Positions 1 through 64,000 of a stretch of 64,000 nt of DNA are shown one piece after another. The position numbers and the translations under genes were made by a program. Each line of letters starts with the position of its first letter. Position 1 is the first letter of the stretch. A model generated the notes under the pieces. That model was not told the origin of the DNA, did no database searches, and saw only the letters and a list, made by a program, of their open reading frames with translations. The DNA is from Cognatundibacterium crateris (GTDB taxonomy: Bacteria > Pseudomonadota > Gammaproteobacteria > Burkholderiales > Burkholderiaceae_D): positions 496,001-560,000 of the forward strand of contig NZ_JAABOS010000001.1 of the NCBI RefSeq assembly GCF_010078235.1. Direction: 5' to 3'.

Positions 1-29
1 ATTGTTTACTTTTTGGGTTCAACGCAGAG

Positions 30-68
30 ATCCCCAGCGCCTGCAATGTCGCCAGGCTGGGGATTTTG
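30..68 (+). terminator. Possible terminator of a gene left of the window
   Basis: A perfect 9-bp inverted repeat, ATCCCCAGC (30-38) and GCTGGGGAT (56-64), encloses a 17-nt loop and runs straight into TTTT. No gene is visible before it in the window, so it would end a transcript entering from the left. The remainder up to base 269 holds no other structure I can name and must contain the promoter of the synthetase gene at 270. Confidence 0.45.
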
Positions 69-269
69 TCGATTTATGTTGAATTTCTGAACTGAATGTG
101 ACGTTTTACTACATTCCAAGCTTATCAGGATGATAAACTTGACCACGCGCTGCATGTGCCGCCCAGGCAGCTTGTTTAGTATCAGAATCAGCTCCTCACC
201 AGCAGAAAAAGAAAGAAAATCTGTTGAGCCAGACCTGTTCTGTGATGGTGGTTCCCAAATTGAAACTTT

Positions 270-3200
270 ATGTCTTTATCCAGTAGTCCGAACACAGTAA
301 AACAGATTTTATCCGGCGATATACGCCCGGATCTGCTCCGCCAGGAAGTACTGGCAGATATTCTCGAAGCAACAGCCGACGCACGGCCAGAACACACCGC
401 GTTGATTTGTGGCGACCTTAGCCTGAGCTATGCCGAATTAAATGCGCGTGCTGATCTGGTCGCTCACCACTTACACCAAGCGGGCGTCGTTCCCGGGCAA
501 ATTCTGGGTTTGTGGTTGCCGCGTGGGATAGACCTGCTGGTGATGCAGGCCGGGATCGCAAAGACTGGCGCAGCCTGGTTACCCTTTGATGCCGATACAC
601 CGCCAGAGCGGGTTCTGGTCTGCCTGCAAGATGCGCAGGCATTTGGCTTATTGAGCACCCCGGCCTTAGCGCAGTCCTTAGCTGGCGCAGGTTTGACGAT
701 CTGGGATAGCGCTGACTTGCTGGTCCCTGCACAGACTACGCTGCAAAGGCGGCAGGGATGTGCAGCAAGCGATCCGGCCTATGTGATTTACACCTCAGGC
801 TCGACTGGCAAACCCAAGGGCATACTGGTCAATCAGGGCAGTATTTGTCATTTTTTACGCAGCGAAAATGCTGTACTGGGCATACAAGCCAGCGATAAAG
901 TGTATCAGGGCTTTTCTGTGGCCTTTGATATGTCCTTCGAAGAGATCTGGATCAGTTATCTGGTTGGCGCCAGCTTGTGGATCGCGCCTAAGGAAATCAC
1001 TGGGGACCCGGATGCACTGCCACTGGCATTGGCGGCAAACCAGATCACGGTACTGCACGCTGTCCCTACCCTGCTGGCCTTATTTACTCAGGACGTACCC
1101 AGCCTGCGCTTAATCAATCTGGGCGGTGAAATGTGCCCGGAATCGCTGGTGGCGAAATGGAGTCGTACTGGCCGCCAGATGTTTAACACCTACGGCCCGA
1201 CTGAGGCCACGGTCTCTGCCAGCCTGGCGCAACTGTATCCGGATCAGCCTGTCACGATAGGCAAGCCGCTGCCTAACTATTCCATGATGGTGATTTCCAC
1301 TGAGCTGGAGCAAGGCCTGCGTTTATTGGATGTGGGTGAAACCGGAGAACTGTGCATTTCCGGACCCGGTGTTGCATGCGGTTATCTGGGCCGCCCTGAT
1401 CTGACGAAGGAAAAATTCCTGAGTAATCCCTGGTCGCAATCTGAGCACGATCAGCGCCTGTATCGTACCGGTGACCTGGCAATTATTCAGGCAGATGGCA
1501 GTATTCAATGTCTGGGTCGGGCCGATGATCAGGTGAAGATACGCGGCTTCCGCGTCGAACTGGGTGAAATCGAAACTCTGCTGGCGCAACAGCCAGGCGT
1601 AGGAACAGTCGCCGTCGTACTTAGAAAAGACCAGGATATTGATCAGATCGTCGCTTTCATCGTGCGCGATACTGCACATGTTGATAATGAAGATCATGCT
1701 GCCTTTGTAAGCCGTTTGCGTCAGCAACTGGCAACGGCGCTGCCGCCTTACATGCTGCCAGCGCGTTTCGAATTACTGGAAGCTGTGGTGCGTCTGACCT
1801 CAGGAAAAATCGACCGCAATCATTTGAAACGCCTGGAACTGAGCGCAGCCCTTGCGACTGGAGAATCAGACCTTCCTGAAAATCCGGCTGAAGCATGTCT
1901 GTTCCCGGCCTTAGCGCATTTGTTCCCCGGGCAAGCCATCCTGCGCTCAGCTGACTTCTTCCGTGATCTGGGCGGTCACTCCTTACTGGCAGCGCGTCTG
2001 GTATCAGCCATACGGAAAGACCCGCGCTTTGCCTATTTCAAGATTGCCGATATTTATCAGCAGCGACGCGTTGGAGCCATTGCTGAGGTGCTGGCAGCCT
2101 CACTACAGCAACCGGCAACGACAACAACACGCGCTGAACGCAAGTTTGCCCCTGACTGGAAACGCTATGCATGCGGAGTCGCACAGGCGGCGAGTATTCC
2201 CTGGCTGGTTGCCATGCGTATGGTGCAATGGCTGGCTCCCTTTTTTGCCTACCATTTTTTCACCGGTGACCCTGGCGATTCCATACCGCGTGCAGTTGCA
2301 TTATCAGTGGGCGCATTTTTGCTGTTAACGCTGGCAGAATTTGGCATTGCGATTCTGGGCAAACGCCTGATCGCAGGCAATCTGAAGCCGGGTCATTATC
2401 CTTTATGGGGCTTCACCTACTTCCGCTGGTGGCTGAGTGACAGACTGATAGAAGCAGCGCCGGTGTACATGCTCAGTGGTTCTTCGCTTTATACCTGGTG
2501 GCTGCGCGCACTGGGTGCACGTATAGGTCATGATGTGATCATAGGCTCGATGACGATACGGGCACCGGAATTACTACAGATCGGTGATGGCGTCAGCGTA
2601 GGAAATGCCTGTAACTTTGAAAATGCCAGAGTACAAAATGGCGAACTCATCCTGGGTAAGATAGAACTGGGCAAAGACGCCTGTGTTGGTTCTTATGCTG
2701 TACTGGAAGGCAACGTCAGTCTGGCGGAAGCGGCCCATCTGGAAGGCCAATCCGCGCTGGCTGAGGGGCAGCATATTCCGGCTTACCGTGTCTGGGCCGG
2801 CTCCCCCGCGCGCGATACCGGTGCATTTATGGCCGACCCTGACTCGCCACGGCCTGCGCTGAGTACGCTGCGTGCCGCATGGGAAGCTTGCTTTTTCATC
2901 TGTGGCTCACTGTTTATCTGCGCCTTGTTTTTCATGCCGGTCTTCCCTAGCTTTGTCACCATAGACTGGTTAGACAGCATAGATACGCTTTCCTTCCTGA
3001 ATGGGAATTCGGTACCGCTGCAATTACTCAAGTATTTTTTGCTGGCCTTCCCAGCCACAGCGGTACTGATTATTTGCACGGCGCTGTTATCTGCAGGCAT
3101 ACGCTGGAGTGTACTGCCGCGTTTACAACCGGGGAAGTACGCGGTCCATAGCAAAGTCTATCTGGGTAAATGGCTGGTCAATCAGATACAGGAATCCAGC

Positions 3201-4304
3201 CTCAATGTATTACACGGCGTGTATGCAACGGTCTTTGCCCCCTTCTGGTACCGCTTGCTGGGTGCCAAAGTCGGACGTGGTGCAGAAATCTCCACTGCGC
3301 TGGGCGTGGTACCGGACATGCTGACTTTAGGCGATGAAACCTTTATCGCCGATGCGGTATTACTCGGCGATGAGCAAATTGATGGTGGCTGGATGACGAT
3401 GCATCCTACCGTCATTTCTAAGCGCAGCTTCGTTGGCAATGGTGCTTACGTTCCCGATGGCACCATCTTGCCGGAAAATGTATTGATCGGCGTACATACC
3501 AGCGTGCCAGCCAATGAGCGCTTGAAAAATGGGGATACCTGGCTGGGATCACCCGCCATCCATCTGCCGGCACGTGAAGAAGTCAAAGGTTTTCCTGAAC
3601 ATCTGACCTATCGTCCTTCAGTGATACGCCGCCTGGGACGTGGCTTAGTCGAAGCATTCCGCATCGTTGCGCCGCATGCGCTGGTGATTGCGGTCGGCTA
3701 TACCATCGTGCTGGACCTGATGCCATTAGCGGGCGAAGACCGCTGGACCGAAGTCCTGATCTACCTGATCGGTGCCGGACTCATGTATGGGATAGGCAGC
3801 TTTGCTTTTGTACTGGCACTAAAATGGCTGCTGATCTTCCGCTATAAGAAGGCCAGCGTACCGATGTGGACCCCGTTCGTGTGGTTATCGGAAGGCATTA
3901 CCAATCTGTATGAAGGTATCGCTGTCCCTAACTTTATGCGCTATCTGCGCGGCACACCCTGGCTGCCTGTCGCCTTTAATCTGCTGGGCTGCCGTATCGG
4001 ACGTGGTGTGTATATGGATACCACCGACATCACCGAGTTTGACTGCGTCAGCATAGGCGACTACAGCGAAATTAATGCTCTGGCCTGCCCGCAAACACAT
4101 TTGTTTGAAGACCGGGTCATGAAAATTGACCAGGTCAGCATAGGCAAACGGGTTTACATGGGGCCGCGCAGTTATGTGCTGTACAGCGCCGTGGTGGAAG
4201 ATGATGTCAGCCTGGGTCCACTTACGCTGGTCATGAAGGGAGAATTCATCCCGACTGCTTCCTCATGGGCAGGATGCCCGGCAGCGATACGGACTGGTCA
4301 GTAA
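270..4304 (+). CDS. Pls/PosA-type NRPS-like membrane synthetase (A-T plus six TM segments and three hexapeptide domains)
   Basis: A 1344-residue single-module nonribosomal peptide synthetase-like protein. In order: an adenylation domain (about 25-525) with core motif YTSGSTGKPKG near residue 174 and GRADDQVKIRG near 417; a thiolation domain with DLGGHSLLA, phosphopantetheine site Ser571; then six hydrophobic segments (about 642-664, 674-697, 870-893, 918-940, 1137-1155, 1163-1191) alternating with three left-handed beta-helix hexapeptide-repeat domains (about 752-850, 1000-1100, 1241-1344). This is the layout of the Pls/PosA family, whose Streptomyces member Pls makes epsilon-poly-L-lysine. 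There is no condensation or thioesterase domain. Aligning to PheA by eye gives pocket residues D-M-E-H-I-L-T-V-S-K; Glu at position 239 is typical of pockets for basic amino acids. Product and substrate are inference. No good ribosome binding site precedes this ATG, but no better start is visible. It stands alone and ends in a strong terminator. Confidence 0.9.
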   Translation: MSLSSSPNTVKQILSGDIRPDLLRQEVLADILEATADARPEHTALICGDLSLSYAELNARADLVAHHLHQAGVVPGQILGLWLPRGIDLLVMQAGIAKTGAAWLPFDADTPPERVLVCLQDAQAFGLLSTPALAQSLAGAGLTIWDSADLLVPAQTTLQRRQGCAASDPAYVIYTSGSTGKPKGILVNQGSICHFLRSENAVLGIQASDKVYQGFSVAFDMSFEEIWISYLVGASLWIAPKEITGDPDALPLALAANQITVLHAVPTLLALFTQDVPSLRLINLGGEMCPESLVAKWSRTGRQMFNTYGPTEATVSASLAQLYPDQPVTIGKPLPNYSMMVISTELEQGLRLLDVGETGELCISGPGVACGYLGRPDLTKEKFLSNPWSQSEHDQRLYRTGDLAIIQADGSIQCLGRADDQVKIRGFRVELGEIETLLAQQPGVGTVAVVLRKDQDIDQIVAFIVRDTAHVDNEDHAAFVSRLRQQLATALPPYMLPARFELLEAVVRLTSGKIDRNHLKRLELSAALATGESDLPENPAEACLFPALAHLFPGQAILRSADFFRDLGGHSLLAARLVSAIRKDPRFAYFKIADIYQQRRVGAIAEVLAASLQQPATTTTRAERKFAPDWKRYACGVAQAASIPWLVAMRMVQWLAPFFAYHFFTGDPGDSIPRAVALSVGAFLLLTLAEFGIAILGKRLIAGNLKPGHYPLWGFTYFRWWLSDRLIEAAPVYMLSGSSLYTWWLRALGARIGHDVIIGSMTIRAPELLQIGDGVSVGNACNFENARVQNGELILGKIELGKDACVGSYAVLEGNVSLAEAAHLEGQSALAEGQHIPAYRVWAGSPARDTGAFMADPDSPRPALSTLRAAWEACFFICGSLFICALFFMPVFPSFVTIDWLDSIDTLSFLNGNSVPLQLLKYFLLAFPATAVLIICTALLSAGIRWSVLPRLQPGKYAVHSKVYLGKWLVNQIQESSLNVLHGVYATVFAPFWYRLLGAKVGRGAEISTALGVVPDMLTLGDETFIADAVLLGDEQIDGGWMTMHPTVISKRSFVGNGAYVPDGTILPENVLIGVHTSVPANERLKNGDTWLGSPAIHLPAREEVKGFPEHLTYRPSVIRRLGRGLVEAFRIVAPHALVIAVGYTIVLDLMPLAGEDRWTEVLIYLIGAGLMYGIGSFAFVLALKWLLIFRYKKASVPMWTPFVWLSEGITNLYEGIAVPNFMRYLRGTPWLPVAFNLLGCRIGRGVYMDTTDITEFDCVSIGDYSEINALACPQTHLFEDRVMKIDQVSIGKRVYMGPRSYVLYSAVVEDDVSLGPLTLVMKGEFIPTASSWAGCPAAIRTGQ

Positions 4305-4360
4305 GAACAGACTGAGACAATCAGAAGCGGAAAAGAAGCTGAAAAGAAGTTGAAATACCG

Positions 4361-4388
4361 GGGTGAGCGACGATGCTCACCCTTTTTT
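4361..4388 (+). terminator. Terminator after the NRPS-like gene
   Basis: An 8-bp perfect stem, GGGTGAGC / GCTCACCC, with a 6-nt loop is followed by six T residues. It lies 57 bases after the stop codon of the synthetase gene. Confidence 0.88.
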
Positions 4389-4467
4389 ATATGCAGCTGG
4401 CATTGTCTTTGCCAACATATTCCACATAGAAAATCTGACATCCGCATCTTCAGGCAGACCATGACAC

Positions 4468-4695
4468 TTACCAGTTAGCCTTAGATAAAATCACCAGCCA
4501 CTTTTTGAAGAACAACAGCTCCAGGTGACCGGCTTGCACACCGGTAGAACAATCCAACAGCGGATTGACAGCATAAGAACGCTGACGAAAATCGCGGCAG
4601 ACGAAAATTTCACGCCGTCCCAAACGGACTAAAAACGCATTCGGTGACAGTTGTAAGCTGAAACGGGTATCAAAAGAAGATTGCAGGTAAGCCAT
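4468..4695 (-). CDS. Small hypothetical protein, 75 aa
   Basis: A 75-codon gene starting MAYLQSSFDTRF, preceded on the minus strand by GGAGAG seven bases before the ATG, which decides this start over the longer 154-codon reading frame. The protein is mixed hydrophobic and basic, with LVRLGRREIFVCRDF in the middle and two cysteines. I see no signal peptide or recognised domain. It stands alone between the terminators of two neighbouring genes. Not recognised; the ribosome binding site is the main support. Confidence 0.5.
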   Translation of the reverse strand: MAYLQSSFDTRFSLQLSPNAFLVRLGRREIFVCRDFRQRSYAVNPLLDCSTGVQAGHLELLFFKKWLVILSKANW

Positions 4696-4881
4696 GATAA
4701 CTCTCCATCGTTTAGACAAAACATGAGGTATAGCAAAGTCAGAAAAGCACAACTTTGTCTCTGTAGTGTTACGCAACGGAAGTACTTTAACACAATTACT
4801 GTATGCATATACAGTGTTTTTAAAAATGCTGGTTTTTTGCAACATTCCACACATTTCAGACTCAATTCTCAGGACGGTCAT

Positions 4882-4908
4882 AAAAAAACCCGGCACGGGC
4901 CGGGTTTC
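4882..4908 (-). terminator. Terminator of the smc-zipA-ligA-galU operon
   Basis: Read on the minus strand: stem AACCCGGC / GCCGGGTT with a short loop, followed by a run of seven T. It lies 38 bases after the galU stop codon. Confidence 0.9.
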
Positions 4909-4945
4909 CTGATCGCGCAGAGCTATGCGCAAATGCGCATGCAGC

Positions 4946-5821
4946 TTAACGGATAGACTTCAGATATTCCGCAAACTCTTCGCCAGTTTCCTTGTGCTTC
5001 AGGCCCAAAGCCACACTGGCCTTCAGATAACCCAGTTTAGAGCCACAGTCATAGCGGGTGGCAGCTGCACGATATGCATAGACCGGAAAATCCTTGAGCA
5101 TCGCTGCAATCCCGTCTGTCAGTTGTATCTCACCGCCGGAACCTTTACCCAGTTTTTCCAGATAAGAGAAAATGCGGCCAGACAAAATATAACGCCCGAC
5201 CACAGCCAAGGTAGACGGCGCGACATCCGGCATCGGTTTTTCGATAATGCCATGCACTTTTTCCAGTCTGTCCTGATATGGCGAACCACTGACAATACCG
5301 TACTGACGGGTGAATTCACGTGGCACATCCTGCACGGCGATGATGCTGCCGCCTTCCTGTTCGTACGCCTTAGTCATTTGCGCCATGACCGAGGCCTGAC
5401 CCACATCAGCATCCATCAAATCATCCGCCAGCAACACAGCAAATGGATCATCGCCTATCACTGGACGCGCGCACAATACCGCATGGCCCAGACCCAGTGC
5501 CGCAGGCTGGCGAATATAAATACAGTTAATATTTTTAGGAATCACATTTCTGACCAGATCCAGCAAGGCTTCTTTGCCTGCGGCTTCCAATTCACTTTCG
5601 AGTTCGTAAGCTTTATCGAAATGGTCTTCAATCGCACGCTTATTTCTACCGGTGATGAACACCATTTCAGTGATACCAGCCTCAACCGCTTCTTCGACGG
5701 CATACTGGATCAGCGGTTTATCCACGATGGGCAGCATTTCTTTAGGCTGCGCCTTGGTGGCAGGCAAAAAGCGGCTGCCCAGACCAGCGACGGGGAACAC
5801 GGCTTTTGTAATTTTTCTCAT
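4946..5821 (-). CDS. galU: UTP--glucose-1-phosphate uridylyltransferase
   Basis: Cytosolic enzyme that makes UDP-glucose from UTP and glucose 1-phosphate for exopolysaccharide, LPS and galactose metabolism. The 291-residue length fits the bacterial GalU family. The nucleotide-binding signature [17 protein letters not shown] lies near the N-terminus, followed by [23 protein letters not shown] in the middle carries the metal-binding acidic residues, and IIEKP comes later. It is the last gene of smc-zipA-ligA-galU; only one base separates the ligA stop from the galU ATG, so translational coupling is likely. Confidence 0.97.
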
Positions 5822-5822
5822 T

Positions 5823-9333
<3,511 letters not shown>

Positions 9334-9337
<4 letters not shown>

Positions 9338-12300
9338 GCTGCTTGAACCTCAGTAGCAAAATTGACAGCGGACTCCATGTCCACCGCCACAATTCGAGAA
9401 ACCCCCTGCTCTTGCATGGTCACGCCTATCAGCTGCTGCGCCATTTCCATCGCAATTTTATTGTGGGAGATAAATAAAAACTGTGTGTTATTCGACATAC
9501 GTTTCACCATATTACAGAAACGTTCCGTATTCGAGTCATCCAGCGGCGCATCGACCTCATCGAGCAAACAGAATGGGGCCGGATTCAGCTGGAACATCGC
9601 AAACACCAAGGCAGTCGCGGTTAAGGCTTTTTCACCACCGGACAGCAAATGTATCGTTGCATTTTTCTTGCCTGGCGGCTGGGCCATGACCTGTACGCCG
9701 GAATCCAGAATTTCATCGCCAGTCATGATCAGCTTGGCCTGACCACCACCAAACAAGATAGGGAATAACTCAGCAAAATGATGATTCACTTTATCGAAAG
9801 TCCCCTGCAGCAATTCGCGGGTTTCGATGTCGATTTTATGAATCGCATCCTGCAGCGTGGTGATCGCTTCGGTCAGATCTGCATGCTGTGCATCGAGGAA
9901 GGTTTTTCTTTCACTGGCCTGCGCCAGTTCTTCCAGCGCCGCCATATTCACCGCACCTAAAGCCGCAATTGCATTACCCAGGCGCGTGACCTCACCCTGC
10001 AGATAAGAAGGTTTCAGATCATCATGCAGTTTTTCAGCGAGTTGCGCTTCGTCGACTTCAAAATTCCTGAGTTGTTCCTGATACTGTTCCTGCGCCAGGC
10101 GAGCAGCCTGCTCTTTGAGCTGCAACTCCATAATCCGGTCACGTTGCGGCTGCAGACTGCGTTCTATCTGATTTTTATTGTCTTCAAATTGACGCAGCGA
10201 CTGCGTCAGCTGATCCAGTTCATGACGCGCATTGGCCAACGCTTTTTCCTGTTCGGTACGGCGGTCCAGCAAATCCTGCAAACCAGCCTGCGCGGCCTGG
10301 TCATTCATGCTTTCCAGCTCGAGCTGTCCCTGTTCCATGCTGGCGAATAACTGCGCCGACTGTTCCAGCGCGGTCGCGATATTCCTGCGCATTTCTTCCA
10401 TCTTATTGCGATGGGATTTTTCTGCAAACGCCGCTTCCTGCGCCGCCAGTTCCAGATCGCGTACGCGCTGTCTGGCCTGATTCAGACCATGCTCTTGTTC
10501 CAGATAGGCGGTCTGGCCCTGCTCATGCAATTCCTGCATTTCAGCCAGTTCCAGATCCAGCATTTCAAATTTCTGCTCAGATTCAGCGCGCACCTGCTGC
10601 TGTTCTGCTTCCTGCGCTGCGATTTCAGCCAGGTCTGTGCCGATCTGGGTCGAGCGCTGGTTAAAGCGTTCCTGCACCTCAGCCAGCTTCATGAATTCTA
10701 TTTGCAGACTATGCGTACTCTGCGTCAGCGCGGCGACCCGTTGACGTAAATCCTGTAACTGCTGTGCTGCCTGGGTATAGGCTGACTCTGCCCTGATTGC
10801 CGCATTTTTTCCCTCATCTGCCAGCATCTGGCGCGCGCGACATTGCTTACCGAGATTCTCGATTTCCTGCTGGCGTCCGAGCAAGCCATCCTGCTCAGAA
10901 TCCGAGGCATAGAAACGCACACTGGTACGTGAAATCACATGCCCCTGGCGTGTCACAAACGAGGCACCAAACGGTAATTGCGCACGGTTAGCAAATGCTG
11001 AACTCACGTCTTCGGCCACGTACAACTGATGTAACCAGTCTTGCATCAGACTGCGGATGCCAGTTTCATTCAGTTGCAACAGCTCGATAAACGGTTTCAG
11101 GCCGGGCGCGCTGGCCGGTGGTTCTGACTGTATCTGTGGACTGTAAACCGCCAGCTTGGCAGGCGGGGCATCACTGAAAAAGGCCTTAGCCCAGTCCAGA
11201 TTAGACATTTCCAACGATGCGGTACGTTCACGTAGCACCGATTCCAGCGCCGTTTCCCAGCCTGCTTCGATATGCAGCTTTTGCCACAGCTTAGGCAAAC
11301 TGCCCAGCTCATGTTTTTCCAGCCAGGGTTGTACTTTGCCCTGACTTTGTACTTTTTCCTGCAACTGTTTCAGAGCCAGCAAACGCGCTTCTAATTGTGC
11401 CAGCTCTGCCGCATCCTGATTCACTTGCTGCTGCGCCTGCTTGCGCTGCTCATCCAGCGCCGGAAGGCGCTCTTGCGCTTCTTCCAGCTGCATGTTGAGC
11501 TCTTCCAGCACCTGCTTCTTCTCTTCCAGTTGGAAAGAGAGATTATCGAGATGGGTAGAATCGGGCGTAGCCAGTCCCTGCTTTTCCTGCATCAGGCGTT
11601 CTTTACGCACCGCCAGGCTATTGAGGATATTCGATGCATTACGCTGATGTGCAGACTCAAGTTCGATCTGCTGCTGCATCTGCATGATCCTGGCACGCGA
11701 CTCGGTCGATTTCAGCTGGGACTCACGCCAGCCCTGCTCGAGTGCGGGCAAAGTATCTTGCTGCGCCTGAGCCGATTCCGCGGCCTGCTCGGCGCGCATG
11801 GCTAATTCTTCGACCTGAATCTCGGCTTCAGATAAATCATCCTGTAAATGATGACTCTGCGACTGCCATTGATCGCGCTGCGCCTTGAGCGAATGCAGTT
11901 GTGACTGCAGACGGCTGCGCGATTCGATCACAAATTTAATCTGTGCTTCCAGGCTGCCGATCTCGGCATTGGTCTGATACAAATGCCCCTGCGCCTGGTG
12001 CATACGGTCACCGACAGCATAATGCGCCTGGCGCATTTGCTCGAGCTCCAGCTCCACATGACGTAATTTTGCGGTCTGTTCTTCCAGATCCAGCTGAGTC
12101 TTTTCTATCTCGGCAAAATGGCGCTTTTGTTCATTCGCAGCCTCGTTACGGCGCAACAGCCACAGCAGTTTTTGCTTTTCTTCCTGATCCGCCTGCAGCG
12201 CGTGGAATTTATTGGCCACGATGGCCTGGGCTTCCAGCTTTTCGAGATTATTATTCAGTTCGCGCAGGATGTCTTCGACGCGCACCAGATTCTCATGGGT

Positions 12301-12858
12301 ATCGTGAATCCGGTTTTCGGTTTCACGGCGGCGCTCTTTATAGCGCGACACACCGGCCGCTTCTTCGAGGAAGATACGCAATTCTTCAGGGCGGGCTTCG
12401 ATAATCCGGGAAATCATGCCCTGACCGATAATCGCGTAAGCGCGTGGCCCCAGACCGGTACCGAGGAAGATGTCCTGAATATCACGGCGGCGCACCGCCT
12501 GGCCATTGATGTAATAGGTCGAGGTGCCATCGCGGGTCAGCGTACGCTTGACCGCGATTTCCGCATACTGACTCCATTGTCCGGCCGCCTTACCGAGGCT
12601 GTTATCGAACACCAGCTCTACCGATGCGCGGCCAGCTGGTTTGCGGTGCGTGGAACCGTTGAAAATAACGTCCTGCATGGATTCGCCACGCAACTCGGAT
12701 GCTTTGGATTCACCCAGCACCCAACGCACGGCGTCAATAATATTTGATTTGCCACAGCCGTTCGGCCCCACGACGCCGACCAGTTGCCCAGGCACCTGAA
12801 AATGCGTTGGGTCAACGAAGGATTTAAATCCCGACAGTTTAATAGAGGTTAATCGCAC
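9334..12858 (-). CDS. smc: Chromosome segregation protein SMC
   Basis: Condensin ATPase for chromosome organisation; 1174 residues from this start. The N-terminal Walker A motif is GVVGPNGCGKSN, followed by two long coiled-coil arms around a hinge, then the signature LLSGGEKALTATALV and Walker B CLLDEVDAPLDD at the C-terminus. I chose the GTG at 12858 because family members begin MRLTSIKLSGFKSF. A further in-frame GTG at 12903 would add 15 residues (MQFREGLQ...) not typical of the family, though neither start has a clear ribosome binding site. First gene of the operon with zipA, ligA and galU. Confidence 0.95.
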
Positions 12859-13217
12859 TTGATGAAATTTTATTATCGTCTGCAGCCCCTCGCGGAACTG
12901 CACTTATATTCGTGAGAACGGATACCCTGAGCCAGACAGGAAAGCATGGCATCATACCATTTGATGCCCGAAATTTTCACAAAAAAACCTTGAAAAATAG
13001 CCAACAAAAACACTATTTTCTGTAAAAAAGCTTAAAAAATCCTAATTTAATTGCGACAAAGCCTTTCTCGGGAGAATCGGGCAAAGGATATAATATGTTA
13101 AACCTTGCTTGCGAGAAGAACAAAGCAAATGTGATGTCGGAAAGCATCAGTGACGCCAGTCCATCATCCGCCTGCCTTTCAAATAACTCAGCAGAACTGA
13201 AACTGAACCATTCCAAC
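12859..13217. other. Divergent intergenic region smc / dapC
   Basis: About 360 bases separate the two family-conserved start codons. The stretch 12975-13050 is A-rich and contains a weak AAAATAG/CTATTTT repeat. A TATAAT hexamer stands at 13089-13094. An in-frame ATG at 13095 would add 41 residues to DapC. No RNA gene is evident. Confidence 0.5.
13089..13094 (+). promoter_or_regulatory. Candidate -10 box for dapC
   Basis: A consensus TATAAT lies directly before an in-frame ATG at 13095. The -35 position holds only a weak match (TTCTCG, spacing 18). If used, transcription would start near 13101, after that ATG, which favours the downstream start at 13218 with a leader of about 118 bases. Confidence 0.35.
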
Positions 13218-14441
13218 ATGACTTTTCACCCTTATCTGACCAGCCTGCAGCCTTACCCTTTCGAAAAATTACGCCAATTATTCAGCGGCATTACGCCGAA
13301 TCCGGCTTATCAAGCGATCAGCCTCGGCATCGGTGAGCCTAAGCATCCGACACCGGCACTGATAGAAGACGCTTTACGCAATAACATGGCGGGACTGGCC
13401 AGCTACCCTTTGACAGCCGGATCAGAAGCCTTACGTCGCAGCATCGCCAATTGGATCGCGCGCCGTTATGACATCCCGGCGCCTGACTTTGCTACTGAAA
13501 TTTTGCCAGTCAACGGCTCGCGTGAAGCCTTGTTTGCTCTCGCGCAGACCATCATCAATCCGGCTGCGTGCAAAGATGGCAAGCCGCTCATCATGTGCCC
13601 GAATCCGTTTTATCAGATTTACGAAGGGGCAGCCTATTTGTCCGGTGCTGAGCCTTATTTTGTGAATGCAGATCCGTCCCGCAATTTTGCACCCGATTAC
13701 AGCCAGGTGCCTGCGCATATCTGGCAACGGGTACAACTGCTATTCGTCTGCTCGCCCGGCAATCCTACCGGCGCTGTTTTACAACTGCATGACTGGAAAG
13801 AGTTATTTGAGCTGTCCGACCGTTACGGCTTTGTGATTGCAGCGGATGAATGCTATTCCGAAATCTACTTCAAAGCCGATGCCCCACTCGGAGCGATGCA
13901 GGCTGCACGTCAATTGGGACGCGGTTATGAACGCCTGATCAGCCTGTCGAGCTTATCCAAACGCTCGAATGTACCCGGCATGCGTTCTGGCTTCGTCGCC
14001 GGTGATGCCGCGATCATGAAACAATTTCTGCTGTACCGTACCTATCACGGCAGCGCGATGAGCCCGATGATACAAGCCGCATCGGTCGTCGCCTGGGATG
14101 ATGAAGAGCACGTCGCAGAGAATCGCGAAAAATACCGCCGGAAATTTGCACAAATCACGCCCTTACTCACAGAGGTGCTGGATGTGCAGTTGCCGGATGC
14201 TGCATTCTACTTGTGGGCGAAAGTCGATCACCTGAAGGGCATCAGCGATACTGAATTTGCACGTCAACTCTATGAGCGTTATCACGTCACCGTGCTGCCG
14301 GGCAGTTATCTGGCCCGCGAAGCACACGGCATCAACCCGGGCGCTAACCGCATCCGTATGGCTTTGGTGGCGGACGTTGCAGAATGCCTGGAAGCGGCAC
14401 AACGCATCGTCGCATTTTGCAGAGAATTAAAAGCCGCTTAA
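13218..14441 (+). CDS. dapC: Succinyldiaminopimelate transaminase
   Basis: PLP-dependent class I/II aminotransferase that makes N-succinyl-LL-2,6-diaminopimelate in the succinylase branch of lysine synthesis. Visible motifs are SLGIGEPKHPTP, the FVCSPGNPTGAV loop, AADECYSEIY and the PLP lysine in SLSSLSKRSNVPGMRSGF. The reading frame is open back to an ATG at 13095, but the first 41 residues are Ser/Asn-rich and unlike the family. MTFHPYLTSLQPYPFEKLRQL matches the usual N-terminus, giving 407 residues. dapD follows in the same direction. Confidence 0.93.
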   Translation: MTFHPYLTSLQPYPFEKLRQLFSGITPNPAYQAISLGIGEPKHPTPALIEDALRNNMAGLASYPLTAGSEALRRSIANWIARRYDIPAPDFATEILPVNGSREALFALAQTIINPAACKDGKPLIMCPNPFYQIYEGAAYLSGAEPYFVNADPSRNFAPDYSQVPAHIWQRVQLLFVCSPGNPTGAVLQLHDWKELFELSDRYGFVIAADECYSEIYFKADAPLGAMQAARQLGRGYERLISLSSLSKRSNVPGMRSGFVAGDAAIMKQFLLYRTYHGSAMSPMIQAASVVAWDDEEHVAENREKYRRKFAQITPLLTEVLDVQLPDAAFYLWAKVDHLKGISDTEFARQLYERYHVTVLPGSYLAREAHGINPGANRIRMALVADVAECLEAAQRIVAFCRELKAA

Positions 14442-14575
14442 GTATTCCCTGGTTTGAGTAAGCGGCAGTCAGGCACTATGATGCCGTAACAGCTCTGGTT
14501 GTGAGGCGGCTTCAGCTCTGATCATCCGTTTATTTAATGCTTTTATTTTAATTTTTAGAACTTTAAGAAATCATC

Positions 14576-15403
14576 ATGACTCAACAATTACAGCAAATTA
14601 TCGATCAAGCCTGGGAAGACCGTACCAGCTTCTCCCCTAAATCCGCGCCAGCCGATGTTCGGGAAGCAGTCGCGCACGTTTTGTCTGAGCTGGATGCAGG
14701 CAGTCTGCGCGTCGCGCAGAAAATAGATGGTCAATGGCATGTCAATCAATGGGTAAAGAAAGCCGTGCTGCTGTCTTTCCGCCTGGAAGACAATATCTGC
14801 ATGCCATCCGGCGACCATATGCAGTTCTATGACAAAGTGCCGACTAAATTCGCCAATTACACCGCTGAAGACTTTGCTAAAGGCGGTTTCCGCGTGGTGC
14901 CGCCAGCGGTCGCACGTCGCGGCAGCTTCATTGCGAAGAACGTGGTGTTAATGCCTTCCTACGTCAACATCGGCGCCTATGTGGATGAAGGCGCCATGGT
15001 AGACACCTGGGCCACAGTTGGCTCTTGCGCGCAAATCGGTAAAAACGTTCACTTGTCTGGTGGCGTCGGCATTGGCGGTGTATTAGAGCCTATGCAAGCT
15101 AACCCAACCATCATCGAAGATAACTGCTTCATCGGCGCGCGTTCTGAAATCGTGGAAGGCGTGATCGTGGAAGAAAATTCCGTGATTTCCATGGGTGTGT
15201 ACATCGGCCAGTCGACCAAAATTTATGATCGCGCTACCGGCGAAGTCAGCTATGGCCGCGTACCTTCCGGCTCGGTTGTAGTTTCCGGTAGTCTGCCTTC
15301 TGCGGATGGCAAATACAGCCTGTACTGTGCAGTCATCGTGAAACGCGTCGATGCACAAACCCGTTCTAAAACCAGTATCAACGAATTACTGCGTGGCGCA
15401 TAA
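14576..15403 (+). CDS. dapD: 2,3,4,5-tetrahydropyridine-2,6-dicarboxylate N-succinyltransferase
   Basis: Succinylates tetrahydrodipicolinate, the step before DapC in lysine/diaminopimelate synthesis. The 275-residue protein has a helical N-terminal domain, then a left-handed beta-helix of hexapeptide repeats from about 110 ([40 protein letters not shown]), and ends with INELLRGA. Its length is typical of the family. It lies 134 bases after dapC; the gap shows no clear element. Transcribed with dapC, possibly also with the genes beyond the hairpin downstream. Confidence 0.97.
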
Positions 15404-15417
15404 TTCAGCGTAATCCT

Positions 15418-15453
15418 CAGTATTTGTTTGCTGTCCGCAGCAGACAAATACTG
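15418..15453 (+). other. Strong hairpin after dapD
   Basis: A 16-bp stem with one mismatch (CAGTATTTGTTTGCTG / CAGCAGACAAATACTG) is closed by a TCCG loop, a UNCG-type tetraloop. No T run follows, so it looks more like an RNA-stabilising or partial-attenuation hairpin than a classical terminator. Confidence 0.6.
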
Positions 15454-15509
15454 ATTAGCAAATAAAAGCAACACCGGAACCATTCGTATAACAGGGAAAA
15501 GGAAGCATC

Positions 15510-16652
15510 ATGGCAGCAATGGAGCGCTTGTTTCAGCTCATGAAAGATAAACATGCCTCGGACATGTTTTTTGCAATAAATTCGCCCGTCCATCTCAAGA
15601 TCAATGGCAATCTGCTGCCCATCAATCAGCAGCGCATGGATCAGGCGAATATTCTCGCCCTGTTAGCCGAAGTCGTCGCGCCTGAGCATCTGGAAATACT
15701 GGAGCGCGAAAACGAACTCAATATCGGTATCGGCGCGGCAGGTATAGGGCGCTTCCGTTTATCTGCTTTTCGTCAGCGTGGCTCGATCTCGGCCGTATTC
15801 CGTTTTGTGCCCGGCGACATTCCGAAATTAACCAGTCTGAATCTGCCGCCGGTGCTGTCAGATCTGATCATGGAAAAACGTGGCCTGATTCTGGTGGTTG
15901 GTGCCACCGGTTCAGGAAAGTCGACCACGATTGCGTCGATGCTGGATCACAGAAATGAAGTGAAGTCCGGCCACATACTGACGCTGGAAGATCCGATTGA
16001 ATACCTGTTCCGCAGTAAAAAATCCATCGTCAATCAGCGTGAAATCGGCAGTGACTCAGAAAGCCTGAAGACTGCCTTGAAAAACTCCTTACGCCAGGCA
16101 CCGGATTGCATACTGATCGGTGAGATCCGTGATCTGGACACCATGATGGCAGCGATTGCCTATGCACAGTCCGGCCATTTGGTGTTGGCGACACTGCATG
16201 CGAATAACAGTTATCAGGCACTGAACCGTATTATCAGCTTCTTCCCTATGGAAAACCGCACTGCGCTGTTGCTGGATCTGGCCTCATCGGTGCGCGCAAT
16301 TATCTCGCAGCGCCTGATCCGTGCCGTTGATGGCGGCCGCTGCCCGGCGGTCGAAATCATGCTCAACACGCGCTATGTGTCTGAACTGATAGAACAAGGC
16401 GATATTTTCCAGATCAAGGAAGCGATCGAGAAGAGTCTGTCACCCGGTTCGCAAACCTTTGAACGCGCATTGATGACGCTGATTAAGGATGGTCTGATCA
16501 GCAAGGAAGAAGGTCTGGCCAATGCTGACTCAGCCAATAATCTCTTATGGCTGCTGAATAATGAAACTTCGACCAATCAGGCACCGGTACCGGAACCTGA
16601 GCCGGAAACCAAAGAAGAAGCCTCTTTCACCGAATTCACCCTGAACGTTTAA
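15510..16652 (+). CDS. pilU: PilT/PilU-family type IV pilus ATPase
   Basis: Cytoplasmic hexameric ATPase thought to assist pilus retraction. The 380-residue protein starts MAAMERLFQLMKDKHASDMF after the purine-rich ribosome binding site AAAAGGAAG. Walker A is VVGATGSGKSTTIASML, followed by the Asp-box LTLEDPIEYL, Walker B CILIGEIRDLDTM and the His-box LATLHANNSYQALNRI. The last 35 residues are Pro/Glu-rich. It sits among the dap genes rather than with other pilus genes. The PilU rather than PilT assignment rests on length and the N-terminus and is moderately sure. Confidence 0.88.
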   Translation: MAAMERLFQLMKDKHASDMFFAINSPVHLKINGNLLPINQQRMDQANILALLAEVVAPEHLEILERENELNIGIGAAGIGRFRLSAFRQRGSISAVFRFVPGDIPKLTSLNLPPVLSDLIMEKRGLILVVGATGSGKSTTIASMLDHRNEVKSGHILTLEDPIEYLFRSKKSIVNQREIGSDSESLKTALKNSLRQAPDCILIGEIRDLDTMMAAIAYAQSGHLVLATLHANNSYQALNRIISFFPMENRTALLLDLASSVRAIISQRLIRAVDGGRCPAVEIMLNTRYVSELIEQGDIFQIKEAIEKSLSPGSQTFERALMTLIKDGLISKEEGLANADSANNLLWLLNNETSTNQAPVPEPEPETKEEASFTEFTLNV

Positions 16653-16671
16653 ACCGTCAAAGAAGTAGCCA

Positions 16672-18191
<1,520 letters not shown>

Positions 18192-18242
18192 GATGGGTAT
18201 AGCAGCGCTGATATTCAGCACGTTCATCAATCATTAACGACT

Positions 18243-19145
18243 ATGACTACTTCCACATCACCATTTTCTACCCTGCGCGATCTGTTGCGCTATGCAGTCA
18301 CCCGCTTCAATCAGGAAAAGCTGTTTTTCGGCCATGGCAGTGCCAATGCGCTGGATGAGGCAGCCTACCTGTTGCTGCATACCCTGCATCTGCCGCTGGA
18401 TAAAATAGATCCTTTCCTGGATGCGCGTCTGCTGCCGGAAGAAATCAGCAAAGTCATGCAAGTCATCGAACGCCGCGCAGCAGACCGGGTGCCTGCTTCC
18501 TACATCACCAATGAAGCCTGGCTTGGTACCTATAATTTCTACGTGGATGAACGCGTGATTGTGCCGCGCTCCTTTATCGCTGAACTGATCCCTGAACATT
18601 TCTCACCTTGGGTGAACGATCCTGACAACATCACGGATATCCTGGAACTGTGTACCGGTTCTGGCTGCCTGCCGATTATGCTGGCCGATATGTTCCAGAA
18701 TGCGCAGGTCGATGCGGTCGATATTTCCCCGGACGCGCTGGAAGTGGCACGCAAAAACGTGGCGACTTATGAGTTGCAAGACCGGGTCAATCTGATCCAG
18801 TCTGACCTGTACACCAATGTACCGGATAAGCAATATGACCTGATCATCACTAACCCGCCGTATGTCAATTCCGGTTCTATGGCCAGCCTGCCGCAGGAAT
18901 ATCTGCATGAGCCGCAAATTGCGCTGGCTGGTGGCGATGATGGCATGGATCTGGTCAGGAAGATTGTGGCCGGTGCAGCACAGCGTCTGAAAGCTGACGG
19001 TATTTTGATGGTGGAAATCGGTAATGAACGCGCGTTTGCGGAAGCAGCCTTCCCTGAACTGAACCTGACCTGGGTCTCTACCAGCGCAGGCGACGACATG
19101 GTATTCCTGATCGAAGCACGTGATTTGCAGGATTTCCAGGCCTGA
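18243..19145 (+). CDS. prmB: 50S ribosomal protein L3 N5-glutamine methyltransferase
   Basis: SAM-dependent methyltransferase that modifies a glutamine of ribosomal protein L3. The 300-residue protein has the SAM-binding ILELCTGSGCLPIMLAD and the NPPY catalytic motif in LIITNPPYVNSGSMASLP, where the Gln side chain is bound. The N-terminal helical domain and the length fit PrmB rather than PrmC. It is 51 bases after dapE in the same direction and probably the last gene of that unit. Confidence 0.95.
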   Translation: MTTSTSPFSTLRDLLRYAVTRFNQEKLFFGHGSANALDEAAYLLLHTLHLPLDKIDPFLDARLLPEEISKVMQVIERRAADRVPASYITNEAWLGTYNFYVDERVIVPRSFIAELIPEHFSPWVNDPDNITDILELCTGSGCLPIMLADMFQNAQVDAVDISPDALEVARKNVATYELQDRVNLIQSDLYTNVPDKQYDLIITNPPYVNSGSMASLPQEYLHEPQIALAGGDDGMDLVRKIVAGAAQRLKADGILMVEIGNERAFAEAAFPELNLTWVSTSAGDDMVFLIEARDLQDFQA

Positions 19146-19221
19146 TAACACACGCCCCCACATGTAGAAAAGGGCAAAGCTGAATTTGCCCGTTTTTGCC
19201 TGTTTTTGCCCATATTTTTTG

Positions 19222-19265
19222 GGCCATCAGCCCCGGCTGACGCATAATACGCAGCGCTGATGGCC
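19222..19265 (+). other. Inverted repeat after prmB
   Basis: A perfect 10-bp repeat, GGCCATCAGC (19222-19231) and GCTGATGGCC (19256-19265), encloses 24 bases that can pair further. A T run (TTTTTT) precedes it rather than follows, so it is not a standard terminator on this strand. Confidence 0.45.
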
Positions 19266-19309
19266 TTGCAGTCACTGATATTTCAGCGATAAGTTCCGCC
19301 AGATCAGTG

Positions 19310-19353
19310 CAGCCTCATTGCAGTCTCAGTGCAGTCTCAGTGCAGTCTCAGTG
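19310..19353 (+). repeat. Short tandem repeat, 11-bp unit
   Basis: Three perfect copies of CAGTCTCAGTG (19321-19353) are preceded by one degenerate copy, CAGCCTCATTG (19310-19320). They lie in the leader of the ABC-F gene, about 50 bases before its start codon. Function unknown; copy number may vary by slippage. Confidence 0.8.
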
Positions 19354-19406
19354 CTAAATCAGCCGTGGCGCTGCGGCTCACAGCCTTACTCCGAATTGAA
19401 TTCTCT

Positions 19407-21389
19407 ATGATACGTTTGCAACAAGTCATTCTCGCCCGCGGTACCAAACCTTTGTTTGACAGCGTCGATGTGACGCTCAACCCCGGCGATAAAATTGGTC
19501 TGATCGGCTCCAATGGCGCGGGTAAGTCCAGCCTGTTCGCGATGCTGCGCGGAGAATTACATCCGGATCAGGGCAGTATAGAATTTCCAGCCAAATGGCA
19601 ACTGGCGCACGTGGCGCAGGAAACCCCGCCGCTGGAGCGCAGCGCAATTGACTATGCGATTGATGGCGATGTGACCCTGCGTAAGCTGGAAGCGGAATTA
19701 GCCGAACTGGAAGCACAGCCGGAAAGCCATGACAACGGCATACAGATAGGCAACCTGTATGGCGCTCTGGCTGACGCCGACGCCTACACGGTACGCTCGC
19801 GGGCTGAACAATTGCTGATCGGTCTGGGCTTCCGGCTGGATCAATTAGAACAGTCTGTTGCCAGCTTCTCCGGTGGCTGGCGTATGCGCCTGAATCTGGC
19901 GCAGGCACTGATGTGTAAATCGGATTTGTTATTACTCGATGAACCGACCAACCATCTGGATCTGGACGCGATTATCTGGCTGGAAGACTGGCTCAAACGC
20001 TATGCCGGTACCCTGATCATCATTTCCCATGACCGCGATTTTCTCGATGGTGTGGTGAATGTGGTGGTGCATATTGATGACCGCAAGCTCAAGCGTTATT
20101 CCGGTAATTACTCGGCGTTTGAACGCCAGCGTGCGGCCCAGCTGGAGCTGGCGCAAGGCATGATAGAAAAGCAGAACCGTAAACGCGCCCATCTGCAATC
20201 GTTTATCGACCGCTTTAAGGCCAAAGCGACCAAGGCCAAACAGGCGCAGAGCCGTATCAAGGCACTGGCCAGAATGGAAGAGCTGGCGCCGTTACGCGCG
20301 GCCGCCGAATTTTCATTTGAATTCCGTGAGCCCCTGAGCGCACCGAACCCTATGCTGGTGATGGAAGACGTGGATTGTGGCTATCGTCGGGAATCTGAAA
20401 CCGATCATAGTTTTACAGAGAAAAAAATCGTCGGCGACGTCAATTTCTCGCTGCAGATCGGTCAGCGTATTGGTTTGCTCGGCGTGAATGGTGCCGGTAA
20501 ATCCACGCTGATCAAAACCATCGTCGGTGACATTTCTCCGCTGGCAGGTACCATGCAAACCGGTAAAGGCCTGTCTATCGGTTACTTCGCCCAACATCAG
20601 GTAGAAATGCTGCGCCATGACGAATCACCGTTGTGGCATCTGGCGCATATTGCACCGGATGTACGTGAGCAGGAATTGCGTAACTTCCTGGGCGGCTTTA
20701 ACTTCCCGGGCACTATGGTGACCAGCCCGATCAAGCCTTTCTCAGGCGGCGAAAAAGCGCGTCTGGCACTGGCGATGATCGTGTGGCAGCGCCCTAACCT
20801 GCTGTTACTCGATGAGCCGACTAACCATCTGGATCTGGAAACCCGCGAAGCTCTGACCGAGGCGCTGGCACAGTTCGAAGGCACGCTGGTAGTGGTATCC
20901 CATGACCGCCATCTGTTACGCGCCACCACCGATCAGTTCATCATCGTCGCCGATGGCAAGCTGATGCCTTTCGACGGCGATCTGGATGACTATAAGAACT
21001 GGCTGTTCAAGAGCAAGCTGGAAGCCGCTGCCAGCCCCGCTCTGCCTGAGAAAAGTAAAGCGAAGGACAGCTTACCGCAGGTGCAGCCGGTCGCCGTTAA
21101 AATCGACGACAAAGAGCAGCGCAAACGCGATGCAGAACAACGCCAGCGCCTGTCTGCCGCGCGTAAGCCGATAGAGAACCGCATTAAGCGCCTGGAAGAA
21201 AATATGGCGAAACTGAATGCACAAAAAAGCAGCATAGTAAGCCAGCTGGAAGACAGCAGCATTTACGACGAAGCGAATAAAGAAAAGCTGAAAGCCTTGT
21301 TGCTGGATCAGGCCTATGTAGTCAAAGAGCTGGAACAGCTGGAAATCAACTGGCTGGAACAGCAAGAGCAGCTGGAAGCGATTGTGTAA
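19407..21389 (+). CDS. yheS: ABC-F family ATPase, YheS-type
   Basis: Soluble protein with two ATP-binding cassettes and no membrane domain, a family that acts on the ribosome during translation. Cassette 1 has GLIGSNGAGKSSL and LLLLDEPTNHLDLDAIIWLE; cassette 2 has GLLGVNGAGKSTL and LLLLDEPTNHLDLETREALT. The signature motifs are FSGGWRMRLNLAQAL and FSGGEKARLALAM. The linker contains RFKAKATKAKQAQSRIK, as in E. coli YheS. The C-terminal 100 residues are a basic coiled coil. I chose the ATG at 19407 (MIRLQQVILARGTKPL, 660 residues) because the frame upstream to 19329 only translates the tandem repeat leader. Confidence 0.93.
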   Translation: MIRLQQVILARGTKPLFDSVDVTLNPGDKIGLIGSNGAGKSSLFAMLRGELHPDQGSIEFPAKWQLAHVAQETPPLERSAIDYAIDGDVTLRKLEAELAELEAQPESHDNGIQIGNLYGALADADAYTVRSRAEQLLIGLGFRLDQLEQSVASFSGGWRMRLNLAQALMCKSDLLLLDEPTNHLDLDAIIWLEDWLKRYAGTLIIISHDRDFLDGVVNVVVHIDDRKLKRYSGNYSAFERQRAAQLELAQGMIEKQNRKRAHLQSFIDRFKAKATKAKQAQSRIKALARMEELAPLRAAAEFSFEFREPLSAPNPMLVMEDVDCGYRRESETDHSFTEKKIVGDVNFSLQIGQRIGLLGVNGAGKSTLIKTIVGDISPLAGTMQTGKGLSIGYFAQHQVEMLRHDESPLWHLAHIAPDVREQELRNFLGGFNFPGTMVTSPIKPFSGGEKARLALAMIVWQRPNLLLLDEPTNHLDLETREALTEALAQFEGTLVVVSHDRHLLRATTDQFIIVADGKLMPFDGDLDDYKNWLFKSKLEAAASPALPEKSKAKDSLPQVQPVAVKIDDKEQRKRDAEQRQRLSAARKPIENRIKRLEENMAKLNAQKSSIVSQLEDSSIYDEANKEKLKALLLDQAYVVKELEQLEINWLEQQEQLEAIV

Positions 21390-21401
21390 CAGCCTGCCGC
21401 A

Positions 21402-21426
21402 CAGTCAGCCTGCAACAGGCTGACTG
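21402..21426 (+). terminator. Hairpin after yheS, possible terminator
   Basis: A perfect 11-bp stem, CAGTCAGCCTG / CAGGCTGACTG, with a CAA loop lies 12 bases after the yheS stop. The nearest T run (seven T from about 21449) is 20 bases further on, so termination here is plausible but not classical. Confidence 0.5.
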
Positions 21427-21541
21427 CAGTGCGCACCGAATCAGCTCATATTTTTTTATCATATAAAAATAGCAAAATATTCCTTGCCGTAAAGGTGAGT
21501 GCTTTCTAAGATCAACTGGTTTTCTTGAACCGAGGATGACC

Positions 21542-22813
21542 ATGAAATTAGAAACCATCGCTGTACACGGCGGCTATTCGCCGGATCCCACCACACGCGC
21601 TGTCGCGGTACCGATTTATCAGACCGTGGCCTATGCGTTCGACAATACCCAGCATGGCGCAGACCTGTTTGACCTGAAAGTTCAGGGCAATATCTATTCG
21701 CGCATCATGAACCCGACTAATGATGTGCTGGAAAAGCGGGTCGCCGCTTTAGAGGGTGGCATCGCGGCGCTTGCCTTAGCCTCCGGCCAGGCCGCGATCA
21801 CGTATGCGATCCAGACCATCGCCGAAGCTGGTGACAATATCGTATCCGCATCAACGCTGTATGGCGGAACCTATAATCTGTTTGCCCACACTTTGCCGCA
21901 ATTCGGCATTCAAACCCGCTTTGCCGACTATCGTGATCCGGAATCATTTGCTGCGCTGATCGATGACAGAACCAAGGCGGTGTATGTGGAATCCATCGGC
22001 AATCCGCTGGGTAACATCACCGATATCGAAGCCATCGCGGCGGTTGCGCATCGCCATGGCGTGCCGCTGATCGTGGATAACACTGTGCCCTCACCGTATC
22101 TGTTGCGTCCTATTGAATTCGGCGCCGATATCGTGCTGCATTCCCTGACCAAATACCTGGGCGGCCACGGCACAACCATAGGTGGCATCATCGTCGATTC
22201 CGGCAAATTCCCCTGGGCGCAGCACAAAGCGCGCTTCAAGCGTTTGAATGAACCTGATCCGTCTTACCACGGCGTGGTCTACACCGAAGCACTCGGTGAA
22301 GCCGCCTACATAGGCCGTGCACGGGTGGTCCCTTTACGCAATACTGGCGCGGCTTTATCACCGTTTAACGCGTTTCAGATTCTGCAGGGTATAGAAACGC
22401 TGGCCTTGCGACTGGATCGCATCACTGAAAATACTGCCGCCATCGCGCGCTATCTGCAGTCACATAGCAAGGTCAGCTGGGTCAATTACGCAGGTCTGCC
22501 AGACCATCCTGATCACGCACTGGCGCAGAAATACCTGGGCGGTAAGCCATCGGGCATACTGACTTTTGGTTTGCAAGGCGGACGTGAAGCCGGGGCGCGC
22601 TTCCAGGACGCTTTGCAGTTGTTCACGCGGCTGGTGAATATCGGTGATGCCAAATCGCTGGCCTGCCATCCCGCCAGTACCACCCACAGACAATTGAATC
22701 CGGAAGAATTAGCGAAAGCCGGCGTCAAAGAAGAAACCGTGCGTTTATCGATCGGTATCGAACATATCGATGACCTGATCGCTGATCTGGAACAGGCACT
22801 GCAGGCAGTCTAA
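21542..22813 (+). CDS. metY: O-acetylhomoserine aminocarboxypropyltransferase (sulfhydrylase)
   Basis: PLP-dependent enzyme of the Cys/Met metabolism family that makes homocysteine from O-acetylhomoserine and sulfide. The protein has 423 residues. It has NIYSRIMNPTNDVLEKRVAA, the YGGTYNLFAHTLPQFGI loop, VDNTVPSPYLLRP and the PLP lysine in LHSLTKYLGGHGTTIGG. The length is typical of MetY; it is longer than cystathionine gamma-synthase. The ATG at 21542 has GAGGA six bases upstream; another ATG two codons earlier lies too close to it. The leader between yheS and here (about 150 bases) is AT-rich; I did not recognise a riboswitch. Confidence 0.94.
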   Translation: MKLETIAVHGGYSPDPTTRAVAVPIYQTVAYAFDNTQHGADLFDLKVQGNIYSRIMNPTNDVLEKRVAALEGGIAALALASGQAAITYAIQTIAEAGDNIVSASTLYGGTYNLFAHTLPQFGIQTRFADYRDPESFAALIDDRTKAVYVESIGNPLGNITDIEAIAAVAHRHGVPLIVDNTVPSPYLLRPIEFGADIVLHSLTKYLGGHGTTIGGIIVDSGKFPWAQHKARFKRLNEPDPSYHGVVYTEALGEAAYIGRARVVPLRNTGAALSPFNAFQILQGIETLALRLDRITENTAAIARYLQSHSKVSWVNYAGLPDHPDHALAQKYLGGKPSGILTFGLQGGREAGARFQDALQLFTRLVNIGDAKSLACHPASTTHRQLNPEELAKAGVKEETVRLSIGIEHIDDLIADLEQALQAV

Positions 22814-22834
22814 ATAAACAATCTGATTCCCCTC

Positions 22835-22875
22835 ATGCCGCCAGAGCCCAATATCCATGCGGGTTCTGGCGGCAT
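22835..22875. terminator. Hairpin between convergent metY and mtfA
   Basis: A 15-bp stem with one mismatch (ATGCCGCCAGAGCCC / GGGTTCTGGCGGCAT) has an 11-nt loop. It sits exactly between the two convergent stop codons. Neither strand has a good T run, so a terminator role is inferred from position. Confidence 0.55.
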
Positions 22876-22894
22876 TCCCTTATCCGGACTGTAT

Positions 22895-23710
22895 TCACAG
22901 CCAGTCCAGCGGATCAACCCGGTAATACCGACGCAGTAAGCCATACAGCTCAGGCTCAGCCGCCGCCAGTGCCTGACTTTTCCTGAAGAAAGCTTCGGTC
23001 GCCACAGCAAAAAATTCGGCCGGACTGGTTGCGCCATAAGGATCAAGCACTGTCTCCTGTTGCTGGCTGAGTGCATGCTGCAAGCGTACATAAACGCGCT
23101 GCATCACGTCTGACCAATGTGCATAGGCGTTTTTCCCGGCCAAGACCGGCGCGCCATTGGCGCTGCCGCTCTCGCTATCGAGCTGATGCGCAAACTCATG
23201 TAAGACCACGTCCTGACCGGCCAGCGCGGCTGCCTGTTCTTGTGTAGTCGGCACAATCTGATCCCAGGCCAGAATCACGCGCCCATCGCTCCAGGATTCA
23301 CCGCTTAAGCCCTGATTGGTATGGGTCACCACGCCGCCGTCCAGCATCTGACTGCGCGGCGCTACAAACACCCCCGGATATAACAGTATGTGACTCAATT
23401 CAGGATAGACCTCGGTTTCCCGGTTCAGCAACAACAGACAAGCGCGCCCAGCGATAGTGACGCGCATCTCATCCGTCACCTGTAAACCATCACAACCGAC
23501 AAATTTTTTCTGAAACAGGAATTGACGTATGCGCCGCTTAAGCTGCATCTGTAAATCGGTAGGCATCCTGCTGTAGCCGGGCAGATTCCTGCGCAAAATT
23601 TTTGAATACGGCAAAGGAAATGCCTTGCCTAATACATGATGCAAGCGCCATTTCGGAACCAAGACCAGAGCGCAAATCACGCTGATTAAAATGCATCCTA
23701 TCCACCACAC
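22895..23710 (-). CDS. mtfA: MtfA-family zinc peptidase (M90)
   Basis: Homologue of E. coli MtfA (YeeI), a zinc metallopeptidase that binds the glucose repressor Mlc. The 271-residue protein begins with a hydrophobic segment (IGCILISVICALVLVP), unlike soluble E. coli MtfA, so it may be membrane-tethered. The zinc site is VVLHEFAHQLDSESG (HExxH), with EFFAVATEAFF further on providing the glutamate ligand. The N-terminal MRVTIAGRACLLLLNR region is typical of the family. Convergent to metY and divergent from the OsmC-like gene. Confidence 0.88.
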   Translation of the reverse strand: MWWIGCILISVICALVLVPKWRLHHVLGKAFPLPYSKILRRNLPGYSRMPTDLQMQLKRRIRQFLFQKKFVGCDGLQVTDEMRVTIAGRACLLLLNRETEVYPELSHILLYPGVFVAPRSQMLDGGVVTHTNQGLSGESWSDGRVILAWDQIVPTTQEQAAALAGQDVVLHEFAHQLDSESGSANGAPVLAGKNAYAHWSDVMQRVYVRLQHALSQQQETVLDPYGATSPAEFFAVATEAFFRKSQALAAAEPELYGLLRRYYRVDPLDWL

Positions 23711-23839
23711 ATCGCCTCCTCAGGCTGTATCAGACCAAGGCCAGATGGGCGCCTTCGCTTAAAACTCAATAGTCATTCGCTTTGCAGTCATGATTTCTGC
23801 AACCGTGCTTGTCAATTCAGCGCGTACTACACCTGGCCA

Positions 23840-23865
23840 GCGATGCGCTTGATAAGACGCATCGC
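23840..23865. other. Small inverted repeat in the mtfA / OsmC divergent region
   Basis: GCGATGCG and CGCATCGC form a perfect 8-bp stem around a 10-base spacer, between the two divergent genes. It could be an operator or an RNA hairpin; nothing further is visible in this 273-base region. Confidence 0.35.
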
Positions 23866-23983
23866 CATCTCACTTGTGAATTGAAATTGTGGCACCATCT
23901 CTGCTACCTGTGTGCGGTCAGCCAGCGGCCTGCAAGCCAGCACCGGAGCGCACTACACTTTTTCTATTATTTCTGGAGTCAGC

Positions 23984-24400
23984 ATGTCAGGCATACCTTC
24001 CGTTACCGCCATCTTAGGCAACGCCCCTTACCTCGTTCATCTGAGCGATGATCTGGGCCATCAATGGCAAGCCGATGAGCCAGTAGAAGTCGGTGGCGCC
24101 AACACCGCACCGTCACCTGATCGTTTGCTGCTGGGCAGCCTGGGTTCCTGCACCGCGATTACGGTGCAAATGGTCGCTGCACGCAGGCAGATTCCGCTGA
24201 CTGGCATACAAGTTAAGCTGTCGCTGAATCCTGACGGCAAACCGGAAGCCGGCAATGACATCGTGCGTGTGATCGAGTTACAAGGTGAACTGAGTCAGGA
24301 GCAGCGCGAACAGTTACTGAAAATTGCCAACGCCTGTCCGGTTCATAAAATCCTGACTGGTGAAGTCCGTATCGCCACCTCACTCACCGAGCCAGCTTAA
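23984..24400 (+). CDS. OsmC-family peroxiredoxin-like protein
   Basis: A 138-residue OsmC/YhfA-fold protein. The two conserved cysteines of the family are visible in LGSCTAITVQM and NACPVHKIL, which in relatives form the thiol peroxidase site for organic hydroperoxides. The ATG at 23984 is preceded by CTGGAG; an upstream extension to 23912 has no family similarity. The pirin gene follows after about 30 bases, so both may form an oxidative-stress unit. The substrate is not known. Confidence 0.9.
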   Translation: MSGIPSVTAILGNAPYLVHLSDDLGHQWQADEPVEVGGANTAPSPDRLLLGSLGSCTAITVQMVAARRQIPLTGIQVKLSLNPDGKPEAGNDIVRVIELQGELSQEQREQLLKIANACPVHKILTGEVRIATSLTEPA

Positions 24401-24429
24401 GCCAATTTGCTATGTCAACGGAGACTCAA

Positions 24430-25329
24430 ATGACGACCGACAGCGCCACCCTGCGCACGCTCACAGCGCGTACTTCTGTGATCGGCGAAGACACCACTAT
24501 ACGGCGCGCGCTGCCGCATCGTGAGCAAAAAACGATAGGCGCCTGGTGCTTTCTCGACCATGTCGGCCCGGCCCAGTTCGCCGCCGGTAAAGGCATGCAT
24601 GTCGGCGCACATCCACATATAGGATTACAAACCTTTACCTGGATGATAGAAGGCGAGCTTTACCACCGTGACTCGGCCGGACACCAGCAAATCGTTAAGC
24701 CGGGTCAGGTTAATCTGATGACGGCGGGCCATGGCATCGTGCATACCGAAGACAGTGTGCAGGATGGTGCCAGCTTACATGCAGCCCAGCTATGGATCGC
24801 CTTGCCGGACAATGAACGCCAGCGCGCACCAGGCTTCCGTAATTATCCTGAACTGCCGATCCTGGATCAGGATGGATACCGGATTACCGTCCTGGCCGGC
24901 AGCCTGCTGGCACATACCTCGCCGGTTGAAGTGTTTTCCCCGCTATGCGGTGCAGATTTCACCAGCACCGCTGCAGCACGCACAGAGCTGCCGCTGGAAG
25001 CCAGCTTTGAATATGGCGTACTGGTATTGCAAGGTAAAGCCAGCGTGAATGGCACAACGCTGGAACCGGGTCATCTGGCCTACCTGCCGCCGGACAGTGG
25101 CAACCTGAACTTAAGCTGTGACGCGGCCTGCCGTGTGTTGTTGATCGGTGGCGAACCGTTACAGGAAGACCTGCTGTTGTGGTGGAATTTTGTCGGCCGC
25201 AATCAGGCCGAACTGGAACAGGCATTACAGGACTGGAATCAGCAAAGCCCACGTTTCCCTGCCGTGCCAGGCTCATCATCAGCAAGGCTGGAAGCTCCTG
25301 CGCTGGCCGGAATGAAATTGAAAATCTGA
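24430..25329 (+). CDS. Pirin family protein
   Basis: A 299-residue bicupin. The N-terminal cupin carries the metal ligands in GAHPHIGLQTFTWMIEGELYH and the downstream HGIVHTED. WRCFLDH-type family sequence is seen as GAWCFLDHVGPAQF. The C-terminal region around LAYLPPDSG forms the second cupin. Bacterial pirins include quercetin dioxygenase-like proteins and regulators; the function here is open. The ATG at 24430 has GGAG six bases upstream, better than the ATG six codons earlier. A strong terminator follows. Confidence 0.92.
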   Translation: MTTDSATLRTLTARTSVIGEDTTIRRALPHREQKTIGAWCFLDHVGPAQFAAGKGMHVGAHPHIGLQTFTWMIEGELYHRDSAGHQQIVKPGQVNLMTAGHGIVHTEDSVQDGASLHAAQLWIALPDNERQRAPGFRNYPELPILDQDGYRITVLAGSLLAHTSPVEVFSPLCGADFTSTAAARTELPLEASFEYGVLVLQGKASVNGTTLEPGHLAYLPPDSGNLNLSCDAACRVLLIGGEPLQEDLLLWWNFVGRNQAELEQALQDWNQQSPRFPAVPGSSSARLEAPALAGMKLKI

Positions 25330-25348
25330 ATCTGCGCTGACTGAATGC

Positions 25349-25389
25349 AAAACAGCTGCGTCTGCCTGGTGCAGAACGCAGCTGTTTTT
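25349..25389 (+). terminator. Terminator of the OsmC-pirin unit
   Basis: AAAACAGCTGCGT pairs with ACGCAGCTGTTTT around a 14-nt loop, and the T run continues (eight T, broken after by GTACC). Its left arm starts about 20 bases after the pirin stop codon. Confidence 0.9.
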
Positions 25390-25400
25390 TTGTACCACCT

Positions 25401-25440
25401 ATTCAGGCTGTCACCAGCGGTCAAAACCGACAGCCTGAAT
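25401..25440 (-). terminator. Inverted repeat after the nitroreductase gene
   Basis: A perfect 12-bp repeat, ATTCAGGCTGTC / GACAGCCTGAAT, with a 16-base spacer lies 17 bases beyond the stop codon of the minus-strand gene. No T run follows on that strand, so a terminator role is inferred from position. Confidence 0.45.
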
Positions 25441-25457
25441 GACAGCCTTGATCCGCC

Positions 25458-26096
25458 TTATTTAACTTCGCGGATAAAGTTTTCTTTAGTGCGGCGAACT
25501 TTTTTCAGATTCACCAGCCAATCCTTGTCTTCTTCACGATAGCCGAGTGGCAGGATCACGACGCTGCGCAAGCCCTGAGCGCGCAAGTCCAGGATTTCGT
25601 CCAGCTTGTCCGGATCAAAACCTTCCATCGGGGTTGCATCGACCTGCTCTTCTGCGGCAGCGATGAGTGCGGTACCAAGGCCGATGTAAGCCTGACGCGC
25701 AGCGTGTTGGAAGTTCACTTCTGCATCACGTGCCGGATACAGATTCAGCAACATATTGCGGTAGTTTTCCCAACCTTCATTTTTAAAACCACGCACTTCA
25801 TTGGTCAGATCAAACATCATATTGATGCGTTCTGCTGTGTAGTTATCCCATGCTGCGAACACCAGCAAATGCGAGCCTTCAGTGATCTGTGCCTGATTCC
25901 AGCCGATCGCCTTGATCTTTTCACGGATTTCCGCATTGGTCACAACCAGGACTTCATAAGGCTGCAGGCCGCTGGAAGTTGCTGTCAGACGAATAGATTC
26001 CAGAATACGGTCCAGCTTGTCCTGAGGAACAGCTTTAGCCGGATTCATTTTTTTGGCAGCATAACGCCATTGCAGTTTTTGAATTAAATCACTCAT
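25458..26096 (-). CDS. Nitroreductase-family NAD(P)H-dependent oxidoreductase
   Basis: A 212-residue FMN-dependent nitroreductase-fold protein of the NfsB type. The N-terminal RYAAKKM and SGLQPYEVLVVTN segments and the C-terminal VVILPLGYREEDKDWLVNLKK are typical FMN- and substrate-binding regions. Relatives reduce nitroaromatics, quinones or flavins; the natural substrate cannot be told. It is transcribed alone, with 264 bases of gene-free, AT-rich DNA upstream (26097-26360). Confidence 0.9.
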   Translation of the reverse strand: MSDLIQKLQWRYAAKKMNPAKAVPQDKLDRILESIRLTATSSGLQPYEVLVVTNAEIREKIKAIGWNQAQITEGSHLLVFAAWDNYTAERINMMFDLTNEVRGFKNEGWENYRNMLLNLYPARDAEVNFQHAARQAYIGLGTALIAAAEEQVDATPMEGFDPDKLDEILDLRAQGLRSVVILPLGYREEDKDWLVNLKKVRRTKENFIREVK

Positions 26097-26360
26097 GATG
26101 ACCTTCCGAAGTTAATGTGAATACGCTGTTCAGTAGCTTTAGCAATGCAGCATTGTCGCGCAACCCGGCCTGCTAACTATTTGCAGACTGGAGTGCGACC
26201 AGCGGCACAGCAGCAGAATAATGATAACGATGATGCAAGGATTGAATGCGCTCACCCTGCACTCATCCTGCAATCGCCAAACAATTACTAAAAATTAATT
26301 GCTACTGATAAGGACTACTATAACAGGCTTAGGAAAAGTTTGCAGACGACCGGTCTAATT

Positions 26361-27098
26361 CTAATTTTTTATATCGATATCTGAGAATTGTGTTCTGTCT
26401 GCCACCGCTCTGCCCAACAGCAGGATGCCCGGCATCAGTTCACTTCCGCTATTCCCGAGATAGTTGCGGGTCGCTGCAGGAAAACACCAGGCCACAAAAT
26501 CCGTGTTGCAGGTTTGCAAGGACAGTACCAGGTTGTGCAGTTCGGTTTCGAACTGGCTCGCTTCAGGATCACAGCTGGCACGCAAGAAAACCGGGAGAAA
26601 GGCAATACCCATTGCCGGCAGCGGCGCTGCGCCACGCGTTACAGTGGCAGCTGCCACGGCTGCATCCAGCACCCGTTCCGCCTGCTTAGCCACCAGCGGC
26701 GAGCGTATCGGCAAAAACTCCTGCTTAGCCTCGATCAGCTCGCCATATTCACCACCGGACAGCCAGCAATCGCAACGCCCAGCCCAGACTTCTTGCAGCG
26801 GACCATGCTTTTTACTGGCGATGAGCTGATACTCCTCGAGTGCGTAGCGCCCTGCCCGCAGCGCAGCCTGAGCCAGCAAACCCAGGTTGCTACGCTCTGT
26901 ATAGCAATAGCCAGCGTTGCCGAGGCGGTTGGCGAATTCCAGCTGCAGCGCAGTCCAGGCCGACAAGGTATCTGCCCAATGCGCGCCACGGCCCGCCTGC
27001 ACTAGCTTCATTCCAACAATATCTTTTATCTCATTCATCATCGGTACAGCGACTCCGTCGGCATGATCACAGGCGTAAGTTCTATGCGTGTTAAACAT
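26361..27098 (-). CDS. Hypothetical protein, 245 aa
   Basis: I do not recognise this protein. It is soluble, with no signal peptide or membrane segment, about eight cysteines and a helical, Ala/Leu-rich composition. Notable stretches are FANRLGNAGYCYTERSNLG, VWAGRCDCWLSGGEYGELIE and AFLPVFLRASCDPEASQFE. The GEYGELIEAKQEFL segment recalls sequences in proteins that handle tetratricopeptide-like helical pairs, but this is only an impression. No clear ribosome binding site precedes the ATG at 27098; an in-frame ATG pair about 20 codons later is an alternative start. It is divergent from a 55-codon plus-strand gene. Confidence 0.7.
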   Translation of the reverse strand: MFNTHRTYACDHADGVAVPMMNEIKDIVGMKLVQAGRGAHWADTLSAWTALQLEFANRLGNAGYCYTERSNLGLLAQAALRAGRYALEEYQLIASKKHGPLQEVWAGRCDCWLSGGEYGELIEAKQEFLPIRSPLVAKQAERVLDAAVAAATVTRGAAPLPAMGIAFLPVFLRASCDPEASQFETELHNLVLSLQTCNTDFVAWCFPAATRNYLGNSGSELMPGILLLGRAVADRTQFSDIDIKN

Positions 27099-27205
27099 TG
27101 CAAATTTGCTTTTAATTTACGCAAGTTTGACTAGGCTAAATCTCAGGAAGATACAAAACAGTTGCTACACCCGTAGCAAGTATTCGGACCAGACAGGAAA
27201 TCATC

Positions 27206-27373
27206 ATGGAAAACCATACGACCAATACCAGGCAAGATAAGCCGGCGCGACCCACAGCTTCTGTGCGAGAGCAGCCGGAAAAAACAGCACTTGAAGATAT
27301 CCGGCGCCAATTAGGCTGGGGACTGATAGCCGCCCACCGACGTGATCAGCAAACTGGTCATGATCAACGCTAA
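27206..27373 (+). CDS. Small hypothetical protein, 55 aa
   Basis: A short gene with AGGA eight bases before the ATG. The protein starts MENHTTNTRQDKPARP, is polar and basic over its first half, and ends with a conserved-looking segment LEDIRRQLGWGLIAAHRRD. It lies between the divergent 245-residue gene and the convergent helicase gene (15 bases away). No domain recognised. The ribosome binding site and the compact C-terminal motif are the only support. Confidence 0.5.
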   Translation: MENHTTNTRQDKPARPTASVREQPEKTALEDIRRQLGWGLIAAHRRDQQTGHDQR

Positions 27374-27388
27374 AGCCAGCTCATCAAA

Positions 27389-29422
27389 TCAGCCTTTAGC
27401 AGATGGTGCCACCGAACTTTCGGTGCTGAGCCGCTCAAAAAATGCCAGCACATCCGCCTCAAGCCGGGTACGCGCAAAACTTGGCAGGCTTTGCCAGATG
27501 CGCTTACCGTAAGGCTTGGAAATCAGGCGTGGATCACAAATCATCAACACGCCACGATCCGTTTCATCACGTATCAAACGACCAGCACCCTGCTTCAGAT
27601 TAATGATCGCTTCCGGCAGTTGATGATGTACAAAGCCATTCATTCCCTTTTTCTCCATCGCAGTGATACGTGCTGCCAGCACAGGATCATCCGGCGGGGA
27701 AAAGGGTAATTTGTCGATGATCACCAGGGACAAAGCCTCACCACGTACGTCCACCCCTTCCCAGAAGCTTTGGCTGCCGATTAATACCCCATTGCCGGAA
27801 TTTCTAAAGCGCTCCAGCAATTCAGTCCGGCCCGCATCGCCCTGCACGAACAAGGGGAAATTCAGTCCACGCTGCTCAAATTCCTGCTTCAGGCGTTCGG
27901 CACTGAAGCGAACGGCTTTAAGCGTGGTACATAACAGGAAAGTGCGGCCTTTAGCCGCGGTAATCACTGGCAGCGCCGCATTGATCACAGCATCCGCATA
28001 GTCGCGCGAATTCGGGTCAGGCATGCCATCCGGCACATACAGATAACCCTGTTCCTGATAATTAAACGGGCTGGGCCAGGTAAATGCCGGCTCATTCCAC
28101 AAACCCATTTGCGACACATAATGTGTGAAGTCGTTTTTCACCGCCATAGTGGCTGAGGTGAATATCCAGGCGCGTGGAACCCCTTCGCGCTGTTTATTAA
28201 ATATCGGCGCGATCGACAAAGGCGTACGGTGCAATTGCAGGGAAACAGAGAAAGCCTCTACCCACAACACATAATCACCCGCTTTAGCAGCATCTTTCGG
28301 TTCCGCATTCCAGTCATCGATCTGATCCTGCAGCATAATGGCACGCGCGCGGCACTGCTCCAGTGTTTCTGCTCGTTCTGCCTGCTTTTCCAGCACTGCA
28401 ATCAACTCGCTCATGCTGTCTTTTAAGGTATCCAGTGCTTCAAAAAACGGGCTTGAAGCAGCAATCTGATCGATAGAAAGACGGACTATATCCTGCGGAA
28501 AAGCCAGCCTCAGATCACGTGCGGCCTTTTCAACCGGTGCCACCAGCTTGGACCATTCAGCCCCATCGCGCGCGTGGGACAAGCCCTCTGCATGCACATC
28601 GCGACATAATTCCAGCACCTGAGAAGTCGACACGGTATCGCCAAAAAACAAGGTCGCGGTTTCCGGCAACTGATGCGCCTCATCGAAAATCACCGTATTC
28701 GCTGATGGCAGCAACTCGGCCACGCCAGTATCCTTGAGAGCCACATCCGCGAAAAACAAATGGTGATTGACCACCACCACATCGGCCTGCTGCGCTTCCT
28801 TCCTCGCTTTCATGACAAAGCAGTCCTGATAATACTGACACTCCGTCCCCATGCAGGTATCTTTAGTGGAAGTCACCAGGCTCCAGACACTGGCGGTTTC
28901 AGGCACCCGTGACAACTCCGACTTATCACCGGTCATGGTGGTCTTAATGAAGCGTGAAATATCGCGCAGATAACCGACATCCTCGCGGCTGGTCAGGCGG
29001 CCGTTCTGCTGGGTGCGCTCAAGATGGTAATGACACAGATAATTTGAACGGCCTTTGAGCAAGGCAACCGACACCGGTGCCTTAAGGATTTTTTTGATCG
29101 TCGGAATATCGCGCTGAAACAACTGATCCTGCAAATTCTTAGTCCCAGTCGATACGATGACTTTACCGCCCCACAGCAACGCAGGGGCCAGATAAGCATA
29201 GGTTTTACCAGTTCCGGTACCAGCTTCTGCCAGCAAGGTTTTTTGTCCGGCGATAGCGTCGGAGATCGCTTTTGCCATCTCAGTCTGTGCCTGACGCGGG
29301 CGATAGCCGGGTAAAGCCGCACTCAAGGGGCCATCAAAACCAAAAATATGCTCTATGTCCTGATGGTGTAAACCATCTTTAGTATCAGTGGATAAAGGAG
29401 GGGTATCAGTCAAAATAGACAA
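27389..29422 (-). CDS. ATP-dependent DNA helicase, DinG/YoaA family
   Basis: A 677-residue superfamily 2 (XPD-like) 5'-3' DNA helicase. Walker A is LLAEAGTGTGKTYAYLAP; the DEAH box is VIFDEAHQLPE. Between them lie cysteines expected to bind an iron-sulfur cluster (NYLCHYH, then CMGTECQYYQDCF). NHHLFFAD precedes the DEAH box. C-terminal motifs GSQSFWEGVDVRGE and LKQGAGRLIRDETDRGV complete the helicase core. Closest in layout to E. coli YoaA, a partner of the replication clamp loader in damage tolerance; assignment as YoaA rather than DinG is likely but not certain. Confidence 0.93.
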   Translation of the reverse strand: MSILTDTPPLSTDTKDGLHHQDIEHIFGFDGPLSAALPGYRPRQAQTEMAKAISDAIAGQKTLLAEAGTGTGKTYAYLAPALLWGGKVIVSTGTKNLQDQLFQRDIPTIKKILKAPVSVALLKGRSNYLCHYHLERTQQNGRLTSREDVGYLRDISRFIKTTMTGDKSELSRVPETASVWSLVTSTKDTCMGTECQYYQDCFVMKARKEAQQADVVVVNHHLFFADVALKDTGVAELLPSANTVIFDEAHQLPETATLFFGDTVSTSQVLELCRDVHAEGLSHARDGAEWSKLVAPVEKAARDLRLAFPQDIVRLSIDQIAASSPFFEALDTLKDSMSELIAVLEKQAERAETLEQCRARAIMLQDQIDDWNAEPKDAAKAGDYVLWVEAFSVSLQLHRTPLSIAPIFNKQREGVPRAWIFTSATMAVKNDFTHYVSQMGLWNEPAFTWPSPFNYQEQGYLYVPDGMPDPNSRDYADAVINAALPVITAAKGRTFLLCTTLKAVRFSAERLKQEFEQRGLNFPLFVQGDAGRTELLERFRNSGNGVLIGSQSFWEGVDVRGEALSLVIIDKLPFSPPDDPVLAARITAMEKKGMNGFVHHQLPEAIINLKQGAGRLIRDETDRGVLMICDPRLISKPYGKRIWQSLPSFARTRLEADVLAFFERLSTESSVAPSAKG

Positions 29423-29459
29423 TCAATTTCAATCAAGGGGACGCAGTTTGCCAGAAAAT

Positions 29460-29660
29460 TCATGCAGGCACATCAGGTGTCAGTTGCATTTTCAGTAAAG
29501 TTATGTGATCTTTGAGCTGCAACTTCCGTTTTTTCAGGCGACGCAATTGTAATTCATCGTGTGCAGGATCCATAGTCAGTGCATTTATGACCACATCCAG
29601 ATCACGATGTTCTACTTCCAGCTCGATTATTCGTTGACGTACTTGTTCAGGATGGCTCAT
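29460..29660 (-). CDS. YdcH-family (DUF465) small protein
   Basis: A 66-residue coiled-coil protein, MSHPEQVRQRIIELEVEHRD at the N-terminus, with LDVVINALTMDPAHDELQLR and the basic KKRKLQLKDHITLLK typical of the YdcH/SlyX-like family of unknown function. The frame is open further upstream, but the ATG at 29660 has GAAGG in the right place and gives the usual family length. It is 37 bases before the helicase gene and divergent from the PP2C gene. Confidence 0.88.
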   Translation of the reverse strand: MSHPEQVRQRIIELEVEHRDLDVVINALTMDPAHDELQLRRLKKRKLQLKDHITLLKMQLTPDVPA

Positions 29661-29743
29661 AGCCTTCAGCTTAAAGTAAAATAGTGTGAAATTTTGGAAA
29701 GCCAAATAAACTGGCTTTCCGCTAGTGTAATCTACCGAGACGT

Positions 29744-30544
29744 ATGAGCCAATATAAGATAGAAGCTGGCACCGGACAACACATCGGTGACCGACAAGAA
29801 CAACAGGACCGGGTCGCATTATTTGCGGCACCGCGAGCGCCCGGCTATATGATGGCAGTTGTTGCTGACGGCATGGGTGGAAAAAGCGGTGGTGCCCTCG
29901 CTGCAGAGCAGGTGATCCGTACCGCTAAGCAGCTATTTGATGAATTTTATACCGGCAGCAATGTCGAGACTTTGCTGGAGAACATACTTCAGGAAGCCCA
30001 TACCGTCATTAAGCTGACCGCTGTGTCCTCTGAAAAAGAACCGCACAGCACCTTCGCCGCGCTGGTCATCACGCCTCAGAAAGAAGCCATCTGGGCACAT
30101 GCGGGCGATTCGCGCCTGTACCGTTTCAGCGGCCCTAACTTTGGCGAGAAAACCCGCGATCACTCGTATGTGGAAAAGCTGGTCGACGAAGGAAAAATCC
30201 GGCCAGAGGAAGCGAAAACGCACAGATTATCCAATATTCTTGTGAATGTACTGGGCTCCAGCAATACAGCACCCTTCATCACCTTCGGCAAATATCAAAA
30301 CCTCGCGGCAGGTGACAGCTTCCTGCTTTGTACTGACGGGCTTTGGCATTATTTCGAAGATGCAGAGCTCTCAGCAGCCGTGGCGGCAAATACACCGCGA
30401 CAAGCATCCGAGCTACTCATACGTAAAGCACGCGACAGGGGCACACCTAAAGGCGATAACTGCACCTTTGCCATTGTCAAGCTGGTAGAACCGCCACCTG
30501 AAGTCAAAAACTATACGGTGCAAAAAATGCGGCGTGCAGTCTGA
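29744..30544 (+). CDS. PP2C-family Ser/Thr protein phosphatase
   Basis: A 266-residue soluble Stp1/PrpC-like metal-dependent phosphatase. Family motifs visible are RQEQQDRV (motif 1), AVVADGMGGKSGG (metal-binding Asp), IWAHAGDSRLYRF, LLCTDGLWHYFED and KGDNCTFAIVKL, which carry the acidic metal ligands in order. No partner kinase gene lies nearby. It ends at a bidirectional terminator shared with fimV. Confidence 0.93.
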   Translation: MSQYKIEAGTGQHIGDRQEQQDRVALFAAPRAPGYMMAVVADGMGGKSGGALAAEQVIRTAKQLFDEFYTGSNVETLLENILQEAHTVIKLTAVSSEKEPHSTFAALVITPQKEAIWAHAGDSRLYRFSGPNFGEKTRDHSYVEKLVDEGKIRPEEAKTHRLSNILVNVLGSSNTAPFITFGKYQNLAAGDSFLLCTDGLWHYFEDAELSAAVAANTPRQASELLIRKARDRGTPKGDNCTFAIVKLVEPPPEVKNYTVQKMRRAV

Positions 30545-30603
30545 GCCATAAATTTCGGATTTCAAAATTCCAGCCTGAAACCTCAGGCGACTTGCGCAAG
30601 TCT

Positions 30604-30637
30604 AAAAAAAAAAACGGGAAGCCAGGCTTCCCGTTTT
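30604..30637. terminator. Bidirectional terminator between PP2C and fimV
   Basis: The stem AAAACGGGAAGCC / GGCTTCCCGTTTT is flanked by eleven A on the left and ends in TTTT on the right. On the minus strand this gives an 11-T run after the fimV stop, a strong terminator; on the plus strand a weaker one for the phosphatase gene. Confidence 0.92.
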
Positions 30638-30691
30638 CACATCTGACATTCCAGATCAAAGCGACAGACTTAGCTCTGTTGCGCTTCTGGA

Positions 30692-32641
30692 CTATTCGGA
30701 CTTTCGAAAATCAATTAACTCAAAATTAATCACATTTGTATCGTCTTCCGGTGCCAACACAGGCGCCTCAGGCTCAGCACTCAACTTAACCGTGTTCCAG
30801 CCATGGCCGGGCTCTTCGAGAGTACGATTACGCTCCAGCTCATTGGCTATACTGATCAACAGCAGGATATCGCGGTACACCGGCAATTCAAAACCCATAC
30901 GCTTACCGTCGCGATCATCCACCAGCAAACTCTGTAAAAATGGTATTGCTTCGTTAGAATTCCACAGCGTACAGATCTTCTTCATCAAATGCTCAAAATC
31001 ATCCAGCGTACGTGAAGGCAGCGTTGAAGGATCGACTTCAAATTCAGGAATATTCGCATTGAAAAACACCACGAACCTATCGCGTAACTGATCGTATTTT
31101 TCTTTATGACTGACGACACGGTACAAATCCAGCAAATACAGCCAAGGCACAGGTGAGTCCGGCTGATCAATATCTGCTTGCGGCTCCAGAATTTCAATCG
31201 CTCGCTCAGGATCATTGACCGACATCCAGAACTCAGCCTCCTGAGTCACATCCGAAATTTCTTCAACCTTCACCGAATGATTTCTGCTTGAGAAAAAATT
31301 GAAAGTACTGCTATTGGTATCTTCCAGCGAAGGCGTGAAATTTTTTCCGAAAACAGAATGTGCTTCCAGCTTTCCGGTATTTTTAAGCAAAGGATCTGGC
31401 GTCGTGGAGAGTGTCGGACGCGCCACAGACGGAACAGTACGCGCCAGCAGTTGTGACTCAGGTGCATCCGAATTGCTGCCTTGGGCATAGGTGGCTTGCA
31501 CACTGTCCACCAATTCCTCGATATTTTTTTTAGCCTCGGGCTCAGGTTTAGCAGCCTTTTGCTCCCACCAGCTTGCCGCATGCTTCTTGTGCAATCTGCG
31601 TATATAGGCGAACAACAGACCTGCCAGACTCAAGGCCGCCACGAGTACCGCTGACAACATGATCAGCCAGGTTTTCGAAACAGAATTCTCTCTGAGTTCA
31701 TCAAACAGGGATTTATCCAGTTGTATTTGTTTTTTTAGCTGCAGGGTTTCTTGTTGCAGACTCTGAATTTTCAACGTTTCCGCTTTTTCCGGATTATCCG
31801 CAGGCGCTTTATCGACGGGAACACGGACTGGTGCTTCGCCTCTTAACATCGCGGCGAACTGCGCCTGGGCCTGGCGCAACTCTTCGATATCCTGCGCACC
31901 GGTTTTACCATTGGCCACACCGGTTGACAAAGTCTGTGCCATCTTCATGCCCTGCTTGGGCAGTTCTGCACTCTCCGTGAGCTTCAATGCATCTTTTGCG
32001 CGGCTTTCAATGAGCTGAGGCGTATTATTTTTTGTCGCAGCCTGGGATGTCGACGCAACAGCAAGCTCTGCCACTTTCCGTTTGGCTTTGACGAATTCCG
32101 TTCCTGAGTCTGGCCCGCCCTCGCCTGTTCGCGTCGCGGAGGCACGCACTTTTCCAGCGCTACCGGTCACGCCAGTAAGAGTCTTCGCTGCCTGAGCGTC
32201 CAATTTCGCTAACGCTATGGGGCTCTGTAAACCGGGCAGATTTTCTGGCGCTGCCGTCACTTGCGGTGGATCGAGCAGTATCAGATATTCCCGGTGCAAT
32301 TGCACTTCACATTGAATATTGAGCAGAATTTTGATAGCTGGCTCAGAAATATTTTTGCGGCTTTGTAGCAACAAATAGCTGCTACCGCCACGCTGGACCA
32401 GTTGCAAACTCACCGGTGATAACATCACACCCTCGGTCGACTCGACCGAACCATGGATGCAGGACATATCGACAGAAGAACTATCGACACCGGTTAACTC
32501 AACCTGTGCCCTCAAAATCTGCCCAAGGTAAGACTGCGAACGAACCCCGCCTAATCCCAATGCATATGCCTGTCCGGTAGCACCCACGACTAACGCGGAG
32601 GCACATACCAGAGAAAGTGTGGATCTGCGAAACGGTAAAAT
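30692..32641 (-). CDS. fimV: FimV-like peptidoglycan-binding/pilus assembly protein, probable non-AUG start
   Basis: Inner-membrane protein that in Pseudomonas localises type IV pilus secretin and signalling proteins at the pole. The N-terminal periplasmic FimV domain begins LGLGGVRSQSYLGQILRAQV. A single membrane segment (WLIMLSAVLVAALSLAGLL) follows a coiled coil, and the cytoplasmic part ends with a TPR-like region (EFWMSVNDPERAIEILEPQ). The first canonical start is GTG at 32587, but it cuts a perfect signal peptide in half. The frame upstream reads LPFRRSTLSLVCASALVV and then GATGQAYA, and the only start with a ribosome binding site (GGGG, 8 bases upstream) is ATT at 32641. I therefore extend the gene to ATT, 649 residues. 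If non-AUG starts are refused, use GTG 32587 (631 residues). Confidence 0.87.
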   Translation of the reverse strand: MLPFRRSTLSLVCASALVVGATGQAYALGLGGVRSQSYLGQILRAQVELTGVDSSSVDMSCIHGSVESTEGVMLSPVSLQLVQRGGSSYLLLQSRKNISEPAIKILLNIQCEVQLHREYLILLDPPQVTAAPENLPGLQSPIALAKLDAQAAKTLTGVTGSAGKVRASATRTGEGGPDSGTEFVKAKRKVAELAVASTSQAATKNNTPQLIESRAKDALKLTESAELPKQGMKMAQTLSTGVANGKTGAQDIEELRQAQAQFAAMLRGEAPVRVPVDKAPADNPEKAETLKIQSLQQETLQLKKQIQLDKSLFDELRENSVSKTWLIMLSAVLVAALSLAGLLFAYIRRLHKKHAASWWEQKAAKPEPEAKKNIEELVDSVQATYAQGSNSDAPESQLLARTVPSVARPTLSTTPDPLLKNTGKLEAHSVFGKNFTPSLEDTNSSTFNFFSSRNHSVKVEEISDVTQEAEFWMSVNDPERAIEILEPQADIDQPDSPVPWLYLLDLYRVVSHKEKYDQLRDRFVVFFNANIPEFEVDPSTLPSRTLDDFEHLMKKICTLWNSNEAIPFLQSLLVDDRDGKRMGFELPVYRDILLLISIANELERNRTLEEPGHGWNTVKLSAEPEAPVLAPEDDTNVINFELIDFRKSE

Positions 32642-32842
32642 GATGATTTCCCCAAAATGTCTTAAATATGGCCCGCCAATAAGAAGATTGGCATCAGATG
32701 CTAGCGTTATAACAAAACCAAGTCATACTGAAAATATCAAACAGGAAATTTTTTTACTCAAAAGCAATAAATAAAGTTAAATTCTTTTTTACACGTATCC
32801 GACTCAGCACACTTTTTCTATGCGTTTCACTCAACCTTGCCG
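32642..32842. other. Gap between trmJ and fimV
   Basis: About 200 AT-rich bases follow trmJ and precede fimV on the minus strand. They should hold the fimV promoter; I see no clear hairpin or second gene. Confidence 0.4.
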
Positions 32843-33601
32843 CTATCGATTCTTTAGGTCAAGAATTTTCTTTGAAATGCCACGCAAAATGTTCACCTCT
32901 TCCGTTTCCAGTTGTGTGCGTGAAAATAAACGCTTCAATCTCGGCATTAATTTCTTGGGGCTGGCTGGATTCAAAAATGCGATCGACACTAAAGCCTGCT
33001 CCAGATGCTGATACATACCGTCGATTTCTTCAGCATTTGCCAGTTGCCCATGGAATCCGATTTTTTCCGGATTCTGCACTTCATTCTGAGTAGCCATCCT
33101 GCACTCATAGGCAATTAACTGTATCGCCTGAGCCAGATTTAAGGAAGAATAATCAGGATTGGCGGGAATATTCACCAGCACCTGACTATTTACCACCACT
33201 TCATTCGGTAAGCCATAACGCTCATTGCCAAATACGATGGCGGCCTGACCAGTCAGCTGGCGCTGAAAATCCTCAGCCAGTTCGCGTGGTGTCTGCACCG
33301 GCGGCGAGAATTCGCGCAATCTGGCGCTGACTGACGCCACCAGCTCGCATCCTTGCAGGGCAGCAGCAACCGAATCAACGATCTGGGCTTGTTCCAGAAT
33401 ATCTTGTGCGCCGCTGGCAAACGCAATGGCATCCGGATGGCTCAAGGCATCGGGAAATCTGGGGTTGACCAGTACCAAATGCCTGAATCCCATGGTTTTC
33501 ATGGCACGTGCAGCAGCACCAATATTGCCAGGATGACTAGTTTCTACCAGTACAAAACGTAAGCGCGTAAAAAGAGATGTGTCAGTTTCTGTCAAGTTCA
33601 T
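32843..33601 (-). CDS. trmJ: tRNA (cytidine/uridine-2'-O-)-methyltransferase TrmJ
   Basis: SPOUT-superfamily RNA methyltransferase that modifies position 32 of several tRNAs. The 252-residue protein has the N-terminal FVLVETSHPGNIGAAARAMK, then LVNPRFPDALSHPDAIAFAS. The knotted SAM site is in AIVFGNERYGLPNEVV and SSLNLAQAIQLIAYE. The C-terminal extension (EEIDGMYQHLEQAL) is typical of TrmJ. Divergent from suhB across 158 bases. Confidence 0.93.
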   Translation of the reverse strand: MNLTETDTSLFTRLRFVLVETSHPGNIGAAARAMKTMGFRHLVLVNPRFPDALSHPDAIAFASGAQDILEQAQIVDSVAAALQGCELVASVSARLREFSPPVQTPRELAEDFQRQLTGQAAIVFGNERYGLPNEVVVNSQVLVNIPANPDYSSLNLAQAIQLIAYECRMATQNEVQNPEKIGFHGQLANAEEIDGMYQHLEQALVSIAFLNPASPKKLMPRLKRLFSRTQLETEEVNILRGISKKILDLKNR

Positions 33602-33759
33602 TTAAAATAGCGTTTATCCGCGTTAATTATATTCAGTAGAGCAAAACAGCCTGCTGCCAGATTTAGCGCCTGCTCTTTACCATTTTCATTATTGCAAACT
33701 ACCGACTTTGCCGCTTTGGCAAATGTCTGCGGGTTTGCCGTCATTTTATCGGAATAATT

Positions 33760-34563
33760 ATGCATCCTATGCTCAATACGGCTATCAAAGCCGCTCGCCG
33801 CGGTGCGGCAGTCATCAATCGTGCGTCTTTCGACCTCGACCGCGTCAGTGTTACTGAAAAACACTTCAATGACTTTGTGACCGACGTTGATAAGTCCGCT
33901 GAGGCGGCTATAGTTGAAGTGCTCAAGAGCGCCTACCCAGAGCACGCCATCCTGGCTGAAGAATCGGGTGCATCCGCTAATTTGCATGATGAAAATGAGT
34001 ATGTGTGGATTATCGACCCTTTAGACGGGACGACTAACTTCATCCACGGTTTCCCTCAATACTGTGTATCGATCGCGCTGCAACACAAAGGCGTGATCAC
34101 GCAAGCTGTGGTGTACGATCCTACCCGCAATGAAATGTTCACTGCCACCAAGGGTTCTGGTGCTTACCTGAACGAAAAACGTATTCGCGTTACCCGTTGC
34201 GACAAACTGGCTGACGCTCTGATCGGCACAGGCTTCCCATCACGTGATTTGTCCGGCCTGGACGAATACCTGCAAATGTTTAAAGTCATGACTGGCAAAT
34301 GCCAGGGTCTGCGCCGTCCGGGTTCCGCTGCATTGGATCTGGCCTATGTAGCGATGGGTCGTCTCGATGGTTTCTTTGAAAAAGGTCTGGCGCCTTGGGA
34401 TATTGCTGCCGGTTCACTGTTAATCACCGAAGCAGGCGGTATCGTTTCTGATTTCCGCGGCGAATCTGACTACCTGTACAAGGGTGATGTCATGGCCGGC
34501 ACACCTCGTGTATTTGGCCAGATGGTCAACGTATTGCAGCCATTTGCAGGCAGCGCAAAATAA
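33760..34563 (+). CDS. suhB: Inositol-1-monophosphatase SuhB
   Basis: A 267-residue Mg2+-dependent phosphatase of the IMPase family; in E. coli SuhB also joins the rRNA antitermination complex. Metal-binding motifs are [27 protein letters not shown] and [17 protein letters not shown]. The start ATG has CGGAAT upstream and gives [18 protein letters not shown], the usual N-terminus. Monocistronic as far as can be seen. Confidence 0.96.
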
Positions 34564-34686
34564 GTGTCAGACTGCTTTAGTATTTTGCTTTAGCAAGTAT
34601 AAGTTCCATTGTGCTTCGCCATCCGGCGGAGCACAGGTTTTACCGGGTTGATATAGTTCACCCCTGATTTCAGATTGTACAATCTC

Positions 34687-36069
34687 ATGCCCTCATTTCA
34701 CGAACTCGGCTTGTCCGAGGACATCGTTCGCGCAGTCAGCGAACAAGGTTACACCTCCCCTACTCCTATTCAGCAACAAGCGATTCCAGCCGTCATCCAA
34801 GGCGGAGATTTGTTAGCAGGGGCACAAACCGGTACCGGCAAGACCGCGGGCTTTACTTTGCCGGTTTTGCAAAGATTGCTGAGTCAGCCTAACGGCCCCA
34901 GCGACAAAACATCGCGCCGCCCTATCCGCGTGCTGGTACTGACACCAACCCGTGAACTCGCCGCTCAGGTGCAGGAAAGCGTTGCCCTTTACAGTAAATA
35001 TCTGCCTTTGAATTCCGGCGTTATTTTCGGTGGCGTCGGCATCAATCCACAAATCAAGCTGCTCAAACAAGGTGTAGACGTACTGGTCGCAACCCCGGGC
35101 CGCCTGCTGGATCACCATCAGCAAGGCACGATAGATCTGCGTCATATCGAAATCCTGATTCTGGATGAGGCAGACCGCATGCTGGACATGGGCTTCATCC
35201 ACGACATCAAAAAAGTATTGGCGATCCTGCCACCAAAACGCCAGAATCTGTTGTTCTCTGCGACCTTCTCGGACGACATCAAAGCATTGGCTGACCGCCT
35301 CCTGAATAGTCCGGCCATGATAGAAGTCGCGCGCCGCAACTCTACAGTAGAAGTCATTGCGCAAAAAATCCATCCGGTAGACCGTGATAAAAAGCACCCT
35401 TTGCTGGCACATCTGATCAAGTCTCAGCAATGGTCTCAGGTATTGGTGTTTACCCGCACCAAACATGGCGCAAACCGTCTGGTCGAGCAATTGGGCAAAG
35501 AAGGTATTACGGCCATGGCTATCCACGGTAATAAGAGCCAGTCTGCACGTACCAAAGCCCTGTCTGAATTCAAGGATGGCAGCTTATCCGTCTTAGTTGC
35601 CACCGACATCGCAGCCCGTGGTATTGATATTGACCAATTGCCGCACGTGGTCAATTACGATTTGCCTAACGTGCCGGAAGACTATGTGCATCGCATCGGC
35701 CGTACAGGCCGCGCTGGTGCAAGCGGTGAGGCCGTTTCGCTGGTTTGCGTGGACGAGTTCAAACTGCTGGCTGATATCGAGAAATTCATCAAGCGTCAGA
35801 TTCCACAGGAAATCATAGACGGCTTCATTCCCGATCCAAATGCCAAAGCGCAGCCTATCCAATTGCGCAGTTTTGAAGGCCGCAATCATCCCGGCAATGG
35901 CCAACGTAAAGCCCGTCCGGTAGGCAGTAACAAACCTCAGGCAGCCAAGGCACCACAGCCACGCAATGAAAATGCAGCGCGCCCACAACAGCCTAAGCCA
36001 CGCAATGGCAACCTGTTAGGCGGCAAATCTGCTGGCCCGCGCAGATCCGGCAGCCGCGGCAACGGCTAA
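34687..36069 (+). CDS. rhlE: DEAD-box ATP-dependent RNA helicase RhlE
   Basis: RNA helicase of ribosome assembly and RNA decay. The 460-residue protein has the Q motif [14 protein letters not shown]...[10 protein letters not shown], Walker [14 protein letters not shown], the DEAD box in [25 protein letters not shown] (SAT) and [14 protein letters not shown] (motif VI). The last 75 residues are a disordered basic tail rich in Arg, Gly, Pro and Asn. The ATG at 34687 gives the family N-terminus; four codons upstream lies only a TTG. Confidence 0.95.
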
Positions 36070-36082
36070 GCCAGGCTACACT

Positions 36083-36134
36083 ACGCAGTAAGCAATCAGC
36101 TTCAAGCGCTGTACAAACCTGCTTACTGCGTTTT
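36083..36134 (+). terminator. Terminator of rhlE
   Basis: A perfect 12-bp stem, ACGCAGTAAGCA / TGCTTACTGCGT, encloses a 25-base loop and is followed by TTTTCTG. It begins 14 bases after the rhlE stop codon. Confidence 0.65.
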
Positions 36135-36620
36135 CTGTCAGGCTGAGCACCTAAGCAGTGCGCATATTTAATGAGCACACTTATTGAGCTCACTTAACCG
36201 ACGCTCAGCGACCTCTGCACCTGCGCTAGCAATCCGCCTAGCTTTGCACTTCATCCTGAAGCAAATTCGAATTCCATTTCAAGCTAGCGCCGCTAACGGA
36301 CCAAGCACACTCACCCGCTCATTTGAGTCGCCTGCCGCACAATTGCAGCGAAGTTAGTCGAGACCTGTCTCTATCCGTCTATAGCTCACCGTCATCCACT
36401 ATAATGTGCACTTTTATGACTGAGCGTTTGCTTTGCAGCTTGCGAACGCAGATGCAGCAAGCATGCGGAAAAGCACACTATCTTTGCGGAAATCAGCTGC
36501 ATAAACAGATCTGCAAGCTCCACCGGCTATACAAGAATGTTAATCGAGCCTATGCAGCTCTCAGCATGCCTGTTCATTTCCGGCAACCAGACAACATCAT
36601 CCCAATAACAATAAAGATTT
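36135..36620 (+). other. Long leader region before mutS
   Basis: Nearly 490 bases after the rhlE terminator carry no convincing gene. A TATAAT hexamer stands at 36400-36405 with no good -35 match, which would give mutS a leader of about 210 bases. A 101-codon frame here runs into mutS and looks random. Confidence 0.45.
36400..36405 (+). promoter_or_regulatory. Candidate -10 box of mutS
   Basis: Consensus TATAAT in the gap before mutS. The sequence 17 bases upstream (GTCTAT) is a poor -35, so confidence is low. Confidence 0.3.
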
Positions 36621-39251
36621 ATGAGTAACGACAATTCCAAACACACGCCAATGATGGTCCAATATTTACGCATAAAAGCGGACCATCCGGATACGCTGGT
36701 GTTTTATCGCATGGGCGATTTTTATGAACTGTTTTTTGGTGATGCGGAAAAAGTATCGCGTCTGCTGGGTATCACCCTGACCCAGCGCGGCAGCTCAGGC
36801 GGCGAGCCTATCAAGATGGCAGGCGTGCCGTTTCATTCGCTGGAACCCTATCTGGCCAAGCTGGTCAAGATGGGTGAATCCGCTGCGATCTGTGAGCAGA
36901 TCGGCGATCCAGCCACCAGCAAGGGACCGGTAGAACGCAAAGTCATGCGCGTCGTCACGCCTGGCACATTGACGGATACCGATCTGTTGCCGGAGAAATC
37001 TGAACGCCCACTGCTGGCGCTATGCCTGACGCAGCAAAGAAAAACCATTACCGTCGGCTTGTCCTGGCTGTCACTAGCCAGTGGCGCCTTGAAACTGATG
37101 GAATTTTCCAGCGATGAAAAGTCGCTTCCTCAGCGCTTACAACATGAGTTGGAACGTATCGCACCAGCCGAAATACTGATTTCAGCCGGCACCCTGATGC
37201 TGGATGAGCATAAACAAGCCCTGCCCGGTAAATTTTCAGAGGTCGCGGACTGGCACTTCGATATCAAGCAAGGGCAAAAAGCACTGCAGGATCAGTTAGG
37301 CACATCAACACTGACTGGTTTTGGCGTTGAAAATATGTCTGCCGCGCTGGGCGCGTCCGGCGCCTTATTGCGCTATGCAGAAAGCACCCAGGGCCGCGGC
37401 TTGAAACATGTGAATGCGCTGAGCGTGGAAAATGAAGATGAATTCATTGGCCTCGATACCGCCACCAGACGTAATTTGGAACTGACTGAGACCTTGCGCG
37501 GCCAGGAAGCGCCGACCTTGTTCTCTTTGCTGGATCACTGCAAGACCGCGATGGGTTCACGCCTGCTGCGTCACTGGCTGCATCATGCGAAGCGTGATCA
37601 GCGCGTGGCGCGCTCACGTCATCAGGCAATCAGGGCAATCATGAGCGCCGATTCGACCGAAGGCCTGTCCAGCGCCCTGAATGCGATTCCTGATATTGAG
37701 CGCATTACCACCCGTATCGCCTTACAATCTGCGCGGCCACGCGACTTGTCGGCATTGCGCGATGGTATGCAGCATTTGCCTAGCTTGCGCAATTATGTGA
37801 GCCTGTGTGTCGCCGACAACCAGACCAGCCTGCTGACGCAGATATTGCAGGATTTGCAGACCCCTGCGGAGTGCCTGGATTTGCTGGAACGCAGCCTGTT
37901 ACCACTGCCTGCTACCATGGTGCGTGATGGCGGCGTGATTGCCAAAGGCTATGACGCAGAACTCGATGAACTGCGTGCGCTGTCAGAAAATGCCGGTCAA
38001 TTTCTGGTTGATCTGGAAGCCTCAGAACGTGAACGTACCGGCATCGCCAACCTGCGGGTAGAGTACAACCGGGTACATGGCTTCTATATCGAAGTCACCA
38101 ATGGCCAGGCCGATAAAGTGCCAGACAACTACCGCCGCCGTCAAACGCTGAAAAATGCCGAACGCTATATCACGCCGGAATTAAAAGCCTTTGAAGACAA
38201 GGCACTGTCCGCGCAAGAGCGCGCCCTGGTCAGGGAAAAAATTCTGTACGAGCAGTTATTGCAGGATTGTTTGCCGCATATTGCACAGCTGCAGACCATA
38301 GCCCACGCGGTCGCCAGCCTCGATACCCTGGTCAGCCTGGCGGGTCATGCCAGCAAAAACAATTGGTGTGCACCTGAGCTGATTGATGCGCCCAGCCTCA
38401 ACATCAGCCAGGGCCGACATCCTGTTGTCGAAAATCAGATAGAACGCTTTATCGCGAATGACTGCAAACTGGATGCGGATAAAAAATTATTGCTGATTAC
38501 CGGCCCGAATATGGGTGGTAAATCGACCTTTATGCGTCAGGTCGCCCTGATCACCCTGCTCGCCTATGTGGGCAGCTATGTACCGGCACAAAGCGCAACG
38601 ATAGGTCCTATCGACAGAATTTTTACACGCATTGGTGCAGCGGATGATCTGGCCGGAGGACGTTCCACCTTCATGGTAGAGATGACAGAATCTGCAGCGA
38701 TCCTGCATGGCGCTACAGAAAACTCGTTGGTGCTGATGGATGAAGTCGGTCGCGGCACCTCTACATTTGACGGATTGGCGCTGGCCTGGGCAATTTCTAA
38801 GCATCTGATACAGAGCACCAAAAGTTTCACCCTGTTCGCGACTCACTACTTTGAACTGACTCAACTGCCAGATACCCATCCGAGTGCGGAAAATGTGCAT
38901 CTGTCGGCGGTGGAACATAAGGAAAACATCGTGTTCTTACATGCGGTGCAAGCTGGACCGGCGTCGCAGAGTTATGGCTTGCAAGTCGCGCAGCTGGCTG
39001 GCATACCGCAGCCAGTGATACGCTCGGCACGCAAGCATCTGGCGGATCTGGAAGCGCACTCATTGCAAAGCACACCGCAGTTTGATTTATTCTCTGGTGC
39101 CAGCAGCGCACCCGAGGCAGTCGCAGAGCCAGCAATCAGCGAGGAAGAACAACAAGCCCTGGATGCTTTGAAAAAAGTCGATCCGGACAGCCTGTCCCCG
39201 CGCGAAGCACTGGATGCACTGTATGAGCTGAAACAACTGCTGGGAAAATAA
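36621..39251 (+). CDS. mutS: DNA mismatch repair protein MutS
   Basis: Mismatch-recognition ATPase. The 876-residue protein begins with the mismatch-binding domain; the Phe-x-Glu wedge is in [13 protein letters not shown]. The clamp and lever domains follow. The C-terminal ATPase has Walker [38 protein letters not shown] (Walker B) and [10 protein letters not shown]. The last 60 residues hold the dimerisation/tetramerisation tail ending in [12 protein letters not shown]. The length is normal for proteobacterial MutS. The ATG lacks a clear ribosome binding site. Confidence 0.97.
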
Positions 39252-39287
39252 GGAGCAGATCAGCGTTCACCGCTCATCGTTCATCAG

Positions 39288-39304
39288 CCCCCCCCCAAAA
39301 AAAA
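39288..39304 (+). repeat. Homopolymer tract C9A8
   Basis: Nine C followed by eight A, directly abutting the terminator stem after mutS. Such tracts are prone to slippage and to sequencing error. It is outside any coding region. Confidence 0.8.
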
Positions 39305-39334
39305 TGCCGCAGACCTGAAATCTGCGGCATTTTT
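39297..39334. terminator. Bidirectional terminator between mutS and slyD
   Basis: AAAAATGCCGCAGA pairs with TCTGCGGCATTTTT around a 7-nt loop. The T run on each strand serves the two convergent genes: five T on plus, eight on minus. Confidence 0.92.
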
Positions 39335-39387
39335 CACTTTTATACCCGTTGACTTGCAATTACATGCAAAGCCAGGGCAGGAGCTGA

Positions 39388-39924
39388 TCAGTGAATATGA
39401 TGGGTGCGGTATTCATCGCTGTCGTCACCGTCTTCATCGTCATGATGATGGCCGTGTGCGCCGTGTACATGGCCGTGTGCCACTTCGACGTCGGACGCTG
39501 CACGTACAGCTTCCACCGTCAGGCTGAAACGCAATGCAACACCTGCCAGCGGATGATTACCATCCAGTACAACTTTATCCTCGGCGATATCGGTGACGGT
39601 AAAGATATGGCTTTCACCTTCATCAGACTCTTCCGGCATGCCTTCAAATTGCATACCAACTTCGAGTGGACTTGGAAAACGGTCACGTGGCTCAACCTTA
39701 ACCAGTTGCGCATCATAGTCGCCAAACGCATCTTCTGGCTCCAGTTGAATCTCAGTAGAGAAACCAGTTTCTTTACCTTCCAGCGCCGCTTCGATTTTCG
39801 GGAAGATATTGTCATATCCGCCGTGCAGATACACCATAGGCTCCTGACCTTCCTCGATCAGATTGCCTTGCGCATCCGACAAAGTATAGCGGGCGGTAAC
39901 AACTGAGTTTTTGACAATCTTCAT
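39388..39924 (-). CDS. slyD: FKBP-type peptidyl-prolyl isomerase SlyD
   Basis: Cytosolic chaperone and prolyl isomerase that also handles nickel. The 178-residue protein starts MKIVKNSVVTARYTLSDAQG after a good AAGGAT site; the frame upstream is not family-like. The split FKBP domain surrounds an insert-in-flap domain (ALEGKETGFSTEIQLEPEDA, PRDRFPSPLEVGMQF). The C-terminal 30 residues are a His/Asp-rich metal-binding tail (AHGHVHGAHGHHHDDEDGD). Divergent from roxA. Confidence 0.94.
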   Translation of the reverse strand: MKIVKNSVVTARYTLSDAQGNLIEEGQEPMVYLHGGYDNIFPKIEAALEGKETGFSTEIQLEPEDAFGDYDAQLVKVEPRDRFPSPLEVGMQFEGMPEESDEGESHIFTVTDIAEDKVVLDGNHPLAGVALRFSLTVEAVRAASDVEVAHGHVHGAHGHHHDDEDGDDSDEYRTHHIH

Positions 39925-39990
39925 ACGATATCCTTTAAAAATATATGCATGCAGGATTATACCCGTCTGGAACTGCAGCGCAGGCACGCC

Positions 39991-39996
39991 TATAAT
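39991..39996 (+). promoter_or_regulatory. -10 box of roxA, possibly leaderless
   Basis: Consensus TATAAT ends six bases before the roxA ATG at 40003. Transcription normally starts about seven bases after the -10 box, which would place it on or next to the ATG. The -35 region (TGGAAC, spacing 17) is weak. Confidence 0.45.
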
Positions 39997-40002
39997 GCGC
40001 AC

Positions 40003-41139
40003 ATGAAAAAATTTACGACACCCCTGACGCTGCTAGGCGGCATTTCCCCAGAACAATTCCTGTCCGAATACTGGCATAAAAAACCCTTGCTGATACGGCA
40101 GGCGATTCCTGGCTTTCAAGCTATTCTGTCGCCACAAGCGCTGTTTGATCTCGCTGCCCGTGACGATGTGGAGTCGAGACAAATCAGTTTCTTCAACCAG
40201 CATTGGGAAATGCAACGCGGCCCGATAGAAGCGCCACCGCTTAAGCATAAAAAAGACTGGACCTTGCTGGTACAAGGCGTCAACCTGCACAACGCAGATG
40301 CTGATGCCTTACTGCGCGAGTTCCGTTTTATTTCTGATACCCGCTTAGATGATCTGATGATCAGCTATGCCGCAGACGGCGGTGGCGTGGGTCCCCATTT
40401 TGATTCCTATGATGTGTTCCTGCTGCAGGCACACGGAAAACGCCAGTGGAAAATCAGTGCACAAAAAGACTTAAGCCTGATCGAAGGCATGCCTTTAAAA
40501 ATTCTGTCCGACTTTAAAGCTGAAGAAGAATTTGTTCTGGAACCCGGTGACATGCTGTATCTGCCACCGCAATATGCACACGATGGCATTGCAATCGGTG
40601 AATGCATGACCTATTCGGTCGGTTTCAGAGCGCCGTCTTATCAGGAGCTGGGCGAATCATTCCTGAATTTCATGTCAGATACGCTGGAAATCCCGGGCCG
40701 CTACGCAGATCCGGAATTGAAACCCAGCAGCAAACCGGCCGAAATCAGCAGTGATTTCCTGCAGAAGGTATCCGATGAAATCGCCAAAATACGCTTCAAA
40801 GAAGATGATATTGCAATCTTCCTTGGTGAGTACCTGACGGAACCTAAGCAAACCGTGTTTTTCGAGTCACCAGCCAAACCACTGACTCCTAAAAAGTTTG
40901 CGCAGTCTGCAGAAAAAAACGGCGTCCGGCTCTCACTGAAAAGTGCCATGCTGTACAAAGGCAAGCATGTATTTATCAATGGAGAATCCTTCGCAGTGGG
41001 CAAGGAAGACAAGTTACTGTTGAATAAGTTTGCCAATCAGCGCTACCTGGATGGCGAAGATATCGCCACCGCGTCGGCTGATGTGATGGAAGCCTTCTGT
41101 ATGTGGTACGAAGATGGATGGCTGGAGTTACGTAAATAA
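40003..41139 (+). CDS. roxA: 50S ribosomal protein L16 arginine hydroxylase (JmjC/cupin-4)
   Basis: 2-oxoglutarate/Fe(II) oxygenase homologous to E. coli YcfD (RoxA), which hydroxylates Arg81 of ribosomal protein L16. The 378-residue protein has the iron ligands H-x-D in GGGVGPHFDSYDVFLLQ and the distal His in YLPPQYAHDGIA. GKRQWKIS follows the HxD motif. The winged-helix C-terminal domain covers roughly residues 250-378. The ATG at 40003 (MKKFTTPLTLLGGISPEQF) is the family start; an in-frame ATG at 39949 lies upstream of the -10 box. Confidence 0.93.
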   Translation: MKKFTTPLTLLGGISPEQFLSEYWHKKPLLIRQAIPGFQAILSPQALFDLAARDDVESRQISFFNQHWEMQRGPIEAPPLKHKKDWTLLVQGVNLHNADADALLREFRFISDTRLDDLMISYAADGGGVGPHFDSYDVFLLQAHGKRQWKISAQKDLSLIEGMPLKILSDFKAEEEFVLEPGDMLYLPPQYAHDGIAIGECMTYSVGFRAPSYQELGESFLNFMSDTLEIPGRYADPELKPSSKPAEISSDFLQKVSDEIAKIRFKEDDIAIFLGEYLTEPKQTVFFESPAKPLTPKKFAQSAEKNGVRLSLKSAMLYKGKHVFINGESFAVGKEDKLLLNKFANQRYLDGEDIATASADVMEAFCMWYEDGWLELRK

Positions 41140-41446
41140 CCCGGTTCGATCCCATTTCCAGGCTGAATACTGCCTTTATTTCGTTAAATTAAACGCAATA
41201 AATGCAGTGAATAGGGATTAGATGTTTTCTTCGATACAAAAAAACATGAAATTGCAGGCTAATTCGCATCAATCCCTATTCCATTGCAGGAAAAATCATT
41301 ATAATCACGGGTTAGGAAACTTTCGATGAAGTGCGTCACGAAAAATGGTGCGCTGCAACGAGTAAGCCTATAGAGCGATAATTACCGGTAATTATTCATC
41401 GCAAAATTTTGATCTTATTTTTGATCTATTTATTGAAAGTACAAAC
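41140..41446 (+). other. Regulatory-looking gap before the Ala-rich lipoprotein gene
   Basis: About 300 bases with two symmetric elements: an 11-bp inverted repeat GAATAGGGATT (41209-41219) / AATCCCTATTC (41271-41281) with a 51-base spacer, and an 18-bp perfect palindrome at 41378-41395. No other gene is visible. Confidence 0.55.
41378..41395. promoter_or_regulatory. 18-bp palindrome, candidate operator
   Basis: ATAATTACCGGTAATTAT is a perfect dyad 51 bases before the lipoprotein start codon. The size and symmetry suit a dimeric repressor or activator site. The binding protein is unknown. Confidence 0.5.
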
Positions 41447-41674
41447 ATGAAAAAATCTCTCTTGCTCGTATCCCTGATGGCAATCGCTTTGGCAGCTTGC
41501 GGTAAAAAAGAAGAAGCAGCATCTGCTCCAGCAGCATCCGTAGTTGCTCCAGCTCCAGCATCCGCAACTGAAGCTCCAGCAGCAGCTCCAGCTCCAGCAG
41601 CAGCATCTGACGCAGCTGCAGCATCCAGCGCAGCTCCAGCAGCTTCCGCTACAGCAGCTCCAGCTTCTAAGTAA
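41447..41674 (+). CDS. Ala/Pro-rich small lipoprotein
   Basis: A 75-residue protein with a lipoprotein signal peptide: MKKSLLLVSLMAIALAAC, lipid attachment at Cys18 (lipobox LAAC). The next residues GKKEEAA lack Asp at +2, so outer-membrane targeting is expected. The mature part is almost entirely Ala, Pro, Ser and Thr in a low-complexity repeat and is probably extended. It is isolated, has palindromes upstream and its own strong terminator, which suggests a highly expressed unit. Function unknown. Confidence 0.82.
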   Translation: MKKSLLLVSLMAIALAACGKKEEAASAPAASVVAPAPASATEAPAAAPAPAAASDAAAASSAAPAASATAAPASK

Positions 41675-41688
41675 TTCGTTACTGAAGC

Positions 41689-41718
41689 AAAAAGCCGGCA
41701 TATGCCGGCTTTTTTTTC
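41689..41718 (+). terminator. Terminator of the lipoprotein gene
   Basis: AAAAGCCGGCA / TGCCGGCTTTT is a near-continuous palindrome followed by further T (eight in all). It lies 15 bases after the stop codon. Confidence 0.93.
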
Positions 41719-41791
41719 GCCAGAAATTTGCCCCCAGCTGTTAAAACATGTATTTGCAGTCGCAGCAAACCCGGCGAAATTCAGATCAGAT

Positions 41792-41826
41792 AAAAAAAAG
41801 CGGCCAATTAATCTGGCCGCTTTTTT
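41792..41826 (-). terminator. Terminator of the dapA-bamC unit
   Basis: Stem GCGGCCA / TGGCCGC with a 7-nt loop, flanked by A8 and T6, lies just beyond the bamC stop. The flanks give T runs on both strands. Confidence 0.92.
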
Positions 41827-41844
41827 CATTACTTGATAGCTACA

Positions 41845-43011
41845 TTACTTGAGCTGATCATTTAACAATTGCAGAATTTTCAGAGATACCGGTGACGTGT
41901 CGAGCTTTCCTTCATTATTATGCACGCTGATATGGCTGACCTCACCATTCGGACCTGCATTTTTCACCAAAATGCGGTAGCGTTGCGCTTCTTTCGCTGC
42001 GTCGCTGGAACCGAACGAGAACAATTTAGAGAAGAAGCCTTCGCTCGCACCCTTGGTTTTCGCGTCGATGTCCTGATCGATGTAGCGTACAAAGTATACG
42101 CCTTGTGAACGATCGCGGTCTTCTACAGTGAAGCCAACTCTATCCAAAGCCAAGCCAACACGACGCCAGGAACGGTCAAAGCTTTCATCAACCTCTACAT
42201 AATTCTGCTCACCATTTTTGAGCAGTTTGGAATGCGATTTTTCTTCCGCCGCTGTTTTCACCGCCACTTTGGCAGTTTCTGCATCCGAGCCCAGGCGCAC
42301 CATCAGGCGGGACAAAAATTCAGCTTCCAGGCCAGGATCAGCCGCGCGCGGCGTCCAGACCGTGCCGTCCTTCTGCGCACCAGTCACCACTTCCTGTGCG
42401 CCACGATGGCTGATGTAAATTTCCAGCTTGCCATCCGCAGTACGCTCCAGACGGGTACGGAATTTATCACGCTCACCAGTCGAATACAGTGAGTCGATCA
42501 CGCGACCCAGTGTATTGCGGATGATATCCTGCGGGATTTTCGCGCGGTTTTCCGCCCAGTCCGTTTCCATCACACCAGCTTCCTGATTTTCTATCACAAC
42601 CAGAAAACCCAGTTCTTGCCAAAAGTCTTTCAATTGCGGCCATACATCTTCAGGCTTCTGCGAAACCACCAGCCAGCGCTGAGAACCATCACGCACAATG
42701 CGCATATCTTTGATCTGACCTGGCGCTACAGTTGCTGCAACTGTACTGGACTGGGCTTTAGCGCCCTTTTCCAGATTGTAGCCGGAAGCAGTCGCCGTAC
42801 TTTTATTCGCATCAGGAATCGCAAAACGGCTATCGCGGCGAATCTGAGTCAGGTCGGGCGGAACTTCCAATGACACCGCATTTGCTTTACCTGCGCTTTT
42901 GTAATCAATCTTATTTGGCTCAATCAAATTGCTAATAGAGCTACAACCCGTCAATCCAACAAGCGCTACAGCGCCGATGATGCCATTTTTAGCAACCAAG
43001 CTTTTTGCCAT
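41845..43011 (-). CDS. bamC: Outer membrane protein assembly factor BamC
   Basis: Lipoprotein of the BAM complex that inserts beta-barrel proteins. The 388-residue protein starts MAKSLVAKNGIIGAVAL with lipobox LTGC at about residue 24. SLEVPPDLTQIRRDSRF is the conserved unstructured BamD-binding stretch, followed by two helix-grip domains. The ATG at 43011 is preceded by AGGGAC; an ATG six codons earlier lacks a binding site. dapA lies upstream, the usual dapA-bamC pairing. Confidence 0.93.
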   Translation of the reverse strand: MAKSLVAKNGIIGAVALVGLTGCSSISNLIEPNKIDYKSAGKANAVSLEVPPDLTQIRRDSRFAIPDANKSTATASGYNLEKGAKAQSSTVAATVAPGQIKDMRIVRDGSQRWLVVSQKPEDVWPQLKDFWQELGFLVVIENQEAGVMETDWAENRAKIPQDIIRNTLGRVIDSLYSTGERDKFRTRLERTADGKLEIYISHRGAQEVVTGAQKDGTVWTPRAADPGLEAEFLSRLMVRLGSDAETAKVAVKTAAEEKSHSKLLKNGEQNYVEVDESFDRSWRRVGLALDRVGFTVEDRDRSQGVYFVRYIDQDIDAKTKGASEGFFSKLFSFGSSDAAKEAQRYRILVKNAGPNGEVSHISVHNNEGKLDTSPVSLKILQLLNDQLK

Positions 43012-43087
43012 GTGAAAGTCCCTACTCATTATTTTTCAGTTAAAACTACGCGCTGCAAACTGGTACTTGCTGCGTTCTTTGTGGTGC

Positions 43088-43972
43088 TTATTGTAATACA
43101 CCTGCCTCGCGTAATGCAGCACGAAGTGTCTCATGATATTGCTCAGACATAGGCACTAAAGGCAAACGCAGGCCTGCAGGTATCAAGCCCATCTCACTCA
43201 TTGCCCACTTAACCGGCAGAGGATTTGGTTCGATGAATAATTTATTATGCAAAGCCATCAGATGGTTGTTGATACTGCGTGCTTTCGCAATATCGCCAGC
43301 CATCGCCGCTGCACATAATTCATGCATGGCTTTTGGTGCCACGTTGGCAGTCACGGAAATATTTCCTTTGCCGCCGCAGAACATCAGCGCCATTGCCGAT
43401 GCATCGTCACCCGAATAAACGGCAAAAGATTCCGGAGCCAGACGAATCAGGTCGATACCACGTGCCAGATTACCGGTCGCATCTTTCACACCGATGATGC
43501 CCGGCACTTGTGCAAGACGCAGGATAGTTTCATTGGACATGTCCGCCACAGTACGGCCTGGCACATTGTAGAGAATGACAGGAATATCAACCGATTCCGC
43601 AATTTTCTTAAAGTGCTGATACATGCCTTCCTGGGTAGGACGGTTGTAATACGGTACAACTTGCAAAGACGCATCGGCACCCGCTTCTTTAGCGAATCGG
43701 CTCAAAGCAATCGCTTCGGCAGTTGAATTGCCACCGGAGCCAGCAATGATAGGAATGCGTTTATTGGTGTGCTCAACAGCGACACGGATCAACTCGCAAT
43801 GCTCTTCGACTGAAACTGTCGGCGACTCACCTGTGGTCCCGACGATCACGATACCGTCGGTACCTTGCTCGATGTGCCAGTCAATCAGCTTACGCAGGCA
43901 TGGCAAATCGAGACTGCCATCAGCATGCATAGGGGTTACGATCGCAACCAGACTTCCGTGAATCTTTGTCAT
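43088..43972 (-). CDS. dapA: 4-hydroxy-tetrahydrodipicolinate synthase
   Basis: Condenses pyruvate with aspartate semialdehyde, the first step committed to lysine and diaminopimelate. The 294-residue TIM barrel starts [34 protein letters not shown] holds the substrate-binding Thr pair; the catalytic Tyr is in [14 protein letters not shown] and the Schiff-base Lys in [15 protein letters not shown] longer frame to 44017 is not family-like. With dapC/D/E elsewhere in the window it supplies the first step. Confidence 0.96.
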
Positions 43973-44066
43973 GTTAGTGCCAGAAAAAAATAAAACCCTG
44001 ATTGTAGCGGAAGCCACGTTAATCAGGTGGTAAATCGCTGGAATTCAGACTCAAACCAGCCCCTTA

Positions 44067-44648
44067 TTACGCCAGACGATTTAACTGCTTCGCCCCGCCC
44101 TGCCTGCGCGCGCATATCCGCTGTATCTGTGCCGGCCTCGGTACATCCACATAGCCGGATTCATAGGCAATCACCTCCATCGCGACCGCTGGACTTGACG
44201 CAATCAACTGCAGTAACTCACCCTCTTTGAGTAAAAATTCTGCACGCGAAGGTTTGCCAAATTTCTCATTACCCACAGCAAAAGTCTCGTAAATCATCAC
44301 ACCACCGGGAGCAAGCAATTTCAGCAAGCGCGGGAACAAGGGCCGGTGCAAATAATTACATACAATCAGCGCAGAAAACGAGGCATCTTCAAACGGCCAG
44401 ATGAGTTCGCCTTCCCGCTCCAGATCCAAAGCAAGCGTGTGAACACCAGCCTGTTCCAACTGCTCAAATGCGGCAGCATCCCTGTCCACACCAAACAGCT
44501 CTAAACCTAAGCCCAACAAGGGATACAAATTACGGCCATGACCGCATGCCACATCCAACACTCGTCCAGCCTGAATCAGCTGACTATGCCTGATTACCCA
44601 GGCTGATGCCGTACCTGCACCGCAAACCATGTGAGCACACAGCGTCAT
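44067..44648 (-). CDS. Class I SAM-dependent methyltransferase
   Basis: A 193-residue Rossmann-fold methyltransferase. Motif I is VLDVACGHGRNLYPLL, followed by the acidic end of strand 2 in LFGVDRDAAAFEQ. ALIVCNYLHRPLFPRLLKLL and GGVMIYETFAVGNEKFGKP mark motifs II to IV. It resembles small TehB/UbiE-like proteins; the substrate is unknown. It begins three bases after the stop of the site-2-protease-like gene, so both are likely co-translated. Confidence 0.88.
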   Translation of the reverse strand: MTLCAHMVCGAGTASAWVIRHSQLIQAGRVLDVACGHGRNLYPLLGLGLELFGVDRDAAAFEQLEQAGVHTLALDLEREGELIWPFEDASFSALIVCNYLHRPLFPRLLKLLAPGGVMIYETFAVGNEKFGKPSRAEFLLKEGELLQLIASSPAVAMEVIAYESGYVDVPRPAQIQRICARRQGGAKQLNRLA

Positions 44649-44651
44649 CGC

Positions 44652-45308
44652 TCAAAACAAAAAGGTAAACGGGATCAGTAAAATTTGCAATAAAGCACTA
44701 CCAAGTGCCATCACAGGCACCATCCAGTACTGCAACATTTTCAAAATAGCAAGACCCATCACGATGAAAAAACCATAGGGCTCAATTTGTGCAAACTTCA
44801 TTGCCATTTGATGCGGGAGCAAACTGATCATTAACTGACCACCTGCCAGTGGAGGCACAGGAATCAGATGAAATGCAAACATCGCCAGGTTAGTGAGTAC
44901 ACCAGCGGATGCCATTTGTATGAAAAAACTCTCATCGACGCGGAATACACGCAACAAAATAGCAAGCAAAGCCCAGGCAAAAGCCATGACGAAGTTGGCC
45001 AATGGGCCGGATATGGAAACCCAGGCCAGGTCTTTTTTAGGATTACGTAATTGCGAATAATTGATAGGCATAGGTTTGGCATAGCCAAACAAAAATGCGC
45101 CATTGGTCGCCAGATACAGCACCACGGGAATTACTATCGTCCCCAGCGGGTCGATATGCACCATGGGGTTCAGGCTTAGCCTTCCAGCGGCCTGGCCAGT
45201 CGTATCGCCAAAATGACGCGCCGTATAACCACGGGCCGCCTCATACAGCGTAATAGCGAACACAACTGGCAGTGCGAAAATAAGAACGGTTTGAATTAAG
45301 TCATTCAT
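44652..45308 (-). CDS. Site-2 protease (M50) homologue with degenerate active site
   Basis: A 218-residue membrane protein with about six hydrophobic segments. It matches the short bacterial S2P-like proteins: ITLYEAARGYTARHFGD, AAGRLSLNPMVHIDPLGTIV, FGYAKPMPINYSQLRNPKKD, SGPLANFVMAF and LIPVPPLAGGQLM. In active members the first segment reads LHEAAHGY and the last PPLDGG. Here the zinc ligands His-x-x-x-His are Tyr and Arg (codons TAT and CGT, each one transition from His) and the Asp ligand is Ala (GCA). Only the Glu of HExxH remains. The reading frame is intact, so this looks like a retained pseudoprotease rather than a decaying gene. Confidence 0.9.
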   Translation of the reverse strand: MNDLIQTVLIFALPVVFAITLYEAARGYTARHFGDTTGQAAGRLSLNPMVHIDPLGTIVIPVVLYLATNGAFLFGYAKPMPINYSQLRNPKKDLAWVSISGPLANFVMAFAWALLAILLRVFRVDESFFIQMASAGVLTNLAMFAFHLIPVPPLAGGQLMISLLPHQMAMKFAQIEPYGFFIVMGLAILKMLQYWMVPVMALGSALLQILLIPFTFLF

Positions 45309-45345
45309 AAATTACTTCTAAAATAAAACAATAAGCGACCGTAAA

Positions 45346-45969
45346 TTACAGGCCAAAAAGCGCAGGATCACCGCCACCCAGCCGTATCAGCTCGGGCTCT
45401 GCAGCGGTCATATCGATCACCGTGGTGGGCGACAAACTGCAGGCACCACCGTCTATCACCAGGTCGAGCTGTTTTTCCATGCGTTCACGGATTTCTTCAG
45501 CGTCATTCAACGCGGCGTCCTCGCCCGACAAAATGAGCGTAGTGGCCAGCAGCGCCTGCCCTAATTCTTCTAATAAGGCATGGGTAATCTGATGTTCAGG
45601 TACACGCAGACCTATGGTCTTACGCGAAGGGTGACTGAGGCGGCGTGGGACTTCCTTGGTCGCCTCCAGAATAAAGGTATATGGCCCCGGCGTTGCAGCT
45701 TTGAGTAAGCGGTATTGTTTATTGTCGACCTTGGCATACAAGGCGATTTCAGACAAATCGCGACATAACAAAGTCAGGTGATGTTTTTCATCGACGCCGC
45801 GGATACGACGCAAGCGGGTTACCGCATCTTTATCATCCAGATGACAAACCAGGGCATAACAAGAATCCGTGGGAATAGCAACGATGCCACCCTGATCGAC
45901 AATCTGCACTGCTTGTTTAATCAACCTGAGCTGAGGATTTTCAGGATGAATTTGAAAGAATTGACTCAT
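45346..45969 (-). CDS. Sua5/YciO/YrdC-family protein (threonylcarbamoyl-AMP synthase-like)
   Basis: A 207-residue protein with the family ATP/bicarbonate-binding fold: GGIVAIPTDSCYALVCHL, RLRRIRGVDEKHHLTLLCRD, PGPYTFILEATKEVPRR and KTIGLRVPEHQITHALLE. The family makes threonylcarbamoyl-adenylate for tRNA t6A37; the YciO subgroup, which this resembles in length and in the lack of a Sua5 C-terminal domain, is less well understood. The ATG at 45969 (MSQFFQIHPENPQLRLI) is family-like; the frame upstream is not. The next gene downstream is the S2P homologue, 37 bases away. Confidence 0.9.
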   Translation of the reverse strand: MSQFFQIHPENPQLRLIKQAVQIVDQGGIVAIPTDSCYALVCHLDDKDAVTRLRRIRGVDEKHHLTLLCRDLSEIALYAKVDNKQYRLLKAATPGPYTFILEATKEVPRRLSHPSRKTIGLRVPEHQITHALLEELGQALLATTLILSGEDAALNDAEEIRERMEKQLDLVIDGGACSLSPTTVIDMTAAEPELIRLGGGDPALFGL

Positions 45970-46134
45970 AAAATAGTAAGGCTGGCGATGCTCGCCAGGC
46001 GCCTCGTCTGGAAAACGATAAGAACGCGGACGACACTGCGTAGTAGTTTTACCCACCAGCCATGATTAAATAGACATAAGCTGAGTAATGTACCAGATTC
46101 CCCTCTGTCAGGGGGATGTTATCAAGCGCTGGCA

Positions 46135-46989
46135 TCAGTCAAAACGCCAATGCTCCCACACCGGCACAGAATCGCGCGGCAAGGCTTGTAAATGTCCGAT
46201 ATCAACCTCGAAATCCTCAGGCGAATGAAAATCCGAACCGCGTGAACTCAGAAAACCATAACGTGCGGCGATACCAGCGTATTCTGCATACTGATCCACT
46301 GTATGGCTACCTGTGACCGTTTCAATAGCAACACCGCCGAAGGCCTTAAACTCACGGAAAAAGCAGTCAAACGCCAGCGGCGTCAAATCATAACGGCCAG
46401 GATGCGCGATGACAGCCACCCCGCCAGCATCCCGTATCCAGCTGACAGCATCTTTGAGATTGGCCCAACGATGCGGCACGTAGCCCGGCTTGCCCTCAGT
46501 CAGGAAATGTTTGAATGCGTCAGAAACCGAGCTGGCGGCACCGATTTCCGCCAGATAACGCGCAAAGTGTGAACGCGAAATTAAATCAGGGTTGCCAACA
46601 TATTTCAACGCACCTTCATAGACACCAGCGATTCCGGCACGCTGCTGCAGATCCTGCGCCATATCGCGCGCGCGGCGCTCGCGTCCAGAGCGGGTATTAG
46701 CCAAACCAGCCAACAGTTGCGGGTTAGCTTCGTCGACTTGCAAACCAACGATATGCACCGTCTTCCCGGCCCAGGTTACCGACACTTCCACGCCGGCGAC
46801 AAATGGCAGGCCCAAGTCAGCCGCAGCCGCTCTGGCCTCAGCCACACCACTGACCTCATCATGATCAGTCAGCGCCCATAACTCAACACCGTTACGTTTT
46901 GCACGTATCGCCAGGTCAGACGGCGTCAGAACACCATCCGACACCGTGGAGTGAGAATGCAGATCAGCGTTTAACAAGATGGCAGACAT
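46135..46989 (-). CDS. rnm: PHP-domain 5'-3' exonuclease / nucleoside bisphosphate phosphatase (RNase AM)
   Basis: A 284-residue PHP metal hydrolase homologous to E. coli YciV (RNase AM), which trims 5' ends of rRNA precursors and cleaves 3',5'-bisphosphonucleosides. Metal-binding motifs are NADLHSHSTVSDGVL, WALTDHDEVSG, FVAGVEVSVTW, VAVIAHPGRYDL and SSRGSDFHSPED. A complete set of His/Asp ligands is visible. It heads the minus-strand group that continues through the Sua5-like, S2P-like, methyltransferase and dapA genes. Confidence 0.9.
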   Translation of the reverse strand: MSAILLNADLHSHSTVSDGVLTPSDLAIRAKRNGVELWALTDHDEVSGVAEARAAAADLGLPFVAGVEVSVTWAGKTVHIVGLQVDEANPQLLAGLANTRSGRERRARDMAQDLQQRAGIAGVYEGALKYVGNPDLISRSHFARYLAEIGAASSVSDAFKHFLTEGKPGYVPHRWANLKDAVSWIRDAGGVAVIAHPGRYDLTPLAFDCFFREFKAFGGVAIETVTGSHTVDQYAEYAGIAARYGFLSSRGSDFHSPEDFEVDIGHLQALPRDSVPVWEHWRFD

Positions 46990-47073
46990 AATTCAAATCA
47001 TCAAAATCATTTAAGGGAAGATTGTACTCCCCTCGCCATCATTGCGCTGCAACAGCCGGCAAACCTAAACTGG

Positions 47074-49350
47074 TTAAATCTTCATTTCCAGACGCAGCGT
47101 CCACGTGGTATAAGTCGTCGCCAGCGTTTTATCATTACGATAAATACCTCCGGTCGTGACAGTATTGGCACTGTAAGAGTCTGCCGGACTCAGATTATTG
47201 GCCGACAAACGCATTTGCAGGCTGGGACTCCACTTCCACAATGCGTAGGCGTCAAACTGGCGCTTTTTACCCGTTTCCACAATCTGGGTCGCACTGGACT
47301 GGATTTCATACGCCGGCGTCCAGTTAACACTGCCGCCCAACGTCAGCGGCAATCCGGCAAGCCGGTAATCCAGTCCGAGGTTTGCGGTTTGCTTAGGTTG
47401 CTGATCCAGCCGGTTATTCGGTCCCGGTATGTCATCCACACTAGACCAGAACCGGCTGTAATTGGCGCGAAAGTCTATCGCAGGGCCTTCCGGCAAAAAC
47501 TCCTGTAACTGGAATTTTGTATCGAATTCCATCCCCTTAGTGATTGCATGCCCTACATTGACAGGTGAAGATACCCAGCGCCCCCCGCTACCGTTATCGA
47601 CCAACACTGTCCTTCTGCGTATCAGATCGTCGATACTCCTGACAAACAGGTTCAGGCTCACGATACCAGCCCGGCTCAGATAATGTTCGAACGCGAGGTC
47701 TATGCCCTTAGATAATTCCGGCTTCAGGTTAGGATTGCCGGTGCGGTCAGGCCGGGTGGCGCTGTTTTGATTTGAAATACTGGGTATCGCAATCAAATCA
47801 TTCAAAGCAGGTGCACGGTAAGTGCTGGTCAGACCAAGCCGGATCTGATCCTTGCTATCCGGAATACGCCAGACGCCATGCAAGACCGGGCTCCAGACCC
47901 GGCTATCGTTGTCCACATTTTGACGCGTCGATGAACTGGACGTATGTATTCCTTCCCAACGCACACCCGCATAAGCTGAGAACTGCGGGCTGATATCAAA
48001 TTCATCCTGTACAAACAAAGCGATACGGCGCGTGCTGGCATCAAGGTTATCTCCTGATTCTGCATACTGCGGCAAACCGTTATCTAGCGAAGTGCGGGTC
48101 TGGCTACGCTTACCCGCTTCCAACTCCCAGCCTGTCGCTAACGTATGCGCGTCACCTATCGGCATAGTCAGTTTGCCGCCGGTATTTAAAGTACGGTCGC
48201 GCGTGTTATTTACATCTGAAATCACATCAATTTGCTGACCCGTCTGATTGAACTGGTAGCGCATTGAGGAACTGTTCATTTTCCCTAGTCCACCGCCAAA
48301 GCGCACGACCAGCTTGCCATTGTTTTCAAATTTATGCTGCCAGTTACCAAAGCCACGCAGCAAAGTCGTCTCCGATTCATTCGATGAATTCGCTGTCGCA
48401 TATGACTGTGGGCCAAAGTAAGTGGGCGAACGGAATAACTCATTGACCTGATTAAAGGTTTGGGAATTACTTTTTGAAGTCATCAAGAATGGCTGAAAAT
48501 TCAGGGTATCGCCATTTTCAAATTTATAGTTAAAACGCGGTGTCAGATGCAAGCCTGTCGTTTCACGATCAGTCTGATCCTGCTGGTGCTGCATCAGCAC
48601 CGTTTCGCCAGCAGTATTTTTTTCCAGACTATCAGTCAGACTCTGGTCATGCTGCTTGTTTTTAAAGACAGAGCCACTCATGACATAACTCAGCGCGCCA
48701 GCCTCACCCGGCACAGTCAGCGAAACGTTCGGTGCCAGTCGTCCCTGTTCCGATCCGAGTGAAATTTTCAGGTCGGTCGTCTTTTGTTTGTATTCTTCAC
48801 GCAGGACGATGTTGATCGTCCCTGCGATAGCCTGAGTACTGAACTCAGCAACTGCACCACGTACGATTTCTATGCGCTCAACCTGATCGGGCGACAAAGA
48901 ATCCATAGAAAACCCACGTGGTGCGCGTTCACCATTAATCAAAATCTGCGTGTAACCATTGCCCATACCGCGCATACGGATATCCCCACCACGACCGGGA
49001 CGCCCACCCACAGTCACACCAGGCAGACGTTTTAAGACTTCGCCCAAACTGCTGTCACCATTACGATCCAACTCTTCGCGACCATAGATAATCTTCCCGG
49101 CTGTCGATTGCCTGCGCTCCTCCACCTCAGTGCGACCGCCACTCACCGTCACTTGCTGCACCACTTCCTTACCAGGCACCGGCTTTGCTTGCTTATCAGC
49201 CTTACCCAGTTCTGCTTTCGCCTTGGCCGGAGCAGCTGGAGCCTCTTTTACAGGCGCTTCTTCCTGCATCGTCTGGGCATGGCCGGAACTAACGTAAAAC
49301 AGCATGCAAATTGCAGCCGCAATAGGAGAAAGACGAAATGGTGTGGACAT
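47074..49350 (-). CDS. TonB-dependent outer membrane receptor
   Basis: A 758-residue outer-membrane receptor. The signal peptide is MSTPFRLSPIAAAICMLFYV with cleavage after SSGHA. An Ala/Lys/Pro-rich linker (about residues 30-65) precedes the plug domain, which has VTVSGGRTEVEERRQSTAGK, LKRLPGVTVGGRPGRGGDIR and MRGMGNGYTQILINGE. The barrel ends TYTTWTLRLEMKI, with Ile rather than the usual terminal Phe. The closest types are catecholate-siderophore receptors, but the ligand cannot be told. No Fur box or cobalamin riboswitch was recognised in the upstream 240 bases. Confidence 0.9.
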   Translation of the reverse strand: MSTPFRLSPIAAAICMLFYVSSGHAQTMQEEAPVKEAPAAPAKAKAELGKADKQAKPVPGKEVVQQVTVSGGRTEVEERRQSTAGKIIYGREELDRNGDSSLGEVLKRLPGVTVGGRPGRGGDIRMRGMGNGYTQILINGERAPRGFSMDSLSPDQVERIEIVRGAVAEFSTQAIAGTINIVLREEYKQKTTDLKISLGSEQGRLAPNVSLTVPGEAGALSYVMSGSVFKNKQHDQSLTDSLEKNTAGETVLMQHQQDQTDRETTGLHLTPRFNYKFENGDTLNFQPFLMTSKSNSQTFNQVNELFRSPTYFGPQSYATANSSNESETTLLRGFGNWQHKFENNGKLVVRFGGGLGKMNSSSMRYQFNQTGQQIDVISDVNNTRDRTLNTGGKLTMPIGDAHTLATGWELEAGKRSQTRTSLDNGLPQYAESGDNLDASTRRIALFVQDEFDISPQFSAYAGVRWEGIHTSSSSTRQNVDNDSRVWSPVLHGVWRIPDSKDQIRLGLTSTYRAPALNDLIAIPSISNQNSATRPDRTGNPNLKPELSKGIDLAFEHYLSRAGIVSLNLFVRSIDDLIRRRTVLVDNGSGGRWVSSPVNVGHAITKGMEFDTKFQLQEFLPEGPAIDFRANYSRFWSSVDDIPGPNNRLDQQPKQTANLGLDYRLAGLPLTLGGSVNWTPAYEIQSSATQIVETGKKRQFDAYALWKWSPSLQMRLSANNLSPADSYSANTVTTGGIYRNDKTLATTYTTWTLRLEMKI

Positions 49351-49586
49351 GAAAACTCTCTTGAACAGATGGTACGCTGAGGTGACTTTGGCTGAGGACT
49401 AACTGGCTGGCCACCTGAAAAAGCATTAGGAATTGAATGTCGCTTATTGTATTTTTTGCTGCAGGCATTCGCTACCGCTTTGAGCGACTGATTTGTATAG
49501 AAATGAAACGAAGTGAGTCTGGTACCAGTGTTTTATCCCAGAGGCGTGACTAACATCCCTTTTATCTCACACCTTTGCGGGCCAAA
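49351..49586. other. Gap upstream of the TonB receptor
   Basis: About 240 bases before the receptor start (minus strand) and after the purF terminator. It should contain the receptor promoter. I searched by eye for Fur, Zur and B12-box patterns and found none. Confidence 0.4.
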
Positions 49587-49620
49587 GAAAAAGCCCGCAC
49601 ACCTTACAGTATGCGGGCTT
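49587..49620 (-). terminator. Terminator of the trp-accD-folC-purF string
   Basis: On the minus strand AAGCCCGCA / TGCGGGCTT with a 12-nt loop is followed by TTTTTCTTT. It lies 38 bases after the purF stop codon. Confidence 0.9.
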
Positions 49621-49658
49621 AGCTCAATCAGACGCTGCGCGCTGAATCAGCTTATCAC

Positions 49659-51179
49659 TTAGTCCTGACGTGCCGCCAGATTCAGATTCAATTGCGAACG
49701 CAACAAATCTTCTGTTTCGGGACGTGGATTGTTACGTGCATGTTCCAACTTATCGAGATAAGCCGGGGTTACGTCGCCGGTGATATAGAAACCATCGAAG
49801 CAGGATGCTTCTATGTTTTTCAACAAAGGATTTACATCAGAGATAGAGCGTTTCATTGCATCGACGTCCTGATACACCAGCGCGTCTGCAGTGATTTCAC
49901 GGCACACTTCCTCGTCCGAGCGACCAAAGGCGATCAATTCGCTACGGGTAGGCATATCGATACCGTAGACATTCGGGAACTTCACTGGTGGTGCAGCGGA
50001 TGCGAAAATAACCCGCTTTGCACCGGATTCGCGTGCCATCTGCACGATTTCACGGCTGGTGGTGCCACGTACTATCGAGTCATCAACCAGCAAAACGCTC
50101 TTACCTTTGAACTCTGAGCCGATCGCATTCAATTTCTGACGTACTGATTTGCGACGTACAGACTGACCAGGCATCATGAAGGTGCGACCGATATAGCGAT
50201 TTTTAATAAAACCTTCGCGATAATCGAGATTCAGTTTCAATGCGAGTTCCATCGCCGATGGACGTGAAGAATCCGGAATCGGCATCACCACATCGATATC
50301 ACCGGCACTGAACTGGCTGCGTACTTTTTCTGCCAGATACTCACCCATTTTCAAACGGGTCAGATAGACCGAAGCACCATCAATAATGGAATCCGGGCGG
50401 GCCAGATACACGTATTCAAACGCACAGGGATTCAGACTAGGATTATCCGCACATTGCTGGTTATACAGTTTGCCGTCGAGGTCGATAAACAAGGCCTCGC
50501 CCGGTTCTACGTCACGCAGGAAAGTGAAGCCCAGACCTTCCAAAGCAACCGATTCACTGGCGATCATGTATTCTCTGCCGCTCTCATTTTCCGAGTAGCC
50601 TATGCACAATGGACGGATACCGAAAGGATCGCGGAAAGCCAGTAAGCCATAACCGGCAATCTGCGCCACCACAGCATAAGAACCACGCACACGACGATGC
50701 AGCATAGACACCGCACGGAACAGTCCTTCAGGATCCAGAGAGTAACCACTGGTCACTTCCTGAATCTGATGCGCCAGAATATTCAGCAGAACCTCGGAAT
50801 CTGAATCCGTGTTCAGATGACGGCGGTCATTCTTGAACAACTCAGTTTTGAGCTCAACCGCATTGGTCAGATTGCCATTATGTGCCAGCACAATACCAAA
50901 CGGTGCATTCACATAGAAAGGCTGCGCTTCCTCTTCGCTGGTAGAACCGGCGGTCGGATAACGCACCTGCCCAATACCGACATTACCCGGCAAAGAGCGC
51001 ATATTACGCGTGCGGAATACGTCACGAACCAGACCATTCGCTTTGTGCATGGCAAATTTATTGCCGTGGTTGGTAGCGATGCCAGCAGCATCCTGACCAC
51101 GATGCTGCAACAGCAGCAGCGCATCATAGAGCAACTGATTAACGGGATTATTTGAAACAACACCTACGATGCCACACAT
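49659..51179 (-). CDS. purF: Amidophosphoribosyltransferase
   Basis: First committed enzyme of purine synthesis. The N-terminal Ntn glutaminase begins MCGIVGVV with nucleophile Cys after Met removal; QHRGQDAAGIAT follows. The PRTase domain has the PRPP loop VLLVDDSIVRGTTSREIV. The 506-residue length is typical. A strong GGAG site precedes the ATG. It follows cvpA by 22 bases, as in E. coli. Confidence 0.97.
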   Translation of the reverse strand: MCGIVGVVSNNPVNQLLYDALLLLQHRGQDAAGIATNHGNKFAMHKANGLVRDVFRTRNMRSLPGNVGIGQVRYPTAGSTSEEEAQPFYVNAPFGIVLAHNGNLTNAVELKTELFKNDRRHLNTDSDSEVLLNILAHQIQEVTSGYSLDPEGLFRAVSMLHRRVRGSYAVVAQIAGYGLLAFRDPFGIRPLCIGYSENESGREYMIASESVALEGLGFTFLRDVEPGEALFIDLDGKLYNQQCADNPSLNPCAFEYVYLARPDSIIDGASVYLTRLKMGEYLAEKVRSQFSAGDIDVVMPIPDSSRPSAMELALKLNLDYREGFIKNRYIGRTFMMPGQSVRRKSVRQKLNAIGSEFKGKSVLLVDDSIVRGTTSREIVQMARESGAKRVIFASAAPPVKFPNVYGIDMPTRSELIAFGRSDEEVCREITADALVYQDVDAMKRSISDVNPLLKNIEASCFDGFYITGDVTPAYLDKLEHARNNPRPETEDLLRSQLNLNLAARQD

Positions 51180-51201
51180 GGTGGACTCCTAAAAAGACAA
51201 G

Positions 51202-51690
51202 TTAAAACCGAACATGATGGGAAATCGACGTAGGCAGAAATGGGATCACAGTATGTGCCGCTGTTTCTGCCAAAGGACTGAGCAAGGCTTCTTTCCAGAA
51301 GGCTTGCTGTGGCATAGTGGTCATGCCACACACTAAAACTGCTGCCAGGACTAGTACGCAGCCCCGGGCAAAACCGAATAATCCACCCAATCCGCGATCT
51401 GCCAGCGATAAACCACTGGCTTTGATGACGGCATCGACCGCCATCATGACGAGGGCCATGAGCAAACGTACGCCGACAAACAGGAGGATAAAAGCAACGA
51501 TCAGGCGCACGATCTGGCCTGGAAAAAAAGATGGCAACCAGGAAGCCAGTAACTCGCTGTAAGCATTCGCGACAACAAAAGCGACAGTCCAGCTGACCAG
51601 GGACAGGATTTCCTTGATGAGTCCACGCATGGTGCTGATAACAATAGAGCAGATCAGTATCAGCAGAACGATGTAATCAAAGAGTGTCAC
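51202..51690 (-). CDS. cvpA: CvpA family membrane protein
   Basis: A 162-residue inner-membrane protein with four hydrophobic segments, starting TLFDYIVLLILICSIVIST after a GTG start. STMRGLIKEILSLVSWTVAF and GGLFGFARGCVLVLAAVLV are family regions. In E. coli CvpA is needed for colicin V production and envelope homeostasis. The GTG is 12 bases after the dedD stop, with GGGAA upstream. Co-transcribed with purF. Confidence 0.92.
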   Translation of the reverse strand: MTLFDYIVLLILICSIVISTMRGLIKEILSLVSWTVAFVVANAYSELLASWLPSFFPGQIVRLIVAFILLFVGVRLLMALVMMAVDAVIKASGLSLADRGLGGLFGFARGCVLVLAAVLVCGMTTMPQQAFWKEALLSPLAETAAHTVIPFLPTSISHHVRF

Positions 51691-51702
51691 TTAAATTCCC
51701 GC

Positions 51703-52749
51703 TCAGTTTGGAACCAAAGTACCGCTTAAACCCAGCTTATCCAGTTTCGCCCGCGCTTTATCCGCTTCTTCTTTGGATTCAAAGGGGCCGATACGAACCC
51801 GTATCTTGTCACCGGAACTGGTCGCTACCTTTTGCGTATAAGAACGGATATTGGCGGACCTGAGCTTAGACTGTAATTCGTCGACTTTTTCCTGGGAAGC
51901 CAATGCGGCTACCTGAACAGTATAGGAAGATTTTTCTGTATGTTCAGCTTTTGTTGTTGCTTGTGGCTTAGCGGGTGTTTTACCTTCCAGAATAGCTAAT
52001 GCGCGTGCCGTCTCATCATCACTGGCTGCGTTTTTGACAGGCTTGGCTGGCTCAGCTTTTGGCTCTGGCTTACGTTCAGGCTTAGCTTCGGTTTTAACTT
52101 CCGGCTTCGCATGCTCTTTTTCTGGCGACTTTTGTACCTTGTCTGCGGGCTTAGCTTCCGTTTTGGAATCGGCTCTGAGTTCTTTGATATCGCGCCGTGC
52201 TTCCGTAATGACTTCAGGCTGACGTTCAGTTTTGATGGTTTTTTCTGGTGTTGCGGTCAGTGCAGCTGTCTGGCCTGTTGCTGGCTTGCTTTCCGTTTTG
52301 GGGAGTGCTGGCAGGTCCTTCGCTTTTGGCAAAGGTGGTGCTGGCTCGATAATTTCTTCAACTGGTTCGGCCGGTGTAATCACAGGCCGTCTGTTAGAGC
52401 CAGCCTCGGCTGATTCTGCCTGATTTTGATTGGCAGCCAGTTCCGGTGCTTTGTCTTTAGATGGAATGCGAATTTGCACATCATCCCCCAAAGGCTTGGG
52501 CTCGGAGTCGAACAACATGGGCAGGCCGATCACAGCAGCCAGCGCAATAGCACTGGCCCCGATCAGACGACGGCGCGCACGTTTTTTTTCAGGAAGTATA
52601 GGATCTTCTACCCTGGAACGACGGGAAGCAGCAGCTTTCTTAGAGCGCGAGCGCGTTTCCACGCTATCCTCTTCCGCACGGGAGCGGAATTCGCCATTTT
52701 CATAGCTATCGGACGTATCTTGCTTTTTGAAACGCGAGAACAAACCCAT
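51703..52749 (-). CDS. dedD: SPOR-domain protein (DedD/FtsN-like)
   Basis: Septal peptidoglycan-binding inner-membrane protein of 348 residues. A short cytoplasmic Arg/Lys-rich N-terminus (about 1-60) is followed by one membrane segment (LIGASAIALAAVIGLPMLF), a long Pro/Ala/Lys/Glu-rich periplasmic linker with repeated Lys-Pro-Glu-Ala runs, and a C-terminal SPOR domain (SSYTVQVAALASQEKVDEL ... VRIGPFESKEEADKARAKL). The ATG at 52749 is chosen; two codons upstream there is only a TTG. Between folC and cvpA, matching the dedD position in E. coli. Confidence 0.92.
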   Translation of the reverse strand: MGLFSRFKKQDTSDSYENGEFRSRAEEDSVETRSRSKKAAASRRSRVEDPILPEKKRARRRLIGASAIALAAVIGLPMLFDSEPKPLGDDVQIRIPSKDKAPELAANQNQAESAEAGSNRRPVITPAEPVEEIIEPAPPLPKAKDLPALPKTESKPATGQTAALTATPEKTIKTERQPEVITEARRDIKELRADSKTEAKPADKVQKSPEKEHAKPEVKTEAKPERKPEPKAEPAKPVKNAASDDETARALAILEGKTPAKPQATTKAEHTEKSSYTVQVAALASQEKVDELQSKLRSANIRSYTQKVATSSGDKIRVRIGPFESKEEADKARAKLDKLGLSGTLVPN

Positions 52750-52775
52750 GTGCAAATTTCTGTCTGGTTAGCAGT

Positions 52776-52800
52776 CCCCACAACCATCAGAGATGTGGGG
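52776..52800 (-). other. Intercistronic hairpin folC-dedD
   Basis: CCCCACA / TGTGGGG, 7 bp perfect with an 11-nt loop, lies between the folC stop and the dedD start. No T run; likely an mRNA-processing or stability element. Confidence 0.4.
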
Positions 52801-52808
52801 TCGCAAAA

Positions 52809-54101
52809 TCATGTATGCATTGCAGATCTTCTGGCGCGCATCACACCCGCAACCGTCAGGAAAGATCCAAAGACCACTATTCTATCATTTTCCCCGGCTT
52901 TACTCATCGCATAGTGATAAGCTTCTTCAGGATTTTGAAATGTTTGTACACTGTGTTCTGTGTCAGGCACTACGCCGGCATCCAGCAAACGCTGTTGCAA
53001 CTGACTCGCCGTCGCTGCACGTGGCAAAGGCAGATCTGTCACGCACCAGTGATCAACCTTGTCCTTCAACTGAGCGATCACGCCATCAATATCTTTATCC
53101 AGCATGGAACCGAATACCGCATAGGTATAAGCATGAAAGCCCATGTTATCCATATTCTGCGCCAGGGTGGCTGCCGCATGCGGGTTATGCGCGACATCCA
53201 GCACGACCACCGGACGTCCCGGCATCACCTGAAAGCGCCCAGGCAAATCCACCATCACCAGACCGGTACGCACTTCCTGCGCCCCAACCGGCAATACATC
53301 CTTCAGAGATTCTAAGGCCGCCAATACCGCCGCCGCATTCAACAATTGATTGGCGCCACGCAGGCTAGGATAGCCCAGCGAATTGCGGCGCTGATTACGC
53401 CCGCCATAATTCCACTGCTGCTTGTCGCCGTTATAGTTGAAATCACGCCCAAACAACCACAGATCAGCGCCTATCGAGGTGGCATGATCAATCAGAGTTT
53501 GCGGTGGCACTGGGTCGCCGCAAATTGCAGTGCGGCCTGGGCGGAAAATTCCCGCTTTTTCGAAACCGATTTTTTCACGGGTATCACCCAGATAATCAGT
53601 GTGGTCGATATCGATACTGGTGACGACAGACACATCCGCATCAATCACATTCACCGCATCCAGCCTGCCTCCCAGCCCGACTTCCAGTATCACCACATCC
53701 AGCGGCGCTCTTGACAGCAAATCACAAATTGCAAGCGTAGTGAATTCAAAATATGTCAGCGAGACATCGTCACGTGCGGCTTCCACACGATCAAAGGCCG
53801 CAATGAATTCTGCATCGACTACGTTTTCGCCATTGATACGGGCGCGCTCGTTAAAATCGAGAAAATGTGGCTTACTGTATAAACCTACCCGATAGCCAGC
53901 CTGCATCAGGATGGCTTCCAGCATGGCGCAGGTAGAGCCTTTTCCATTGGTGCCGGCGACCATAATCACCGGACAGGAAAACTGTATTCCCATGCGGTTC
54001 TTGACCGCAGCAACGCGGTCCAAACCCATATCAATTTCTTTAAAGTGGCGTTGCTCTAACAGCGACAGCCATGCAGGTAAGGTAGTTGGCAGATTTTGCA
54101 T
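52809..54101 (-). CDS. folC: Bifunctional dihydrofolate/folylpolyglutamate synthase
   Basis: Adds Glu to dihydropteroate and to folates. The 430-residue Mur-ligase-like protein has the P-loop VAGTNGKGSTCAMLEA, LFSSPHLL-type region seen as GLYSKPHFLDFNERARINGE, VILEVGLGGRLDAVNVI, and the C-terminal VVLDVAHNPHAAATLAQN. The length is normal. Its ATG lies seven bases after a T7 run that ends a hairpin, see the attenuator-like element. Confidence 0.95.
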   Translation of the reverse strand: MQNLPTTLPAWLSLLEQRHFKEIDMGLDRVAAVKNRMGIQFSCPVIMVAGTNGKGSTCAMLEAILMQAGYRVGLYSKPHFLDFNERARINGENVVDAEFIAAFDRVEAARDDVSLTYFEFTTLAICDLLSRAPLDVVILEVGLGGRLDAVNVIDADVSVVTSIDIDHTDYLGDTREKIGFEKAGIFRPGRTAICGDPVPPQTLIDHATSIGADLWLFGRDFNYNGDKQQWNYGGRNQRRNSLGYPSLRGANQLLNAAAVLAALESLKDVLPVGAQEVRTGLVMVDLPGRFQVMPGRPVVVLDVAHNPHAAATLAQNMDNMGFHAYTYAVFGSMLDKDIDGVIAQLKDKVDHWCVTDLPLPRAATASQLQQRLLDAGVVPDTEHSVQTFQNPEEAYHYAMSKAGENDRIVVFGSFLTVAGVMRARRSAMHT

Positions 54102-54105
54102 GATA

Positions 54106-54158
54106 TAAAAAAAGCCCTCAGCAACAGGATCTGTACACAGACCCCAAGCCTTGGGCTT
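54106..54158 (-). promoter_or_regulatory. Attenuator-like element before folC
   Basis: On the minus strand AAGCCC (54158-54153) can pair with GGGCTT (54117-54112), which runs into T7 immediately before the folC ATG. An alternative hairpin, CCCAA-GGC-TTGGG, uses the same 5' arm. The GAGGG that would serve as the ribosome binding site overlaps the terminator arm. Two exclusive folds suggest regulated read-through or translation. Confidence 0.45.
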
Positions 54159-54178
54159 CCTGAAAAATAGGTTAAAAC

Positions 54179-55051
54179 TTAAGCGACTGCTTCGGCAGGC
54201 TGATTTTGCAGCAAAGCGAGCAGACGGGCGATTTCTTCGCGCATTTTACGGCGGTCGATGATCATATCAATCGCGCCTTTTTGCAGCAGGAATTCGGAAC
54301 GCTGGAAGCCTTCCGGTAATTTCTCACGTACTGTGTTTTCGATCACGCGTGGACCAGCGAAACCGATCAGCGCTTTTGGCTCACCGATCACCACATCACC
54401 CAGGAAGGCGAACGAGGCAGATACACCGCCCATGGTTGGATCGGTCAGCACAGAAATAAATGGCAGACGCTGTTCAGATAATTTGGTCAGCATTGCAGTC
54501 GTTTTCGCCATTTGCATCAACGACAACAAGCCTTCCTGCATACGCGCACCGCCGGTAGCCGTGAAACAGACAAACGGCACTTTCTGTTCCAGTGCAGCCT
54601 GCACACCACGCACGAAACGTTCACCGACTACGGAACCCATAGAGCCGCCCATGAATTCAAATTCAAAGCAAGCTGCCACGACTGGCACTGACATGATGGA
54701 ACCACCCATCACCAACAAAGCATCGGTTTCACCGGTTGTTTCCAGTGCGTCTTTCAGACGGTCAGGATATTTTTTACTGTCTTTGAATTTCAGCGTATCC
54801 ACCGGCAGGACTTCCTGACCGATTTCATAACGTCCGCCAGCATCAAGCAAGGCATCCAGACGCTCACGCGCACCGATACGCATGTGGTGACTGCACTTAG
54901 GGCAGACATGAATATTGGCTTCCAGGTCGGAACGGTACAACACCGCTTCACAGGATGGGCATTTCACCCATAAGCCCTCAGGAATAGACTTGCGTGTTGC
55001 AGATTCCGAGCGCTGTATGCGCGGTGGTAACAGTTTTTCTAACCAGCTCAT
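54179..55051 (-). CDS. accD: Acetyl-CoA carboxylase carboxyltransferase subunit beta
   Basis: Makes malonyl-CoA with AccA. The 290-residue protein has the N-terminal four-Cys zinc ribbon ([32 protein letters not shown]) and crotonase-fold motifs [19 protein letters not shown] and [16 protein letters not shown] with [26 protein letters not shown] precedes the ATG. It follows trpA by 97 bases, an order shared across many betaproteobacteria. Confidence 0.97.
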
Positions 55052-55148
55052 GTTTTCTCCTCTTGCCAGCTTGTATCTGACAGATCAAGCACATGACCCC
55101 GCTGATACGGGGCCAAACAGTTGCCACAAAGTGCAATAGGCGCGTATT

Positions 55149-55946
55149 TTACTCGTCTAAGGCCTCTCTGACACCAGAAATAAAAGTTTTTACGGCATTC
55201 ACTGCCTGATCCCTTGGGGCGGTTTCGAGTTCCTGAATAATCCGGGACCCGATCACGACCGCATCCGATACGCTGGCAATCGCCCGCGCCGTCTGTCCAT
55301 CGCGAATACCAAAGCCAACACCGACTGGCACCTGGACATGTCGCTTAATTTTTGGAATCATCTCTGCCACAGCAGACAAATCCAGACTACCGGAACCGGT
55401 CACCCCTTTTAAAGACACGTAGTACACATAACCGGATGCGATTTTACCTACCAGCGCAATCCTCTCCTCAGTCGAGGTCGGCGCCAGCAGGAATATGGTA
55501 TCCATGCCATGTTGCTGCATGCTTTTTGCAAATTCTTCGCATTCTTCCGGTGGATAATCCACCACCAACACCCCGTCCACACCGGCTTCTGCGGCAGCCT
55601 CAATGAAGACTTGCTGCCCCATGCGCTCTATAGGATTGGCATATCCCATCAGCACCACCGGCGTTTTTTGATTGTTTACTCTAAATTCGCGGACGAATTG
55701 TAATACATCCCGCAGGCCAACTCCAAATTGCAATGCTCTTTCGGATGCGCGCTGTATCACCGGGCCATCCGCCATGGGATCGGAAAACGGCACGCCCAGC
55801 TCGATAATATCGGCACCACCCTCGACCAGGGCGTGCATCAGCGGCACGGTCATATCGGGTGCGGGGTCCCCGGCAGTGATGAAGGGAATCAGACCTTTAC
55901 GTTGCTCAGCCGCGAGCGCAGCGAGTACAGATTGAATTTTTGACAT
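55149..55946 (-). CDS. trpA: Tryptophan synthase subunit alpha
   Basis: Cleaves indole-3-glycerol phosphate to indole. The 265-residue TIM barrel has [14 protein letters not shown], the catalytic Glu and Asp in [19 protein letters not shown], and the phosphate site [15 protein letters not shown]. The ATG at 55946 starts [18 protein letters not shown]; the frame upstream begins only at a TTG. trpB lies 101 bases upstream. Confidence 0.96.
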
Positions 55947-55983
55947 ATTGACAGACCAAAGAGGATAAACACCAGACAAGCTG

Positions 55984-56009
55984 TGCCGGGCGCTTTGTGT
56001 AGCCCGGCA
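55984..56009 (-). other. Intercistronic hairpin trpB-trpA
   Basis: TGCCGGGC / GCCCGGCA, 8 bp perfect with a 10-nt loop, lies in the unusually long 101-base trpB-trpA gap; a second small hairpin (GGCAAT / ATTGCC) follows at 56006-56023. There is no T run. Confidence 0.4.
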
Positions 56010-56047
56010 ATGCAGCGATTGCCACTTCAGGATATTCAGCTACGCAT

Positions 56048-57328
56048 TCAGAACTTCAGCCCTGCACGTTCTGCAACCGTGTGCATATCCTTATCACCAC
56101 GACCAGATAAATTGGCCAGAATGATTTTATCTTTCGGCAGCGTCGCCGCCAGTTTGGTCGCATACGCCAGCGCATGACTGGATTCCAGCGCCGGGATGAT
56201 GCCCTCAATACGACAGCAATCATGGAAGGCTTGCAGCGCCTCTTCATCGGTAATAGTCACGTATTCCGCACGGCCACTGTCTTTAAGCCATGCATGTTCA
56301 GGGCCAACACCCGGATAGTCAAGACCAGCAGAGACTGAATGCGTTTCTATCACCTGACCATTCTCATCTTGCAGCAAATACGTGCGGTTTCCATGCAGGA
56401 CACCTGGAGAACCTGCCGTCAGCGAAGCCGAATGAAGCCCGCTGGCCATGCCCTCACCTGCCGCCTCCACACCAAGCAAACGGGTTTGCTGCTGATCGAT
56501 ATAGGGATAAAAAATACCCATAGCGTTGGAACCGCCGCCGACACAGGCGACGACATAATCCGGCTGACGCCCGGCCAGCTCAGGCATCTGCCATAAGCAC
56601 TCTTCGCCGATGACAGACTGAAAATCCCTGACCATCATAGGATAAGGATGCGGTCCAGCCACCGTGCCTATGATGTAAAAAGTATTTTCCACGTTAGTGA
56701 CCCAGTCGCGCATCGCTTCATTCAGCGCATCCTTGAGCGTTTTCGAACCAGACTCGACAGGCACGACGGTCGCACCCAGCAGCTTCATGCGATACACATT
56801 CTGAGCCTGACGTTTAACATCTTCAGCGCCCATATACACTACGCATTCCAGCCCAAAGCGTGCGCAGATGGTGGCGGTTGCCACACCATGCTGACCAGCG
56901 CCGGTTTCCGCAATCACGCGCGGCTTACCCATACGCTTTGCCAGCAAGGCCTGCCCGATCACATTATTGATTTTGTGCGCGCCGGTATGATTTAAGTCTT
57001 CACGTTTGAAATAAATCTGTGCGCCACCCATCATTTCTGACCAGCGCTTTGCGTGATATACCGGCGACGGACGCCCTACAAAGTATTTCAATTCCTGGCG
57101 AAAATCTTCCAGAAACTGCGGGTCATGCTGGTAAGTCGCATAGGCATCCTTCAGCTCACTCAACGCATGGGTAAGCGTCTCAGAGACAAAGCTGCCGCCA
57201 TAGGGGCCGAAATGACCGCGCTGATCTGGTAAGTGATAGGAGCTAGATTGATAGATTGCCGCCGCTGTAGCTGCTGTTGCTGATACTTGCGCAGCTGCGC
57301 CCGCATCCTGATTGATGTTGGTAGTCAT
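56048..57328 (-). CDS. trpB: Tryptophan synthase subunit beta
   Basis: PLP enzyme that joins indole and serine. The 426-residue protein has the PLP lysine in [37 protein letters not shown] and the phosphate loop [17 protein letters not shown]. An Ala/Thr-rich N-terminal extension of about 30 residues precedes the family start near [18 protein letters not shown]. The ATG at 57328 has AAGGAC upstream, so the extension is probably translated. Confidence 0.96.
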
Positions 57329-57352
57329 TACTGTCCTTACAAATGGAGGTGA

Positions 57353-58024
57353 TCAACACCCCGGAATATTGTCTGCATCTTGTACCGCACGTATGAACGC
57401 ACGGACTTTCTCTTCATCCTTGATCCCTTTTGCTGCCTCGACACCACTGCTGATATCAACCGCAAAAGGACGAACCTGACTAACTGCGCCAGTCACATTT
57501 TGTACGCTCAAGCCACCACTTAAAACGACCCGAGGCGCGAGCTCTTTTGGAATGAGAGACCAATCAAACACCTTTCCACTGCCACCGTAACCATCCACAT
57601 AGGTATCCAGCAGCAAACCATTAAATAAAGGACTTGCATCACGATAGATGCGCTCACATTCTAACAAATCATCCGGCTTTGTGTCAGCCCTGACCCGGAA
57701 TGCTTTCAAAAACGGGCGCTGCACCAGTGCCGCCAGCTGCGCACACTGACTGGCGCTCTCATCACCATGAAACTGAAGCAGTTGTAGCGGACACTGCTGC
57801 AGCGCGGTCTGTAATTCCTGTGCGGTGGGGTTCACAAACAAACCTACCGAAACCACAAACGGCGGCAAGCCGGATAACAGCTCTGCGGCACGGCCTGGCT
57901 CCACATAGCGCGGGCTGGGCGGATAAAACACGAAACCCAGCGCATCCGCACCGGCTGCAGCGACCTGAGCCAGATCGTTATGATTCGTGATACCGCATAT
58001 TTTTACTCGGGTCCGATGTCGCAT
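57353..58024 (-). CDS. trpF: Phosphoribosylanthranilate isomerase
   Basis: Amadori isomerase of tryptophan synthesis. The 223-residue TIM barrel starts with RVKICGITNHNDLAQVA (catalytic Cys), contains VSVGLFVNPT and LLDTYVDGYGGSGKVFDW (catalytic Asp) and the C-terminal phosphate site DISSGVEAAKGIKDEEKV. First gene of the minus-strand string trpF-trpB-trpA-accD-folC. Divergent from the glycosyltransferase gene across 161 bases. Confidence 0.95.
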   Translation of the reverse strand: MRHRTRVKICGITNHNDLAQVAAAGADALGFVFYPPSPRYVEPGRAAELLSGLPPFVVSVGLFVNPTAQELQTALQQCPLQLLQFHGDESASQCAQLAALVQRPFLKAFRVRADTKPDDLLECERIYRDASPLFNGLLLDTYVDGYGGSGKVFDWSLIPKELAPRVVLSGGLSVQNVTGAVSQVRPFAVDISSGVEAAKGIKDEEKVRAFIRAVQDADNIPGC

Positions 58025-58185
58025 GTATGGCTACCTGTATTGTTCTGTCCGTCGGTTACGGCACGTTAAATAATAAAAAAGAGCGCCGGCAGGTATTATG
58101 CATAGAAATAGGAAAACCAGACGTCGCAAGCCTGCTCAGTTCTGAGATAATCTTGCACATTCAATCCGGAACATCCTAAGTCTCT

Positions 58186-58977
58186 ATGACCCTGCTAACA
58201 GACCAGAAGAATACAACACGTTTATTTGAGCTGGACATTCAAAACCAGACTTTTGCTGAGGCACATCAGTTACTGATGCAAACGGCACGCACCAGAGGCA
58301 ACGCGTCCAGGGTCGTTGTGACACCTAATGTGGATCACATCGTGCGACTGGATCAACAAGCAGAATTCAAACAACTGTATAGCACTTCAGATCTGATTTT
58401 TGCAGACGGCATGCCGGTAGTCTGGGCCAGCAAAATCACCGGCCATCCCTTGCCTGAACGTGTCACTGGTGCCGATTTATTTGTATCACTGTGCCGTACC
58501 AGTGCGAACGAAGGCTTATCGGTATTCGTCGTCGGTGGCATGCCAGGCCAGGAAACAGAATTGCTGGCCGCATTTGCCAGGGTCTATCCGGGATTGCGGG
58601 TTGATCTGTTCTGCCCTTCTATGCAATTCACCCCTGAGGGCATAGAGGCTGATGAGGCGATACGCCGCATCCGTGCCGCCAAACCGCATATCGTCTTCAT
58701 CTGTCTCGGCATGCCCAAACAAGAATACTTCGCCTTCCGTTACCGCCGCGAAGAAAGCACGGATAACGCCCCGCTGCTGATGTGCGTAGGCGCAGCGATG
58801 GAATTCGCCCTGGGCCAAAAACAGCGTGCGCCACTATGGATGCAAAGAATCGGCATGGAATGGTTCTGGCGCCTCGCCAGCGAACCACGACGACTGTGGC
58901 AACGCTACACGACGCAAGGCGTCAAGTTTTTCGGCATTTTTTTCCGCGAATACCGCAAACAAAAAAGTCAGCCCTAA
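58186..58977 (+). CDS. WecG/TagA/CpsF-family glycosyltransferase
   Basis: A 263-residue GT26-type glycosyltransferase, a family that transfers N-acetylmannosamine-type sugars to lipid-linked intermediates of surface polymers. Family motifs are VVTPNVDHIVRL, FADGMPVVWASKI, LPERVTGADLF, VFVVGGMPGQE and VFICLGMPKQEYF. No membrane segment is present. Together with the polysaccharide-related genes further right it points to an exopolysaccharide or O-antigen locus. The start has no strong ribosome binding site. Confidence 0.9.
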   Translation: MTLLTDQKNTTRLFELDIQNQTFAEAHQLLMQTARTRGNASRVVVTPNVDHIVRLDQQAEFKQLYSTSDLIFADGMPVVWASKITGHPLPERVTGADLFVSLCRTSANEGLSVFVVGGMPGQETELLAAFARVYPGLRVDLFCPSMQFTPEGIEADEAIRRIRAAKPHIVFICLGMPKQEYFAFRYRREESTDNAPLLMCVGAAMEFALGQKQRAPLWMQRIGMEWFWRLASEPRRLWQRYTTQGVKFFGIFFREYRKQKSQP

Positions 58978-59018
58978 AACCTCAATAGCTATAGCCCTGC
59001 TACATCTGTGGCAAATAC

Positions 59019-59049
59019 AAAAAAACCGCATAACTTCTGCGGTTTTTTT
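59019..59049. terminator. Bidirectional terminator between the glycosyltransferase gene and aceA
   Basis: AAAAAAACCGCA pairs with TGCGGTTTTTTT around a 7-nt loop. The long A and T flanks give T runs on both strands for the two convergent genes. Confidence 0.93.
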
Positions 59050-59075
59050 GTTACTACGGGAGATCGTTAGCCGAA

Positions 59076-60374
59076 TCAGGCAACCTTCTTCGCATCGAAG
59101 AATTGTTCATCTTCGGTAGAACCATGCAATGCTGTTGTCGAAGACTGACCTTGCTGGATAGTCTGGGTCACCGCGTCAAAGTAACCGGTACCAACTTCGC
59201 GCTGATGCTTGACCGCGGTGAAGCCTTTCTCAGCGGCTGCGAATTCAGCTTCCTGCAATTCGACGAACGCAGACATCTGACGGCGTGCATAGCCATGTGC
59301 GAGGTTGAACATGCCATAGTTCAGGGCATGGAAACCAGCCAGTGTAATGAACTGGAACTTATAGCCCATCGCGCCCAGTTCTTTCTGGAATTTCGCAATC
59401 GTTGCGTCGTCCAGATTTTTCTTCCAGTTGAACGATGGTGAGCAGTTATATGACAGCAGCTTGCCAGGGAACTTAGCATGGATCGCATCGGCAAAGGCCT
59501 TGGCAAACTCCAGATCAGGCTTACCTGTTTCACACCAGATCAGATCTGCATATTCGGCATAGGCCAGACCACGGGAGATTGCCTGCTCCAGACCTGGTTT
59601 GGTTTTGTAGAAGCCTTCAACGGTACGCTCACCTGTGCAGAAAGGCTGGTCATTAGCATCCACATCGGAAGTCAGCAAATCTGCGGCTTCTGCATCGGTA
59701 CGGGCCAGGATCACTGTTGAAGTACCCATGATGTCGGCTGCCAGACGTGCTGCATTCAGTTTTTCAATTGCTTCACGGGTAGGTACCAATACCTTACCAC
59801 CCATATGACCGCATTTTTTAACGGAAGCGAGCTGATCTTCAAAGTGAACACCGGATGCACCCGCTTCGATCATGGCTTTCATCAGTTCAAACGCATTCAA
59901 TACACCACCAAAACCGGCTTCAGCATCGGCAACGATAGGGGCGAAGAAGTCAATATCGTCTTTACCTTCCGACCATTGAATCTGATCAGCGCGGGTCAGC
60001 GTGTTATTGATACGTTTAACAACCAGCGGTACCGAGTTTGCCGGGTACAGAGACTGGTCAGGATACATCTCACCTGCTACGTTAGCGTCACCCGCAACCT
60101 GCCAGCCAGACAGGTAGATCGCTTTCAGACCTGCTTTTACCTGTTGCATCGCCTGATTACCTGTCAGGGCACCCAGTGCATTGATGAAAGGCTCGTTGTT
60201 CACCAGATCCCACAATTTAATCGCACCGTTCTTTGCGATCGTATGCTCCACCTTGATAGAACCACGCAGACGAACCACGTCTTCTGCAGTGTAGTTACGT
60301 TTAATGCCTTTCCAGCGTGGATTGGTATCCCAGTCTTTTTGCAATTCAGCGACTTGTTGTGCACGTGTTGTCAT
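59076..60374 (-). CDS. aceA: Isocitrate lyase
   Basis: Glyoxylate-shunt enzyme that splits isocitrate to succinate and glyoxylate. The 432-residue protein has the active-site motif [19 protein letters not shown]-type metal region seen as [30 protein letters not shown] and [23 protein letters not shown] precedes the ATG. It is monocistronic, with a 14-bp palindrome about 80 bases upstream of the start codon. I did not see malate synthase nearby. Confidence 0.97.
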
Positions 60375-60454
60375 GATGCTCTCCTGTGGTCAAAACGAAT
60401 AAAAGTGGTGTTCCGTTGAGATCAATAATAGGAGATATTTTGCGGAGCAACAAG

Positions 60455-60468
60455 GTCTTATATAAGAC
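60455..60468. promoter_or_regulatory. Palindromic candidate operator of aceA
   Basis: GTCTTATATAAGAC is a perfect 14-bp dyad, embedded in an AT-rich region where the aceA promoter must lie (81 bases before the ATG). Position and symmetry suggest a repressor site controlling the glyoxylate shunt. The regulator is not identifiable from the window. Confidence 0.6.
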
Positions 60469-60717
60469 ATATAACAAATATTTTTACGTTTAAATTCATA
60501 TACTTATATTTTAATTTTTGCGATACGAAATGTCTTTTCTTAAAATGAGAAAAATATTTTGTGCAGAGCCAGTTAATTTTTCACATTATGAAAAACGAAT
60601 CTCACAATGCAGCAAATCATGACAAATCGGGCATCAATTCTTTTCTGCATGAAATTTCCTGGCCTCAGAAACATTGCAATGATTGCCAAAATTCAAGAAA
60701 CAGTCTGCTAAATACAA

Positions 60718-60743
60718 CAACGCCCCATCTAAGTGGGGCGTTG
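60718..60743 (-). terminator. Hairpin downstream of the glycosidase-like gene
   Basis: CAACGCCCCA / TGGGGCGTTG, a perfect 10-bp stem with a 6-nt loop, lies about 160 bases after the minus-strand gene. The following TTGTATTT is a weak T run, so a terminator is plausible. Confidence 0.5.
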
Positions 60744-60900
60744 AAACTTAGTTTAACGATTCAAATCGCGTTTCATTGTTGTTTAGTGCAAGAAAATTCT
60801 TTGTACGCAATTTGCGTCTCAATAGCGCCTTTTTTCAAACATAAGCTTCACCTCTGGTCGGATTCATGCGTGCCATGCGCTGTAACGATAAGCAACTCAC

Positions 60901-63294
60901 TTATGAAGCAGGACTCAGTACAATTTCATACCAAGGCGTACGCTGGTTGAAATTCACTTGAAATCCACCTGAAACCTGTTGAATATTTTGCTTGAGCAAT
61001 GGCGGCAGGCGGGCACCCTTTTCATCTAAAGGGTAAATCTCTACGCGTGGATATGGACTAGGCACAAACAATTGAAACACGATACGTTCCATCCAGACCG
61101 GAGCGACACCATCGCGTGGACCGGAAGGCTTACCAGTAAGTCCGGCATCAGGCTCTAAGGTTTTCCAAATCATATTGCCATCATAAGGAATCAGCTTTTT
61201 GGCTTGTGCCTGTCCTTCTGGTCCCTGACTGGCAGACGTTGCACCGCTGGCCACTAACAGGAGCCGCCTGGACTGTTTCAAGGGTAAGCCATCGCGCGTA
61301 CCCAAGAGGAAAGTACTATATTTACGCCCCTCCCCACTGATCTGGGGCTTCAGGATTTTTAAATTCAGATTCGCCGTATCAGACACCCCAAGCTGCACAG
61401 CACTGTATAGATTTTGCATCCAAATTTGCGGCTGCTCACGCTGGATTAACAGCTGCTGACCAGACGCACGCACGCTGACTTCTGCACCCACTTCACTACC
61501 AGATACCGCATTGGATACACCCTGGTTTTTATTCTGTACAAGTGCTGCAAAATCCATCGCAATACGCCTGGACATAACAGCATCTTCATCCAACTGGAAA
61601 TTCGCGCGCAAATAGCCGGGATAGACCGCCGGATTAACACTTTCCAATTGCGACGCGAGGCTGAGTCTGGCATTTTCCGGCAAGGCCACCAATGCCAGCT
61701 TAGGATTAGGCTGTAATTGAAACTGGCGAAATAAAGCTGAAGACAAGCCTGTTGTGACCAGTTGCCCGCTGTGCCCGGTCAGGCTGAAGCTGTCCGGCGC
61801 AGGATCGCGCAAATTCACATCACCATAGTGAAAGAAAAACAGTCCATCCCAATCCTGCATGCTGGCCAGTGTAGCCATAACAGGAATAATCTCTGCGGAT
61901 TGGCGGTTAGGATAAGCCTGGTTGAACTCACTGATCACAAATGGTTTGCGCGCGTCACGATAGTAAGCCCGGCTCAGTAAGTTACTCCAGCCTTCTTTTA
62001 ACGCAGACTGATCACGGATTTTCCAGTCATTTCTGTCCCATTCCTTGCCGGGAAACTGATAATGATCGACGTAGACATGTTCATCCACATAATCCATCGC
62101 TGCATGCGAGTCTACATTCAGCAGACCGCCATAATAGGCCTGGGTTCCAGCCACTGGCACCAGATTGCCGACCTCAGCCCGGATCGTTTTCTTCATCAAT
62201 TCCAGATACTGCTTATCGCTCTCGGACAGAAAGCGCAGGAAATCGATAACGCGGCGTCCCAGACCACTGTCAGGCAACTGATGCTGACGTTGCAAGGCAG
62301 TGGGCACCGTCCAGTGAAACTTCTCGAATACCCGCCTCAACATATCCTGCGCCCTGAGGGTCCAGTCGTCACCCTGCTCCAGTATCCGCCTGTCCTGCAG
62401 TGTCACCAGTAAGCCGCCTTTCTTTGGCAAACTGCAGCTGCGCCAGACTGCACATGCCTGCTCTATGCTACCGTACTGATGCTGTATCCAGCGCTGCCAC
62501 TGCAATTGCAAGATGCGCTGATACTCACCTTTGAGCTGATCGATTTGCTGCCTTTGCCAGGCACCGACCAGTGAGGATTCATTATTAATTTCGACCATCG
62601 CGAGCACCGGGTCGTCATTCAATTGCAGGCGACGCAGTAATTGCTGAGCATATTCCACCTGTAAGGCCTGCATTCTGGGCTCAAACATATGCATAGGCTG
62701 GCTGGCAAACGGCATACTTTCACCAGCAAACAAGGGCGTGACCTGATCCACCGCTGGCCTGAACGCGTAACCCACATGCAGATTTAAATTGACGTAAATC
62801 CCCTCATTCTTACAGGCGTCAATCAACAGACGCAATCGTCTTAAGGCTTCGTGATTAAAACTGGGATAAGCACCTGTCGTAAGTATGCCCTGAGGTTTGT
62901 CGGCATCATCGCTGAGCTTAGTATCAAGATGGTGCAACCTCACCGCGTTAAACCCAAGGCGGCGCAGGCGTTTTGCCAGCTTGACTGCGCCCTGCTCATC
63001 CGGAAAATTATCTGCCGCCGAGAGACTGATACCAAAAAACCGCAAGCGCTTATCGTCGCCGGTATTGGGCTTTTTGTCAGTACCGGCGGTATAAAAATGG
63101 GCCTGCTTGACGAAAACACGGTCGGCCGCTGTAATCGGCCGGTTCAGTCCGGAAAAATCCACTACAGGCTGCAACTGATCTTCATTCACAGAAAACCGGT
63201 ACCAATCGATTTGCTCGGCACACACTGTTTGTGACGCAAATCCTGCCAGTAAGATCAGGCAATACCAGCGTAGGGGGAAAGAAAATAATTTCAT
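60901..63294 (-). CDS. Secreted cellulase/glycoside hydrolase-like protein
   Basis: A 797-residue exported protein starting MKLFSFPLRWYCLILLAGFA with cleavage after TVCA. The first 480 residues resemble a clan-A TIM-barrel glycosidase (GH5-like): RLRRLGFNAVRLHHLDTK near strand 3, a likely acid/base Glu in VLAMVEINNESSLVG, DYVDEHVYVDHY, and a likely nucleophile Glu in KPFVISEFNQAYPNR. The last 300 residues are beta-rich and unassigned. The ATG at 63294 is used; the frame upstream begins at a TTG. Divergent from the O-antigen-ligase-like gene, so it may trim or hydrolyse the polymer made by that locus; substrate unknown. Confidence 0.82.
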   Translation of the reverse strand: MKLFSFPLRWYCLILLAGFASQTVCAEQIDWYRFSVNEDQLQPVVDFSGLNRPITAADRVFVKQAHFYTAGTDKKPNTGDDKRLRFFGISLSAADNFPDEQGAVKLAKRLRRLGFNAVRLHHLDTKLSDDADKPQGILTTGAYPSFNHEALRRLRLLIDACKNEGIYVNLNLHVGYAFRPAVDQVTPLFAGESMPFASQPMHMFEPRMQALQVEYAQQLLRRLQLNDDPVLAMVEINNESSLVGAWQRQQIDQLKGEYQRILQLQWQRWIQHQYGSIEQACAVWRSCSLPKKGGLLVTLQDRRILEQGDDWTLRAQDMLRRVFEKFHWTVPTALQRQHQLPDSGLGRRVIDFLRFLSESDKQYLELMKKTIRAEVGNLVPVAGTQAYYGGLLNVDSHAAMDYVDEHVYVDHYQFPGKEWDRNDWKIRDQSALKEGWSNLLSRAYYRDARKPFVISEFNQAYPNRQSAEIIPVMATLASMQDWDGLFFFHYGDVNLRDPAPDSFSLTGHSGQLVTTGLSSALFRQFQLQPNPKLALVALPENARLSLASQLESVNPAVYPGYLRANFQLDEDAVMSRRIAMDFAALVQNKNQGVSNAVSGSEVGAEVSVRASGQQLLIQREQPQIWMQNLYSAVQLGVSDTANLNLKILKPQISGEGRKYSTFLLGTRDGLPLKQSRRLLLVASGATSASQGPEGQAQAKKLIPYDGNMIWKTLEPDAGLTGKPSGPRDGVAPVWMERIVFQLFVPSPYPRVEIYPLDEKGARLPPLLKQNIQQVSGGFQVNFNQRTPWYEIVLSPAS

Positions 63295-63360
63295 GAATAA
63301 AATCGCATCCAACTGACTAGCCTATAAAATACCAGCTATGCCATTAAAAAGACCGCCCGA

Positions 63361-64000
63361 ATGACGCCTGGTACGCAAAAAAATTTTCCAACTGAGATGC
63401 ATCCTGTAGAAATCGGGATTTTGCGTATCATTGTTGTGCTATTCGTTGTTTTTTCCCTGCTGCCTTACGGTATTTCCTGGGATTACTCGGGCAAGTCAGA
63501 AGTCACGATGGAAGGTTCCCTGACCACTAAACTGGAATGGGGCAGCCTGTTCCTGATCTCAGGCATTTTGCTGTATCGCCATCTTGAAACCGCATTGAAG
63601 TATCTGCGAGCACTCAATCCGTTTCTGATCATGGTGCTGGTCTGGTGTATCGCCTCCAGTCTGTGGTCGCCGATAGGTGGTGTGACCTTCAAGCGCGCGA
63701 TCCAGTTATACGGCATTGTAGTGATAGGCATCAGTCTGCAACTCTCGCCCAAACCCCTGCATCTGATGATCAATTCCTTGATCTACACCTTGATGGCGAT
63801 GCTGATGCTGTCATTTGTAATGGCACTCGCATTCCCCAGCATAGGCATAGACTATGAGTTAAAAGGAGCCTGGCGTGGCGCACTGTCACAAAAGAATGAA
63901 CTGGGCCAGGTTGCAGCGATGTCTATCCTGTTCTGGCAGGTAAAAGCCTGCCTGGAACAGGTCAGCTACAGAACCCTGCTGCTGGCGATTTTATTCAGCT
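63361..64000 (+). CDS. O-antigen ligase/polymerase family protein (partial, runs off the window)
   Basis: The frame is open from the ATG at 63361 to the last base, giving 213 residues of an incomplete protein. It has at least five hydrophobic segments (ILRIIVVLFVVFSLLPYG, WGSLFLISGILLYRH, FLIMVLVWCIASSLWSP, and two more). AWRGALSQKNELGQVAAMS matches the WRG...KNxLG signature of the Wzy/WaaL/ExoQ family. It probably polymerises or ligates surface polysaccharide repeats. The ribosome binding site is weak. An ATG at 63397 is an alternative start. Confidence 0.85.
   Translation, partial: MTPGTQKNFPTEMHPVEIGILRIIVVLFVVFSLLPYGISWDYSGKSEVTMEGSLTTKLEWGSLFLISGILLYRHLETALKYLRALNPFLIMVLVWCIASSLWSPIGGVTFKRAIQLYGIVVIGISLQLSPKPLHLMINSLIYTLMAMLMLSFVMALAFPSIGIDYELKGAWRGALSQKNELGQVAAMSILFWQVKACLEQVSYRTLLLAILFS

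Follow-up and report, generated by a model that had tools for sequence, protein, structure and literature searches.

In Cognatundibacterium crateris a homologue of the site-2 proteases (S2P, family M50) reads YEAAR where working members have HExxH and LAG where they have LDG, raising the question of whether the gene is a relic or encodes a protein that is kept for something other than cutting. We studied it within a window of 64,000 nucleotides (contig NZ_JAABOS010000001.1, positions 496,001 to 560,000). The first-pass annotation had described an intact homologue that has lost all three zinc ligands, and its open reading frame, strand, start and stop proved correct, the frame being intact over 218 residues. 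The gene and the codons concerned are:

44652..45308, minus strand: the pseudoprotease gene, an S2P/M50 homologue of 218 aa that lacks the zinc ligands
45243..45245, minus strand: codon 22, TAT, Tyr replacing the first zinc-ligand His (all 27 working sequences have His)
45240..45242, minus strand: codon 23, GAG, the Glu of HExxH, kept
45231..45233, minus strand: codon 26, CGT, Arg replacing the second zinc-ligand His
44868..44870, minus strand: codon 147, His replacing the conserved Asn of NxxPxPPLDGG
44844..44846, minus strand: codon 155, GCA, Ala replacing the zinc-ligand Asp

Residues 22-27 of the translated protein are YEAARG and residues 147-157 are HLIPVPPLAGG, against HEAAH and NLFPIPPLDGG in working relatives; Glu23 is kept. 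In an alignment with 27 working sequences (24 from Undibacterium and 3 outgroups, "working" meaning that the motif is intact) H22, H26, N147 and D155 are each invariant among the working set, so that four hallmark residues have changed and not three. The loss of the zinc ligands was thus confirmed, but the replacement of Asn147 by His, adjoining the Asp loop, had been overlooked. The earlier codon arithmetic was sound: TAT and CGT are both single transitions from a His codon and the Asp to Ala change was costlier, GCA lying at least two changes away from any Asp codon. The protein is 30-67% identical to HExxH-bearing homologues over most of its length, which places it among the M50/S2P proteins, and it scores 25.6 bits with Pfam Peptidase_M50, just under the cut-off of 27.2, compared with 43.8 bits for a working orthologue (L143). 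It lacks both the HExxH zinc motif and the LDG Asp ligand expected of an active site-2 protease and is a pseudoprotease in the sense of a protease homologue without catalytic or ligand residues. Chance or assembly error could be ruled out, as the same changed residues occur in eight separate Undibacterium genomes, six of them also represented by named records; the closest named records are those of U. rugosum (99% protein identity) and U. curvum (97%), which makes the window genome an Undibacterium (Oxalobacteraceae in the NCBI taxonomy).

AlphaFold2 models of the dead protein (pLDDT 88.6, pTM 0.86) and of the working orthologue from genome G002 (86.7 and 0.85) have an identical helix order at similar confidence, and since the alignment contained working homologues these models cannot show function. 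For both models the best fold matches in the PDB were mjS2P (3b4r) and SpoIVFB (8vjl), with a Foldseek probability of 1.0 but weak E-values (best 1.1e-3 and 2.7e-3); mjS2P is also among the nearest solved structures by sequence profile (E 3.6e-12). Unlike the window protein, mjS2P is a working protease with HExxH and Asp in the alignment. SpoIVFB is likewise a working protease with HExxH and Asp.

A dead protein may accompany a working one, and the first-pass annotation had suggested looking for a second, catalytically intact copy. In the window genome PF02163 matches L002, which is RseP, as well as two fragments of the S2P gene itself and, weakly, L003, which Pfam assigns to DUF3267. The RseP has intact HELGH and LDGG motifs and is separate from the window S2P. 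A second working copy was rejected, no other member of this subfamily being found in the genome, and with a single copy present the dead protein does not stand as a decoy next to a close paralogue that works.

We then considered relatives, using "genus" (g1) and "family" (f1) for the genome collection's own groups, of which the family is possibly wider than Oxalobacteraceae. The genes that flank the locus in the window are:

44067..44648, minus strand: gene with a methyltransferase domain, 3 bases downstream of S2P
45346..45969, minus strand: Sua5/YciO family gene, upstream flank, which groups G016 with G002
46135..46989, minus strand: PHP-domain gene; in most relatives HtpX lies between PHP and YciO
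43088..43972, minus strand: dihydrodipicolinate synthase family gene (DapA), downstream flank
41845..43011, minus strand: NlpB/DapX lipoprotein family gene, downstream flank, which we take to be BamC

The close coupling to the methyltransferase, put forward earlier as a feature of the gene, exists as a 3-base gap before the methyltransferase ATG, but the adjacency is common to most working orthologues of the genus. An S2P match was found in 35 of the 43 genus genomes searched; in 34 it is the locus gene, and in G038 a distant relative (32%) elsewhere in the genome. Twenty-four of the 34 aligned locus copies have HEAAH with NxxPxPPLDGG and eight have YEAAR with HLxPxPPLAGG. The remaining two are G040, with HEGAR and HLIPILPMAGG, that is H26R, N147H and D155A yet with H22 retained, and G030, with CEAAK and NLIPIPPMDGG. 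S2P is absent from its place in four genomes, where the gene next to YciO is the methyltransferase (G005, G024, G038) or one for a class I tRNA synthetase of the W/Y type, taken as TrpS (G029); its function is thus dispensable. The locus lies out of view in G019, G026, G027, G033 and G039 (65-89% complete). The four loci with no S2P between YciO and the next gene are L148, L149, L150 and L153. The M50 relative in G038, at about 30% and with PPLDGS, lies at L132:5154-5630(+) and has one stop inside the match. A DNA pattern for YEAAR matched 6 of 399 genomes of the order, and the five matches outside the window genome were not S2P; this was a search with one pattern and few genus members included, and so no census.

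The first-pass annotation had taken a dN/dS near 1, together with frameshifts in sister strains, as the mark of simple decay. In a purpose-written codon model (GY94 type, F3x4) omega came to 0.057 on background branches and 0.071 within the YEAAR crown; the single genomes G040 and G030 had 0.117 and 0.118. The model rejects an omega of 1 in the crown (2 delta lnL 692), in G040 (30) and in G030 (8.1), and the difference from background was not significant for the crown (2.4) or for G030 (3.6). Internal stops are absent from all eight YEAAR frames, and 75 of the 93 positions that are at least 95% conserved in working copies are retained in all eight. The pseudoprotease is therefore maintained by selection, as had been proposed, rather than decaying. 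On the stem of the dead clade, where the omega estimate reached its bound, evolution was faster than background (2 delta lnL 10.5) and indistinguishable from 1 (0.5). To us this codon record speaks of rapid change on the stem and a return to constraint afterwards, not of decay.

How often did the dead form arise? S2P gene trees group all eight YEAAR genomes and G040 in one clade with a support of 100, and this clade persists after dropping 11 diagnostic columns and has a support of 75 with third codon positions alone. At the level of sequence these trees show a single origin of the YEAAR and HEGAR alleles within Undibacterium. Convergence on YEAAR in separate lineages was rejected by the third-position tree and by the tree without the diagnostic columns, and is also contradicted by silent sites in S2P that conflict with the flanks. 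The ligand loss had been called coordinated, a wording that does not survive G040, which lost three of the residues but has H22, so that loss may have been stepwise. Three placements of G040 inside the dead clade fit the data (AU 0.12-0.57), leaving more than one order of loss plausible.

The flanking genes have a different history. A flank tree of PHP, YciO, DapA and BamC (codon positions 1 and 2) splits the YEAAR genomes into three separate parts of the genus: G000, G017 and G004 beside G040; G016 as a close sister to the working G002; and G009, G028 and G014/G042, with the working G025, G020 and G021 nested among them. S2P rejects the pairing of G016 with G002 (AU 3.6e-5) as well as the grouping of G028/G014/G042 with G025/G020/G021 (AU 3.5e-6, and 3.7e-9 with G009 added). 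Taken alone, YciO, DapA, the methyltransferase, BamC and PHP each join G016 to G002 at 100, and all five reject the dead group, with AU values of about 1e-4 or below. Silent sites tell the same story: identity at fourfold sites between G016 and G002 is 62-80% in these genes but 33% (of 64) in S2P, and between G016 and G009 it is 32-46% in them but 56% (of 88) in S2P. A 50-base scan located the switch: G016 equals G002 at 84-100% through YciO and at 98-100% in the final 150 bases before S2P, then within S2P is 76-92% similar to G009 and only 50-84% to G002, and reverts to G002 shortly past the methyltransferase start. The 5' end of the methyltransferase falls inside the exchanged tract in some species pairs.

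In G016/G002 the exchange is confined to little more than the gene. Over about 96 kb of order shared by G016 and G002, divided into 320 segments of 300 bases up to a large unshared island, 13 segments fall below 75% effective identity, two of them in S2P; of the 11 outside S2P, nine are interrupted by gaps or have no match and two align at 78-81%, so the two S2P segments alone align near full length at under 70%. Between G020 and G021 two of 133 segments are low, the lowest being the S2P/methyltransferase junction. Divergence centred on S2P with similar edges was found in G020/G021 and in G030/G036; it was not seen in G008/G012 or G003/G011. The conflict between the S2P and flank trees together with this switch in ancestry indicates that recombination has put dead alleles in the place of working ones, and the reverse, while the locus stayed fixed. 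As far as the DNA tells, the dead allele appears to have moved between Undibacterium species, and a working allele seems to have replaced a dead one in G025/G020/G021.

Changed active sites are not limited to this genus. Among 78 other family sequences 77 keep HExxH and Asp, the exception being G060 with HDAAQ. All 61 genomes searched in its genus (g19) have an S2P match, and we read the motif in 50 of them: the 30 with the highest similarity to G060, plus a selection of 20 that takes in the six least similar. Twenty-one (L334-L354) have changed motifs, with HDAAQ in 16, HDAVQ in one and HNAAQ in four, the last without the catalytic Glu; all keep the Asp. In trees with 18 working sequences these 21 form one clade for the flanks as for S2P, pointing to vertical inheritance. 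Omega in this crown is 0.133 against a background of 0.105; a value of 1 was rejected (2 delta lnL 804), and the slight excess over background (2 delta lnL 5.4) is a sign of mild relaxation. As the first His and the Asp are kept, the chemistry may be altered here rather than lost. We also re-searched 30 family genomes, picked for low scores or by choice. In one of them, G071 (genome size 2.6 Mb), the S2P frame at L373:5037-5633(-) is intact and reads REAAT and SLLPLPPMDGG; the rest keep the ligands, with one motif unreadable in the partial loci L330 and L333. The family thus has at least four apparently independent active-site changes: the YEAAR clade, G030, the 21-genome g19 clade and G071.

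We favour, with a probability of roughly 0.6, the reading that the window gene encodes a catalytically dead S2P homologue kept by purifying selection, a selected pseudoprotease that acts by binding and not by cutting; the binding or regulatory role suggested earlier is putative and plausible. Having lost, by its sequence, three zinc ligands and a conserved Asn while retaining frame, length and most other conserved positions, the protein would no longer be able to hydrolyse peptides. By analogy with EGY3 and the iRhoms, it may still reside in the inner membrane and bind client transmembrane segments in the old substrate cavity, as an adaptor that would sequester, escort or shield them. A non-cutting function would then be sufficient, or superior, in these bacteria. 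The alleles, of single origin, were later replaced between species by homologous recombination amid conserved flanks. The low omega means that the protein matters and does not show client binding. Guarded sequence and allele swapping nevertheless suggest a job without cutting. A broader proposal, which we hold tentatively and at somewhat less than even odds, is that of one locus in the family with three functionally distinct states (working, dead but constrained, deleted), between which Undibacterium species switch by exchanging this gene alone through homologous recombination, the dead form being a selected alternative allele and not a relic. Sister species are predicted from their motifs to differ in whether the same-locus membrane protease can cut, and such naturally matched species offer a way to learn which roles an intramembrane protease has beyond cutting.

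To our knowledge S2P-family pseudoproteases are known only from plants. The iRhoms are eukaryotic proteins of a serine protease family and unrelated to S2P in sequence. They are described as inactive rhomboid homologues that keep the intramembrane protease fold without catalysis (PMC3149277), a fold without catalytic residues as predicted here for S2P. EGY3 is a plant chloroplast S2P pseudoprotease without the zinc motif, reported to stabilise other proteins (PMC10978774). EGY3 and the window protein are both S2P homologues that lack the zinc motif and are kept, but EGY3 is a plant nuclear gene beside working paralogues, whereas the window S2P is a bacterial orthologue replacing the working copy, has no second subfamily member found in its genome and belongs to alleles exchanged between species. 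The titles and abstract openings listed from the open-licence literature show no bacterial S2P pseudoprotease, and the available portion of a review of bacterial S2Ps mentions none (PMC10202637). What is new is a dead S2P allele exchanged between species and active-site changes recurring in the family, which goes beyond the first-pass view.

The main rival to the pseudoprotease reading is selection by an outside agent. If an antimicrobial peptide or a phage attacked cells through S2P in the membrane, selection would favour alleles that are altered, exchanged or deleted, and the loss of the active site would be a by-product of escape. The gene-limited replacement in G016/G002, the S2P-centred divergence in G030/G036 and G020/G021 and the absence of the gene from four genomes all resemble loci under attack, but no peptide or phage is known to us to act through it, and omega values of about 0.06-0.07 in background and dead crown give no sign of broad diversifying selection in the branch models. 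The S2P relatives RseP/YvjB are bacteriocin receptors in which the active-site state alters peptide sensitivity, a change of HExxH to Ala reportedly lowering it (PMC5413573); these are S2P proteins too, but Gram-positive ones of the RseP type, a different M50 protein. On balance we regard receptor escape as unlikely. Much less probable is a changed chemistry, in which Glu23, helped by the newly acquired His147 or by other residues, would hold a different metal or cofactor and catalyse another reaction. All eight dead copies and G040 do combine the old Glu23 with a new H147, but Tyr22, Arg26 and Ala155 would leave no plausible three-ligand site and the other lineages differ (CEAAK, HDAAQ, HNAAQ, REAAT), with no common new site. 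A young pseudogene whose frame is intact by chance is the least credible reading of all: the gene can be lost, as its absence from four relatives shows, but neutrality was rejected for crown, G040 and G030 alike and the YEAAR frames are free of stops. Simple decay is refuted for the YEAAR crown clade, a verdict that we do not extend to single genomes such as G030.

A further alternative concerns the neighbour HtpX (M48 in Pfam), which sits between PHP and YciO in most relatives and is missing from that interval in the window (45970-46134). If a working S2P acts with HtpX in a pathway that became unneeded, the active site would decay and HtpX be lost. Beside a working S2P a local HtpX is present in 23 of the 23 genus genomes seen, in 18 of 18 in g19 and in 29 of 30 other contigs (the exception being L084), compared with 9 of 14 genus genomes with a dead or deleted S2P, 13 of 20 with a dead one in g19 and 0 of 1 for G071. 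These counts leave out G034, too short to see, and G694, whose contig ends, and 16 of 46 other loci were uncounted (eight genus repeats, G071, two too short and five without YciO nearby). In the genus HtpX is missing locally from G000, G017, G004, G040 and G029, with no close copy in these five genomes, and G071 has no close HtpX either (best match 37%). On two genus trees all six HtpX losses fall on dead or absent-S2P branches, which make up 28% of branch length (naive P 4.7e-4, with one loss on a branch where S2P changes state, G034 taken as having HtpX, and L084 and G071 outside the test). These figures favour partner loss, but the retained HtpX beside a dead S2P is not relaxed (2 delta lnL 0.12 and 0.05): equal constraint on dead and working backgrounds led us to reject a relaxed HtpX. 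Moreover L084 combines a working S2P with no local HtpX, G031 has a working S2P and an HtpX with an internal stop, the searched g19 genomes without a local HtpX retain an HtpX-like gene elsewhere, and the dead S2P is not relaxed in Undibacterium and only slightly so in g19. We therefore consider partner loss improbable, more so than receptor escape, and treat the tie between HtpX loss and a dead or absent S2P as a lead.

Further observations concern the neighbourhood and more distant bacteria. The methyltransferase diverges unusually fast: its protein is 81% identical in G000 and G017, compared with 97-99% for the five other genes. In Helicobacter, the S2P sequences L104, L106, L108, L110 and L114 have REIL(S/F) at the place of HEAAH by spacing and PPLNGA for PPLDGG, with the Glu kept, and L111 has REIFF with PPLDGA; from these motifs there looks to be a separate zinc-ligand loss in Helicobacter. 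A partial match over residues 3-94 in candidate division TM6 (L115) reads SNMFR at the place of HExxH by spacing.
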